The notes beneath the pieces are model-generated. The model was not told the DNA's origin, did not search any database, and worked only from the letters and a program-made list of their open reading frames with translations. A stretch of 43,388 nucleotides of DNA from Pelagibacterales bacterium MED-G40 (GTDB taxonomy: Bacteria; Pseudomonadota; Alphaproteobacteria; Pelagibacterales; Pelagibacteraceae): assembly GCA_002457515.1 (NCBI GenBank), contig NTJN01000006.1:1-43388 (forward strand), in the 5' to 3' direction. Every line of letters starts with the position of its first letter. Positions within the stretch are counted from its first letter, which is position 1. The translations under genes and the position numbers were made by a program. Shown in pieces: positions 1 to 43,388 of this stretch.

Positions 1-31
1 ATATTTCTCATAGTTTGTTACAATTAAATAT

Positions 32-733
32 ATGAATTTTGAGAATGAATTAATACCAGGAGTTTTAATAAAAAGATACAAACGTTTTTTTGTAGATATC
101 AAAGTAAAAAATAAAATAATTACGGCTCACTGTCCTAACTCAGGATCTATGATGGGTCTTTTAAAAAAAGGAAATAAAGTTTGGTTTACTGAGTCAAATA
201 ATAAAAAAAGGAAATTGAAATATACGGTTCAAATAATAGAGGTTGACGGTAAAAAAGTTGGTGTAAATACGCATCTAACTAACAAAATTGTTTTAGAAGC
301 TTTAAAAAAAAATTATATTAAAGAACTACCTAGATCTTTAAAAATTTACCCTGAACAAAAATTTGGAGACAAAACAAGATTTGATTTTTTAATAAATGAA
401 GAAAATTGCAAATCTTATCTTGAAGTAAAAAATGTAACTTTAGTAAGAAGTAAAAATATTGCCGAATTTCCAGATGCTATTACCGAAAGAGGCAAAAAAC
501 ATTTAAAAGAATTAACTAAAGCAATTCAATTGGGTTATAAATCTTATATTCTTTATGTGATTCAAAGGGAGGACTGCAAAATGTTTAAAATAGCTAGTGA
601 TATTGATCCCGAATATTTTGAAATATTAACAAATTCGATTGGAAAGAATGTAAAAGTTCTTTGCTATGATTGTAAATTTTACTCAAAAGGAATAAAACTG
701 AATAAACAAATAAAATTAAAAATTAATGAGTGA
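32..733 (+). CDS. sfsA: SfsA family protein (sugar fermentation stimulation protein homologue)
   Basis: A 233-residue protein, the usual SfsA length. The N-terminal stretch IPGVLIKRYKRFFVDI is the OB-like start of SfsA, followed by the family segment HCPNSGSMMGL (about residues 33-43). The C-terminal half carries the nuclease-like motifs FDFLI, YLEVKNVTLV and FPDAITERGKKHLKEL, which resemble a PD-(D/E)XK core. In E. coli SfsA was linked to maltose-gene expression and DNA binding; its biochemical role is unclear. The gene overlaps map by 8 bases and heads a plus-strand run into the purine genes. It starts at the only suitable ATG, 31 bases from the window edge. Family assignment is secure, function is not. 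Confidence 0.9.
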   Translation: MNFENELIPGVLIKRYKRFFVDIKVKNKIITAHCPNSGSMMGLLKKGNKVWFTESNNKKRKLKYTVQIIEVDGKKVGVNTHLTNKIVLEALKKNYIKELPRSLKIYPEQKFGDKTRFDFLINEENCKSYLEVKNVTLVRSKNIAEFPDAITERGKKHLKELTKAIQLGYKSYILYVIQREDCKMFKIASDIDPEYFEILTNSIGKNVKVLCYDCKFYSKGIKLNKQIKLKINE

Positions 734-1499
734 TAAATTTCAAGAAGCATTTGCAAAAACTCGAATTGCTGGATCTGTTGCTTCAGGTGCGTTGGATGAG
801 TTGTCAAAATTTATTGAACCTGGAATTAGTACGAATAAAATAGACAATTTATGTTACGAGTTTATAAATGACAATGGGGCTTTCTCTGCTCCTTTATTTT
901 ATAGAGGCTTTCCTAAAACTTGTTGTACTTCAGCCAATCATATTGTTTGTCACGGCATTCCAAGTGATAAAATTTTAAGAGAGGGAGATATAATAAATGT
1001 AGATGTAACTGCTTTTAAAGATGGATGGCATGGTGATACAAGTAGAATGTTTTATGTGGGAGAAGTATCAGTAAGAGCTAAAAAACTTGTTGAAACAACT
1101 TACGAAGCAATGATGAAAGGTATTGAAGTTTTAACATTAAATTCTCATTTAGGAAATATAGGTGAAGCGATACAAAATTATGTTGAAAAAAAAGGATTCT
1201 CAGTTGTCAGAGATTTTTGTGGACACGGGATTGGTGAAGTTTTTCATAAAGAGCCTAATGTACTACATTACGGTATAAAAGATGTGGGGAAAAAACTCGA
1301 AGTCGGTATGATATTTACTATTGAACCAATGATTAATGAAGGAGTGTATGAAACAAAAGTATTAAATGACGGCTGGACTGCTGTTACTAAAGATAAAAAA
1401 TTATCTGCACAATTTGAACACACTATTGGCATAACAAATGATGGATACGAAATTTTTACCGCGTCAAAAAAAGGTTTAAACTTTCCTCCATATAAATAA
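726..1499 (+). CDS. map: Type I methionine aminopeptidase
   Basis: A 257-residue cytosolic metalloprotease that removes the initiator methionine from nascent proteins. The five metal ligands of the pita-bread fold are visible: D93 and D104 in NVDVTAFKDGWHGDTS, H167 in GHGIG, E200 in TIEPM and E231 in QFEHT. H76 in VCHGIP fits the conserved substrate histidine. There is no N-terminal zinc-finger extension, so it is the short bacterial form. The start overlaps the end of sfsA by 8 bases, and its TAA shares one base with the purB ATG (TAATG), so it is probably translated in chain with its neighbours. Confidence 0.96.
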   Translation: MSDKFQEAFAKTRIAGSVASGALDELSKFIEPGISTNKIDNLCYEFINDNGAFSAPLFYRGFPKTCCTSANHIVCHGIPSDKILREGDIINVDVTAFKDGWHGDTSRMFYVGEVSVRAKKLVETTYEAMMKGIEVLTLNSHLGNIGEAIQNYVEKKGFSVVRDFCGHGIGEVFHKEPNVLHYGIKDVGKKLEVGMIFTIEPMINEGVYETKVLNDGWTAVTKDKKLSAQFEHTIGITNDGYEIFTASKKGLNFPPYK

Positions 1500-2794
1500 T
1501 GATAGATAGATACTCCAGAAAAGAGATGAAGGCAATTTGGGATGAGGAAAACAAATTTAGCATTTGGCTTAAAATTGAATTAGCTGCTGCTGAAGCCATG
1601 GAAAAACTTAAAATTATTCCAAGAGGTGTAGTTAAGAAAGTAAAATCAAAAGGCAAAATTAATGTTAAAAGAATTTTAGAAATTGAAAAAAGTGTTAAAC
1701 ATGATGTTATCGCTTTTCTAACTTCTATAACTGAAAAAGCAGGAAAAGAAGCTAGATACTTACATAAAGGTATGACGTCATCAGATGTATTGGATACTTG
1801 CTTTAATCTTCAGCTTAAGCAGTCTGGAGAAATATTACTTAAAGATATCGACATTTTGCTTAAAACAATTAAAAAACAATCTCTTAAACATAAATTTACT
1901 TTATGCATAGGCAGAAGTCATGGAATACATGCTGAACCTATTACTTTTGGTTTAAAACTTTTAACTTTTTATCAAGAATTTATTAGAAATAAAAAAAGAT
2001 TAGAAGCCTCAATAAAAGAAATATCTACGTGCGCAATATCTGGAGCAGTTGGCACATTTGCAAATATAGATCCAAGAGTTGAGCAGTATGTTGCAAGAAA
2101 ATTAAATCTTTCTATAGAGCCAATCTCAACACAGATTATTCCTAGAGATAGACATGCACAATTTTTTGCTACTCTAGCAATAATTGCTAGTTCTGTTGAG
2201 AGGTTTGCAATTGAAATCAGACATCTACAAAGAACTGAAGTTTTAGAAGTAGAAGAATTTTTTGGAAAAAAACAAAAAGGATCATCTGCTATGCCACATA
2301 AAAGAAACCCAATTTTAAGTGAGAACCTAAGTGGTTTAGCTCGTTTGGTTAGAGCTAATGTAATACCAGCATTAGAAAATATACCTTTATGGCACGAAAG
2401 AGATATTTCTCACTCTAGTGTTGAACGAAATATAGGCCCAGACTCAACTATTGCTCTTGATTTTGCTCTGAATAGATTAAATGGAATTGTACAAAACTTA
2501 AATATATATCCAAAAAATATGATTAAAAACTTGAATTTGACAAATGGCCTATTTTTTTCACAAAGAGTGATGATTGAATTAACAAATACCGGTTTTACTA
2601 GAGAAGAAGCATATAAGTTAGTTCAAAAAAATGCTATGCAATCATGGCATAATAAAACCTCTTTTTACGCAAATATTGCAAATGATAACAAAATTAATAA
2701 AAAAATACCTGTTAATAAATTAAAAAAACTATTTAATTTTAGTTATCATACCAAAAAAATTAATATAATTTTTAAAAGAAGTTTAAAAAAATAA
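1499..2794 (+). CDS. purB: Adenylosuccinate lyase
   Basis: A 431-residue enzyme of the fumarase/aspartase superfamily. It cleaves SAICAR to AICAR and adenylosuccinate to AMP, each with release of fumarate, so it acts twice in purine synthesis. Evidence is the N-terminal IDRYSRKEMKAIWDEENKF, the TSSDVLDT segment (catalytic region), GRSHGIHAEP with the conserved histidine, and the superfamily signature SSAMPHKRNP near residue 264. The start codon shares one base with the map stop, and purC follows after 4 bases. Length and motifs are normal for the bacterial short form. Confidence 0.96.
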   Translation: MIDRYSRKEMKAIWDEENKFSIWLKIELAAAEAMEKLKIIPRGVVKKVKSKGKINVKRILEIEKSVKHDVIAFLTSITEKAGKEARYLHKGMTSSDVLDTCFNLQLKQSGEILLKDIDILLKTIKKQSLKHKFTLCIGRSHGIHAEPITFGLKLLTFYQEFIRNKKRLEASIKEISTCAISGAVGTFANIDPRVEQYVARKLNLSIEPISTQIIPRDRHAQFFATLAIIASSVERFAIEIRHLQRTEVLEVEEFFGKKQKGSSAMPHKRNPILSENLSGLARLVRANVIPALENIPLWHERDISHSSVERNIGPDSTIALDFALNRLNGIVQNLNIYPKNMIKNLNLTNGLFFSQRVMIELTNTGFTREEAYKLVQKNAMQSWHNKTSFYANIANDNKINKKIPVNKLKKLFNFSYHTKKINIIFKRSLKK

Positions 2795-2798
2795 TTTC

Positions 2799-3587
2799 AT
2801 GAACAAAGGTAAAAAACTATACGAAGGTAAAGCTAAGATCATTTACGAAACCTCTGAAAAGGGTTTGGTGGTTCAGCACTTTAAAGATGATGCTACTGCT
2901 TTTAATAATTTAAAAAAAGCAAATGTAGAGGGTAAAGGTGTTTTAAATAATAGAATATCTGAACACATCTTATCAAATATAAGCCAGTGTGGAATAAAAA
3001 CACATCTTGTTAAAAGATTAAATATGAGAGAACAACTTATAAAGCATGCTGAGATCTTTCCCCTAGAGTTTATTGTAAGGAATATAGCAACTGGTTCTCT
3101 TTCAAAAAGACTTGGTATTGCTGATGGTACAATTCTTGAAGAACCGTTGTTTGAATATTGTTTAAAAGATGATGATTTAGGTGATCCTTTAATTGCTAAA
3201 GAACATATATATGCATTTGGATGGGCAAAAGAAGATGAGATAAAAGAAATAGACAAAATGACTTTTAGAATAAATGATATTTTGCAAGGAATGTTTAGAG
3301 GTGTTGGAATTAAATTAGTAGACTTTAAACTAGAATATGGAAAAGTTTGGAATAAAGATAAACAAGAAATTGTTTTAGCTGATGAAATAAGCCCTGATAC
3401 TTGTAGATTGTGGGACATTAAAAGTGAGAGAAAACTAGATAAGGATAGATTTAGAAAAGATTTGGGTAACATTGTTCAAGCATATCAAGAGGTAGCTAGG
3501 CGTTTGGGAATAATGCCCGAAGAGACAAACATAAGCGAAGTAAAAGAGTTTGCTAAAACCACTTCTATTAAATTCAAAAAAAAATAA
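2799..3587 (+). CDS. purC: Phosphoribosylaminoimidazole-succinocarboxamide synthase
   Basis: A 262-residue SAICAR synthetase, which joins CAIR and aspartate using ATP in the eighth step of purine synthesis. It begins KKLYEGKAKIIYET, the nucleotide-binding N-terminus of the family, has PLEFIVRNIATGSLSKRLG in the middle, and carries the SAICAR signature LADEISPDTCRLWD near residue 193. Length fits the single-domain bacterial type. It lies 4 bases after purB and 1 base before the purS start. A long open frame on the opposite strand is a shadow of this gene. Confidence 0.96.
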   Translation: MNKGKKLYEGKAKIIYETSEKGLVVQHFKDDATAFNNLKKANVEGKGVLNNRISEHILSNISQCGIKTHLVKRLNMREQLIKHAEIFPLEFIVRNIATGSLSKRLGIADGTILEEPLFEYCLKDDDLGDPLIAKEHIYAFGWAKEDEIKEIDKMTFRINDILQGMFRGVGIKLVDFKLEYGKVWNKDKQEIVLADEISPDTCRLWDIKSERKLDKDRFRKDLGNIVQAYQEVARRLGIMPEETNISEVKEFAKTTSIKFKKK

Positions 3588-3588
3588 A

Positions 3589-3828
3589 TTGAAATTTGCA
3601 GTTACAGTCACTTTGAAAAAAGATGTACTTGACCCTCAAGGAAAAGTTGTTCAACAAACTTTAAGAAATATGGGAATGATAACACTTAAAAACTTGAGAC
3701 AGGGTAAATACTTTGAGGTTGATGTAAATGAAGATAATGAAGAAACTGCGAAAAATAAAGTTGATGAGATGTGCAAAAAACTGCTAGTAAATCTTATAAT
3801 TGAGGATTTTACTATTTCCAAACTATAA
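3589..3828 (+). CDS. purS: Phosphoribosylformylglycinamidine synthase subunit PurS
   Basis: A small protein of 79 residues that bridges PurQ and PurL in the three-part FGAM synthase. The sequence reads KFAVTVTLKKDVLDPQGKVVQQTL, the typical PurS start, then LRQGKYFEVDV and a C-terminal CKKLLVNLIIEDF. I place the start at the TTG at 3589, one base after the purC stop, because family similarity begins there. An upstream TTG at 3550 would add 13 residues read from the end of purC and looks spurious. No ATG is available, so the start is non-ATG. Finding purS beside purQ and a small purL is internally consistent. Confidence 0.9.
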   Translation: MKFAVTVTLKKDVLDPQGKVVQQTLRNMGMITLKNLRQGKYFEVDVNEDNEETAKNKVDEMCKKLLVNLIIEDFTISKL

Positions 3829-3830
3829 AA

Positions 3831-4508
3831 ATGAATTCTTCTGTAATAGTTTTTCCCGGCTCTAATTGCGATAGAGATATAGCTGTAGCATTAGAAAAAT
3901 TGCAATTTAAAAACAAAATGGTTTGGCATAAAGATACTGAATTACCAAAATCAGATTTAATAGTTATACCAGGTGGATTTTCATATGGTGACTATTTAAG
4001 ATCAGGAGCGATTGCAGGAAAATCACTAATTTTAAAGGAAGTAATTCGAGCTTCAGAAAAAGGATGTCCTATTCTTGGTGTTTGTAATGGTTTTCAAATA
4101 CTAATAGAGACAGGATTATTAAAGGGTACCTTATTAAGAAATAAAAATTTAAAATTTTTATCAAAAGATGTTTATCTTAAAATTTTAAATATTAAAAACA
4201 AATTTTGTAATAAGTATACTCTTAATCAAGTAATAAAATTAAATATTGCACATAACGAAGGAAACTACTTTACTAACGAAGAACATTTAAAAAAACTAGA
4301 AGACCTTGAGCTAATTCCATTTAAATATTGTAATGAAAAAGGAGTTATAGATGAAAATAATAATCCAAATGGTTCATTAAATAATATAGCAGGTATCTTT
4401 AATGAGAATAAAAATATTTTAGGTATGATGCCTCATCCTGAAAGAATGATAAATAAATTATTTTCTGGTGATGATGGGATAAATCTTTTTTCGAGTTTAA
4501 TGAATTAA
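3831..4508 (+). CDS. purQ: Phosphoribosylformylglycinamidine synthase subunit PurQ (glutaminase)
   Basis: A 225-residue class I glutamine amidotransferase subunit that supplies ammonia to PurL. The catalytic triad is visible: the nucleophile cysteine in GVCNGFQIL (near residue 86) and the His/Glu pair in MMPHPERM near the C-terminus. The N-terminus SSVIVFPGSNCDRD is characteristic of PurQ. It sits 2 bases after purS, and its stop directly abuts the purL ATG, as expected for subunits needed in fixed ratio. Confidence 0.95.
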   Translation: MNSSVIVFPGSNCDRDIAVALEKLQFKNKMVWHKDTELPKSDLIVIPGGFSYGDYLRSGAIAGKSLILKEVIRASEKGCPILGVCNGFQILIETGLLKGTLLRNKNLKFLSKDVYLKILNIKNKFCNKYTLNQVIKLNIAHNEGNYFTNEEHLKKLEDLELIPFKYCNEKGVIDENNNPNGSLNNIAGIFNENKNILGMMPHPERMINKLFSGDDGINLFSSLMN

Positions 4509-6689
4509 ATGAAAATTTCAAATGACATAGTTGAAAAACATGGTCTTAAACTAGAGGAGTATGATTTAATTAAGAATTTAATGGAAAGAGAGCCTAACTT
4601 ATTAGAATTAGGTATTTTTTCCGCAATGTGGAATGAGCATTGTTCTTATAAATCGTCAAAAATTCATCTAAAAAAACTTCCAACAAAAAACTCTTGTGTG
4701 ATACAGGGTCCTGGTGAAAATGCAGGTGTTATAGATATAGGAGATGATGACGCTATAATCTTTAAAATTGAAAGTCATAATCACCCATCTTTTATTGAGC
4801 CCTATCAGGGAGCAGCTACAGGAGTTGGTGGAATACTACGAGATGTGTTTACTATGGGTGCAAGACCAATAGCTTTACTAAATTCGATTCATTTTGGAGA
4901 TCCAAAAAATAAAAAGACCAGAAACCTTCTTCATGGAGTTGTGTCAGGAATAGGTGGTTATGGAAATTGTATAGGCATCCCAACAGTTGCTGGTGAAACA
5001 AAATTTAATAGCACTTATAACGAAAACATACTTGTAAATGCAATGGCTGTTGGTCATGCAAATAAAAACAAAATCTTTTATTCCAAAGCAAAGGGTATAG
5101 ACAAATCTGTTGTTTATGTTGGTTCAAAAACAGGAAGAGACGGTATTCATGGAGCTTCAATGGCTTCAGCAGAATTTGATGAAAATTCCGAAGAAAAAAA
5201 ACCTACAGTACAAGTTGGCGATCCATTCACTGAAAAACTACTAATGGAAGCATGTCTTGAGTTAATGAAAGATAAATCAATTATTTCTATTCAAGATATG
5301 GGTGCGGCTGGCCTTACCTCTTCAAGTGTAGAAATGGCGTCAAAAGGAAACTTAGGTATAGAAATTAATTTAGAAAAAGTACCTTGTAGAGAAGATAAAA
5401 TGACACCATATGAAATTATGCTTTCTGAAAGTCAGGAAAGAATGCTTTTAATAATAGACGAAAAAAAAGAAAAAAGTGCTGAAAAGATTTTTAGAAAGTG
5501 GGATTTAGATTTTGTTGTTATTGGAAAAACTATTGAGGAAAAAAAATTAAAGCTCAATCATAATGATCAAAAGGTTGCTGATATACCAATTGATGCTCTA
5601 GCAAGTAAAGCTCCATTATATGATAGAAAATGGAATAAAACAAAGTTACCGGAAAAAAAAGTAAAATTTAATACTTTAAAAAAAATCAAATTTGAAGATA
5701 CGCTTATTAAAATTTTGTCTTCATGCAATCAATCAAATAAAAATTGGGTAACTGAACAATATGACCAAATGGTTATGGGTGATACATTGCAAAGATCTGG
5801 CTCTGACTCAGCTCTTATTAAAATACATAATAAAGATAAGGCAGTAGCTGTTACTGTTGACTCGTCAGCAAATTATTGTAAATCGCATCCATTCACTGGT
5901 GGAAAACAAATTGTTTGTGAATCTTGGAGAAATCTTATTTCAGTTGGAGCGAAACCACTAGCTATAACAAATTGTTTGAACTTTGGTAATCCAGAAAATC
6001 CAGATGTAATGGGGCAGTTTGCAGAGGCAGTTAGTGGCATGAAAGAAGCCTGTGAATTTTTAGATTTTCCAGTTGTTTCGGGAAATGTTTCTTTTTATAA
6101 CGGCACAAATCAGAGGAACATCTACCCCACTCCAGTTATTGGAGGTGTCGGGATATTAAATAAAATGAATTATAAGAAAAACCATATTCTAAAAAAAGAA
6201 AGCAATCTTGTTCTGATAGTGGGAAAAACTTTTGGTCATTTATATCAAAGCGTTTTTTTTGAAGAAATTTACTCATTATTTGACGGACCACCACCTGAAG
6301 TCAATTTACTAAATGAAAGAAATAACGGTAAAATGGTTCTAGATCTTATAAAAAAAAATTTAGTTAGCTCTATTCACGATATTTCTGCTGGAGGACTGAT
6401 AATTGCTTTATCAGAAATGTGCATTGGATCTGAACTTGGTATAAAAATTGAAAAACCAAAAAAGATGCGTAATTTGTTCGAGTATTTTTATGGAGAAGAT
6501 CAAGGAAGATATGTTATTGAAATTGAGGCAACAAACTTAAATAAAGTACAAAAACTACTAAAAGAAAATAATATCTTTAATGATGTTATTGGAAAAGTTC
6601 AAAAAGACTACTTTGAATTATCTGATGAGTTTAAAATTAATATAAAAGAACTATATAATCTTAATAATAAATGGTATTATAATTACTAA
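4509..6689 (+). CDS. purL: Phosphoribosylformylglycinamidine synthase subunit PurL (small form)
   Basis: A 726-residue synthetase subunit that converts FGAR to FGAM using ATP and ammonia from PurQ. At this length it is small PurL, which lacks the fused glutaminase and PurS-like domains; those are the two preceding genes. Visible motifs are [15 protein letters not shown], the ATP/metal loop [28 protein letters not shown] (about residues 86-113), [16 protein letters not shown], and the second AIRS-like repeat with [16 protein letters not shown]. It begins directly after purQ, and its TAA shares a base with the bolA ATG. Confidence 0.96.
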
Positions 6690-6919
6690 TGAGTTTATCA
6701 ATAAAAGAAATTGAAGATTTAATAAAAGAATCAATTCCTGATGCCAGTATTGAAATAAAAGATTTAATGGGTGACAATAATCACTATTCCGCTACGATTA
6801 AATCTAGTATATTTAAGGGAAAATCAAAAATTGAACAACACAAAATGATTTATAAATCTTTAAAAGGTAAAATGGGTAATGAATTACACGCTCTTTCGAT
6901 AACAACTGAGGCAAAATAA
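6689..6919 (+). CDS. BolA family protein
   Basis: A 76-residue protein with the BolA layout: an N-terminal helix (IKEIEDLIKESIPDASIEIKDL), a histidine in DNNHYSATIKSSIFKGKSKIEQHKMIYKSL, and a C-terminal ELHALSITTEA strand. BolA proteins bind monothiol glutaredoxins through a shared [2Fe-2S] cluster. The conserved C-terminal histidine (ELHAL) is the expected cluster-binding residue. The next gene, 3 bases downstream, is exactly such a glutaredoxin, so an Fe-S trafficking or sensing pair is likely. Which BolA subgroup it belongs to is not settled. Confidence 0.9.
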   Translation: MSLSIKEIEDLIKESIPDASIEIKDLMGDNNHYSATIKSSIFKGKSKIEQHKMIYKSLKGKMGNELHALSITTEAK

Positions 6920-6922
6920 GTT

Positions 6923-7240
6923 ATGGATATAAAAACTGAAATAAAAACTTTAATTGAAAAAAATAGTATTTGTCTTTTTATGAAAGGTACTCCTGAGGCC
7001 CCTCAGTGCGGTTTCTCAATGGCAGTTTCGAATATTTTAAAACATCTTAATGTTAATTTTAAAGGCGTCAATGTTTTGGAAAATGAAAAAATCAGACAAG
7101 GTATTAAAGAATATAGCGATTGGCCAACAATTCCTCAGCTTTATGTTAGTGGAGAGTTTATTGGTGGATGCGATATCATTAAAGAAATGTTTGAAAAAGG
7201 TGAGCTTAAAGAGCTCCTACAAAAAAAATCTTTGATTTAA
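6923..7240 (+). CDS. grxD: Monothiol CGFS glutaredoxin (Grx4 type)
   Basis: A 105-residue single-domain glutaredoxin with active site CGFS at residues 29-32. The context KGTPEAPQCGFS and the WPTIPQLYVSGEFIGGCDI segment (cis-proline and glutathione-binding region) are standard. CGFS glutaredoxins bind a glutathione-ligated [2Fe-2S] cluster and hand it on, usually with BolA, whose gene is adjacent. This is the last gene of the plus-strand purine run, and its stop lies 2 bases from the end of the convergent rpsD. Confidence 0.95.
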   Translation: MDIKTEIKTLIEKNSICLFMKGTPEAPQCGFSMAVSNILKHLNVNFKGVNVLENEKIRQGIKEYSDWPTIPQLYVSGEFIGGCDIIKEMFEKGELKELLQKKSLI

Positions 7241-7242
7241 TT

Positions 7243-7860
7243 TTATCTTGAATAATACTCGATAACTAATTTCGGCTCCATAATAACTGGGTATGGAACC
7301 TCCGCAAACTTAGGTACTCGTACTAACTTCACTGATTTGCTTTTGTTATCAAGTTGAATGTATTCTGGCACGTCCCTTTCCTTACTTTGTAGGGAGCCGT
7401 CTATAATATTTAATTTTTTTGATTTTTCTTTAACCTCTATTACCTCTGACTCTTTTACGGTGTAACTTGAAATATTTACTCTTTTTTTATTAACTCTTAC
7501 ATGACCGTGATTTATTAACTGTCTTGCAGCAAAAACCGTTGGTGCTAATTTGCCTCTATAAACTATAGTATCAAGCCTACTTTCTAAAATTGCTATTAAA
7601 TTTTCTGTAGTATCGCCCCTTTTTGATAAAGCTTTTCTATATATGTTTCGAAACTGTCGCTCATTTATATTCCCATAATATGATTTTAATTTTTGTTTCG
7701 CTTGAAGCTGTATGCCGTAATCTGTTGGTTTTCCTTTTCTTCCTTGACCGTGCTGCCCTGGAGGATATGCTCTACTATTAAAAGGACTTTTAGGTCTGCC
7801 CCACAAGTTTGCTTTTAATCTTCTGTCAATTTTGTGCTTTGATTTAAGTCTTTTTGTCAT
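7243..7860 (-). CDS. rpsD: 30S ribosomal protein S4
   Basis: A 205-residue primary rRNA-binding protein of the small subunit. The N-terminus [24 protein letters not shown] and the YPPGQHGQ motif are diagnostic. The S4 RNA-binding domain lies at about residues 94-155 ([33 protein letters not shown]). There is no cysteine-rich zinc knuckle near the N-terminus. It stands apart from any alpha-operon genes and has its own likely promoter in the 53-base spacer behind trmJ. It ends 2 bases from grxD in convergent orientation. Confidence 0.97.
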
Positions 7861-7876
7861 GCTTTATTGGACAGTA

Positions 7877-7904
7877 TTTACAGGAAATGAAGGCTAAATG
7901 TCAA
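7877..7904 (-). promoter_or_regulatory. Probable sigma70-type promoter of rpsD
   Basis: On the minus strand a perfect -35 hexamer TTGACA (7904-7899) is followed after 16 bases by TGTAAA (7882-7877), a 4/6 match to the -10 consensus. It lies in the only notable spacer (53 bases) between the trmJ-like gene and rpsD, about 17 bases before the rpsD ATG. The perfect -35 in such A+T-rich DNA makes this more than a chance match, but no transcript data support it. Confidence 0.45.
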
Positions 7905-7913
7905 ATACAGTAT

Positions 7914-8630
7914 TCAGTTTTTTTTATACAGTTTGCTTATAATGCTAGCCAAAATTCTGGTTTCTTTGTCACTTAACTGAAGTTTATGAAATAAATTATT
8001 GATATTAAGGACCATAGACTTTTTTTTATGTAAAGGAGTAAAAAAGTTTCTTTTCTCCAAGAGTGCGTTCATATGTAAGATTAATTTATTAACTGTTTTT
8101 TTTGAAGATATTTTTAAAGATTTTTTTTCTACTTTAAACTTATTAAAATTTATTAATTTAAATATTTCAAAGCAAACTAATAGCACAGAGTGAGAAAGGT
8201 TTATTGATGAAAAGTTTTTTTTAGTGGGTATTTGAATAATATAGTTTGAATATGATAAATCATGATTTGATAAACCTGAAGACTCTGGTCCAAATAGGAT
8301 ACCGATTCTTTGATTTTTTCTTTTGCGTAATAAATTTAAAAATTGAATAAAGGATAAATGTTTTTTATTTATATCTCTTTTCCTTGCTGTGGTTGAAAAA
8401 ATTAAATCGAAATCTTCAACTGCTTCTGATGTGCTATCAAACATTTTTGCTTTTTTTAGAATTTCATAAGCACCAACAGAAGTTGCCTTTGCTTTTATAT
8501 TTGGCCAACCATCGCGTGGTTTAACGATACTTAATTTTGAAAAACCAAAATTCTTTAATGCTCTCGCAGATGCACCAATATTTTCACCTAACTGTGGTTT
8601 TACTAAAATAAAACCGAACCTATTTCTCAT
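7914..8630 (-). CDS. trmJ: SpoU/TrmH-family RNA 2'-O-methyltransferase (TrmJ-like)
   Basis: A 238-residue SPOUT-fold RNA methyltransferase. Trefoil-knot motifs are visible: motif 1 VKPQLGENIGASARALKNFG at the N-terminus, motif 2 GILFGPESSGLSN (near residue 113), and motif 3 IPTKKNFSSINLSHSVLL. The C-terminal extension after the knot (ALLEKRNFF) is typical of TrmJ, which modifies position 32 of tRNAs. The exact target cannot be read from sequence. Its ATG overlaps the end of cimA by 11 bases, so it is probably in the nadE-cysS-cimA operon. Confidence 0.85.
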   Translation of the reverse strand: MRNRFGFILVKPQLGENIGASARALKNFGFSKLSIVKPRDGWPNIKAKATSVGAYEILKKAKMFDSTSEAVEDFDLIFSTTARKRDINKKHLSFIQFLNLLRKRKNQRIGILFGPESSGLSNHDLSYSNYIIQIPTKKNFSSINLSHSVLLVCFEIFKLINFNKFKVEKKSLKISSKKTVNKLILHMNALLEKRNFFTPLHKKKSMVLNINNLFHKLQLSDKETRILASIISKLYKKN

Positions 8631-10224
8631 TTATATTTGCAGGTGCTTTTTCTTTGAACAATTTGTACTCTAAGCTATCAATCAATGCTTTAAAAGAAGC
8701 CTCGATTATATTTTGGGAAACTCCAATTGTAAACCAGCTTTTGCCAGTTTTGTCAGTGCTTTCAATTAAAACACGAGTTGTTGCGCCTGTTCCAGTATTA
8801 AGAATTCTAACTTTGTAATCTAACAATTTTAAATCAGAAAAATACTTATAATACTTTTCTACTCTTTTAAAATTTGATCTTATAGCATTATCTAAAGCAT
8901 TTACTGGACCATTACCAGATCCAATACATTTGATTTCACTTCCGTCTATTAAAAAAGTAACTTCTGCAGTAGTTTTAATTTCTTGGGACTTTTGAACATT
9001 TACACTATAACTTTTAACTTTAAGATATTCAGGTAGTTTGCCTAATAATTTATTAGCAAGTAGTTCGAAAGAGGCATCAGCACCGTCGTATGAATATCCG
9101 CTAAACTCTCTACCTTTTACTTCATCTAAAATTTTTTGAACTTTCGGATCTTTTGAGTCTATTTTAACTCCATAATTTTCTAATCTTGATAAAATGTTTG
9201 ATCTTCCAGATTGATTTGAAACAATGATATTTCTATGATTTCCTACTAACTTAGGATCAATGTGTTCATAAGTTTTTGGATCTTTTTTTACCGCTGAAAC
9301 ATGTAAGCCCCCTTTGTGTGAAAATGCTGAAGCACCTACATACGCCATATTTTTGTTTGGTTTTCTATTAAGTACTTCATCTAAAAATCTTGAACACTCT
9401 GTTAAAGATGCAAGTTTATCTTTTTTAATATTCAATATAAATTTATCGTTAAAAGTTTTTTTTAAAAATAGTGTAGGAATAATCGACATTAAATTTGCAT
9501 TTCCACATCTCTCTCCCAGTCCGTTTATAGTTCCTTGTATTTGTCTTGCTCCAGCTAGAACAGCTGCTAATGAATTACTAACTGCATTTTCAGTGTCATT
9601 ATGTGCATGGATGCCCAAATTTTTTCCTGGAATAATCTTAGAAACTGAATGGACTATGTCAGCAACTTCATTTGGTAAAGTACCTCCGTTTGTATCACAT
9701 AAAACTAACCACCTAGCTCCTTCATCGTAAGCTTGTTTTAAACAAGTTAATGCATATTTTGGATTGTTTTTATATCCATCAAAAAAATGTTCTGCATCAA
9801 ATAGAAATTCTTTTTTATTTTTAACAAAATGCTTTACAGTTTCTTTAATATTATTGAGATTGTCTTCATTTTTGATTCCTAAAGCTGTTTTTACCTGAAA
9901 ATCCCATGTTTTTCCTACTACACAAACTGTTTTACAATTAGCGTTAACTAATGGTGATAGACTAGGGTCATTGTCTGCACTCATGCCATTTCTTTTAGTC
10001 ATACCAAAAGCTGTAAATTTAGTACTTCCTAAATCTGGAGATTTATCAAAAAATTCCGTGTCTATTGGGTTGGCGCCTGGCCAGCCACCTTCCACATAAT
10101 CAACCCCTATTTTAGCCAAAATTTTTGCTATTTTGTTTTTATCACTTACAGAAAAGTCTACACCTTCAGTTTGTGCGCCATCTCTAAGCGTTGTGTCAAA
10201 AATATATAATTTGTCTTTACTCAC
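8620..10224 (-). CDS. cimA: (R)-citramalate synthase family enzyme
   Basis: An HMGL-like condensing enzyme. The N-terminus LYIFDTTLRDGAQTEGVDFSVSDK fits the CimA type rather than LeuA; citramalate synthase joins pyruvate and acetyl-CoA, feeding 2-ketobutyrate to isoleucine. Metal-site motifs DTTLRDG and GIHAHNDTENAVSNSLA are present, with GTINGLGERCGNANL. A C-terminal LeuA-type regulatory domain is present (roughly residues 400-520). I start at GTG 10224, whose GTGA overlaps the cysS stop and which has GGAAA 5 bases upstream; a TTG at 10236 would add 4 residues. Homocitrate or isopropylmalate synthase is possible but less likely. Confidence 0.88.
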   Translation of the reverse strand: MSKDKLYIFDTTLRDGAQTEGVDFSVSDKNKIAKILAKIGVDYVEGGWPGANPIDTEFFDKSPDLGSTKFTAFGMTKRNGMSADNDPSLSPLVNANCKTVCVVGKTWDFQVKTALGIKNEDNLNNIKETVKHFVKNKKEFLFDAEHFFDGYKNNPKYALTCLKQAYDEGARWLVLCDTNGGTLPNEVADIVHSVSKIIPGKNLGIHAHNDTENAVSNSLAAVLAGARQIQGTINGLGERCGNANLMSIIPTLFLKKTFNDKFILNIKKDKLASLTECSRFLDEVLNRKPNKNMAYVGASAFSHKGGLHVSAVKKDPKTYEHIDPKLVGNHRNIIVSNQSGRSNILSRLENYGVKIDSKDPKVQKILDEVKGREFSGYSYDGADASFELLANKLLGKLPEYLKVKSYSVNVQKSQEIKTTAEVTFLIDGSEIKCIGSGNGPVNALDNAIRSNFKRVEKYYKYFSDLKLLDYKVRILNTGTGATTRVLIESTDKTGKSWFTIGVSQNIIEASFKALIDSLEYKLFKEKAPANINEK

Positions 10225-11573
10225 TTGTATTTCCAACTTGTTTCATCTTTTTTATCCTCTATCAAAACACCTTCATTTAATAATTCAATTCTAATCTTGT
10301 CAGCAAGTTTAAAATCACCTTTTTTTCTGGCTTCGAGCCTCTCATTAATTTTATTTATAATAATTTTTTCCGAGATTTTTACAGATTTTTTTTTATAATT
10401 TTCCCAGCTTTTTTTATTTTCATTAAATAAACCAATAAGGCGACAAGCATAATTAAAATTTTCTTTTTTATCTTTGTCTCCATTAAAAGCTTCATTATAA
10501 AGTTCGTGTAATTTGGAAATATACTCTGGAGTATTCAAATCATCTAACAAACTCTCAAAACAATTTGGTATTTTTTTTTGATCATAATTTTCTTCGTATA
10601 AAGAATACCATTTATCTAATGTTTTTTTTTGTTGGTCTAATAATTTTTCATTCCAATCTAGCGGCTGCTTGTAGTGTGAACTTAAAAGGGCTAATCTTAT
10701 TACTTGACCATTGTAATGCTTCAATGCATCAGTAATACTAACTATATTTCCTAAAGATTTAGACATTTTTTCTTTGTTCATGGTTAAAAAACCATTATGA
10801 ATCCAATAATTGGCCATCTTACTAGTAGAATTATTAGAGCAAGATTGAGCTATTTCATTTTCATGATGAGGAAAAACTAAATCTAAACCTCCACCATGGA
10901 TATCAAATTCTTTGCTTAAATATTTTTCACTCATAACCGAGCACTCTAAATGCCAACCAGGTCGGCCTCTTCCCCACGGTGAGTCCCATCCAGGATCTTT
11001 TTCTTGTGAAGGTTTCCAAAGTACAAAGTCCAAAGGATTTTTTTTATGAACTGAAACTTCAACTCGTGATCCTGCTTTTAATTCATCTAGATTTTTATTA
11101 GAAAGTTTCCCATAATCTTTAAAAGATGATACCGAAAAATAAACATGTCCATCATTTTCATAAGCAAAACCTTTTTCGATCAGAGAATTGGTCATTTTTA
11201 CCATTTCATTAACATGTCCGGTAGCTTTAGGTTCAACTGTTGGTTCTAAACAATTGAGATTTTTACATGCATCGTGAAACTGTTTCGTTACTTCTTCTGT
11301 AATTTTGTTTATTGGTAAATTTTTTTCTTTAGCAATGTCTATAATTTTATCATCTATATCCGTTATGTTTCTCACATAAGTAACGTTTTTATCTCCATAT
11401 ATTTTTTTGAGTATTCTAAATAAAAGATCAAAAACAACTAAAGAGCGTGCATTTCCAACATGAGGACTGTCATATACTGTCGGACCACAAGCGTACATAG
11501 TTATATTTTTAGAATTTATTGGTTTAAACAATTCTTTTTTTTTACTTAGTGTATTTGAAATTTTAAGATTCAT
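10221..11573 (-). CDS. cysS: Cysteinyl-tRNA synthetase
   Basis: A 450-residue class I aminoacyl-tRNA synthetase charging tRNA-Cys. The HIGH-like signature is SPHVGNARS and the KMSKS loop is KEKMSKSLGN. The active-site zinc ligands appear as the cysteine in YACGPTVYD, the cysteine in LECSVMS and histidines in FPHHENEIAQS. I choose ATG 11573 (MNLKISNTLS); a TTG 6 bases earlier is less likely. The gene overlaps the end of nadE by 11 bases and its stop overlaps the cimA start. The C-terminal domain is short. Confidence 0.96.
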   Translation of the reverse strand: MNLKISNTLSKKKELFKPINSKNITMYACGPTVYDSPHVGNARSLVVFDLLFRILKKIYGDKNVTYVRNITDIDDKIIDIAKEKNLPINKITEEVTKQFHDACKNLNCLEPTVEPKATGHVNEMVKMTNSLIEKGFAYENDGHVYFSVSSFKDYGKLSNKNLDELKAGSRVEVSVHKKNPLDFVLWKPSQEKDPGWDSPWGRGRPGWHLECSVMSEKYLSKEFDIHGGGLDLVFPHHENEIAQSCSNNSTSKMANYWIHNGFLTMNKEKMSKSLGNIVSITDALKHYNGQVIRLALLSSHYKQPLDWNEKLLDQQKKTLDKWYSLYEENYDQKKIPNCFESLLDDLNTPEYISKLHELYNEAFNGDKDKKENFNYACRLIGLFNENKKSWENYKKKSVKISEKIIINKINERLEARKKGDFKLADKIRIELLNEGVLIEDKKDETSWKYK

Positions 11574-12306
11574 TGTCAAATTTACAAACTGGTATTGGAA
11601 GCATTTTATGAAGATTTTTTTCTCTTATACTTAAATATTTTTTATAATTAGGATCTTTATTATCTTTCATGGCCTTTTCTAAATCTTGATAAGACATTCC
11701 TAGTTGATTTACGTCTGATCTTCCGTCATCCCATAAGCCATCAGTTGGTTCTGCACTAACGATTTCTTTAGGTATTCCCAAGTGTTCACCCATTTCCCAA
11801 ACTTCAGTTTTAGTGCAATCTGCAATTGGAGAAATATCAACACCACCGTCGCCATACTTCGTATAAAACCCAACACCAAAATCTTCAACTTTATTTCCTG
11901 TGCCAACTACAATTCCAGTGTTAGCAGCAGCGACTTGGTATAAAGTTGACATTCTTAGACGTGCCCTTGAATTGGCTAAACCATGCTCATTATTAAATTT
12001 ATTAAGTGTCTCTTTAAATGAGTTAAATACTTTTTCAAGTTCAACTAAATTAAATTCTACATTCTTAAATTTCGATGAAAGCCATTTACCATGTTTCAAG
12101 CTAAGATCATGTTGTGCCTTAATCTGTTTTATAGGCATACTTAAAACTATAGTTTTTTTTCCAGTTAGAGCACATAGCGTACTAACAACCGAGGAATCGA
12201 TCCCTCCTGAAATACCTACAACTAATGCTTGAGGAGAAAATGAAGTTGACTCACAATATTTGTTTATCCACTTTGTTATAATCTCTATTCTTTTTTTTGC
12301 TTCCAT
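11563..12306 (-). CDS. nadE: NAD+ synthetase (ammonia-dependent type)
   Basis: A 247-residue N-type ATP pyrophosphatase that amidates nicotinic acid adenine dinucleotide to NAD+. The P-loop VVGISGGIDSSVV (near residue 28) and the later motifs RARLRMSTLYQVA, GTGNKVEDFGVGFYTKYGDGGVDI and EPTDGLWDDGRSD are family hallmarks. There is no N-terminal nitrilase-like glutaminase domain, so it would use free ammonia or a separate donor. It follows aroF on the same strand after 57 bases holding two inverted repeats. Confidence 0.94.
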   Translation of the reverse strand: MEAKKRIEIITKWINKYCESTSFSPQALVVGISGGIDSSVVSTLCALTGKKTIVLSMPIKQIKAQHDLSLKHGKWLSSKFKNVEFNLVELEKVFNSFKETLNKFNNEHGLANSRARLRMSTLYQVAAANTGIVVGTGNKVEDFGVGFYTKYGDGGVDISPIADCTKTEVWEMGEHLGIPKEIVSAEPTDGLWDDGRSDVNQLGMSYQDLEKAMKDNKDPNYKKYLSIREKNLHKMLPIPVCKFDNES

Positions 12307-12321
12307 AATTTATTAACCTTT

Positions 12322-12336
12322 ATCCTTTCTCAGGAT
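12322..12336 (-). other. Small stem-loop before nadE
   Basis: ATCCT (12322-12326) and AGGAT (12332-12336) form a 5-bp stem with a 5-base loop in the aroF-nadE spacer. In the minus-strand transcript it lies just after the larger inverted repeat at 12340-12370 and includes purine-rich sequence upstream of nadE. It might modulate nadE translation or be chance; the stem alone is weak. Confidence 0.25.
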
Positions 12337-12339
12337 TCT

Positions 12340-12370
12340 ATCTTAATAATTATATAATAATTATTAAGAT
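12340..12370. repeat. Perfect 14-bp inverted repeat between aroF and nadE
   Basis: The left arm at 12340-12353 (ATCTTAATAATTAT) is the exact reverse complement of the right arm at 12357-12370, with a 3-base loop. It spans the aroF stop codons (tandem TAA) and sits upstream of nadE. An all but A/T stem of 14 bp is too long to dismiss as ordinary A+T-rich noise. It lacks the G+C stem and separate U-tract of a classical terminator, so it could be a weak terminator, an mRNA 3'-end stabiliser, or a protein-binding palindrome. Confidence 0.6.
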
Positions 12371-13740
12371 GCTGCTTGAATAATATTTTTTGAATAAGTC
12401 GAGTTTTTCTTTATTTCATCAGAAATAAGAAAAGCCAATTCTAAAGCCTGACTAGCGTTTAATCTAGGGTCACAGTGGGTTCTATATCTGTTAGACAATT
12501 CCTTTTCAGAAATTTTTTGAGCTCCGCCAGTGCATTCTGTCACATCTTGACCTGTCATTTCAACATGAAGTCCGCCAGCATAACTTCCTTCAGCTTGATG
12601 TATGCTAAATACATTTTTAACTTCTTTAAGTACGCTATCGAAAGGTCTAGTTTTTAAACCACTAGAAGCTTTAATAGTGTTTCCGTGCATTGGATCACAT
12701 GACCAGATAACATTAAGTCCTTCTTTCTTAATAGCTTTAATTAGTTTAGGTAAAAACTTTTCGGCATTATTAGCGCCAAACCTTGATATTAAAGTAAGCC
12801 TACCTGGATCATTGTCGGGATTTAAAATGTTACATAGTTTAATTAATTCATCTGGTTTTAATGTCGGTCCACATTTTAAACCCAAGGGATTTTTTATTCC
12901 TCTACAAAACTCAACATGGGCACCATCGGGTTGTCTAGTTCTATCCCCTATCCAAACAAAGTGTGCTGATGTATCATGATACTCTCCAGTAGTTGAGTCA
13001 ACTCTTGTCATTGACTCTTCAAATGGAAGTAAAAGAGCCTCATGTGAAGTATAAAAGTTTACTGTTCTTAGCCTTCTATTATTTTCTGGGTTTATTCCAC
13101 ATGCTTCCATAAAAGCTAAAGCGTCACTAATCTTGTCCTCAATCTCTTTGTACTTGCCTTTTGTTTTTTTATTTATAAAACCTAAATTCCATAAGTGTAC
13201 TTGTCTTAAATCAGCAAAACCTCCCTGAGAAAATGCTCTTATCAAGTTTAAAGTAGAAGCTGATTGAGAATAAGCTCTAAACAATCTTTTTGCATCTGGA
13301 ACACGCGCTTTTTCAGAAAATTCCATTCCGTTAATATTGTCTCCTAAATAACTCGGTAATTCTTTATCATCTTTTTTTTCAGTTGGAGCACTTCTAGGCT
13401 TGGAAAATTGACCAGCAATCCTTCCAACTTTAACAACTGGTAAAGAGGCAGAGTGGGTCAGAACTAATGACATTTGTAATACAGCTTTAAATGTATCTCT
13501 AATATTATCTGGATTAAATTCAGCAAAACTTTCTGCGCAGTCTCCTCCTTGTAATAAGAAAGCCTTACCTTTAACAACATCTGCTAAAGATTTTTTTAGT
13601 GATCTAGTTTCACCGGCAAAAACTAAAGGAGGATATTTCTTAATTTTATCCAATACCATATTAAGTTCCTTTTCATCTTCGTATTTAGGAAGATGTTTTG
13701 CAGGATAGTCTTTCCAACTATTTAAAGTCCATTTTTTCAT
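12364..13740 (-). CDS. aroF: Class II 3-deoxy-7-phosphoheptulonate (DAHP) synthase
   Basis: A 458-residue enzyme for the first shikimate step, condensing PEP with erythrose-4-phosphate. It is the plant-like class II form: KGKAFLLQGGDCAESFAEF (near residue 75), GRIAGQFSKPRS, WIGDRTRQPDGAHVEFCRGIKNPLGLKCGP and CDPMHGNT are hallmark segments. The ATG at 13740 (MKKWTLNSW) is preferred over a TTG two codons earlier because AAGAG lies 6 bases upstream of it. It follows glmS on the same strand. The symbol aroF is conventional; class II enzymes are also called aroG or aroH. Confidence 0.94.
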   Translation of the reverse strand: MKKWTLNSWKDYPAKHLPKYEDEKELNMVLDKIKKYPPLVFAGETRSLKKSLADVVKGKAFLLQGGDCAESFAEFNPDNIRDTFKAVLQMSLVLTHSASLPVVKVGRIAGQFSKPRSAPTEKKDDKELPSYLGDNINGMEFSEKARVPDAKRLFRAYSQSASTLNLIRAFSQGGFADLRQVHLWNLGFINKKTKGKYKEIEDKISDALAFMEACGINPENNRRLRTVNFYTSHEALLLPFEESMTRVDSTTGEYHDTSAHFVWIGDRTRQPDGAHVEFCRGIKNPLGLKCGPTLKPDELIKLCNILNPDNDPGRLTLISRFGANNAEKFLPKLIKAIKKEGLNVIWSCDPMHGNTIKASSGLKTRPFDSVLKEVKNVFSIHQAEGSYAGGLHVEMTGQDVTECTGGAQKISEKELSNRYRTHCDPRLNASQALELAFLISDEIKKNSTYSKNIIQAAS

Positions 13741-13764
13741 ATTCAACTCTTAGGGGATGTTTAT

Positions 13765-13793
13765 ATTATAAAAGGTTTTTATTCAACTGTTAC
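13765..13793 (-). promoter_or_regulatory. Possible aroF promoter
   Basis: A perfect TATAAT (minus strand 13770-13765) lies 24 bases before the aroF ATG in the glmS-aroF spacer. With 17-base spacing the -35 would be GTAACA (13793-13788), a 4/6 match inside the end of glmS. TATAAT occurs easily by chance in A+T-rich DNA, so this is only a candidate. Confidence 0.3.
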
Positions 13794-15596
13794 TGATTTA
13801 GCTAGGTTTCTAGGTTTGTCTATGTCGCGTTTTTTCAATAGTGCAACATGATAAGCGAGCAATTGAAGTGGCATTGCGCTCAAAAATGGAGATAAAGATT
13901 TCTCAAGATAAGGGAGGTTGATTGTAAATCTCACGTTTTCACTTATTACATTATCGTTACTATCGGTAATAAGTAAAATTTTTCCACCTCTTGCAATAAC
14001 TTCCTGCATATTAGAAATAGTTTTATGAAAATATTTATCATGTGGTGAAATAACAATCACTGGTAAACCATTTTCAATTAAAGCTAAGGGCCCATGCTTC
14101 ATTTCACCTGCTGGGTAACCCTCTGCATGTAAATAGGAAAGTTCTTTAAGTTTTAGAGCTCCTTCAAGTGCTATTGGAAAAGAAAACCCTCTTCCTAAAA
14201 ACATCGAACCTTTGGAGTTTAAAAAGTCTTTAGCTACAAGTTGAATTTTATCCTCTGTTTTAAGACATTCTATTAATATATCTGGTAGTTTTATTAAATT
14301 ACTAATTTTTTTTTGATAATCTTCTTTTTCTATATCCCCTCTTAAATATCCCATTTTTAAAGAGAACATATAAAGTAACAACATTTGTCCTATAAAAGCT
14401 TTAGTAGATGCAACACCGATTTCAGGACCGGCATGGATTGGCAAAACCCAATCTGAATTTCTTGCGATAGTGCTTTCAACTACATTTACAACTGAACAAG
14501 TTTTAACTTTATTTTTTTTACATAGATCTAGAGCAGCTGAGGTATCAGCTGTTTCACCGGATTGAGACACAAAAATATACAAATTATTTTTGTTAAATCT
14601 TATTTTTCTATATCTAAATTCTGACGCAATATCGGTTTCAACTTCAATAGAAGTAAATTCTTCAAACCAATATTTTGCTACTAAACATGAGTGGTAAGCT
14701 GTTCCACAACCAATTAGTATAATTTTATTAATTTTTTTTGCATCAAATGGAATATTGTAAAAATTAATATCTTCTCTACTTTTGTCTATGTACTCATTAA
14801 TACAATTTTTTGCTGTAATTGGTTGTTCAAAAATCTCTTTGATCATAAAATTTTTGTAATCACCTTTGTCAGCAATATTTTTATCATCAGACAAAGTTAA
14901 AACTTTCTTATTTATTTTATTTTTGCTTAAATCATAAAACTCAACTTTATCTTTTGTTAAAACGCAGATATCTCCATCATCTAAATAGGATATTTTATTA
15001 GTCATAGATTTTAATGCATATGAGTCTGATCCAATATAATTTTCATCTTTCGAATAACCTACAGCTAATGGGCTACCTCGTCTTGCGCCTATAATCATAT
15101 CGTCATATTCTTTAAAAATTATACCTAAGGCAAAACTACCTTCTAATTTAATTAAAGTATCATGTACTGCATTTAGTGGAGTTTTAATTTTTAGTTCATC
15201 GGTTAATAATAAAGTAATAACTTCTGTATCAGTTTGAGATTTAAAAATTTTTCCTTTTTTTTCTAATTCATGTTTTAAAATTTTTGAATTTTCTATAATA
15301 CCGTTATGTACAACAGAAACTATTTCACTTGAATGTGGATGTGCATTAGCTTCGTTGGGAACTCCATGTGTAGCCCATCTTACATGACCTATTCCTAAAT
15401 TACCCATTGCTGGGGTTTTAAACAAGATTTTTTCTAAATACTCAACTCTTCCTGAGCACTTTTTTTCATTAATTTGATTTTCATTTATTGTCGCTAAACC
15501 TGCAGAATCGTAACCTCTGTACTCAAGTTTTTTTAAAGAATTTATAATATTTGTTGAAACAGGTTTGTTACTCGCTATACCAATTATACCACACAT
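13779..15596 (-). CDS. glmS: Glutamine-fructose-6-phosphate aminotransferase (isomerising)
   Basis: A 605-residue enzyme making glucosamine-6-phosphate from fructose-6-phosphate and glutamine, the entry to amino-sugar and peptidoglycan synthesis. MCGIIGI at the N-terminus gives the Ntn-type catalytic Cys2 of the glutaminase domain (about 1-240), with GYDSAGLAT and GIGHVRWATHG. Two SIS sugar-isomerase domains follow (IGCGTAYHS, FVSQSGETADT, GRGFSFPIALEGALKLKE), and the end LAKSVTVE is the conserved C-tail. Its ATG directly abuts the stop of the GlmU-half gene, so the two steps of one pathway are coupled. No glmS ribozyme space exists upstream. Confidence 0.97.
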   Translation of the reverse strand: MCGIIGIASNKPVSTNIINSLKKLEYRGYDSAGLATINENQINEKKCSGRVEYLEKILFKTPAMGNLGIGHVRWATHGVPNEANAHPHSSEIVSVVHNGIIENSKILKHELEKKGKIFKSQTDTEVITLLLTDELKIKTPLNAVHDTLIKLEGSFALGIIFKEYDDMIIGARRGSPLAVGYSKDENYIGSDSYALKSMTNKISYLDDGDICVLTKDKVEFYDLSKNKINKKVLTLSDDKNIADKGDYKNFMIKEIFEQPITAKNCINEYIDKSREDINFYNIPFDAKKINKIILIGCGTAYHSCLVAKYWFEEFTSIEVETDIASEFRYRKIRFNKNNLYIFVSQSGETADTSAALDLCKKNKVKTCSVVNVVESTIARNSDWVLPIHAGPEIGVASTKAFIGQMLLLYMFSLKMGYLRGDIEKEDYQKKISNLIKLPDILIECLKTEDKIQLVAKDFLNSKGSMFLGRGFSFPIALEGALKLKELSYLHAEGYPAGEMKHGPLALIENGLPVIVISPHDKYFHKTISNMQEVIARGGKILLITDSNDNVISENVRFTINLPYLEKSLSPFLSAMPLQLLAYHVALLKKRDIDKPRNLAKSVTVE

Positions 15597-16244
15597 TTAT
15601 TTCTTTCTCTTTCTTTTATAATTTTTAACCTGTTCTTGCTTTGATCTTGTTAATGCTAAGGATCCTTTTTTTACATTTTTTGTTATTACCGAGCCCGCTC
15701 CTATAACTGAATTTTTTCCAATTTTAATTGGTGCCACCAATGAGGAGTTCGAACCAACAAAAACATTTTCGGCAATCATAGTTTTATTTTTTTTAGTTCC
15801 ATCATAATTACAAGTGATAGTCCCTGCACCAATGTTTGAATTTTTTCCTACTTCAGCGTCACCAATATAAGAAAGGTGATTTATCTTAGAATTAGATTTA
15901 ATTTTTGAATTTTTTGTTTCTACAAAATTACCAACTTTAGATCCAGATTCTAATTTTGTTCCTGGTCTTATTCTAGCATATGGTCCAATAATAATATTAT
16001 TGTCAATCTTTGCTCCTTCAATATGACTAAAAGATTTTACACTCACATTATTCCCAATTTTTACTTTAGAGCCAATTACCACGTAAGGCTCTATTGTTAC
16101 GTTTTTTCCAAAGCTAGTATCTTTTGATAAAAAAATTGTTTCGGGAGCTATTAGATTTACTCCTTTCATTAAAGCTTTATTTCTTAATCTCTCTTGGGAA
16201 AGCCTATAAGAATTCGCTTTATTTAATTTAATATTTGTATTCAT
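15597..16244 (-). CDS. glmU: GlmU C-terminal half: glucosamine-1-phosphate N-acetyltransferase domain only
   Basis: A 215-residue left-handed beta-helix protein matching the acetyltransferase half of GlmU. Hexapeptide repeats run from about residue 45. Active-site segments are [19 protein letters not shown] and [11 protein letters not shown] with [13 protein letters not shown], corresponding to E. coli R333, K351, H363 and the NYDG loop. The first 30 residues resemble the GlmU linker helix. The whole N-terminal uridylyltransferase half (about 225 residues) is absent, and the upstream DNA holds the divergent gph, so it was not simply missed. It is probably GlcN-1-P acetyltransferase; UDP transfer must be done elsewhere. 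Confidence 0.85.
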
Positions 16245-16316
16245 CTAGATTTCTCTTTACATTAGAATTTGTACTGTAATAAGTCACAAAATATTTCTTT
16301 TTAATACTTATAAAAA

Positions 16317-16979
16317 ATGAGTCAAATATTAACAATTCTTTTTGATCTTGATGGAACTATAGTTGATACCGCTCCAGATTTAATGGCTGCACATAACCAT
16401 GTTATGAGAAAGTTTGGAAAAGATGAAAAAAAACTTTCTGATATTAAGAGTTTAGCTGGGCGTGGAACATGGGTAATGATGCAAAGATCTTTTAAAGAAA
16501 AAATAACAGACGAAAAAATTAAAAAAGAAATGACTACTGAGTTTTTAGATTACTATAGCAAAAACATAAACAGAGATAGTAAGCCTTTAGTTGGATTGAT
16601 TGAATTTTTGAACTGGGCAAAATCTAATAATATTTCTATGGCTGTTTGTACAAACAAACAAGAAAAATTAGCCGTAGACTTATTAAAAAAATTAGACCTT
16701 ATAAAATTTTTTGAATATGTCGCAGGATCTGACACTTTTGAATTTAATAAACCTGATCCACGACATCTTACTAATGTAGTTGAAATTATTAGTGGAGATT
16801 TAAAAAAAACAATTATGGTCGGTGATAGTGAGGTTGACTCTATGTCAGCTTATAACGCAAAAGTACCTTTTATATTGGTAGAGGAAGGTTACACTGAAAA
16901 AAATATAGAAGAAATTAAACATGATATTTCAATTAAAAATTTTTTGAATTTTGAAAAAGTTATTAAGAAATATTTATGA
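16317..16979 (+). CDS. gph: HAD-family phosphatase, phosphoglycolate phosphatase-like
   Basis: A 220-residue HAD hydrolase. Motif I DLDGTIVDTAPDL (nucleophile D10, acid D12) matches Gph closely. Motif II is the threonine in AVCTNKQ, motif III the lysine in FNKPDPRHL, and motif IV VGDSEVDSMSAYNA. A helical cap (about residues 17-85) fits subfamily I. Likely substrate is 2-phosphoglycolate from DNA repair or photorespiration-like chemistry, but HAD substrate calls from sequence are soft. It is divergent from the glmU half with a 72-base spacer and overlaps the LysE gene by ATGA. Confidence 0.8.
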   Translation: MSQILTILFDLDGTIVDTAPDLMAAHNHVMRKFGKDEKKLSDIKSLAGRGTWVMMQRSFKEKITDEKIKKEMTTEFLDYYSKNINRDSKPLVGLIEFLNWAKSNNISMAVCTNKQEKLAVDLLKKLDLIKFFEYVAGSDTFEFNKPDPRHLTNVVEIISGDLKKTIMVGDSEVDSMSAYNAKVPFILVEEGYTEKNIEEIKHDISIKNFLNFEKVIKKYL

Positions 16980-17575
16980 TTAACTTCTCGTTATTTTCTG
17001 CTTTAGCAACCTATTACTTTATAATGTTTGTTACACCTGGGCCTAATAATGCAATGTTGACTGCGTCAGGAATGAAATTTGGTTTTGTAAAAACATTGCC
17101 TCATTTAATTGGCATTCCTTCAGGGCACATTTTGCAAATTTCTCTGGTTTGTTTTGGCCTAGGAAATTTGTTTCTTAAAATTCCTGAATTGCAGTTTTAC
17201 ATGAAAATTTTATGTTTCTTTTATTTAATTTATTTAAGTTGGACTATATTAGGCTCTTTTAGCGTAGTAAAAAAAAAAACTGGGCGACCATTAAAGCTAT
17301 ACGAAGCTGCTGCTTTTCAGTTCATAAATCCTAAAGCGTGGACAATTGCAATTACTGTTGTGTCTGGTTTTTTTCCTGTGGAAGAGAACTTTTTTATTGC
17401 AACAACTTTTGTAACACTTACTGCAGCAGTTATTTGTTTCCCTTCTATTTGTTTATGGGCTTTGTTTGGTAATAGTTTAAGATTATTTATCAAAAATAAT
17501 AAGACAAAAAAAATTATTGAATATATTCTAGCTATATTATTAGTCGTAACTGCGTTATTTATTTTAATAAAATAA
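16976..17575 (+). CDS. LysE/RhtB-family amino-acid exporter
   Basis: A 199-residue inner-membrane protein with about six hydrophobic segments. The N-terminal FVTPGPNNAMLTASGMKFGFVKTLPHLIGIPSGH is the RhtB/LysE signature region, and the mid-protein FQFINPKAWTIAITV matches the conserved FxNPKAxxF-type motif. Family members export amino acids or their derivatives; the substrate is unknown here. Its ATG overlaps the gph stop (ATGA). A 40-base spacer separates it from prpB. Confidence 0.88.
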   Translation: MINFSLFSALATYYFIMFVTPGPNNAMLTASGMKFGFVKTLPHLIGIPSGHILQISLVCFGLGNLFLKIPELQFYMKILCFFYLIYLSWTILGSFSVVKKKTGRPLKLYEAAAFQFINPKAWTIAITVVSGFFPVEENFFIATTFVTLTAAVICFPSICLWALFGNSLRLFIKNNKTKKIIEYILAILLVVTALFILIK

Positions 17576-17615
17576 TCTTTGATTTTTTAATATTCGTCTA
17601 ATATAAGACACCTAA

Positions 17616-18512
17616 ATGCATTTTAATAAAAAAAACGCATCTCAAAAAAGATTAGATTTAATAAAGTCTTTAAAATCAAAAAAATTACTAAGATTCCCTG
17701 GTGCCTATAATCCCCTTTGTGCAAAACTAATTGCAGAGATTGGTTTTGATGGAATTTATATTTCTGGTGGAGTAATGGCTAATGACCTTGGTATACCAGA
17801 TATTGGTTTAACAACCTTAGATCACGTTAGCTACAGATCTAATCAAATAACTCAAGCCACTGACCTACCCTCAATAGTCGATGCTGATACAGGATTTAAA
17901 GATTGTAAAAAAACTATTTCGACTCTTGAAAGCAAGGGTCTTTCTGGTTGTCATATAGAAGATCAGGTAGATGAAAAAAGGTGCGGTCATTTAGATAATA
18001 AAGAAATCATTCCTGTTAAAGCGATGATTAAAAAAATAGATACCGCTGTAAAAGCTAGGAAAGATAGTAATTTTTTAATAATTGTTAGAACAGATGCCAA
18101 TACAGTAGAGGGATTGGATAAAACAATTGAAAGAGTAAAAGCATACGAGAGTGCTGGTGCTGATATGATTTTTCCAGAAGCTATGAAAAATGAAAATGAA
18201 TTTGAAAAAATTAGAAAAAATTCAAAAACATATTTATTAGCCAATATGACAGAATTTGGTAAGTCCAAACTTTTAAAAAGATCTCAATTAGAAAATCTAG
18301 GGTATAACCTGGTAATTTATCCGGTAACTACACAAAGATTAGCAATGAAAAATGTGGAAGATGGTTTAAAAACAATTTTTCAAGAGGGAGATCAAAATAA
18401 TATTATTGATAAAATGCAGACTAGAAAAAGATTGTATGAGCTTGTAGAATATGAAAAGTATAATACTCCGGGGAAAAAAATAACTGACTTTTCAACAGAG
18501 GGACATGAATAA
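17616..18512 (+). CDS. prpB: Methylisocitrate lyase
   Basis: A 298-residue member of the isocitrate lyase/PEP mutase superfamily, cleaving 2-methylisocitrate to pyruvate and succinate at the end of the 2-methylcitrate cycle of propionate use. Seen are LRFPGAYNPLCAKLIAEIGFDGIYISG, VDADTGF (metal site), the catalytic loop EKRCGHLDNKEI (KRCGH), and IVRTDA. The partner prpC follows with a one-base TAATG overlap, which supports this call over oxaloacetate decarboxylase or PEP mutase relatives. In marine cells propionyl-CoA could come from DMSP or amino-acid breakdown (inference). Confidence 0.92.
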   Translation: MHFNKKNASQKRLDLIKSLKSKKLLRFPGAYNPLCAKLIAEIGFDGIYISGGVMANDLGIPDIGLTTLDHVSYRSNQITQATDLPSIVDADTGFKDCKKTISTLESKGLSGCHIEDQVDEKRCGHLDNKEIIPVKAMIKKIDTAVKARKDSNFLIIVRTDANTVEGLDKTIERVKAYESAGADMIFPEAMKNENEFEKIRKNSKTYLLANMTEFGKSKLLKRSQLENLGYNLVIYPVTTQRLAMKNVEDGLKTIFQEGDQNNIIDKMQTRKRLYELVEYEKYNTPGKKITDFSTEGHE

Positions 18513-19636
18513 TGAATGAAGATATTAAAAAAGGACTTTTAGGTATTGTGGTAGACGAAACTACCATTTCTCATGTTGTTCCAGAATTAAGTGCCCTTAC
18601 TTATAGAGGGTATAAGGTGCAGGATCTTTGTGATAAGTGTGAATTTGAAGAAGTAGCATACTTAGTTCTTAACGGTGAGTTACCAAGTAAAAAACAATTA
18701 AAAAAATTTACAAAACAAGAGAGATCAGAAAGAAAACTTTCAAAAAGTATTTTAAAAGATATTAAAAGAATGCCAAAAAATGCACATCCTATGGATGTGA
18801 TCAGAACATGTGTAAGTTTAATGGCTTTAGAAGATAAAGATACAAAAGATAATTCACCTAAAGCAAATATGAGAAAAACAATGAGAATTTTTGCTAAAAC
18901 TCCGACAGCAGTTGCTGCTTACTTTAGAGCTCGTAAAGGAAAAAAAATAATATCTCCTGATAAAAAATTGTCTTTTTCTGAAAATTTTTTCAAAATGATG
19001 TTTAATAAAGTCCCAGACAAGGAAATTGTCAGAGCTTTTGATATTTCTTTAATTTTATATGCTGAACACAGTTTTAATGTTTCTACTTTTACTGCTAGAA
19101 CAATAACAAGTAGTTTATCAGATTTACATGGTGCAATTACAGGTGCTATTGCCTCTCTCAAAGGCCCGCTGCATGGAGGAGCAAATGAAGCAGTGATGCA
19201 TATGATGAAAGAAATTGGAAAACCAGAAAAAGCAAAAAAATGGATAGAAAATGCTTTGTCTAAAAAGAAAGTTGTAATGGGCTTTGGTCACAGGGTATAC
19301 AGAACAGGAGACTCAAGAGTTCCAACTATGAAACATTACATGTTCAAAGTGGCAAAACTTTTAAAAAAAGAAAAATATACTCAAATGTATGAAATTTTAG
19401 AGAAAGTTATGATTGAAAAAAAGAATATTCACCCAAATGTAGATTTTCCTTGTGGACCAACATATTACATGATGGGGATAGATATAGATTTCTATACACC
19501 AATTTTTGTGATGTCTAGAATTACTGGATGGTCTGCTCATATTATGGAGCAACATGCTTCTAACAAGCTGATAAGACCTTTGTCAAAATACAAAGGTGAA
19601 GAAGTTAGAGAAGTAATGCTTTTAAATCAAAGATAA
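18512..19636 (+). CDS. prpC: 2-Methylcitrate synthase (citrate synthase family)
   Basis: A 374-residue citrate-synthase-fold enzyme condensing propionyl-CoA with oxaloacetate. The N-terminus KKGLLGIVVDETTISHVVPELSALTYRGY is the PrpC-type start rather than the longer GltA type. Catalytic segments are GPLHGGANE, GFGHRVYRTGD and the aspartate in NVDFPCGPTYYMMGI. It overlaps prpB by one base. No prpD, acnD or prpR is adjacent, so the dehydratase steps must be encoded elsewhere. Some relatives also make citrate. It ends one base from the convergent FkbM gene. Confidence 0.9.
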   Translation: MNEDIKKGLLGIVVDETTISHVVPELSALTYRGYKVQDLCDKCEFEEVAYLVLNGELPSKKQLKKFTKQERSERKLSKSILKDIKRMPKNAHPMDVIRTCVSLMALEDKDTKDNSPKANMRKTMRIFAKTPTAVAAYFRARKGKKIISPDKKLSFSENFFKMMFNKVPDKEIVRAFDISLILYAEHSFNVSTFTARTITSSLSDLHGAITGAIASLKGPLHGGANEAVMHMMKEIGKPEKAKKWIENALSKKKVVMGFGHRVYRTGDSRVPTMKHYMFKVAKLLKKEKYTQMYEILEKVMIEKKNIHPNVDFPCGPTYYMMGIDIDFYTPIFVMSRITGWSAHIMEQHASNKLIRPLSKYKGEEVREVMLLNQR

Positions 19637-19637
19637 A

Positions 19638-20255
19638 TTAGCTTGTTTTTTTAGCGATAATATTCTCCTCATCAAGGTCGAAAAGCTCATAATTATTAGC
19701 TGCTAATAGATCTTTAATCTCTTTTAATTTAGGCCCCATATTAAAAGTTCCATCAAAATGTTTTTTTTCAAATATTATATTGTTAATTCTAACTTTTTTA
19801 TAATCAATTGATTTAAGAATTTTATATTCTGAACCCTCAACATCTATCATTAATTTTTCAACTTTTTCAATAGAGTATTTTTTAATCAAAGACTGTGGAG
19901 ACAGGCACTGTATTTTAATTTCCTCTATATCTTCCTCAGAAACTTTAAATCTTTTATTTTTATGATTTAAAATATGATCTTTTTCAAAAGAGCCAATTCC
20001 ACTAGCCCAATGTTTTTTTAATTTTTCAATAGAGCTTCTTTTGATATAGTAAAAAGGTATAATTTCATCTTTGTCGCTAATTGCAGTTGGCTCGATTATT
20101 ACCTCAGGAAATTTTTTTACTCTTTCTTTAAGTTCCTTCAAATTATAAGGTACTGGTTCAATTAAAAGAATTTTTTTACCAATCGATTTTTCTAGTTCGT
20201 CTTGCAACCAATAACCTGTGTGGGAACCTATAGATATAAAACCAAATTCAGCCAG
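19638..20255 (-). CDS. FkbM-family SAM-dependent methyltransferase, probable CTG start
   Basis: A protein of about 205 residues with FkbM features: the SAM-binding motif GFISIGSHTGYW at the N-terminus, KKILLIEPVPYN, and the later IDVEGSEYKILKSID. The only standard start (TTG 20207) would cut off the SAM motif. Upstream the frame stays open to the nrdB stop. A CTG at 20255 has AAAGG 9 bases before it (20269-20265, overlapping the nrdB stop) and restores the motif, so I use it. The frame is the same as nrdB's. The FkbM substrate cannot be told. A decayed gene is the alternative. Confidence 0.65.
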   Translation of the reverse strand: MAEFGFISIGSHTGYWLQDELEKSIGKKILLIEPVPYNLKELKERVKKFPEVIIEPTAISDKDEIIPFYYIKRSSIEKLKKHWASGIGSFEKDHILNHKNKRFKVSEEDIEEIKIQCLSPQSLIKKYSIEKVEKLMIDVEGSEYKILKSIDYKKVRINNIIFEKKHFDGTFNMGPKLKEIKDLLAANNYELFDLDEENIIAKKTS

Positions 20256-20267
20256 TTTGTAAAACCT

Positions 20268-21275
20268 TTATGAGAATGCCTCAACCCATGTTCCTTTAGT
20301 TGAAGCTTTAGAATATTCTGTTGCTCTACCTTCAAAAAAGTTCATATGCTCCACAGCGTTAAGCATAGTATCTAACCATGTTAATGGGTTTTTCTTAACA
20401 TCGTAAATTGGCTCTAATCCTAATTGAACTAGACGTCTGTTCCCTATAAATCTGATATAATCTTTTACTTCTTGAGCTGTTAGGCCTTTCATTGGACCCA
20501 TTTCGAAGGCTAAATCAATAAACGAGTCCTCATGTTGAACGATTGTTCTGCAAGCTTCGTAAAGCTCCTTTTTTAATTTAGGTGTCCAAATTTCAGGATT
20601 TTCTTTTATAAACTCCTTAAATATTCTTATCATTGAATTACAATGTAAAGTTTCATCTCTTACAGACCAAGTTACTATTTGACCCATGCCTTTAAGTTTA
20701 TTGTGTCTTGGAAAATTTAATAGAATAGCAAAGCTAGCGAATAATTGTAATCCTTCTGTGAAAGCACTAAAGACTGCTACAGTTTTTGCTATATCTTCCT
20801 TGGAATTAACATTAAAACCTTGCATGTAATCGTATTTATCTTTCATTTCTTTGTATTTCATGAAAGCAGAATACTCAGACTCAGGCATACCTATTGTATC
20901 TAATAAATGTGAGTAAGCCGCTACGTGAACGGTTTCCATAGATGCAAAAGCAGTCATCATCATTAAAACTTCAGTTGGTTTAAACACAGTCGTATAATGT
21001 CTTAAATAGCAATTATTAACTTCAACATCTGCTTGCGTGAAGAATCTGAAAATTTGTGTGACTAAGTTTTTTTCAGGTTCAGATAAATTTTTTTGCCAGT
21101 CTCTAACGTCATCTCCTAGCGGTACTTCTTCCGGCAGCCAATGAATTCTTTGTTGAGTTAACCACGCATCATAACACCACGGATATCTAAAGGGCTTGTA
21201 AACTGGATTTTCTACTAGTAAGCCCATTTTTTTTGGCTCTTCTTTTTTACTATTATCTTTTTTTACTACTGACAT
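20268..21275 (-). CDS. nrdB: Class I ribonucleotide reductase small (radical) subunit
   Basis: The R2 subunit that houses the di-iron/tyrosyl radical cofactor. Metal-site segments are FFTQADVEVN, SMETVHVAAYSHL (Glu, His and the radical Tyr in ExxHxxxY), FTEGLQLFASF and RDETLHCNSM. A start at ATG 21275 gives 335 residues. It is favoured over the GTG at 21284 because AGGAG at 21288-21284 is 8 bases from the ATG and overlaps that GTG. It overlaps the end of nrdA by 10 bases. The C-terminus TKGTWVEAF should dock on NrdA. Confidence 0.95.
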   Translation of the reverse strand: MSVVKKDNSKKEEPKKMGLLVENPVYKPFRYPWCYDAWLTQQRIHWLPEEVPLGDDVRDWQKNLSEPEKNLVTQIFRFFTQADVEVNNCYLRHYTTVFKPTEVLMMMTAFASMETVHVAAYSHLLDTIGMPESEYSAFMKYKEMKDKYDYMQGFNVNSKEDIAKTVAVFSAFTEGLQLFASFAILLNFPRHNKLKGMGQIVTWSVRDETLHCNSMIRIFKEFIKENPEIWTPKLKKELYEACRTIVQHEDSFIDLAFEMGPMKGLTAQEVKDYIRFIGNRRLVQLGLEPIYDVKKNPLTWLDTMLNAVEHMNFFEGRATEYSKASTKGTWVEAFS

Positions 21276-23215
21276 GATAGACACTCCTCATATTTGTTTT
21301 CTTCATTAGTTGATTCTTTATCTGTTTTATAAACATTTTTTGTCACATCTGTTGAAGAACCGGTATTAACATTTTCAGCTCTTTGAATAGATTTTGATCT
21401 ACAGTAATAAAGGCTTTTCAGTCCTTTTTTCCAAGCTTGAAAGTGAATATTATGAAGGTCTCGTTTGTGAATATCTGCAGGAATAAAAACATTAACAGAT
21501 TGAGCTTGAGATATATGTGGTGTTCTGTCTGCGCCTAACTCTACTATCCATCTTTGATCTATTTCAAAGGCGGTTTTAAAAGTTTCCTTTTCTTCAATAG
21601 TTAAAAAATCTAAATGAGAAACAGATCCTTGATTAGTTGTAATGCTAGACCAAATTTCATCGTTATTTTTTCCATAATTTTCTAAAACTTCAGTTAAATA
21701 TTTATTTCTAACATTATAAGATCCTGATAGAGTTTTGTGAGTATAGCTGTTACCAGAAATTGGTTCTATCCCTGGGGATGTCCCTCCACATATAATTGAA
21801 ATGGATGCTGTGGGTGCGATTGCAGTTTTGTTCGAAAATCTTTCCTTTACTCCGTATTCTTCTGCATCTGGACATGCTCCTCTTTCCTCAGCAAGAGTTA
21901 CTGAAGCTGCGTCAACTTTTGTTTGAATATCTTTAAAAACTTTTTTATTCCAAACCTTGCTCATAACAGATCCAAAAGGAATTTTTTTCTTTTGAAAATA
22001 AGAGTGTAAACCCATAACTCCAAGTCCAACACTTCGTTCTCTCATGGCCGAATATTTCGCATTTTCGAATGAGTCTGGAGCTTTATTTATAAAATCTGAC
22101 ATGATATTATCTAAGAACCTCATTACATCTTCAACAAATTTTTCTTCGTCTTTCCATTCATCATATTTTTCTAAATTAAGAGAAGAAAGACAACAAACCG
22201 CTGTTCTCTCTTTTCCGTCGTTATCTAATCCTGTCGGTAAAGTAATCTCGCTACATAGGTTGGAAGTTTTAACTCGAAGACCAGCTAATTTGTGATGTTG
22301 AGGTATTTGTCTGTTAACTGTATCAATATAAATAATATATGGTTCACCAGTCTCTACTCTCGCTGTCAAAAGTCTTATCCATAAGTTCCTTGCTGAAATA
22401 TTTGATTGCACTGAACCATCTTTAGGACTTCTAAGTGCCCATTGTGAATCTGTCTCTACAGCTCTCATAAATGCATCCGAAACTAAAACTCCATGATGTA
22501 GGTTCAATGACCTTCTGTTAACATCTCCACCTGTTGGTCTTCTCATTTCAATAAACTCTTCTATTTCTGGATGATCAATTGGTAAATAACAAGCTGCAGA
22601 GCCTCTTCTCAATGAACCTTGGCTTATCGCCAATGTTAAAGAGTCCATCACTTTAATAAATGGAATTATTCCTGAAGTTTTTCCAACTTTTCCAATTTTC
22701 TCTCCTATTGATCTTAAATTACCCCAATAACTTCCTATGCCACCGCCTCTAGCTGCCAACCAAACATTCTCACTCCATAAATCTAGTATGCCTTCTAAAC
22801 TGTCCCCTGCTTCATTTAAGAAACATGAGATTGGCAAACCTCTCTCGGTTCCACCATTTGATAAAACTGGAGTTGCTGGCATGAACCATAAATTACTAAT
22901 GTAATTATAAAGTCTTTGAGCATGTAAATTATTATCTGCGTATGTACTTGCAACTCTTGCAAACAGATCTTGAAAAGACTCATTGTGACCTAGGTATCTA
23001 TCAGTCAATGTAGCTTTACCAAAATCAGTAAGATTTGAATCTCTAGATCGATCAATTTTAATTGTTATACCTTTTTCATTTTGAAAAAGTTCTGTCTCTC
23101 CTGAAAGAGAAAAGAGATCTGTTTTTTTTGGACCGTTATCCTTAAACTTAGATACGGCGTTAGAACCTATGCTGCCCACAGCTTTTTTTATTGCCAAAGA
23201 TACATTTTTATTCAT
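21266..23215 (-). CDS. nrdA: Class I ribonucleotide reductase large (catalytic) subunit
   Basis: A 649-residue catalytic subunit reducing ribonucleoside diphosphates. Active-site features are the redox cysteine in LPISCFLNEAGDS, NLCSEITLP with the thiyl-radical cysteine, the second redox cysteine in AVCCLSSLNL, and the C-terminal CLSC that passes electrons from thioredoxin or glutaredoxin. PTASISIICGGTSPGIEP matches the PTASxS loop. The first 60 residues do not resemble an ATP cone (no VxKRDG motif), so dATP overall-activity inhibition by that domain is not expected. It is preceded by tandem NrdR-like boxes. Confidence 0.95.
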   Translation of the reverse strand: MNKNVSLAIKKAVGSIGSNAVSKFKDNGPKKTDLFSLSGETELFQNEKGITIKIDRSRDSNLTDFGKATLTDRYLGHNESFQDLFARVASTYADNNLHAQRLYNYISNLWFMPATPVLSNGGTERGLPISCFLNEAGDSLEGILDLWSENVWLAARGGGIGSYWGNLRSIGEKIGKVGKTSGIIPFIKVMDSLTLAISQGSLRRGSAACYLPIDHPEIEEFIEMRRPTGGDVNRRSLNLHHGVLVSDAFMRAVETDSQWALRSPKDGSVQSNISARNLWIRLLTARVETGEPYIIYIDTVNRQIPQHHKLAGLRVKTSNLCSEITLPTGLDNDGKERTAVCCLSSLNLEKYDEWKDEEKFVEDVMRFLDNIMSDFINKAPDSFENAKYSAMRERSVGLGVMGLHSYFQKKKIPFGSVMSKVWNKKVFKDIQTKVDAASVTLAEERGACPDAEEYGVKERFSNKTAIAPTASISIICGGTSPGIEPISGNSYTHKTLSGSYNVRNKYLTEVLENYGKNNDEIWSSITTNQGSVSHLDFLTIEEKETFKTAFEIDQRWIVELGADRTPHISQAQSVNVFIPADIHKRDLHNIHFQAWKKGLKSLYYCRSKSIQRAENVNTGSSTDVTKNVYKTDKESTNEENKYEECLSCQ

Positions 23216-23250
23216 AAATTTAGTTACTTAACGGCTTAAATAGTAATAAA

Positions 23251-23266
23251 CAACTATATGTTGTGT
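23251..23266. promoter_or_regulatory. NrdR-like box 1 (proximal)
   Basis: The 16-mer caaCTATATGTTGtgt matches the NrdR box consensus acaCwAtATaTwGtGt at 13 of 16 positions as I align it. It overlaps the proposed nrdA -10 (TATAGT, minus strand 23258-23253). The centre at 23258.5 is 31 bp from the second box, the usual pairing for NrdR operators. Confidence 0.7.
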
Positions 23267-23280
23267 TACATTAGTGTTAA
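23253..23280 (-). promoter_or_regulatory. Probable sigma70-type promoter of nrdAB
   Basis: On the minus strand TTAACA (23280-23275, 5/6) and TATAGT (23258-23253, 5/6) are separated by 16 bases. They lie about 38 bases upstream of the nrdA ATG. The -10 is inside NrdR-like box 1 and the -35 borders box 2, so repressor binding would block RNA polymerase. Confidence 0.55.
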
Positions 23281-23281
23281 T

Positions 23282-23297
23282 ATACTACATAATACGT
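23282..23297. promoter_or_regulatory. NrdR-like box 2 (distal)
   Basis: The 16-mer atactacataatacgt agrees with the NrdR consensus at about 11 of 16 positions. It is weaker than box 1, but its centre (23289.5) is 31 bp from box 1, close to three helical turns, which is the typical spacing of paired NrdR sites. Confidence 0.5.
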
Positions 23298-23386
23298 TAG
23301 TTCAATAGAACATTATACGAACATTTGTTTTTTTTTTCAAGTAGAAAGTTTTGTTAATAAAGAAGGTCATATAAAAGAGAATATTA

Positions 23387-24829
23387 ATGCTGATAAATCC
23401 AAATGGTTTTAGAGAGTACGATGCGAGATGGCTATATGAGAAAGAGATAGACCTTCTCGGAATTGAAGATCTTGGTAAAGGTCTTGGCACACAAATTATT
23501 CAACACACTAAAAAAAGTAATCCGAGGGTAATCGTTGGGCACGATTACAGATCTTATAGTGAAAAAATTAAATCTGCATTAAAAAAGGGATTAATTTCTA
23601 CAGGTTGTTTTATAGAAGATATAGGACTTTCTTTATCTCCAACAGTATATTTTGCTCAATTTAATTTAAATGCAGATGCTGTAGCTATGGTAACAGCAAG
23701 TCATAATGAAAATGGATGGACGGGAGTAAAGATGGGTATAAAAAGAGGTTTAACTCATGCTCCTGAAGAAATGTCCGAACTAAAAGAAATAACACTAAAT
23801 AAAAAATTTATTGAAGGAAAAGGATCTAATAAAAATATAGATAATTTTAAACAAGTCTATATTCAAGATTTAATTAAAAAAAACAAAATTAAAAAAAAAA
23901 TAAAAGCAGTAGTAGCTTGTGGAAATGGTACTGCCGGTATCTTTGCCCCTGAAATATTAAAAGGTGCAGGTTGTGAAGTTATTGAATTAGATTGTAAACT
24001 GGATTGGTCTTTTCCAAAGTACAATCCAAATCCTGAAGATTTAAAGATGCTTCATGCAATAGCTAAAGCTGTAAAAGATAATAACGCTGATATAGGATTT
24101 GGTTTTGATGGAGATGGTGATAGATGCGGAGTAATAGATGAAAAAGGAAACGAAATTTTTTCTGACAAAATTGGATTATTAATAGCAAGAAATCTAGCGC
24201 CCAAATATAAAAATTCTAAATTTGTTGTAGATGTAAAATCCACTGGTCTTTATTCAAAAGACAAAGTTTTGTCTGAAAATAAGTGTAAAACTATTTATTG
24301 GAAAACTGGTCATTCTCATATTAAACGAAAAGTAAATTTAGAAAAAGCTTTAGCAGGATTTGAAAAAAGTGGACACTTCTTTTTTAGTCAACCTCTTGGA
24401 TATGGTTATGACGATGGAATTAATTCTGCTATTCAAGTATGTCATTTGCTCAATAATCAAAATAAAAAGATGAGCGAGATTATGAATGACCTTCCTAAAA
24501 CTTTTCAAACCCCAACTATGGCTCCCTTTTGTAAAGATGATGAAAAATACAAAGTTGTTGCAGAAATGGTTAAAAAAGTAAAAAAACTTAAAGAAGAAAA
24601 CACAAAAATTGATAATCAATTAATAACTGAAATATTAACTGTTAATGGTGTACGATTTGTCTTAGAGGATGGTTCATGGGGCTTGATTAGAGCTTCTTCC
24701 AACAAACCTTCGCTTGTTGTAGTTACTGAAAGTCCATCGTCGGATGTTAGAAAGAAAAAAATATTTGATTTTATTGACAACCTTTTACAGAAAACTGGAA
24801 AAATTGGTGAATATGATCAGAAAATTTAA
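23387..24829 (+). CDS. Phosphomannomutase/phosphoglucomutase family protein
   Basis: A 480-residue alpha-D-phosphohexomutase. It has the phosphoserine loop VTASHNENGWTGVK (about residues 101-114), the metal-binding loop GFDGDGDRCGVID (near residue 238), a sugar-binding segment GFEKSGHFFF with the E-x-S-G-H pattern, and the C-terminal phosphate-binding loop LIRASSNKPSL. The protein fits AlgC/ManB-type enzymes that interconvert hexose 1- and 6-phosphates for surface sugars. Mannose versus glucose preference cannot be read. It is divergent from nrdA across a 171-base spacer filled largely by nrd regulatory sites. Confidence 0.9.
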   Translation: MLINPNGFREYDARWLYEKEIDLLGIEDLGKGLGTQIIQHTKKSNPRVIVGHDYRSYSEKIKSALKKGLISTGCFIEDIGLSLSPTVYFAQFNLNADAVAMVTASHNENGWTGVKMGIKRGLTHAPEEMSELKEITLNKKFIEGKGSNKNIDNFKQVYIQDLIKKNKIKKKIKAVVACGNGTAGIFAPEILKGAGCEVIELDCKLDWSFPKYNPNPEDLKMLHAIAKAVKDNNADIGFGFDGDGDRCGVIDEKGNEIFSDKIGLLIARNLAPKYKNSKFVVDVKSTGLYSKDKVLSENKCKTIYWKTGHSHIKRKVNLEKALAGFEKSGHFFFSQPLGYGYDDGINSAIQVCHLLNNQNKKMSEIMNDLPKTFQTPTMAPFCKDDEKYKVVAEMVKKVKKLKEENTKIDNQLITEILTVNGVRFVLEDGSWGLIRASSNKPSLVVVTESPSSDVRKKKIFDFIDNLLQKTGKIGEYDQKI

Positions 24830-24844
24830 TACCAATTAAATAAA

Positions 24845-25678
24845 TTACAATTGGAAATAGTCAAATAAAAATTTTGATCCTATTATTATTAAAAAAAAAC
24901 CAAAATATTTAGTTAGTTTTTTCTTATCAATTCTATGGCTTTTTTTAGCGCCTAATCTTGCCATAAATGTTGTTATTGGAACAAATATTAAAAATGCTGG
25001 AATATTAATAAAGCCTACGCTTAACGGTAAATTTGCCTTTAAATAGTTTCCTGAAATAAAAAAACCAATTGCACCAAATAAAGCTATTATAAAACCAATT
25101 GCAGCAGCACTACCAATTGCTTTATTGATAGGATAGCCAAAAAATTTAAGGATTGGAACATTCATTACAGCTCCACCTATGCCCATAGGTGCAGAAATAA
25201 AGCCCGTAATTAAACCGCTTACGATCTTTGAAGGTAAACCCATATTAATTTTTATATCTTTTTCTTTCTCCTTTAAAAAGAGTAGATAAAATGCAAGCAT
25301 ATAAACGACTAATGAAAAAAATAAGATTAATGGTTTTGTTTTCAGGTTGGCTGCAAAAATAGTTCCTAATACTACTCCTGTAATAACGAATATTCCGTAA
25401 CCTTTGACAATACTAAAATCGACAGCTTTATGTTGGTGGTGTGTCATAACTGAAACTGTTGAAGTGGGTATAATAATTGCAAAAGACGTTCCAACAGCTA
25501 AATGCATTAAGTAAGAAGATTCTATACCTGAATTACTAAATATATAAAATAATATTGGCACAGTAATCAAACCTCCTCCTATACCAAACAATCCTGCAGC
25601 AAAACCCGCGGGGAAAGCAGTCAAGATCATAATAATTAATAAAAATAGAATTTGATCTAACTGTAGATTTCCTGTCAT
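24845..25678 (-). CDS. TauE/SafE-family (sulfite exporter-like) permease
   Basis: A 277-residue, strongly hydrophobic protein with about eight predicted membrane helices. The N-terminal GFAAGLFGIGGGLITVPILFY and the internal repeat GFISAPMGIGGAVMNVPIL are the duplicated DUF81/TauE motif. HLAVGTSFAIIIPTS follows the first copy. Members move sulfite, sulfoacetate or other organosulfonates and carboxylates; the substrate here is unknown. Its ATG overlaps the dusA stop by 4 bases. It ends 15 bases from the convergent phosphohexomutase gene. Confidence 0.88.
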   Translation of the reverse strand: MTGNLQLDQILFLLIIMILTAFPAGFAAGLFGIGGGLITVPILFYIFSNSGIESSYLMHLAVGTSFAIIIPTSTVSVMTHHQHKAVDFSIVKGYGIFVITGVVLGTIFAANLKTKPLILFFSLVVYMLAFYLLFLKEKEKDIKINMGLPSKIVSGLITGFISAPMGIGGAVMNVPILKFFGYPINKAIGSAAAIGFIIALFGAIGFFISGNYLKANLPLSVGFINIPAFLIFVPITTFMARLGAKKSHRIDKKKLTKYFGFFLIIIGSKFLFDYFQL

Positions 25679-26667
25679 TTGGTAATTTGGTTAGCCTTTT
25701 CGTTATTTTGAGCAATAGTCATTATGTGGTTTACTTTTTGAAAATCAGAGTCACGTGCCATCATATTGTCACTTAAATATCTTTTCCATTTATTGGCTCC
25801 AGATTGACCATGGTATAAACCAACAGTATGTCGCATAATTTGATTTACTCTAGTACCTTTTTTTACTTCATCTTTTACGTATGCAACTAATTTTTCAGCT
25901 ATTTCAGATCTGCTTAAAACATTTCCGTTACCAAAAATTTCTTTTTCAATAGCAGCAAGGAAATAAGGGTTTTGATAGATAGCCCTTCCAATCATAACGC
26001 CATCACAATTGATTAAGTGTTTCTGAATTTCTTCAACTTTTGTTATTCCTCCATTAATTATAATTTCTAAATCTTTATTTTCTTTTTTAATTTCATAAAC
26101 AAGTGGATAATTTAATTTAGGTATTTTTAAATTTTCTTTAGGAGTAAGACCTTTTAAAATTGCTTTCCTTGCATGTAAAATTATTGTTTTACAACCGGAT
26201 TTAGAAATTTTATTTATAAAATTATTTAAATAATCAAAGTTTTCTATTTTATCAAAACCTATTCTTGTTTTTGCGGTAATAGGAAGGTTGCAAGAATTCA
26301 CCATTTCATTTATGCATTCTGCAACTAAGTCAGGTTCTTTGATTAAGCATGCTCCAAATTTATTTTTTTGTACTTTTTTACTCGGACAGCCCAAATTGAT
26401 GTTAACTTCATTATAACCTAAGTCTTCGGCTATTTTACAAACTGATGCTAGCTCCTTTTTATCTGAGCCTCCTACTTGCAGACCAAGTGGTTTTTCAATT
26501 TCATTAAAGCCTAGTATTTTTTCTCTATCTCCATGAAGTGCTGACTTCGTGGCCACCATTTCAGTGTAAAGCATAACATTTTTACTTAATAGTCTTAAAA
26601 AATATCTTTCATGTCGATCCGTACAATCCATCATAGGAGCAACTGAAACTTTTCTATTGATTTTCAA
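25675..26667 (-). CDS. dusA: tRNA-dihydrouridine synthase A
   Basis: A 330-residue FMN enzyme reducing specific D-loop uridines of tRNA. It has the N-terminal VSVAPMMDCTDRHERYFLRLLSKN typical of DusA, the catalytic cysteine in NLGCPSKKVQKNKFGACL, ITAKTRIGFD, and VMIGRAIYQNPYFL in the FMN phosphate site. The C-terminal QIMRHTVGLYHGQSGANKWKRYLSD is characteristic of DusA rather than DusB or DusC. It begins immediately after rpoZ and overlaps the TauE gene. Confidence 0.94.
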   Translation of the reverse strand: MKINRKVSVAPMMDCTDRHERYFLRLLSKNVMLYTEMVATKSALHGDREKILGFNEIEKPLGLQVGGSDKKELASVCKIAEDLGYNEVNINLGCPSKKVQKNKFGACLIKEPDLVAECINEMVNSCNLPITAKTRIGFDKIENFDYLNNFINKISKSGCKTIILHARKAILKGLTPKENLKIPKLNYPLVYEIKKENKDLEIIINGGITKVEEIQKHLINCDGVMIGRAIYQNPYFLAAIEKEIFGNGNVLSRSEIAEKLVAYVKDEVKKGTRVNQIMRHTVGLYHGQSGANKWKRYLSDNMMARDSDFQKVNHIMTIAQNNEKANQITK

Positions 26668-27129
26668 TTATTTATTTTCTTCTGTGGTATTTTTTGCTTC
26701 TTCTTTTAATTCTAATGGTGATTCTGTTAATTGCTCTTCTTTTTTAACTTCTTCAGAAGGTTGGGCTTTCTTTATTTCAGGAATTTTTCTTGTTCTTTTT
26801 GAAGGTAATATAGCTACGCCACTTTTTGAGATTTGACCTTTGTAAATTTTTTCAAAATCGTCATTTTCTTCTTCTTCAATCTCTTCCTGTTCAACGCCTT
26901 CGTCGGGTTCTTTTCTTAGTCTTGTTATAGCGCTTTTTGCTAATTCTTTAGGAGAGACCTTTCCGTCTCCAATTTCTCTTAAAGATATAATAGTTTTCTT
27001 ATCGTTATCCTCTTCGACTAGCATTGGGATGCCGGCATTCAGTTGAACGGTTCTCTCTTTTGCTAAGAGAACCAAGTCATATTGGTTATCGATTTTTTCA
27101 AGACAATCTTCTACTGTGATACGTGCCAT
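26668..27129 (-). CDS. rpoZ: RNA polymerase omega subunit with long charged tail
   Basis: The first ~65 residues, MARITVEDCLEKIDNQYDLVLLAKERTVQLN, with KKTIISLREIGDGKVSP, are a clear omega core that helps fold beta-prime. I start at ATG 27129; a TTG at 27144 would add five residues. The 153-residue length exceeds the ~90 residues of E. coli omega. The rest is an acidic then mixed-charge low-complexity tail (EQEEIEEEENDD, KKEEQLTESPLELKEEAK) with a short ordered-looking patch GQISKSGVAILPSKRTRKIPEI. dusA follows directly. Confidence 0.92.
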   Translation of the reverse strand: MARITVEDCLEKIDNQYDLVLLAKERTVQLNAGIPMLVEEDNDKKTIISLREIGDGKVSPKELAKSAITRLRKEPDEGVEQEEIEEEENDDFEKIYKGQISKSGVAILPSKRTRKIPEIKKAQPSEEVKKEEQLTESPLELKEEAKNTTEENK

Positions 27130-27166
27130 AGGAATTCGAAACAATTATTAAAAACCTCTGATAAAA

Positions 27167-28396
27167 TCAAGTTTTTTTTGTAATAATTACAGGTTCAACA
27201 TATCTTTTTATTAAGATTAGAGCAAATAAAGATAAGCTTATGTAGGCAATGCTTACTAGCGATATAAATTCAATAGAAAATCCATTATCTATGAAAATAC
27301 CAAAAATTGCTGTTCCAAAAGCTGTGGAAAAAACCATAAACGCAGTGGTTAAGGCCCTTATACTACCTAAAAATCTAACACCGTAGATTTCAGCCCATGT
27401 AGATGATCCCAAAACATTAGACAGGCCGTTTGATATGCCCATTAAACCAAAAAACAAAAAAGCCGAATATTTAAAATCATAGATATATAAAATCACTAAA
27501 CCTAGTAGTAATGGAATATTCATGTATGGTATCAACTTTCTACTTGTAAATTTGTCTACTAAAAAACCTGATGATATCAAAGTTAAAATTGAAGTTATAG
27601 AATAAATCATAAAAGATTGAGGAATAACGTAAGAACCCCAAAGTTTAGACTCGGAAATAAAAGATTGATAAATAAAAACACCGGTAACAATCCAAGGCAT
27701 CGCCAACATATTTAATAAAATTATATAAAATTTAAAATCTTTTAAAACTTCCGATCTTTTCCAATTTTTAGTTTCTGTAAAATTTTTTTGACTTTGGTCA
27801 AAATTTAAACTTTCACGAGAATCAAAAGTTATATTTTTTATAGTATAAAAAACTACTGAAGGTAAAATAAGTATTATAATGACTGATATGAAATGCCAAA
27901 TTGTTTGCCAAGAAAATATATTAAGAAGAAAAACTACCATAACTGGTAAAATAAATTCAGCTGAAGACAAACCAAACCAAATACCACTAAGTGCCCGACC
28001 TCTTCGTCTATTAAAATACCTAGATATTGTAGTTGATGAAGTGTGAGACATAAGGCCTTGACCAGAAAACCTCATCAAAAAAATTGCTATTACAAGAAAG
28101 TAAATATTACTTATAAATGAAAAAAAAACTGAGGAAAAAAAAAGTATAAAAATAACTATTAATGAATATTTAAAAAGTTTGATATCATCTATCTTTTTTC
28201 CAAACCAAACTAAAACTAGACTAGAGCATATAGTTGCACCAGCATAAATTGTGCCAAATTGTCCATGAGTTATATTTAATTCATTTCTTAAACTTGAGTT
28301 AAACAATCCTAAAAAAAAACTCTGTCCAAAACTTGAAAAAAATGTAAATATAAACCCAAATATTATAACTTTTTTATTTAAGCTAAGGTTAATCAT
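27167..28396 (-). CDS. Major facilitator superfamily transporter
   Basis: A 409-residue membrane protein with about 12 hydrophobic segments in two halves. MFS hallmarks include the loop after helix 2 (WFGKKIDDIKLFKYS, a degenerate motif A) and a comparable second-half segment (SGFLVDKFTSRKLIPY). It resembles the monocarboxylate/oxalate-formate antiporter branch (FGLMGISNGLSNVLGSSTWAEIYG), but the substrate is not certain. Its start codon lies only 2 bases from the start of the divergent dehydrogenase gene, so its promoter must lie within that gene. Confidence 0.85.
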   Translation of the reverse strand: MINLSLNKKVIIFGFIFTFFSSFGQSFFLGLFNSSLRNELNITHGQFGTIYAGATICSSLVLVWFGKKIDDIKLFKYSLIVIFILFFSSVFFSFISNIYFLVIAIFLMRFSGQGLMSHTSSTTISRYFNRRRGRALSGIWFGLSSAEFILPVMVVFLLNIFSWQTIWHFISVIIILILPSVVFYTIKNITFDSRESLNFDQSQKNFTETKNWKRSEVLKDFKFYIILLNMLAMPWIVTGVFIYQSFISESKLWGSYVIPQSFMIYSITSILTLISSGFLVDKFTSRKLIPYMNIPLLLGLVILYIYDFKYSAFLFFGLMGISNGLSNVLGSSTWAEIYGVRFLGSIRALTTAFMVFSTAFGTAIFGIFIDNGFSIEFISLVSIAYISLSLFALILIKRYVEPVIITKKT

Positions 28397-28398
28397 TT

Positions 28399-29265
28399 AT
28401 GAGTAAAGTATCTTTCATCGGTTTAGGTGTTATGGGTTTTCCCATGGCTGGTTATATATCAAAAGCTGGGCACGATGTAACTGTTTTTAATAGAACAAAA
28501 GAGAAAGCAGAAAAATGGGTAAAAGAATACAAGGGTAAGTTGGCAAATACTCCAATGGAAGCTTCTAAAGATAGTGACTTTATTTTTACCTGCGTTGGAA
28601 ATGATAATGATCTACGAGAAGTTACTTTAGGTGAGAAAGGTTTATTTAAATCAGCAAAAAAGAGTTCTATATACATAGATAACACTACAGCCTCGGCATC
28701 TATAGCAAGAGAACTTTATAAAGAAGCTAAAAAAAAAGGATTTGATTTTTTAGATGCACCAATTTCTGGCGGTCAAGCCGGAGCCGAAGGTGGAACTTTA
28801 ACAGTAATGGTCGGAGGTGATGAAAAACCGTATAAAAAAGCTGAACCAATAATTGATTGTTATAGTAAAAAAATAAAATTACTCGGTCCATCTGGTAGTG
28901 GTCAATTAACTAAAATGGTAAATCAGATTTGTATAGCTGGTCTTGTACAAGGCCTATCAGAGGCTATTAACTTTGGAATTAATGCAGGTTTAAATATGAC
29001 TGATGTAATTGAAGTTATATCAAAAGGAGCTGCTCAATCTTGGCAGATGGAAAATCGACATAAAACAATGATTGAAAACAAATTTGATTATGGTTTTGCT
29101 GTTGATTGGATGAGAAAAGATTTAAAAATTGCAATGGATGAAGCAAAAAAAAATAATTCACCTTTGCCTGTTACAAAAATAATTGACGAATATTACGCAG
29201 AAGTTCAAAAGATGGGTGGTCAAAGATGGGACACCTCAAGTTTAATTAAAAGATTTAGAAAATAA
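28399..29265 (+). CDS. Beta-hydroxyacid dehydrogenase (3-hydroxyisobutyrate dehydrogenase/GarR family)
   Basis: A 288-residue NAD(P)-dependent oxidoreductase. The Rossmann motif GLGVMGFPMAGYISKAGHDVTVFNRT begins at residue 7, so M1 must be the start. The substrate motif DAPISGGQAGAEGGTLTVMVGG and the catalytic lysine in GSGQLTKMVNQ are present. NRT after the second strand suggests NADP rather than NAD preference. Candidate substrates are 3-hydroxyisobutyrate, tartronate semialdehyde, glyoxylate or succinic semialdehyde. It is divergent from the MFS gene and 3 bases ahead of the PNPOx-like gene. Confidence 0.87.
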   Translation: MSKVSFIGLGVMGFPMAGYISKAGHDVTVFNRTKEKAEKWVKEYKGKLANTPMEASKDSDFIFTCVGNDNDLREVTLGEKGLFKSAKKSSIYIDNTTASASIARELYKEAKKKGFDFLDAPISGGQAGAEGGTLTVMVGGDEKPYKKAEPIIDCYSKKIKLLGPSGSGQLTKMVNQICIAGLVQGLSEAINFGINAGLNMTDVIEVISKGAAQSWQMENRHKTMIENKFDYGFAVDWMRKDLKIAMDEAKKNNSPLPVTKIIDEYYAEVQKMGGQRWDTSSLIKRFRK

Positions 29266-29268
29266 ATT

Positions 29269-29877
29269 GTGTCTGAAACAGTAAGTTACTACGAAAGTCC
29301 TAAGGAAATAGAAAAAAAAATCTGGAGTCTTTTGACTATTGCGGTTAAAGATAGGTCATCTGAGTTTAGAACTCCTGTTTTTATTTGTGGTAATGATGAA
29401 GATCTAGATGGAAGAGTCGTGGTTTTAAGAAAAGCAGATCAGCAAAGCAGTCTTATTCAATATCATAGTGATATAAGATCATCCAAAATTGAAAGAATTA
29501 GAAAAAATCCAAATTGTTCAATACTATTTTACGGTAAAGATGAAAAAATACAGTTAAGAGTTAAAGCAAAATGTGAAGTAAATTATAATAATGATGTAAC
29601 TAAAGAGTCTTGGAAAAAAACTGGTCATATAAGTAGAAAATGCTATTTGGTTACCAACGGCCCGGGTACAGTGTCGGATGAACCGACTTCAGGTTTAGAC
29701 AATAAATTTGATAATTTTAATTTTACTAAAGAAGAAAGTGAAGAGGGTTATAAAAATTTTTGTGTAATACAATGTAAAATTAAAAGTATAGAGTGGCTTT
29801 ATTTAGCGGCCAAAGGTCATAGAAGAGCACTATTAGACCTAAACGAATCTAAAAAATTTACTTGGTTGGTTCCTTAA
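29269..29877 (+). CDS. Pyridoxamine 5'-phosphate oxidase-like FMN-binding protein
   Basis: A 202-residue split-barrel flavoprotein. The segment RTPVFICGNDEDLDGRVVVLRKAD followed by HSDIRSSKIERIRKNPNCSILFY matches the FMN-binding half of the PNPOx family, and the C-terminus IEWLYLAAKGHRRALLDL matches the family end. It may be the Alr4036-like subgroup rather than true PdxH, because the typical PdxH active-site ending RLHDR is not seen. The start is GTG at 29269, 3 bases after the previous stop. It ends 3 bases from the convergent gamma-carbonic anhydrase gene. Confidence 0.8.
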   Translation: MSETVSYYESPKEIEKKIWSLLTIAVKDRSSEFRTPVFICGNDEDLDGRVVVLRKADQQSSLIQYHSDIRSSKIERIRKNPNCSILFYGKDEKIQLRVKAKCEVNYNNDVTKESWKKTGHISRKCYLVTNGPGTVSDEPTSGLDNKFDNFNFTKEESEEGYKNFCVIQCKIKSIEWLYLAAKGHRRALLDLNESKKFTWLVP

Positions 29878-29880
29878 AAA

Positions 29881-30384
29881 CTATTTCTTATACTTTTTAT
29901 AATTTTCCACATAATGTTTTGCGTTTTCTTTTATGTGTTTAATCTCTTCGTCAGTTACTTGTCTTACCACTTTTCCAGGACTACCAAGAACTAATGATCT
30001 TTCAGGAATCACTTTATTTTCTGTTACTAAAGCATTTGCTCCTATAATTGAATATTTTCCTATTTTGGCTTTATTTAAAATTGTACTTCCAATGCCAATT
30101 AAACAATCATCTTCGATCACACACCCGTGCAACATTACTAGATGTCCTACAGTTACATTTTTTCCTATTATAGCCGGACATCCTGGATCGGTATGTACTA
30201 CACTTCCATCTTGTATATTAGACCCTTCACCAATTGTTATAGGTTCCACATCTCCTCTTAGAGTTGCATTAAACCAAATATTTGCGTCTTTTTTTAAAGT
30301 TACATTACCAATTAAAACTGAATTAGGTGCAAACCAACTATCTTTGTCTAACTTCGGACTTATATTGTTGAAATCATAAATCAT
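29881..30384 (-). CDS. Gamma carbonic anhydrase-like hexapeptide protein
   Basis: A 167-residue left-handed beta-helix protein of the gamma-CA/YrdA/PaaY family. The three zinc-ligand histidines are in place: H64 in SVVHTDPGCP, and H81 and H86 in VGHLVMLHGCVIEDD. RGDVEPITIGEGSNIQDGSVVH is a family hallmark. Many such proteins in bacteria have weak or unknown CO2 hydration activity, so the role is likely but unproven. It is divergent from the thioredoxin-fold gene with only 20 bases between start codons. Confidence 0.88.
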   Translation of the reverse strand: MIYDFNNISPKLDKDSWFAPNSVLIGNVTLKKDANIWFNATLRGDVEPITIGEGSNIQDGSVVHTDPGCPAIIGKNVTVGHLVMLHGCVIEDDCLIGIGSTILNKAKIGKYSIIGANALVTENKVIPERSLVLGSPGKVVRQVTDEEIKHIKENAKHYVENYKKYKK

Positions 30385-30404
30385 TATTATATTTATAATA
30401 TATT

Positions 30405-30959
30405 ATGGTTTTAACAAAAACTCCAATATGCAATTTTGGTGAGAAGCCACATTCTTTTCAATTAAAAGGTGTTGATAATAAATTATATAGACTTGAGGAT
30501 TGTTTGGGCAAAAATGGAACGCTTGTAATGTTTATCTGCAACCACTGTCCTTATGTAAAAGCTATAGTTGCTGATATTGTAGATGATTGTGTGTCTTTAG
30601 AAAAAGAAGGTATAAAATCTATAGCGATAATGTCAAACGATACTAAAAATTACCCTGAGGACTCTTTTAAAAATATGATCGCCTTTAGTAATAAATATAA
30701 ATTTAATTTTCCATATTTAATTGATGAAAATCAAGATATTGCTAAAAAGTATGGCGCGGTTTGTACGCCAGATTTTTTTGGTTATAACAATAAACTAGAA
30801 TTGCAATACAGAGGAAGAATACGAGAACTTAAAGGTTTAAAACCAGTAACAAGTTCTAAAAGTGATCTTTTAAAAGCTATGAGATTAATTATCGAAACAG
30901 GACAAGGACCCAAAAATCAAATACCAAGTATGGGTTGTAATATTAAGTGGGCTAAATAA
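30405..30959 (+). CDS. Thioredoxin-fold (AhpC/TSA or redoxin-like) protein with CNHC site
   Basis: A 184-residue cytosolic protein with no signal peptide. The redox motif CNHCPYVKA (near residue 45) follows a GTLVMFIC strand, and AVCTPDFFGYN supplies the cis-proline region. The C-terminal IPSMGCNIKWA is typical of this thioredoxin family found widely in bacteria. It is likely a thiol oxidoreductase or peroxidase-like protein; the partner is unknown. Its stop shares a base with the GT4 start (TAATG). Confidence 0.82.
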   Translation: MVLTKTPICNFGEKPHSFQLKGVDNKLYRLEDCLGKNGTLVMFICNHCPYVKAIVADIVDDCVSLEKEGIKSIAIMSNDTKNYPEDSFKNMIAFSNKYKFNFPYLIDENQDIAKKYGAVCTPDFFGYNNKLELQYRGRIRELKGLKPVTSSKSDLLKAMRLIIETGQGPKNQIPSMGCNIKWAK

Positions 30960-32050
30960 TGTTTGTGATATCAACAAGAAATTTTCCTCCTGATGTGGGT
31001 GGCATACAAAACCTAATGGAAGGATTAGCCAAGGCTTTAACAAATCATGGACCTGTTAAAATTTTCGCTGATAATTTTACTGATTGTGAAAAATATGATG
31101 ATAGGTCTGAATTATCGATACAAAGGGTTTCGGGCTTTAAGATTTTTAGAAAATATAGAAAAGCAAATTTAGTTAACTCTTTCATAAAAGATAATAACAT
31201 TAGAGCAGTATTTTTCGATCATTGGAAAAGTTTAGAAAATATAAACAAGGATTATCTTAAAAATATACCAAGTTTTTGTTTAATACATTCCAAAGAAATT
31301 AATCACAACATTGGCACATCGCTTAATAATAGAATGATTAAATCTTTATCAAAAGCAAAACATATTATTGCAAATTCCAATTTTACTAAAAAATTAGCTA
31401 TAGAATGTGGAATAAGCAATCAAAACATCACTATCATTCATCCTGGATGTAATTATCCAATAAAAGTAGAGGAGGAATATAAAATTAAAGCCAAGGAAAT
31501 ATTCAATGATAGTTTTCCAAAAATAATAACCATTGCAAGGTTAGATAAAAGAAAAAGTCACCAAAATATTCTAATGAGTATTAAAAATTTAAAATCTAAA
31601 TATCCAAAAATAAAATATATTAGTATCGGCGATGGTGAAGAAAGACAAAATCTTGAAAAATTGAAAGATGAATTAGGTTTAAACAATGAAGTTATGTTAA
31701 TCAATAAATCAAATGAGGAATTAAAAGTTGCACTTTTAGATTCATCTGATTTATTTTTAATGCCATCCATCTCCTACAGAAAATCAGTTGAGGGATTTGG
31801 GATCTCATACATTGAAGCTGCTTCATATGGAAAAGCTTCTATTGGTGGAAAAGATGGAGGAGCTAACGATGCCATTCAAGATGGTATAACAGGTTATATT
31901 TGCGATGGGAGTGATCTTAATTCAATATATGAAACTGTAATTAAATTTTTTGAAGAAAATAGATATAAAAGTTTAGGATCTAAAGCAAAAGAATTTTCAA
32001 AACAATTTAAATGGAATAAAATTATAAAAGAATATTTAAAACTAATTTAA
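30959..32050 (+). CDS. Glycosyltransferase family 4 protein
   Basis: A 363-residue GT-B fold enzyme. The N-terminal STRNFPPDVGGIQNLMEGLAKAL has the glycine-rich acceptor loop. The donor half begins near residue 180 (KIITIARLDKRKSHQNIL). The EX7E-type segment EGFGISYIEAASYGK (near residue 273) precedes GGKDGGANDAIQDGITGYIC. It probably transfers a nucleotide-sugar hexose to a lipid-linked or surface glycan in the cytoplasm. It overlaps the convergent GT9 gene by 9 bases, so the two ends share coding DNA. Confidence 0.88.
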   Translation: MFVISTRNFPPDVGGIQNLMEGLAKALTNHGPVKIFADNFTDCEKYDDRSELSIQRVSGFKIFRKYRKANLVNSFIKDNNIRAVFFDHWKSLENINKDYLKNIPSFCLIHSKEINHNIGTSLNNRMIKSLSKAKHIIANSNFTKKLAIECGISNQNITIIHPGCNYPIKVEEEYKIKAKEIFNDSFPKIITIARLDKRKSHQNILMSIKNLKSKYPKIKYISIGDGEERQNLEKLKDELGLNNEVMLINKSNEELKVALLDSSDLFLMPSISYRKSVEGFGISYIEAASYGKASIGGKDGGANDAIQDGITGYICDGSDLNSIYETVIKFFEENRYKSLGSKAKEFSKQFKWNKIIKEYLKLI

Positions 32051-32971
32051 GTATTTCTTAACTTCTCCTAAAACAGTACTTACATCTAAATCATTTAAAT
32101 TCTCTACTGATAATGTTTTTAAGTTTGTAGTTTCTATACTGACTTTTTTTGCTGTAGTATGGCTTCCAAATAACACCAAACCTTTCTTGTTTAAATGAGA
32201 GCATATATGTGCGGGTCCAGTATCATTTGAAATAATGAAACTAGCGTTATTAATTAATGAAATTAACTGATTTAAGTTTAAAATATTATTTTTATCCAAA
32301 ATTACATGAGCATTAAATTTTCTTGAGGCTTCAATTTCACCATTTCCAGGCGCTAAAGCAATTTCATAATTCTTAAAAATTTTTTTTAATTCATCTATTA
32401 GCTCTCTATAATACGGCCACATTTTTTTAATATGTTTTTTGGAACAAAAAGGGAAAATTAAAATATAATTATTTTTAAATAATTTATTTGTTAAACTTTT
32501 AGTATCAGTCAAAGCCCACGATAAATTTGCTTTTTTGGTATTTAGAGTTTTTATACCGCTCTTTCTTAATTGAACTTCCATTCTTTCTAGAACAGGATCT
32601 TGATCAAAATCTTTTTTTTTTTGCCCAACTTCTAATGAAGTATCTGTTGAAGACCAAACCGCATTACGTAATAAAAATTTACGATAAAACTTTGTTCTAC
32701 TGGAGTTTTGCAAATCATATACATGCGTAAAATTATACTTTTCTAAAAGTTTTTTAAGCTTTAAAAGGTACATCAAATTCCATCTTGGTTCTCTTTTGTC
32801 TATCAATACACCATCTAAATAAGGACATTGAGACATAAGACTACTGTAATTTACTGAAGTTAATAATATTACATCAGAATTCGTATAGCTCTTCTTAATG
32901 TCTTCCATAGCGCCATTAGCTTGTATTATATCTCCTAAAGAACCATGTTTTATTATTAAAATATTTGACAT
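32042..32971 (-). CDS. Glycosyltransferase family 9 (heptosyltransferase-like)
   Basis: A 309-residue GT-B enzyme like the ADP-heptose:LPS heptosyltransferases. NILIIKHGSLGDIIQANGAMEDIKKSYTNSDVILLT at the N-terminus carries the acceptor-site motif GSLGDI, and ISNDTGPAHICSHLNKKGLVLFGSH in the C-half is the conserved donor-binding DTGPxH motif. It probably acts in LPS core or another envelope glycan. Heptose as donor is not assured because SAR11-type genomes have reduced LPS pathways. The last 9 bases overlap the GT4 gene tail to tail. Confidence 0.88.
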   Translation of the reverse strand: MSNILIIKHGSLGDIIQANGAMEDIKKSYTNSDVILLTSVNYSSLMSQCPYLDGVLIDKREPRWNLMYLLKLKKLLEKYNFTHVYDLQNSSRTKFYRKFLLRNAVWSSTDTSLEVGQKKKDFDQDPVLERMEVQLRKSGIKTLNTKKANLSWALTDTKSLTNKLFKNNYILIFPFCSKKHIKKMWPYYRELIDELKKIFKNYEIALAPGNGEIEASRKFNAHVILDKNNILNLNQLISLINNASFIISNDTGPAHICSHLNKKGLVLFGSHTTAKKVSIETTNLKTLSVENLNDLDVSTVLGEVKKYLN

Positions 32972-33025
32972 TATTTTATTTTATCTGCATATAATTATTT
33001 ACCCAGTATAGTCAAATAATAGATT

Positions 33026-33418
33026 ATGAATACAAAAATAGACAAAATATTTACTGAAATTTCAGCAGGGGAGCTAGTTGATAAAATAACAATACTTGAA
33101 ATCAAAAAAAATAAGATTTCTGAAAAAGAAAAATTGAGTGAAATTCAAAAAGAACTTTTATCGCTAAATAAAACATTTAAAAAATCTATAATGGAAGAAA
33201 AGCTTATTCAAATTCAAAAAGAAAAGTTAAAAGAGATTAATGGTAAGCTCTGGGATATTGAAGAAGAAAAAAGAAATTGTGAGAAAAAAAAAGATTTTGG
33301 TGGAGAATTTATAAAATTAGCCAGAAACGTTTATAAGTTTAATGATGAGAGAGCTAAACTTAAATCTGAAATAAATAGAATTTTGGGATCCAACATTAAA
33401 GAAGTTAAATCTTATTAA
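33026..33418 (+). CDS. Small coiled-coil protein, DUF6165-like
   Basis: A 130-residue protein beginning KIFTEISAGELVDKITILEIKKNKISEKEKL, which I recall as the signature of DUF6165, a family often found near glycan genes. The rest is highly charged and helical, with heptad-like leucine/isoleucine spacing over about residues 35-95, so a coiled coil is likely. There is no signal peptide or membrane segment. Function is unknown. It sits between GT9 (divergent) and the nitrilase gene (convergent, 3 bases away). The family name is from memory. Confidence 0.7.
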   Translation: MNTKIDKIFTEISAGELVDKITILEIKKNKISEKEKLSEIQKELLSLNKTFKKSIMEEKLIQIQKEKLKEINGKLWDIEEEKRNCEKKKDFGGEFIKLARNVYKFNDERAKLKSEINRILGSNIKEVKSY

Positions 33419-33421
33419 TAA

Positions 33422-34219
33422 TTACTCTCTATACAAACTAGGTATTTTTTTTCTCAAAATCTTTGAAAAGCTTGGATCAATATTTGCGGAGATAATACCT
33501 TCTTTTTTTTTTAGTTCTTTTATAGTTTTGCCATCAGGTGAAATTATTATTGAGTGACCGTAAGTTCTCCTACCATTAAAATGTTTTCCACTCTGAGCTG
33601 GTGCAAAAATATAACAAAAATTTTCTATAGCTCTTGCTTTTAATAAAATATGCCAATGCTTTTTTCCTGTGGTTTCTGTAAATGCCGATGGAATAGAAAG
33701 AAATAATGCACCTTGTTTTGACATTGTTCTATACATTTTTGGAAATCTTAAATCATAACAAATTGACATACCCAATTTACCCCAAGGTAATTTCGCTACT
33801 TTGATCTTATTTCCAGGAACAAAAGTTTTTGATTCATTGTAAACTTCGTTTTTGCTTAACCGCGCATCGTACATATGTATTTTATCATAGTATGAATGAA
33901 TCTTTCCCTTGGGATTTATTAAAACTGATCTATTCGCAAATTTATTATTTTTAATTTTAGTAACTAATGAACCAATCAAAATCCACTTTCTATATGATTT
34001 TGATAAATCTTTAATGCCTTTAAGATAAATATCATTTCTCATGTTACCAACATTTAATGATAGTTCTTTTTTTTTAAGTGAGAAAAAAGATGAAATTTCT
34101 GGAGTAATAATTAAATCAGCATTTTGTCTAACTGCTTTGTTTATATAATATTTAGTTTTTTCAAAATTATTTTTGATGTTATTGTTACTACAGAGTTGAA
34201 TGCAGGAAACTTTAAACAT
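33422..34219 (-). CDS. Carbon-nitrogen hydrolase (nitrilase superfamily, Nit/omega-amidase branch)
   Basis: A 265-residue amidase with the complete Glu-Lys-Cys triad: E41 in ITPEIS, K113 in YYDKIHMYD and C154 in SICYDLRFP. The DKIHMYD segment and RFPKMYR suggest the Nit1/Nit2 branch (deaminated-glutathione amidase or omega-amidase). It lies 24 bases downstream of speDE on the same strand, so it may be the last gene of the methylthioadenosine operon. That would recall the omega-amidase MtnU in some methionine salvage pathways (inference). Confidence 0.85.
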   Translation of the reverse strand: MFKVSCIQLCSNNNIKNNFEKTKYYINKAVRQNADLIITPEISSFFSLKKKELSLNVGNMRNDIYLKGIKDLSKSYRKWILIGSLVTKIKNNKFANRSVLINPKGKIHSYYDKIHMYDARLSKNEVYNESKTFVPGNKIKVAKLPWGKLGMSICYDLRFPKMYRTMSKQGALFLSIPSAFTETTGKKHWHILLKARAIENFCYIFAPAQSGKHFNGRRTYGHSIIISPDGKTIKELKKKEGIISANIDPSFSKILRKKIPSLYRE

Positions 34220-34243
34220 TTAATTACTCAATCAAGTTTAAGT

Positions 34244-35284
34244 TTACTTCATAATCGAAGAGGCAAAATTCCATTTGCAATCAAAACTTGGAATAAAGGC
34301 ACCTGTTAGTTTTACATTGCCGAAATTTTTTTCTAAAACCTTGAACCAATTACTAACCTGTTTTGGTTTTTTATCTTGGCAACCAACTTGAGCAGTTATG
34401 ATCCCGCCTTTTTTTAAAATTCTCTTTAAATTTTTCATATTTTTTCTCGCTAAGTCGATACAGTACTGATCGTCATTAAGATCTACAAATATCTTGTCAT
34501 ATTTTGAATTTTCTACGCCTTTTATACTCTCAAAAGCATCTCCCCAGAAAGTTTTTATCTTATTGCTTTTTTTTACTTTTGAACAAACTTTTGGTAAATG
34601 ACGATAACATACATCTACTATTTCTGGATCAAGTTCAAACCAGTCTATATAGTTAGAATTATTTTCTAAACATGCTCTGGCCACTCCACCATCACCGCCG
34701 CCAATAATTGCTACATTATTATTTTTTTTGCTAAGTTCATAACTGGACTTAAAGAAATTCGAACTGTAAATTTTCTCATCCTTCTCAGCGACTTGGATTT
34801 CGTGATCAATGAATAATGCGTGTCCAAATTCTTCTAAATCCATTATTTCAACATATTGACCTACTTTAGATGTAAACTTTTCTAAAACATCTTTAACAAC
34901 ATAAAACTTTTTTTGGCCCGGAGTGCTGTAAATATCATCGTATAAACCTACACTACTTCTATCAAAAGAGTGTGTTACAACCCTTTCGTGATCGATCTCT
35001 TTTCTTAATATTTTTAAAGCGACTTTTGGGTTTACTTTTGAGCAGGTAAAAAAATCAAAACTTATCACACCTTTCTCTGGAAAGGTGTGAAAACTAAAAT
35101 GACTTTCAGCGAGTAAAGCAACCAAAGTAAATCCTTGTGGTTCAAATTTATGAGATGATACATTAAGTATTTCAACCTTTGCAGCTTTTGCAATCTTGTA
35201 TATTACTTTTTCATAAAAATCGGATGTGTAATTCTTTTTTACACCTAGAAAATCTATAGTGATATGCTCACCAACTTTAATCAT
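34244..35284 (-). CDS. speDE: Fused S-adenosylmethionine decarboxylase-spermidine synthase
   Basis: A 346-residue two-domain enzyme. Residues 1-~118 are a bacterial class 1b AdoMet decarboxylase: the autocleavage site AESHFSFHTFPE gives E60|S61 (pyruvoyl serine), with H66 and C81 matching the T. maritima catalytic residues. Residues ~128-346 are an aminopropyltransferase: VAIIGGGDGGVARACL (GGGDGG 195-200), WFELDPEIV, GDAFESI and VDLNDDQY. It should decarboxylate AdoMet and pass the aminopropyl group to a polyamine, releasing methylthioadenosine. The acceptor site departs from the norm (DEKIYSSNF for the usual DEFxYHE). Fusions of this kind are known, including from Pelagibacter (recalled). 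Confidence 0.9.
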   Translation of the reverse strand: MIKVGEHITIDFLGVKKNYTSDFYEKVIYKIAKAAKVEILNVSSHKFEPQGFTLVALLAESHFSFHTFPEKGVISFDFFTCSKVNPKVALKILRKEIDHERVVTHSFDRSSVGLYDDIYSTPGQKKFYVVKDVLEKFTSKVGQYVEIMDLEEFGHALFIDHEIQVAEKDEKIYSSNFFKSSYELSKKNNNVAIIGGGDGGVARACLENNSNYIDWFELDPEIVDVCYRHLPKVCSKVKKSNKIKTFWGDAFESIKGVENSKYDKIFVDLNDDQYCIDLARKNMKNLKRILKKGGIITAQVGCQDKKPKQVSNWFKVLEKNFGNVKLTGAFIPSFDCKWNFASSIMK

Positions 35285-35290
35285 AAAAAG

Positions 35291-35935
35291 TTATCCTTTT
35301 TTATAATTTTTAAACTTTCCTAAGACTATTTTCATTTCTTTTTTAGAAAGAATCTTAGGTACTCCTATTCTTAAGGCATTTATATATTGATGGCAAATAT
35401 TTTCGATCTCTTGGGCAAGCTCAAAAGTCTTTCCTAAATTTTCTCCAAAGGCAACTTGACCATGATTAGCAATCAGACATGCTGTTCTATTTTTGAGAGC
35501 TTTAATAATATTTTTGGATAAGTTTTTGGTTCCAAATGTAGCGTATTTTGTGCATTTTATGTCTTCTCCACCAGCAACTGCAACCATATAGTGAAAAGCT
35601 GGAATATTTTTTTTATGAGTTGAAACTGCTGTAGCGCAAGTAGAGTGGGCATGTACAATGGCTTTGGCTTCTTTCTTATTCACATATATATCTTGATGAA
35701 ATCTCCATTCCGAGGAAGGTTTATTCTTTTTTCTATCGAAGATTCCTTTTAAAGAAACGAAAACAATATCTTTATTTTTTAATGAAGAATATTTCATACC
35801 AGATGGAGTAATATAAAAGCCATCTACACCCCTCTCTTTTGCTCTAACTGAAATATTCCCAGATCTTAAAGCTGATAGATTTGTAATGTTTAATTTTTTT
35901 GAATATTTGATTACTTCAGATCTTAAATTGTTCAC
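35291..35935 (-). CDS. Class II (FucA-like) aldolase, candidate DHAP-shunt aldolase
   Basis: A 214-residue zinc aldolase of the class II aldolase/adducin family. E76 in KPSSEWRFH, H95 and H97 in IVHAHST, and H158 in ANHGQ line up with E. coli FucA E73, H92, H94 and H155. Lying between mtnA and speDE, it probably cleaves methylthioribulose-1-phosphate to DHAP and (methylthio)acetaldehyde, as in the DHAP shunt. MtnB dehydratase shares the fold, but the SSEWRFH context is closer to FucA. The GTG start shares one base with the stop of the small ORF before it. Confidence 0.82.
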   Translation of the reverse strand: MNNLRSEVIKYSKKLNITNLSALRSGNISVRAKERGVDGFYITPSGMKYSSLKNKDIVFVSLKGIFDRKKNKPSSEWRFHQDIYVNKKEAKAIVHAHSTCATAVSTHKKNIPAFHYMVAVAGGEDIKCTKYATFGTKNLSKNIIKALKNRTACLIANHGQVAFGENLGKTFELAQEIENICHQYINALRIGVPKILSKKEMKIVLGKFKNYKKG

Positions 35936-36033
35936 TATAGTAAATTATCTTTGAAATTAAATTGCGGTGTTGAATGAGCTAATAAACTATTAGAAAACAA
36001 AATTGCAAATAAAACTAATATAACTTTTTTCAT
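35935..36033 (-). CDS. Small signal-peptide-like protein between mtnA and the aldolase
   Basis: A 32-codon ORF too short for normal gene calling. It opens MKKVILVLFAILFSN, a positively charged start plus hydrophobic core, then SLLA, a plausible signal peptidase site after residue 19; only 13 polar residues follow. Its ATG overlaps the mtnA TGA (ATGA) and its TAG shares a base with the aldolase GTG (TAGTG), exactly filling the gap between two coupled genes. That precise fit is the main argument that it is real. It could be a small membrane/secreted peptide or the stub of a decayed periplasmic protein. Confidence 0.55.
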   Translation of the reverse strand: MKKVILVLFAILFSNSLLAHSTPQFNFKDNLL

Positions 36034-37106
36034 TTAAATAATCCTTTCAATCCCTTTTCTGATGCTTCGCAAATTCCTTTTTCTGTAATTAATCCTGTTA
36101 CTAGTTTAGCAGGTGTTACGTCAAAGGCTAGGTTTAGTGACTTACTTTTTTGTGGGTAAATTCTTATTCTTTTAATTTTATTATTCTCATCTACTCCCTC
36201 TACGTGAGATAATTCCTCAGAATTTCTTTCTTCAATTGGTATTTCTTTATGATCTTTAATATTCCAGTCAATTGTTGAGCTAGGCAGCGCTACATAAAAA
36301 GGAATTTTGTTATCTTTCGCTGAAAGAGCTTTAAGATAAGTGCCTATTTTATTACAGACATCTCCATTAGATAAAGTTCTGTCAGTTCCAACAATACACA
36401 TATCTACCTGGCCTCTCTGCATTAAAATGCCTCCTGCATTATCAGTAATAACAGTATTTGAAACACCTTCCTCATTTAATTCGTATGAAGTTAGGTTTGC
36501 ACCTTGATTTCTTGGTCTAGTCTCATCTACCCAAACATGAACTTTAATTCCTTTTTGGTGAGCATGATATATTGGTGAAGTAGCGGTACCCCAATCTATT
36601 GTGGCCAGCCAACCTGCATTACAATGAGTTAAAATATTAACTGTATCTTTTTTATTATCAAATATTTCTTCAATTATTTTTAGACCATTCAAACCGATAT
36701 TTTTACAAAATCTAACATCTTCCTCGGTGATAGATTTGGCTTCGTCTATAGCGATCTTCAAAATATCTTTGTCATTAACGCCTGACAATTTTTTCATCAT
36801 TCTATCTACTGACCATTTAAGATTAATTGCAGTTGGTCTTGATTTAATTAAATTTTCACTGGATTTCTTTAAATAAGATAAATCATTTTTTTCAGTTATA
36901 GATAATACCAAACCATAAGCTGCTGTGGCACCAATCAATGGCGCACCTCTAACCTCCATAGTTGTTATTGCATTAATAGCATCTTTTACTGTTTTTAGAT
37001 CTTTAATAATGAATTGATGAGGAAGTTTTGTTTGATCAATAATTTTTACAGTTTGTTTTTTTTCATCAAACCATATTGTACGATATTCTTTTCCTTCTAT
37101 TTTCAT
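36030..37106 (-). CDS. mtnA: S-methyl-5-thioribose-1-phosphate isomerase
   Basis: A 358-residue member of the eIF2B-like isomerase family, converting methylthioribose-1-phosphate to methylthioribulose-1-phosphate. MEVRGAPLIGATAAYGL (near residue 51), the catalytic cysteine in LTHCNAGWLAT, VDETRPRNQGANLTSYEL and the catalytic aspartate in CIVGTDRTLSNGDVCNKIGTY are diagnostic. Its ATG overlaps the mtnP stop (ATGA), so the substrate-producing enzyme is translated just before it. Its own stop overlaps the start of the small ORF. Confidence 0.95.
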   Translation of the reverse strand: MKIEGKEYRTIWFDEKKQTVKIIDQTKLPHQFIIKDLKTVKDAINAITTMEVRGAPLIGATAAYGLVLSITEKNDLSYLKKSSENLIKSRPTAINLKWSVDRMMKKLSGVNDKDILKIAIDEAKSITEEDVRFCKNIGLNGLKIIEEIFDNKKDTVNILTHCNAGWLATIDWGTATSPIYHAHQKGIKVHVWVDETRPRNQGANLTSYELNEEGVSNTVITDNAGGILMQRGQVDMCIVGTDRTLSNGDVCNKIGTYLKALSAKDNKIPFYVALPSSTIDWNIKDHKEIPIEERNSEELSHVEGVDENNKIKRIRIYPQKSKSLNLAFDVTPAKLVTGLITEKGICEASEKGLKGLFK

Positions 37107-37975
37107 TTTTTTAAAACTCTACCAGCAATATGTTTTAATTTTTTTACTGTACTTTTTGTTTGAAATTTAGGTTGTGTAATTATTGCTGTATCTAAACAAT
37201 CGTTAGCAGGATCTCCTTTTGGATTAAATGATTCAAAAGTTTTAATAATTTCAATTATCATATTCTGAGCATTAGATGCGTTTTGATTTAAAGTTTTTAT
37301 TACAGTTGGTACATCAACTTCATCATGATCAGGATGCCAACAATCAAAATCAGTAACCATTGCTACAGTGCAATATCTAATTTCTGCTTCTCTAGCTAAC
37401 TTTGCTTCAGGCATATTAGTCATTCCAATTACATCAGCTTTCCAAGCTCTGTACAATTTTGATTCTGCAAAGCTTGAAAATTGAGGCCCTTCCATTACTA
37501 AATATGTCCCACCAACTTGATGAGGTATTTGACATTTAACTAGGGCAGACTCACAACATTTCATTAATGACGGACTAGTAGGTTTAGCCATTGAAACATG
37601 TGCTACTATTTCTTTATCGAAAAAAGTTTTAACTCTCGAAAAGGTTCGGTCAATAAATTGATCGACGATTACAAAAGATCCAGGATTTAAGTGTTCTTGA
37701 AGAGAGCCTACAGCAGATACTGAAACAATATCAGTAACACCCATTTTTTTAAAAGCCTCAATATTTGCTCTAAAATTTATATTAGTCGGATTAATTCTAT
37801 GACCTCTTTTATGCCTTGGTAAAAAATAAACCTCTTTTTTATTTAAAGTTGCTGATAAAATCTTATCTGATGGTTCTCCCCAGGAGGTATTAACTTTTTT
37901 CCACTTCACGTTTTGAAGGCCATCTATTTGATAAAGACCACTTCCACCAATTATCCCGAGAATTCTTTTTTTCAT
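37103..37975 (-). CDS. mtnP: S-methyl-5'-thioadenosine phosphorylase
   Basis: A 290-residue purine nucleoside phosphorylase of the MTAP type, splitting methylthioadenosine with phosphate into adenine and methylthioribose-1-phosphate. It has GIIGGSGLYQIDGL at the start, the phosphate-site RHKRGHRINPTNINFRANIEAFK, and MTNMPEAKLAREAEIRYCTVAMVTDFDCW, whose TDFDCW end with two aspartates indicates 6-amino purine (adenine) recognition. It heads the minus-strand MTA operon and is divergent from apt, which takes the released adenine. Confidence 0.95.
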   Translation of the reverse strand: MKKRILGIIGGSGLYQIDGLQNVKWKKVNTSWGEPSDKILSATLNKKEVYFLPRHKRGHRINPTNINFRANIEAFKKMGVTDIVSVSAVGSLQEHLNPGSFVIVDQFIDRTFSRVKTFFDKEIVAHVSMAKPTSPSLMKCCESALVKCQIPHQVGGTYLVMEGPQFSSFAESKLYRAWKADVIGMTNMPEAKLAREAEIRYCTVAMVTDFDCWHPDHDEVDVPTVIKTLNQNASNAQNMIIEIIKTFESFNPKGDPANDCLDTAIITQPKFQTKSTVKKLKHIAGRVLKK

Positions 37976-38018
37976 TATTTAAAATCTAGCCTTTTTTTGT
38001 TAGATATTGAAGTTAAAT

Positions 38019-38546
38019 ATGGATTTAAAAAAATATATCAGATCTATAAAGGATTATCCCAAAAAAGGAATTTTATTCAGGGATATAACTACACTAATCA
38101 AAAATCCTGAGGCGTTAAAATACACCATAGATAAAATCAACGATATTTCAAAAAAAATAACTTTTGATAAAGTTTCAGCTATAGAGTCTAGAGGTTTTAT
38201 TTTTGCATCAGCAATATCATATTTAACAAAAAAACCTTTAATTCTTTTAAGAAAGAAAAATAAACTTCCAGCTGATCGCCATTCTATTAATTTTAAACTT
38301 GAATATGGAGAAGCTACTATTGAAGTTCATAAAGACTCTATAAGTAAAAATGAAAAGATATTAGTTATAGATGATTTGATTGCTACCGGTGGAACAGCAG
38401 AAGCGGCAGCAAAATTGATTGAGATTTCTGGTGGTAAAGTAGCTGGATTTATTTTTGTTATTAATTTGTTTGATCTGCCAGGTGAAAAGTTGCTTAAAGA
38501 TAAGTCTTATTTTGTAGAAAGTTTAATTAAATTTCCTGGACACTAA
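38019..38546 (+). CDS. apt: Adenine phosphoribosyltransferase
   Basis: A 175-residue type I phosphoribosyltransferase making AMP from adenine and PRPP. DLKKYIRSIKDYPKKGILFRDIT is the Apt N-terminus, ESRGFIF is the conserved base-side loop, and VIDDLIATGGTAEAA is the PRPP-binding motif. I start at ATG 38019; a TTG at 38007 would add four residues. It shares a 43-base divergent spacer with mtnP, the main source of free adenine, which suggests joint control. Its stop abuts the stop of the convergent epimerase gene. Confidence 0.95.
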   Translation: MDLKKYIRSIKDYPKKGILFRDITTLIKNPEALKYTIDKINDISKKITFDKVSAIESRGFIFASAISYLTKKPLILLRKKNKLPADRHSINFKLEYGEATIEVHKDSISKNEKILVIDDLIATGGTAEAAAKLIEISGGKVAGFIFVINLFDLPGEKLLKDKSYFVESLIKFPGH

Positions 38547-39563
38547 TTAAATTTCCTTTTTTTTCCATGTTTCAGGTGTCAAATCGTTATTAATTTCTAT
38601 ATTAATATTATAATCAAATGGTCTTACTCCTCTTTTTTTTATGTAATCAAAAGTTTTTTGTATACCGTCATTTAGATTCACTTTAGTTTGATAATTTAAA
38701 AGTTTTCTAGCTTTATTAGCTGAACAAGTTGCGTGTTTAACTTCTTGAGGTCTTTCCTTTTTATAAATTGGTTTTAAATTTGAACCGGTAATGTTTGAAC
38801 AGATTTCTGCTACTTTATTGATGCTTACAAACTCTTCATCAGGCCCAATATTAATGATTTGTTTATTAAGATTTTTTTGGTCTAACATTGGAATCAAACA
38901 ATCTAAACAGTCGTCAATGTAAGAAAAGCATCTTTTCTGCTCTCCGTCACCATAGATTATCGGAGCTTTATTCTGTAGCATTCTGTTTATCATTATTGAT
39001 ACAACATTTCTAAAAGGATCATCGTATTTTTGTCTTGGTCCTATTATATTGTGTGGAACAGCAATCACCCATTCAATTTTATTTAGCTCGCACAGATTAA
39101 CCAAAGTTTTTTCAGCAGCAACTTTTGCTATAGCATATGGGTCTACAGGGTTTGGGCTCATATCTTCTGTAAATGGATAGTTTTGAGAACCATATCTTGC
39201 CATTGATGAACAGAAAATTATTCTTTTAACTTTATTTGAGATAGCTGCGGAAAATATAGATACAGAAGCTAAATAATTATTTTTTCCAATTTCATAAGGT
39301 GAAAAAACTGACAGACCTTCGTGCGCAGTAGCAGCACAATGGTAGACAATATCAACGTCTGTCATAACATCTTTTATTTTATTAAAATCGCAGCAGTCTA
39401 TTTTATAAAATTTAATTTTTTTTGGAATATTATCTTCATAGCCACCCAACATATTGTCTATGCCAATTACATTATGACCTTGAATGGATAATTTATCTGC
39501 TAAATGCGAACCAAGAAATCCGGCTGCGCCAGTAACTAAAATTTTCATTTTTTTTGAAGACAT
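38547..39563 (-). CDS. NAD-dependent epimerase/dehydratase (extended SDR)
   Basis: An extended SDR of about 338 residues. MKILVTGAAGFLGSHLADKL has the Rossmann TGxxGFLG motif, CSSMARYG supplies the catalytic Ser region, YAIAKVAAEK is the YxxxK active site, and HNIIGPRQKYDDPF is the substrate loop. It resembles UDP-glucose/UDP-GlcNAc 4-epimerases but has a C-terminal extension (FDYNINIEINND). Starts at ATG 39563 or ATG 39548 are both plausible. It lies in the surface glycan block, 39 bases downstream of the GT2 gene on the same strand. Confidence 0.85.
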   Translation of the reverse strand: MSSKKMKILVTGAAGFLGSHLADKLSIQGHNVIGIDNMLGGYEDNIPKKIKFYKIDCCDFNKIKDVMTDVDIVYHCAATAHEGLSVFSPYEIGKNNYLASVSIFSAAISNKVKRIIFCSSMARYGSQNYPFTEDMSPNPVDPYAIAKVAAEKTLVNLCELNKIEWVIAVPHNIIGPRQKYDDPFRNVVSIMINRMLQNKAPIIYGDGEQKRCFSYIDDCLDCLIPMLDQKNLNKQIINIGPDEEFVSINKVAEICSNITGSNLKPIYKKERPQEVKHATCSANKARKLLNYQTKVNLNDGIQKTFDYIKKRGVRPFDYNINIEINNDLTPETWKKKEI

Positions 39564-39602
39564 CAACTACTTATATTTAAAAATTGAGACAAATCAATAA
39601 TT

Positions 39603-40445
39603 TTAAACTTTAGGTCTGTACCATGAAGTTTTACCTGATATTGAGTTAATCAGACCTAAATATCTTTGTTTATAAATTTCTTTTTTTTCTTTATTTCTAA
39701 AAATTGAATAAGTAAAAAATTTGAAAATTGCATTAAATAGTTTTGGCAATACTATTAACAATGCAATTAAGTAACCATTATGTTTTTTATTATAATAAAA
39801 AGTTGACCACATCCAGTGCCAATTCCTAGATAGCTCCATTTCATAATTAAATGAATTATCATGAGACTTTCCTCCTTCGTGTCGAACCCTAGTAGTTGGT
39901 GAATAATAAATTGCTTTGTTTTTTCTTTTTAATCTTTTGCATAGATCTATCTCCTCCAAAAAAAAGAAAATATTTTCATCAAAAAAACCGATGTCTTCGA
40001 ATTGAGATAAATTCATTAACATTGCGTAACCTTTTACTTCACTCGTTTGCTTGGTCGCATTCTTAATAGAGCTCTTATGGGAATCGTCTCCTTCAACTAT
40101 ACCAGGACCTATAATAGCAAAATTTTTTATTTCATTTGCTAATTTAATAAAGTTATTTAATGTTTCTGGATAAAGTTTTGTATCAGGATTTAAAATTAAA
40201 GCATATTTGGTTTTTACTTCTTTAAGTCCAATATTATTTGCTTTTCCATATCCAAGGTTTTCTCCAGTCAATATACATTTGACATTTTCAAATTCATTCT
40301 CGATTTGGCTTTTAAAATCTTGATTATTAGAATTTTCGACATTAATTATTTGACATTGCTTATCAATAGAATTTAGGCATTCCTTGATTTTATTTTCACT
40401 TTTAAATGAAGTTATGACTATTGTTATATCTTTAATTGACATCAT
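39603..40445 (-). CDS. Glycosyltransferase family 2 protein
   Basis: A 280-residue GT-A enzyme, like rhamnosyltransferases of O-antigen synthesis. ITIVITSFKSENKIKECLNSI is the N-terminal nucleotide fold, GENLGYGKANNIGLKEVKTKYALILNPDTKL carries the NxGxGxANN and DXD-like (NPDT) motifs, and FFFLEEIDLCKRLKRKNKAIYY holds the catalytic-base ED-type segment. A C-terminal hydrophobic stretch (GYLIALLIVLPKLFNAIFKF) may anchor it to the inner membrane. The donor sugar is unknown. It is divergent from rfbB with a 76-base spacer. Confidence 0.88.
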   Translation of the reverse strand: MMSIKDITIVITSFKSENKIKECLNSIDKQCQIINVENSNNQDFKSQIENEFENVKCILTGENLGYGKANNIGLKEVKTKYALILNPDTKLYPETLNNFIKLANEIKNFAIIGPGIVEGDDSHKSSIKNATKQTSEVKGYAMLMNLSQFEDIGFFDENIFFFLEEIDLCKRLKRKNKAIYYSPTTRVRHEGGKSHDNSFNYEMELSRNWHWMWSTFYYNKKHNGYLIALLIVLPKLFNAIFKFFTYSIFRNKEKKEIYKQRYLGLINSISGKTSWYRPKV

Positions 40446-40521
40446 TAAAACATAATTGCTTTTATACTATAATTATTTTAATACTTAACTTAATAGATCA
40501 TACCTTTTTTGTAAAACGAAT

Positions 40522-41547
40522 ATGAAAAAAATTGTTGTAACTGGAGGATCAGGTTTTATAGGAAGTAACTTAATTGATTACTTATTGAAAAAAAAATACT
40601 TTGTTATCAATATCGATAAATCCAGTTATTCGGCAAATCCATATAATGTTAAAAGTTTTAAAAAAAAAAAGAATTATTTATTTTTTAAATTAGATATAAG
40701 CAACAAAATGAGAATTTTCAAAATTCTCAAAAAATTTAAACCTATTGGGATTATTAATTTAGCTGCTGAGACTCACGTCGATCGATCAATAGATAATCCA
40801 AAAGCTTTTTTAGATTCAAATATTATAGGAGTTTACAGTTTGCTCGAGTCATTAAGAAAATTTAAAAAAAAAAGAAGCAAAATTAAACTTTTACATGTAT
40901 CGACTGATGAAGTTTACGGTGATTTACCAAGAAGCAAAAAAGCAGATGAAAACTTTAAGTATAACCCTAGCTCGCCCTACTCAGCATCAAAAGCAAGTGG
41001 AGATCAAATGATAAAAGCATATTTAAGAACTTATAAAGTCAATGCATTAATTGCTCACCCTTGTAATAATTATGGTCCTAAGCAATTCCCAGAAAAGCTT
41101 ATTCCTAAAATGATATTTAGTGTTTTAAATAATAAGAGTCTGCCACTTTATGGTAAAGGGAAAAATTCTAGAGAATGGATGTATGTAAAAGACACCTGTG
41201 ACGCTTTATTAAAGATTTTTATAAAAGGCAAAATTGGTGAAAACTACAACATTGGAACGGGGAAAAATTTAACAAATATTGAAATAATTAAGAAAATATT
41301 AAAAATTGCTAAACTTAAAAAAAGAAAAATTGGAAGAAAAACTAAAATTGTTTTTGTTAAAGATAGACCTGGCCACGATGTAAGATACGCATTAAATTCA
41401 AATAAAATAAGAAAAAGGTTAAAATGGAAACATAAAACGGTACTATCACATGGTTTATTAAAAACTTTTGAGTGGTATGAGGAAAACAAGGGATATTTTA
41501 AAAAAATAGGTAAAGAGAATTACAAAAGGCTTGGTTTAAAATTATAG
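40522..41547 (+). CDS. rfbB: dTDP-glucose 4,6-dehydratase
   Basis: A 341-residue extended SDR. KIVVTGGSGFIGSNLIDYLL is the NAD-binding motif. HVSTDEVYGDLP has the RfbB-specific Thr-Asp-Glu triad for dehydration, and SPYSASKASGDQ has the YxxxK pair. NNYGPKQFPEKLIPKMI and RPGHDVRYALNSNKI match RfbB segments almost word for word. It converts dTDP-glucose to the 4-keto-6-deoxy intermediate for rhamnose-like sugars. No rfbA, rfbC or rfbD lies in this window. The last 6 bases overlap the convergent DUF4422-like gene. Confidence 0.92.
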   Translation: MKKIVVTGGSGFIGSNLIDYLLKKKYFVINIDKSSYSANPYNVKSFKKKKNYLFFKLDISNKMRIFKILKKFKPIGIINLAAETHVDRSIDNPKAFLDSNIIGVYSLLESLRKFKKKRSKIKLLHVSTDEVYGDLPRSKKADENFKYNPSSPYSASKASGDQMIKAYLRTYKVNALIAHPCNNYGPKQFPEKLIPKMIFSVLNNKSLPLYGKGKNSREWMYVKDTCDALLKIFIKGKIGENYNIGTGKNLTNIEIIKKILKIAKLKKRKIGRKTKIVFVKDRPGHDVRYALNSNKIRKRLKWKHKTVLSHGLLKTFEWYEENKGYFKKIGKENYKRLGLKL

Positions 41548-42357
41548 ATGGGTGATATCTTTAAAATATATAGGTAAAATTCCAAATTTAGTGTATTTCT
41601 GAAACCAAAAAGACATATATCGCTCAGCAAGGAAGCCATAAATTCTTTTCAATCCATAACCTTTTAAATTATCAAAACCAAATTCTTTTTCACATCTTTT
41701 GAGCCAAGGAAAAATTGATTTATAATAATTTTCTAATATTGCCTTAGATTTACAAATGAACATGTTGTGTGGATTGAAAGAAACATTTTTTTCAACAAAT
41801 TTTTTAAAATCTTCTCTGTCATCATCGCCTAATAACTGTATCGCTTTCTCAAGATTTCCATTGCCATGAAAAAGATCAAAATGAAATTTTATATTTCTTT
41901 TATTTTTATCAAAGAGCAAAGAAGGTGATGAAATAATTTTTTTTAGTCCCTTTTTTAAGAATTTTGAAAATCTAAATTGATTCACATAAAAAGGTTCGCC
42001 TAAAATACTTTCGTAATTAAGAAATTCATCTGGTATTTTTTTAAGTGAAAATTCGTTTAGTTTTTCAAAAGATAAGTTATTTATATCAATATTTTCTTTA
42101 CCCCAAAATTTTCTATACTGACAAAATCCAATCCATCCGTCATTTAAAGAATCTAAATAATTTTTCCATATCCAGTAATGAAAAGTATATTCACCATAAA
42201 ATTTATTTTTTTTTGAAATATTTAACCCAGTGTTATCTTTATACCATGATTTACCGAATGATTGGTCGCCTAAACCAACTGGTAAATAGTTCATCTTTTT
42301 AATTTTTTCAAGATGATCAGGATTCAAAGTTATACAAAACATATTCATATTTTCCAC
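41542..42357 (-). CDS. DUF4422-like glycan synthesis protein
   Basis: A 271-residue protein. The segments TFHYWIWKNYLDSLNDGWIGFCQYRKFW (near residue 58) and the C-terminal GLKRIYGFLAERYMSFWF resemble the DUF4422 family, which occurs in capsule and LPS clusters and is presumed to be glycosyltransferase-like. No signal peptide is seen. The start is GTG at 42357, chosen because AAGGA (42369-42365) lies 7 bases upstream; ATG 42348 would be too far from it. It begins 2 bases after the FkbM stop. Family recall is from memory, the function inferred. Confidence 0.7.
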   Translation of the reverse strand: MENMNMFCITLNPDHLEKIKKMNYLPVGLGDQSFGKSWYKDNTGLNISKKNKFYGEYTFHYWIWKNYLDSLNDGWIGFCQYRKFWGKENIDINNLSFEKLNEFSLKKIPDEFLNYESILGEPFYVNQFRFSKFLKKGLKKIISSPSLLFDKNKRNIKFHFDLFHGNGNLEKAIQLLGDDDREDFKKFVEKNVSFNPHNMFICKSKAILENYYKSIFPWLKRCEKEFGFDNLKGYGLKRIYGFLAERYMSFWFQKYTKFGILPIYFKDITHL

Positions 42358-42359
42358 GT

Positions 42360-43070
42360 TTATTTCCTTTCAAAAAATCCGTTACCAGCTGTTTCGTAAA
42401 TCATAGTATAATTAAATTTTTTCAAATAATTAATAAAATTTATTGGTCTTATTTCTCCTTTTTCATCAAACATTTCAATACAAATTAGTCGGGGTTTTAT
42501 TTGATTTAAATCAATTCCTTCTAAAACTTTTAAATCATGAGATTCTACATCTATATTTAAAAAGTCTAAATTTTTTAATTCTATTTTTTTTTCTTTTAAA
42601 AAATCTAATAATTTAAAAGTATTTATTCTTTTTTTTTGTACTTCACTTTTAGAATAATTTTTTACGGTGAATTCTGAATATTTTTTATTCAAAGAGTTTA
42701 AGGGACTAAAATTACCATCAATATAACATTCAACTTCTTCATTTTTATCAGATATAGCTACGCAAAAATTCTTATCTCTCCTTCTTAAAATATTAAAAAG
42801 ATCAATAGATGTTTTGTTTAAATCAAGATTAATCCCTGACCAACCTCTATTATAAAGACGTGCAGTATTACTGTATAATAAGGGATGAAAACATCCAATA
42901 TCTAAATAGAATCCATTATCGTTATTTTTAAAATAATTATTTATGTACGTATCTTCTTCTCCTTGAGAATATTTTTTACGCTTTATTAAACCTTTATGAT
43001 GAAAAAATAAATTATAGTAAAGGTACGGCCAGTACAAAAAATTGCTTCGTTTAAGTTTTCTTTTTAACAT
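42360..43070 (-). CDS. FkbM-family SAM-dependent methyltransferase
   Basis: A 236-residue methyltransferase. NGFYLDIGCFHPLLYSNTARLYNRGWSGINLDLN (near residue 52) is the SAM-binding motif I and II region, and LDFLNIDVESHDLKVLEGIDLNQIKPRLICIEMF is the FkbM C-terminal core. In this glycan block it probably O-methylates a surface sugar, though FkbM substrates vary. The N-terminus has an aromatic stretch (FLYWPYLYYNLFF) that may contact membrane. It starts 11 bases after the tRNA-Met 3' end on the same strand, so it may be on the same transcript. Confidence 0.87.
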   Translation of the reverse strand: MLKRKLKRSNFLYWPYLYYNLFFHHKGLIKRKKYSQGEEDTYINNYFKNNDNGFYLDIGCFHPLLYSNTARLYNRGWSGINLDLNKTSIDLFNILRRRDKNFCVAISDKNEEVECYIDGNFSPLNSLNKKYSEFTVKNYSKSEVQKKRINTFKLLDFLKEKKIELKNLDFLNIDVESHDLKVLEGIDLNQIKPRLICIEMFDEKGEIRPINFINYLKKFNYTMIYETAGNGFFERK

Positions 43071-43081
43071 TCGATTTTATT

Positions 43082-43158
43082 TGGTAGCGAGGGGCGGATT
43101 CGAACCGCCGACCCCAGGCTTATGAGTCCTGTGCTCTAACCAACTGAGCTACCTCGCC
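43082..43158 (-). tRNA. tRNA-Met (CAU), elongator type
   Basis: A 77-base cloverleaf with encoded CCA. The anticodon CAU lies at 43124-43122 in the loop CUCAUAA. The D arm GCTCAGTTGGTTAGAGC, 5-base variable loop and GGTTCGAATCC T arm are normal. It resembles elongator tRNA-Met: it has no three G-C anticodon-stem pairs or C1-A72 mismatch of the initiator, and its body matches E. coli metT more than the lysidine tRNA-Ile. Oddities are a G1-U72 pair and an A31-G39 mismatch closing the anticodon stem. Confidence 0.93.
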
Positions 43159-43172
43159 ATTAAAGTTAATTT

Positions 43173-43201
43173 ATAATAGTTATTATTTATTTAACAATCA
43201 A
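43173..43201 (-). promoter_or_regulatory. Probable promoter of the tRNA-Met gene
   Basis: On the minus strand TTGATT (43201-43196, 4/6) and TATTAT (43178-43173, 5/6) are 17 bases apart and end 14 bases before the mature tRNA 5' end. That would leave a leader of about 8 bases for RNase P to remove. The region is very A+T-rich, so this rests on spacing. Confidence 0.45.
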
Positions 43202-43206
43202 TTTTT

Positions 43207-43388
43207 TTAGTAATTTAACCCAGACCAATTAGTTGATTTATAAGATAAGCTATCAACAGCAAAACAATATTTGGAGAATCTTATTCTCTGAAAAGGAAAT
43301 AATTTAATTAAGTTGTCTAAGTCTTTTTTGATTGAGGTTTTTATTTCAACTATTGAATTATTGTCTTTATAAATACAACTACTTTTAT
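43207..43388 (-). CDS. C-terminal part of an unidentified protein (runs off right edge)
   Basis: A frame open from the window edge to a TAA at 43209-43207 encodes about 60 residues, including KDNNSIVEIKTSIKKDLDNL, FPFQRIRFSKYCFAVD and the end STNWSGLNY. The other two minus-strand frames are broken early. Composition matches neighbouring real genes. I do not recognise the family. Its stop lies just upstream of the tRNA promoter. Confidence 0.6.
   Translation of the reverse strand, partial: KSSCIYKDNNSIVEIKTSIKKDLDNLIKLFPFQRIRFSKYCFAVDSLSYKSTNWSGLNY

Follow-up and report, generated by a model that had tools for sequence, protein, structure and literature searches.

The region upstream of nrdAB in the window, by which we mean the whole 43,388-nucleotide stretch of Pelagibacterales bacterium MED-G40 analysed here, appears to form a compact operator for two repressors, LexA and NrdR, a reading to which we assign a probability of about 70%. 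Protein binding, the position of the start site, repression and the interplay of LexA with NrdR are predictions that we infer from the DNA sequence. A first-pass annotation of this DNA had described tandem NrdR operators laid over the nrdAB promoter. Control by NrdR, as proposed there, is supported, whereas the layout over the promoter is not well supported, the distal of the two sites is only a half-box, and a LexA-type box in the same region had been missed. SAR11 bacteria rank with the most abundant microorganisms of the sea, yet their genomes contain few regulators; the presence of two predicted operators on nrdAB in every sampled member suggests that tight regulation of dNTP supply pays even in a streamlined genome.

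The nrdA gene (21266..23215, minus strand) encodes the 649-residue large subunit of a class I ribonucleotide reductase (NF006577, 1003.8 bits against a cut-off of 620) and overlaps by 19 nt with nrdB (20268..21284, minus strand), which encodes the small subunit (NF007186, 562.3 bits, cut-off 237). The intergenic region upstream of nrdA is 171 nt long and is shared with a divergent phosphomannomutase/phosphoglucomutase-family gene (23387..24829, plus strand) that contains Pfam PGM_PMM domains I–IV. At E ≤ 0.001 the Pfam domains of NrdA are the all-alpha and barrel domains only and NrdB contains PF00268 only; an ATP-cone was not found in either protein at this threshold. An nrdA with roughly 65% DNA identity to the window gene (21266–23215) is also present in Pelagibacter phage genomes.

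The intergenic region contains two NrdR-like sites of 16 bp on the minus strand, a proximal box, ACACAACATATAGTTG (23251..23266), and a distal box, ACGTATTATGTAGTAT (23282..23297). Counted against the 16-mer NrdR consensus, ACACWATATATWGTGT, the proximal box matches at 13 positions and the distal box at 11. The box centres, at 23258.5 and 23289.5, are exactly 31 bp apart and leave a 15-bp spacer, in agreement with the original description. A single NrdR-like site is weak evidence: the window contains three sites with at most three mismatches compared to 1.35 expected, a number reached in 16 of 100 shuffles, and shuffling the 171-nt intergenic region produced a site of at least 13/16 in 111 of 5000 trials. 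The pair carries more weight. Dinucleotide shuffling of this region gave a summed score of at least 24 at a distance of 31–32 bp in only 4 of 5000 trials, and on the basis of these shuffles and of the conservation of the sites we rejected a chance origin of the pair. The conserved C and G of the NrdR box (positions 4 and 13) are both found in the proximal box. The distal box of the window keeps its right half, including the G, and has lost the C of its left half; because this C is required, we class the site as a variant NrdR operator.

To assess conservation, we compared the sequence upstream of nrdA at 165 loci in 13 genera. The genus of the window contributes 110 of these regions and 12 further genera of its family contribute 55; 160 of the 165 are distinct over the last 120 nt. 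The genus sample comprises 110 of 120 genomes with an nrdA match, the other 10 having partial matches, and the other-genus sample comprises 55 of 123 genomes with a match, chosen to span genera; locus L181, a C-terminal piece, was also set aside. A single genus thus contributes two thirds of the regions, and only 5 of the 13 genera are represented by at least seven sequences. The proximal core C[AT]A.AT.TAG is kept in 165/165 regions, as are the C and G at positions 4 and 13 of this box. A distal GTRTA half-site lies 31 bp upstream of the proximal box in 163/165 regions and 32 bp upstream in 2/165. When averaged by genus, the mean consensus match is 12.4/16 for the proximal and 9.9/16 for the distal box and mostly 5–7 elsewhere. 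Both sites and their 31-bp spacing are therefore conserved across SAR11 in all 13 genera, with the right half of the distal box kept and its left half not conserved. A published regular expression for NrdR pairs (PMC12051234), applied at 31/32 bp, matched only 16/165 regions; for the prediction of NrdR sites, the distal half-box means that the usual expression misses most of the SAR11 family. A third NrdR box 3′ of the proximal one was considered and not adopted, as the mean match is 5.6 (at +31) and 7.0 (at +32) of 16, near background.

Searched genome-wide, the joint pattern matches perfectly only at nrdA; since the pattern was drawn from these very sites, this uniqueness is not independent evidence. 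A genome-wide search for other NrdR targets gave no excess of loose matches to the NrdR pair (39 compared to 46 for the control). A lone near-perfect NrdR-box palindrome, ACACTATATATAGTAC, is located between HU-like and RseP-like genes at approximately 1035–1050 of locus L278 (G000:C4).

A distance of 31 bp separates the G-C pairs that NrdR contacts in its two boxes in the solved Streptomyces complex with DNA (PMC9110341), and a 15-bp spacer is reported to bind well in the four NrdRs tested (PMC12051234). The bacterial NrdR pairs counted by regular expression in the latter study have the same 15-bp spacer and lie near class I ribonucleotide reductase promoters, but the expression demands the C that the distal box here lacks. 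The absence of this NrdR-contacted C is evidence against our model. In one alternative, the distal element serves as a second −10 or binds another protein instead of being an NrdR box, and NrdR uses the proximal box differently; in another, the proximal ACAAC-N5-GTTGT, found in 149/165 regions, could be the site of a different repressor. We regard either possibility as unlikely. The distal left half does vary, and the affinity of E. coli NrdR falls 530- to 1000-fold when one box is mutated (PMC12051234), which makes the weak distal half-box a concern. However, the distance of 31 or 32 bp found in 165/165 regions is the spacing that NrdR prefers according to the same report. Moreover, boxes 1 and 2 of E. 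coli nrdAB likewise have a 15-bp spacer and lie downstream of the promoter, and the functional box 2 is likewise non-canonical (PMC12176259). As for a different proximal repressor, proximal boxes in which the ACAAC/GTTGT symmetry is lost, ACACTATATGTAGTGT being an example, are still NrdR boxes and keep the NrdR core, which is present in 165/165 regions. We thus retain the reading of the two sites as an NrdR pair.

The first-pass annotation had named the presence of nrdR elsewhere in the genome as a check on its proposal, and one such gene is indeed found in the genome of the window (G000:C5:56658-57101; L001 1480-1944), scoring 175.9 bits with TIGR00244 against a cut-off of 124.65. It is flanked by glyA-like and ribD-like genes, one on each side, as judged from their translations. 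Within the genus, an nrdR match was obtained in 114/151 genomes and in 12/12 of those that are at least 90% complete. The encoded protein consists of a Zn ribbon and an ATP-cone (PF03477, 77.1 bits) and aligns to the solved structures of E. coli NrdR. Its Zn ribbon retains D15, R17 and the RRRR stretch, which are named as DNA-contacting (PMC9110341). The ribbon contains CPFC and, in the one genome inspected, has C-T-C-GGG, a CxC with an insertion, in place of the second CxxC; the protein thus has only one of the two CxxC motifs of the NrdR family, yet it passes the TIGR00244 equivalog cut-off. With the nrdR gene present and both sites conserved in 13 genera, neither of the two findings named beforehand as counting against the proposal was obtained, and this streamlined genome would appear to keep NrdR control of ribonucleotide reductase, as had been proposed.

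The element that had been missed, a LexA/SOS-type box of the form GTTC-N7-GTTC, GTTCGTATAATGTTC (23308..23322, minus strand), lies approximately 10 bp upstream of the distal NrdR box and is the only exact copy in the window, where 0.56 would be expected by chance, so that its occurrence here has little weight when taken by itself. GTTCN7GTTC is described as the Caulobacter SOS box (PMC9578287, PMC12700426), and the Caulobacter LexA operator has the same exact half-sites and spacing; the putative target in the window is nrdAB, and the string "nrd" is absent from the main text of the Caulobacter papers PMC12700426, PMC4211646 and PMC13384398. The exact GTTC-N7-GTTC is found in 165/165 upstream regions from 13 genera. 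The half-sites never vary, the seven-base core between them takes 18 forms, and the distance from the LexA box to the distal box shifts by one base (36 in 117 regions, 37 in 46). Because the core varies while the half-sites stay constant, conservation of the −10 within the box does not by itself explain the GTTC repeat, and as its sole cause it was ruled out by the 18 cores.

The genome of the window, in an assembly that is 85% complete, encodes LexA (167.8 bits, cut-off 110.95) along with a umuD-like gene and recA; lexA was found in 12/12 near-complete members of the genus. The assembly contains six exact copies of GTTC-N7-GTTC, three of which are intergenic (before lexA, umuD and nrdA) and three inside genes read as dnaK, fmt and purF. 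Over the whole genome the motif is not enriched, as the reversed control gives 18 copies, and the evidence for a LexA box is therefore its position and conservation. In 9/9 loci read (eight and the own locus; L036, L038-L045), lexA is preceded by an exact GAAC-N7-GAAC at −37 and by a second box, at −16, that matches 7/8 positions. The recA box, GAACAAAATGTGTAC, also matches at 7/8 positions, in 13/13 loci read. GTAC-N7-GTTC occurs at seven places in the own genome, two of which were looked at.

It is improbable, in our view, that NrdR alone controls nrdAB and that the GTTC repeat owes its conservation to, for example, a role in the promoter or another regulator, with LexA inactive here. In favor of such an arrangement, LexA of Vibrio cholerae does not bind the LexA-like box found at nrdA in that organism, whose SOS regulon does not include nrdAB (PMC5963079). 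The box described here encloses the predicted −10 and would be partly conserved in any case, and its pattern is not enriched in the genome. These points are set against half-sites that are constant in 165/165 regions although the core and the −10 vary, and against the occurrence of the same motif before lexA and umuD in the own genome. Control by both LexA and NrdR remains the reading that we prefer. It differs from E. coli, in which nrdAB is not LexA-controlled (PMC5963079). A partial literature search, which did not take in the 2004 NAR comparison of LexA regulons and the 2008 Caulobacter study, yielded no report that we recognised as describing control of nrdAB by LexA in alphaproteobacteria, SAR11 included. 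The combination of LexA and NrdR with a distal half-box would thus be new, its NrdR part being ordinary in kind, and at the level of sequence it is well supported.

A promoter scan identified a predicted −10, TATAAT (23312..23317, minus strand), within the LexA-type box and a predicted −35, TTGAAA (23335..23340, minus strand), separated by 17 bp (score 11/12); the position of this −10 would place the transcription start at 23302..23306 (minus strand). The first-pass annotation had instead proposed a promoter composed of a −35, TTAACA (23275..23280, minus strand), and a −10, TATAGT (23253..23258, minus strand), separated by 16 bp (score 10/12); in this layout NrdR would compete directly with RNA polymerase at the −10. 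Both hexamers are present as described, TTAACA beside the distal box and TATAGT within the proximal box. The intergenic region contains three promoter-like sites, compared to 1.8 (sd 1.3) in shuffles, so that neither promoter call is significant by itself. Conservation gives a mixed picture. The TTAACA/TATAGT promoter reaches at least 9/12 in 84/110 members of the genus and in 7/55 regions from other genera, and in genera g5, g7, g9 and g10 it averages as high as or higher than the upstream one. Overall, however, it reaches this score in 91/165 regions, even with one extra −10 position allowed in the search, compared to 128/165 for the upstream promoter (110/110 in the genus and 18/55 in other genera). 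Moreover, TTAACA itself is in place in 76/165 regions, 71 of which belong to the genus and only 5/55 lie outside it. The proposal that the NrdR boxes are laid over this promoter is thus not well supported, and we consider it unlikely. Given the mixed scores across genera, the start site is itself a prediction. In other genera the −10 core within the LexA-type box becomes TATAAA, TATTAA or TATGTT, and some of these genera may use a shifted −10, for example TATGTT. Two DnaA-box-like elements are located upstream of the −35, at approximately 23340–23365: TTATTAACA and a block resembling TTTCCAC, which reads TTTCTAC in the window; they are visible in the genus of the window and not obvious in other genera.

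In the mechanism that we propose, a LexA dimer bound to GTTC-N7-GTTC around the −10 would shut out RNA polymerase, and RecA-driven cleavage of LexA after DNA damage would lift this block on nrdAB. An NrdR tetramer carrying ATP and dATP would occupy the distal and proximal boxes, approximately 10 bp downstream of the LexA site. If the upstream promoter is real, with a start near 23305, these boxes would be positioned at about +9 to +55, and NrdR bound to them, three helical turns (31 bp) apart, would kink the DNA and shut off transcription at high dATP levels. LexA would accordingly provide the damage input and NrdR the supply input. The NrdA of E. coli has an ATP-cone (PMC9531940), whereas none was found in the window NrdA; as NrdB also lacks a detectable ATP-cone, the usual inhibition by dATP at the level of the enzyme is probably absent, which may leave NrdR as the main sensor of dATP and the main feedback control on ribonucleotide reductase here.

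If LexA acts at nrdAB, damage, for example by sunlight or phage, would directly increase the synthesis of dNTPs, in contrast to E. coli and Vibrio cholerae. Published infection data can be read in this light. When phage HTVC027P, which has no nrd genes, infects Pelagibacter HTCC1062, recA, lexA, umuD and umuC go up, and nrdA and nrdB rise 3.12- to 8.87-fold and 2.53- to 5.83-fold, respectively; another phage, HTVC022P, carries its own nrdAB (PMC12753301). LexA at nrdAB would explain why host nrdAB and SOS genes rise in infection; in the available part of that report the authors named no regulator, and the words promoter, upstream and NrdR are absent from its main text. Release of NrdR on its own, brought about by consumption of dATP, could also account for the induction of nrdAB. 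A further point against the model comes from iron stress, to which Pelagibacter responds with increases in lexA, recA and mucA (PMC2864753), but the main text of that study does not mention nrd. We are evenly divided on the wider proposal that nrdAB is a direct SOS gene throughout the SAR11 family, with a joint LexA/NrdR operator and with NrdR as the sole dATP brake on an enzyme without an ATP-cone; if it is true, lytic phages without nrd genes would profit from this operator by triggering the SOS response.

Outside the family, we analyzed nrdA upstream regions from other alphaproteobacteria, covering 60 of 74 full-length matches at the level of the class. NrdR pairs are found in 29/60 of these regions, compared to a mean of 1.5 and a maximum of 5 in shuffles. 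An exact LexA box, on either strand, is found in 12/60 (mean of 1.1 and maximum of 3 in shuffles) and absent from the other 48. Six of the LexA boxes are in the orientation of nrdA; in five cases an NrdR pair comes after such a box, 27 bp away in three regions, 36 bp away in one and 61 bp away in one. With a LexA box and an NrdR pair in 5/60 regions, the joint operator is neither unique to the family nor general. In up to 700 nt upstream of the match at viral nrdA loci, for which the 80 best of 395 were taken, neither an exact LexA box (0/80) nor an NrdR pair (0/80) was found. Finally, in the sister family f2 of the same order, the 23 places listed match NrdA over only approximately 107 residues with 39% identity, inside open reading frames of about 1200 residues, and these probably represent another ribonucleotide reductase class, class II by size.
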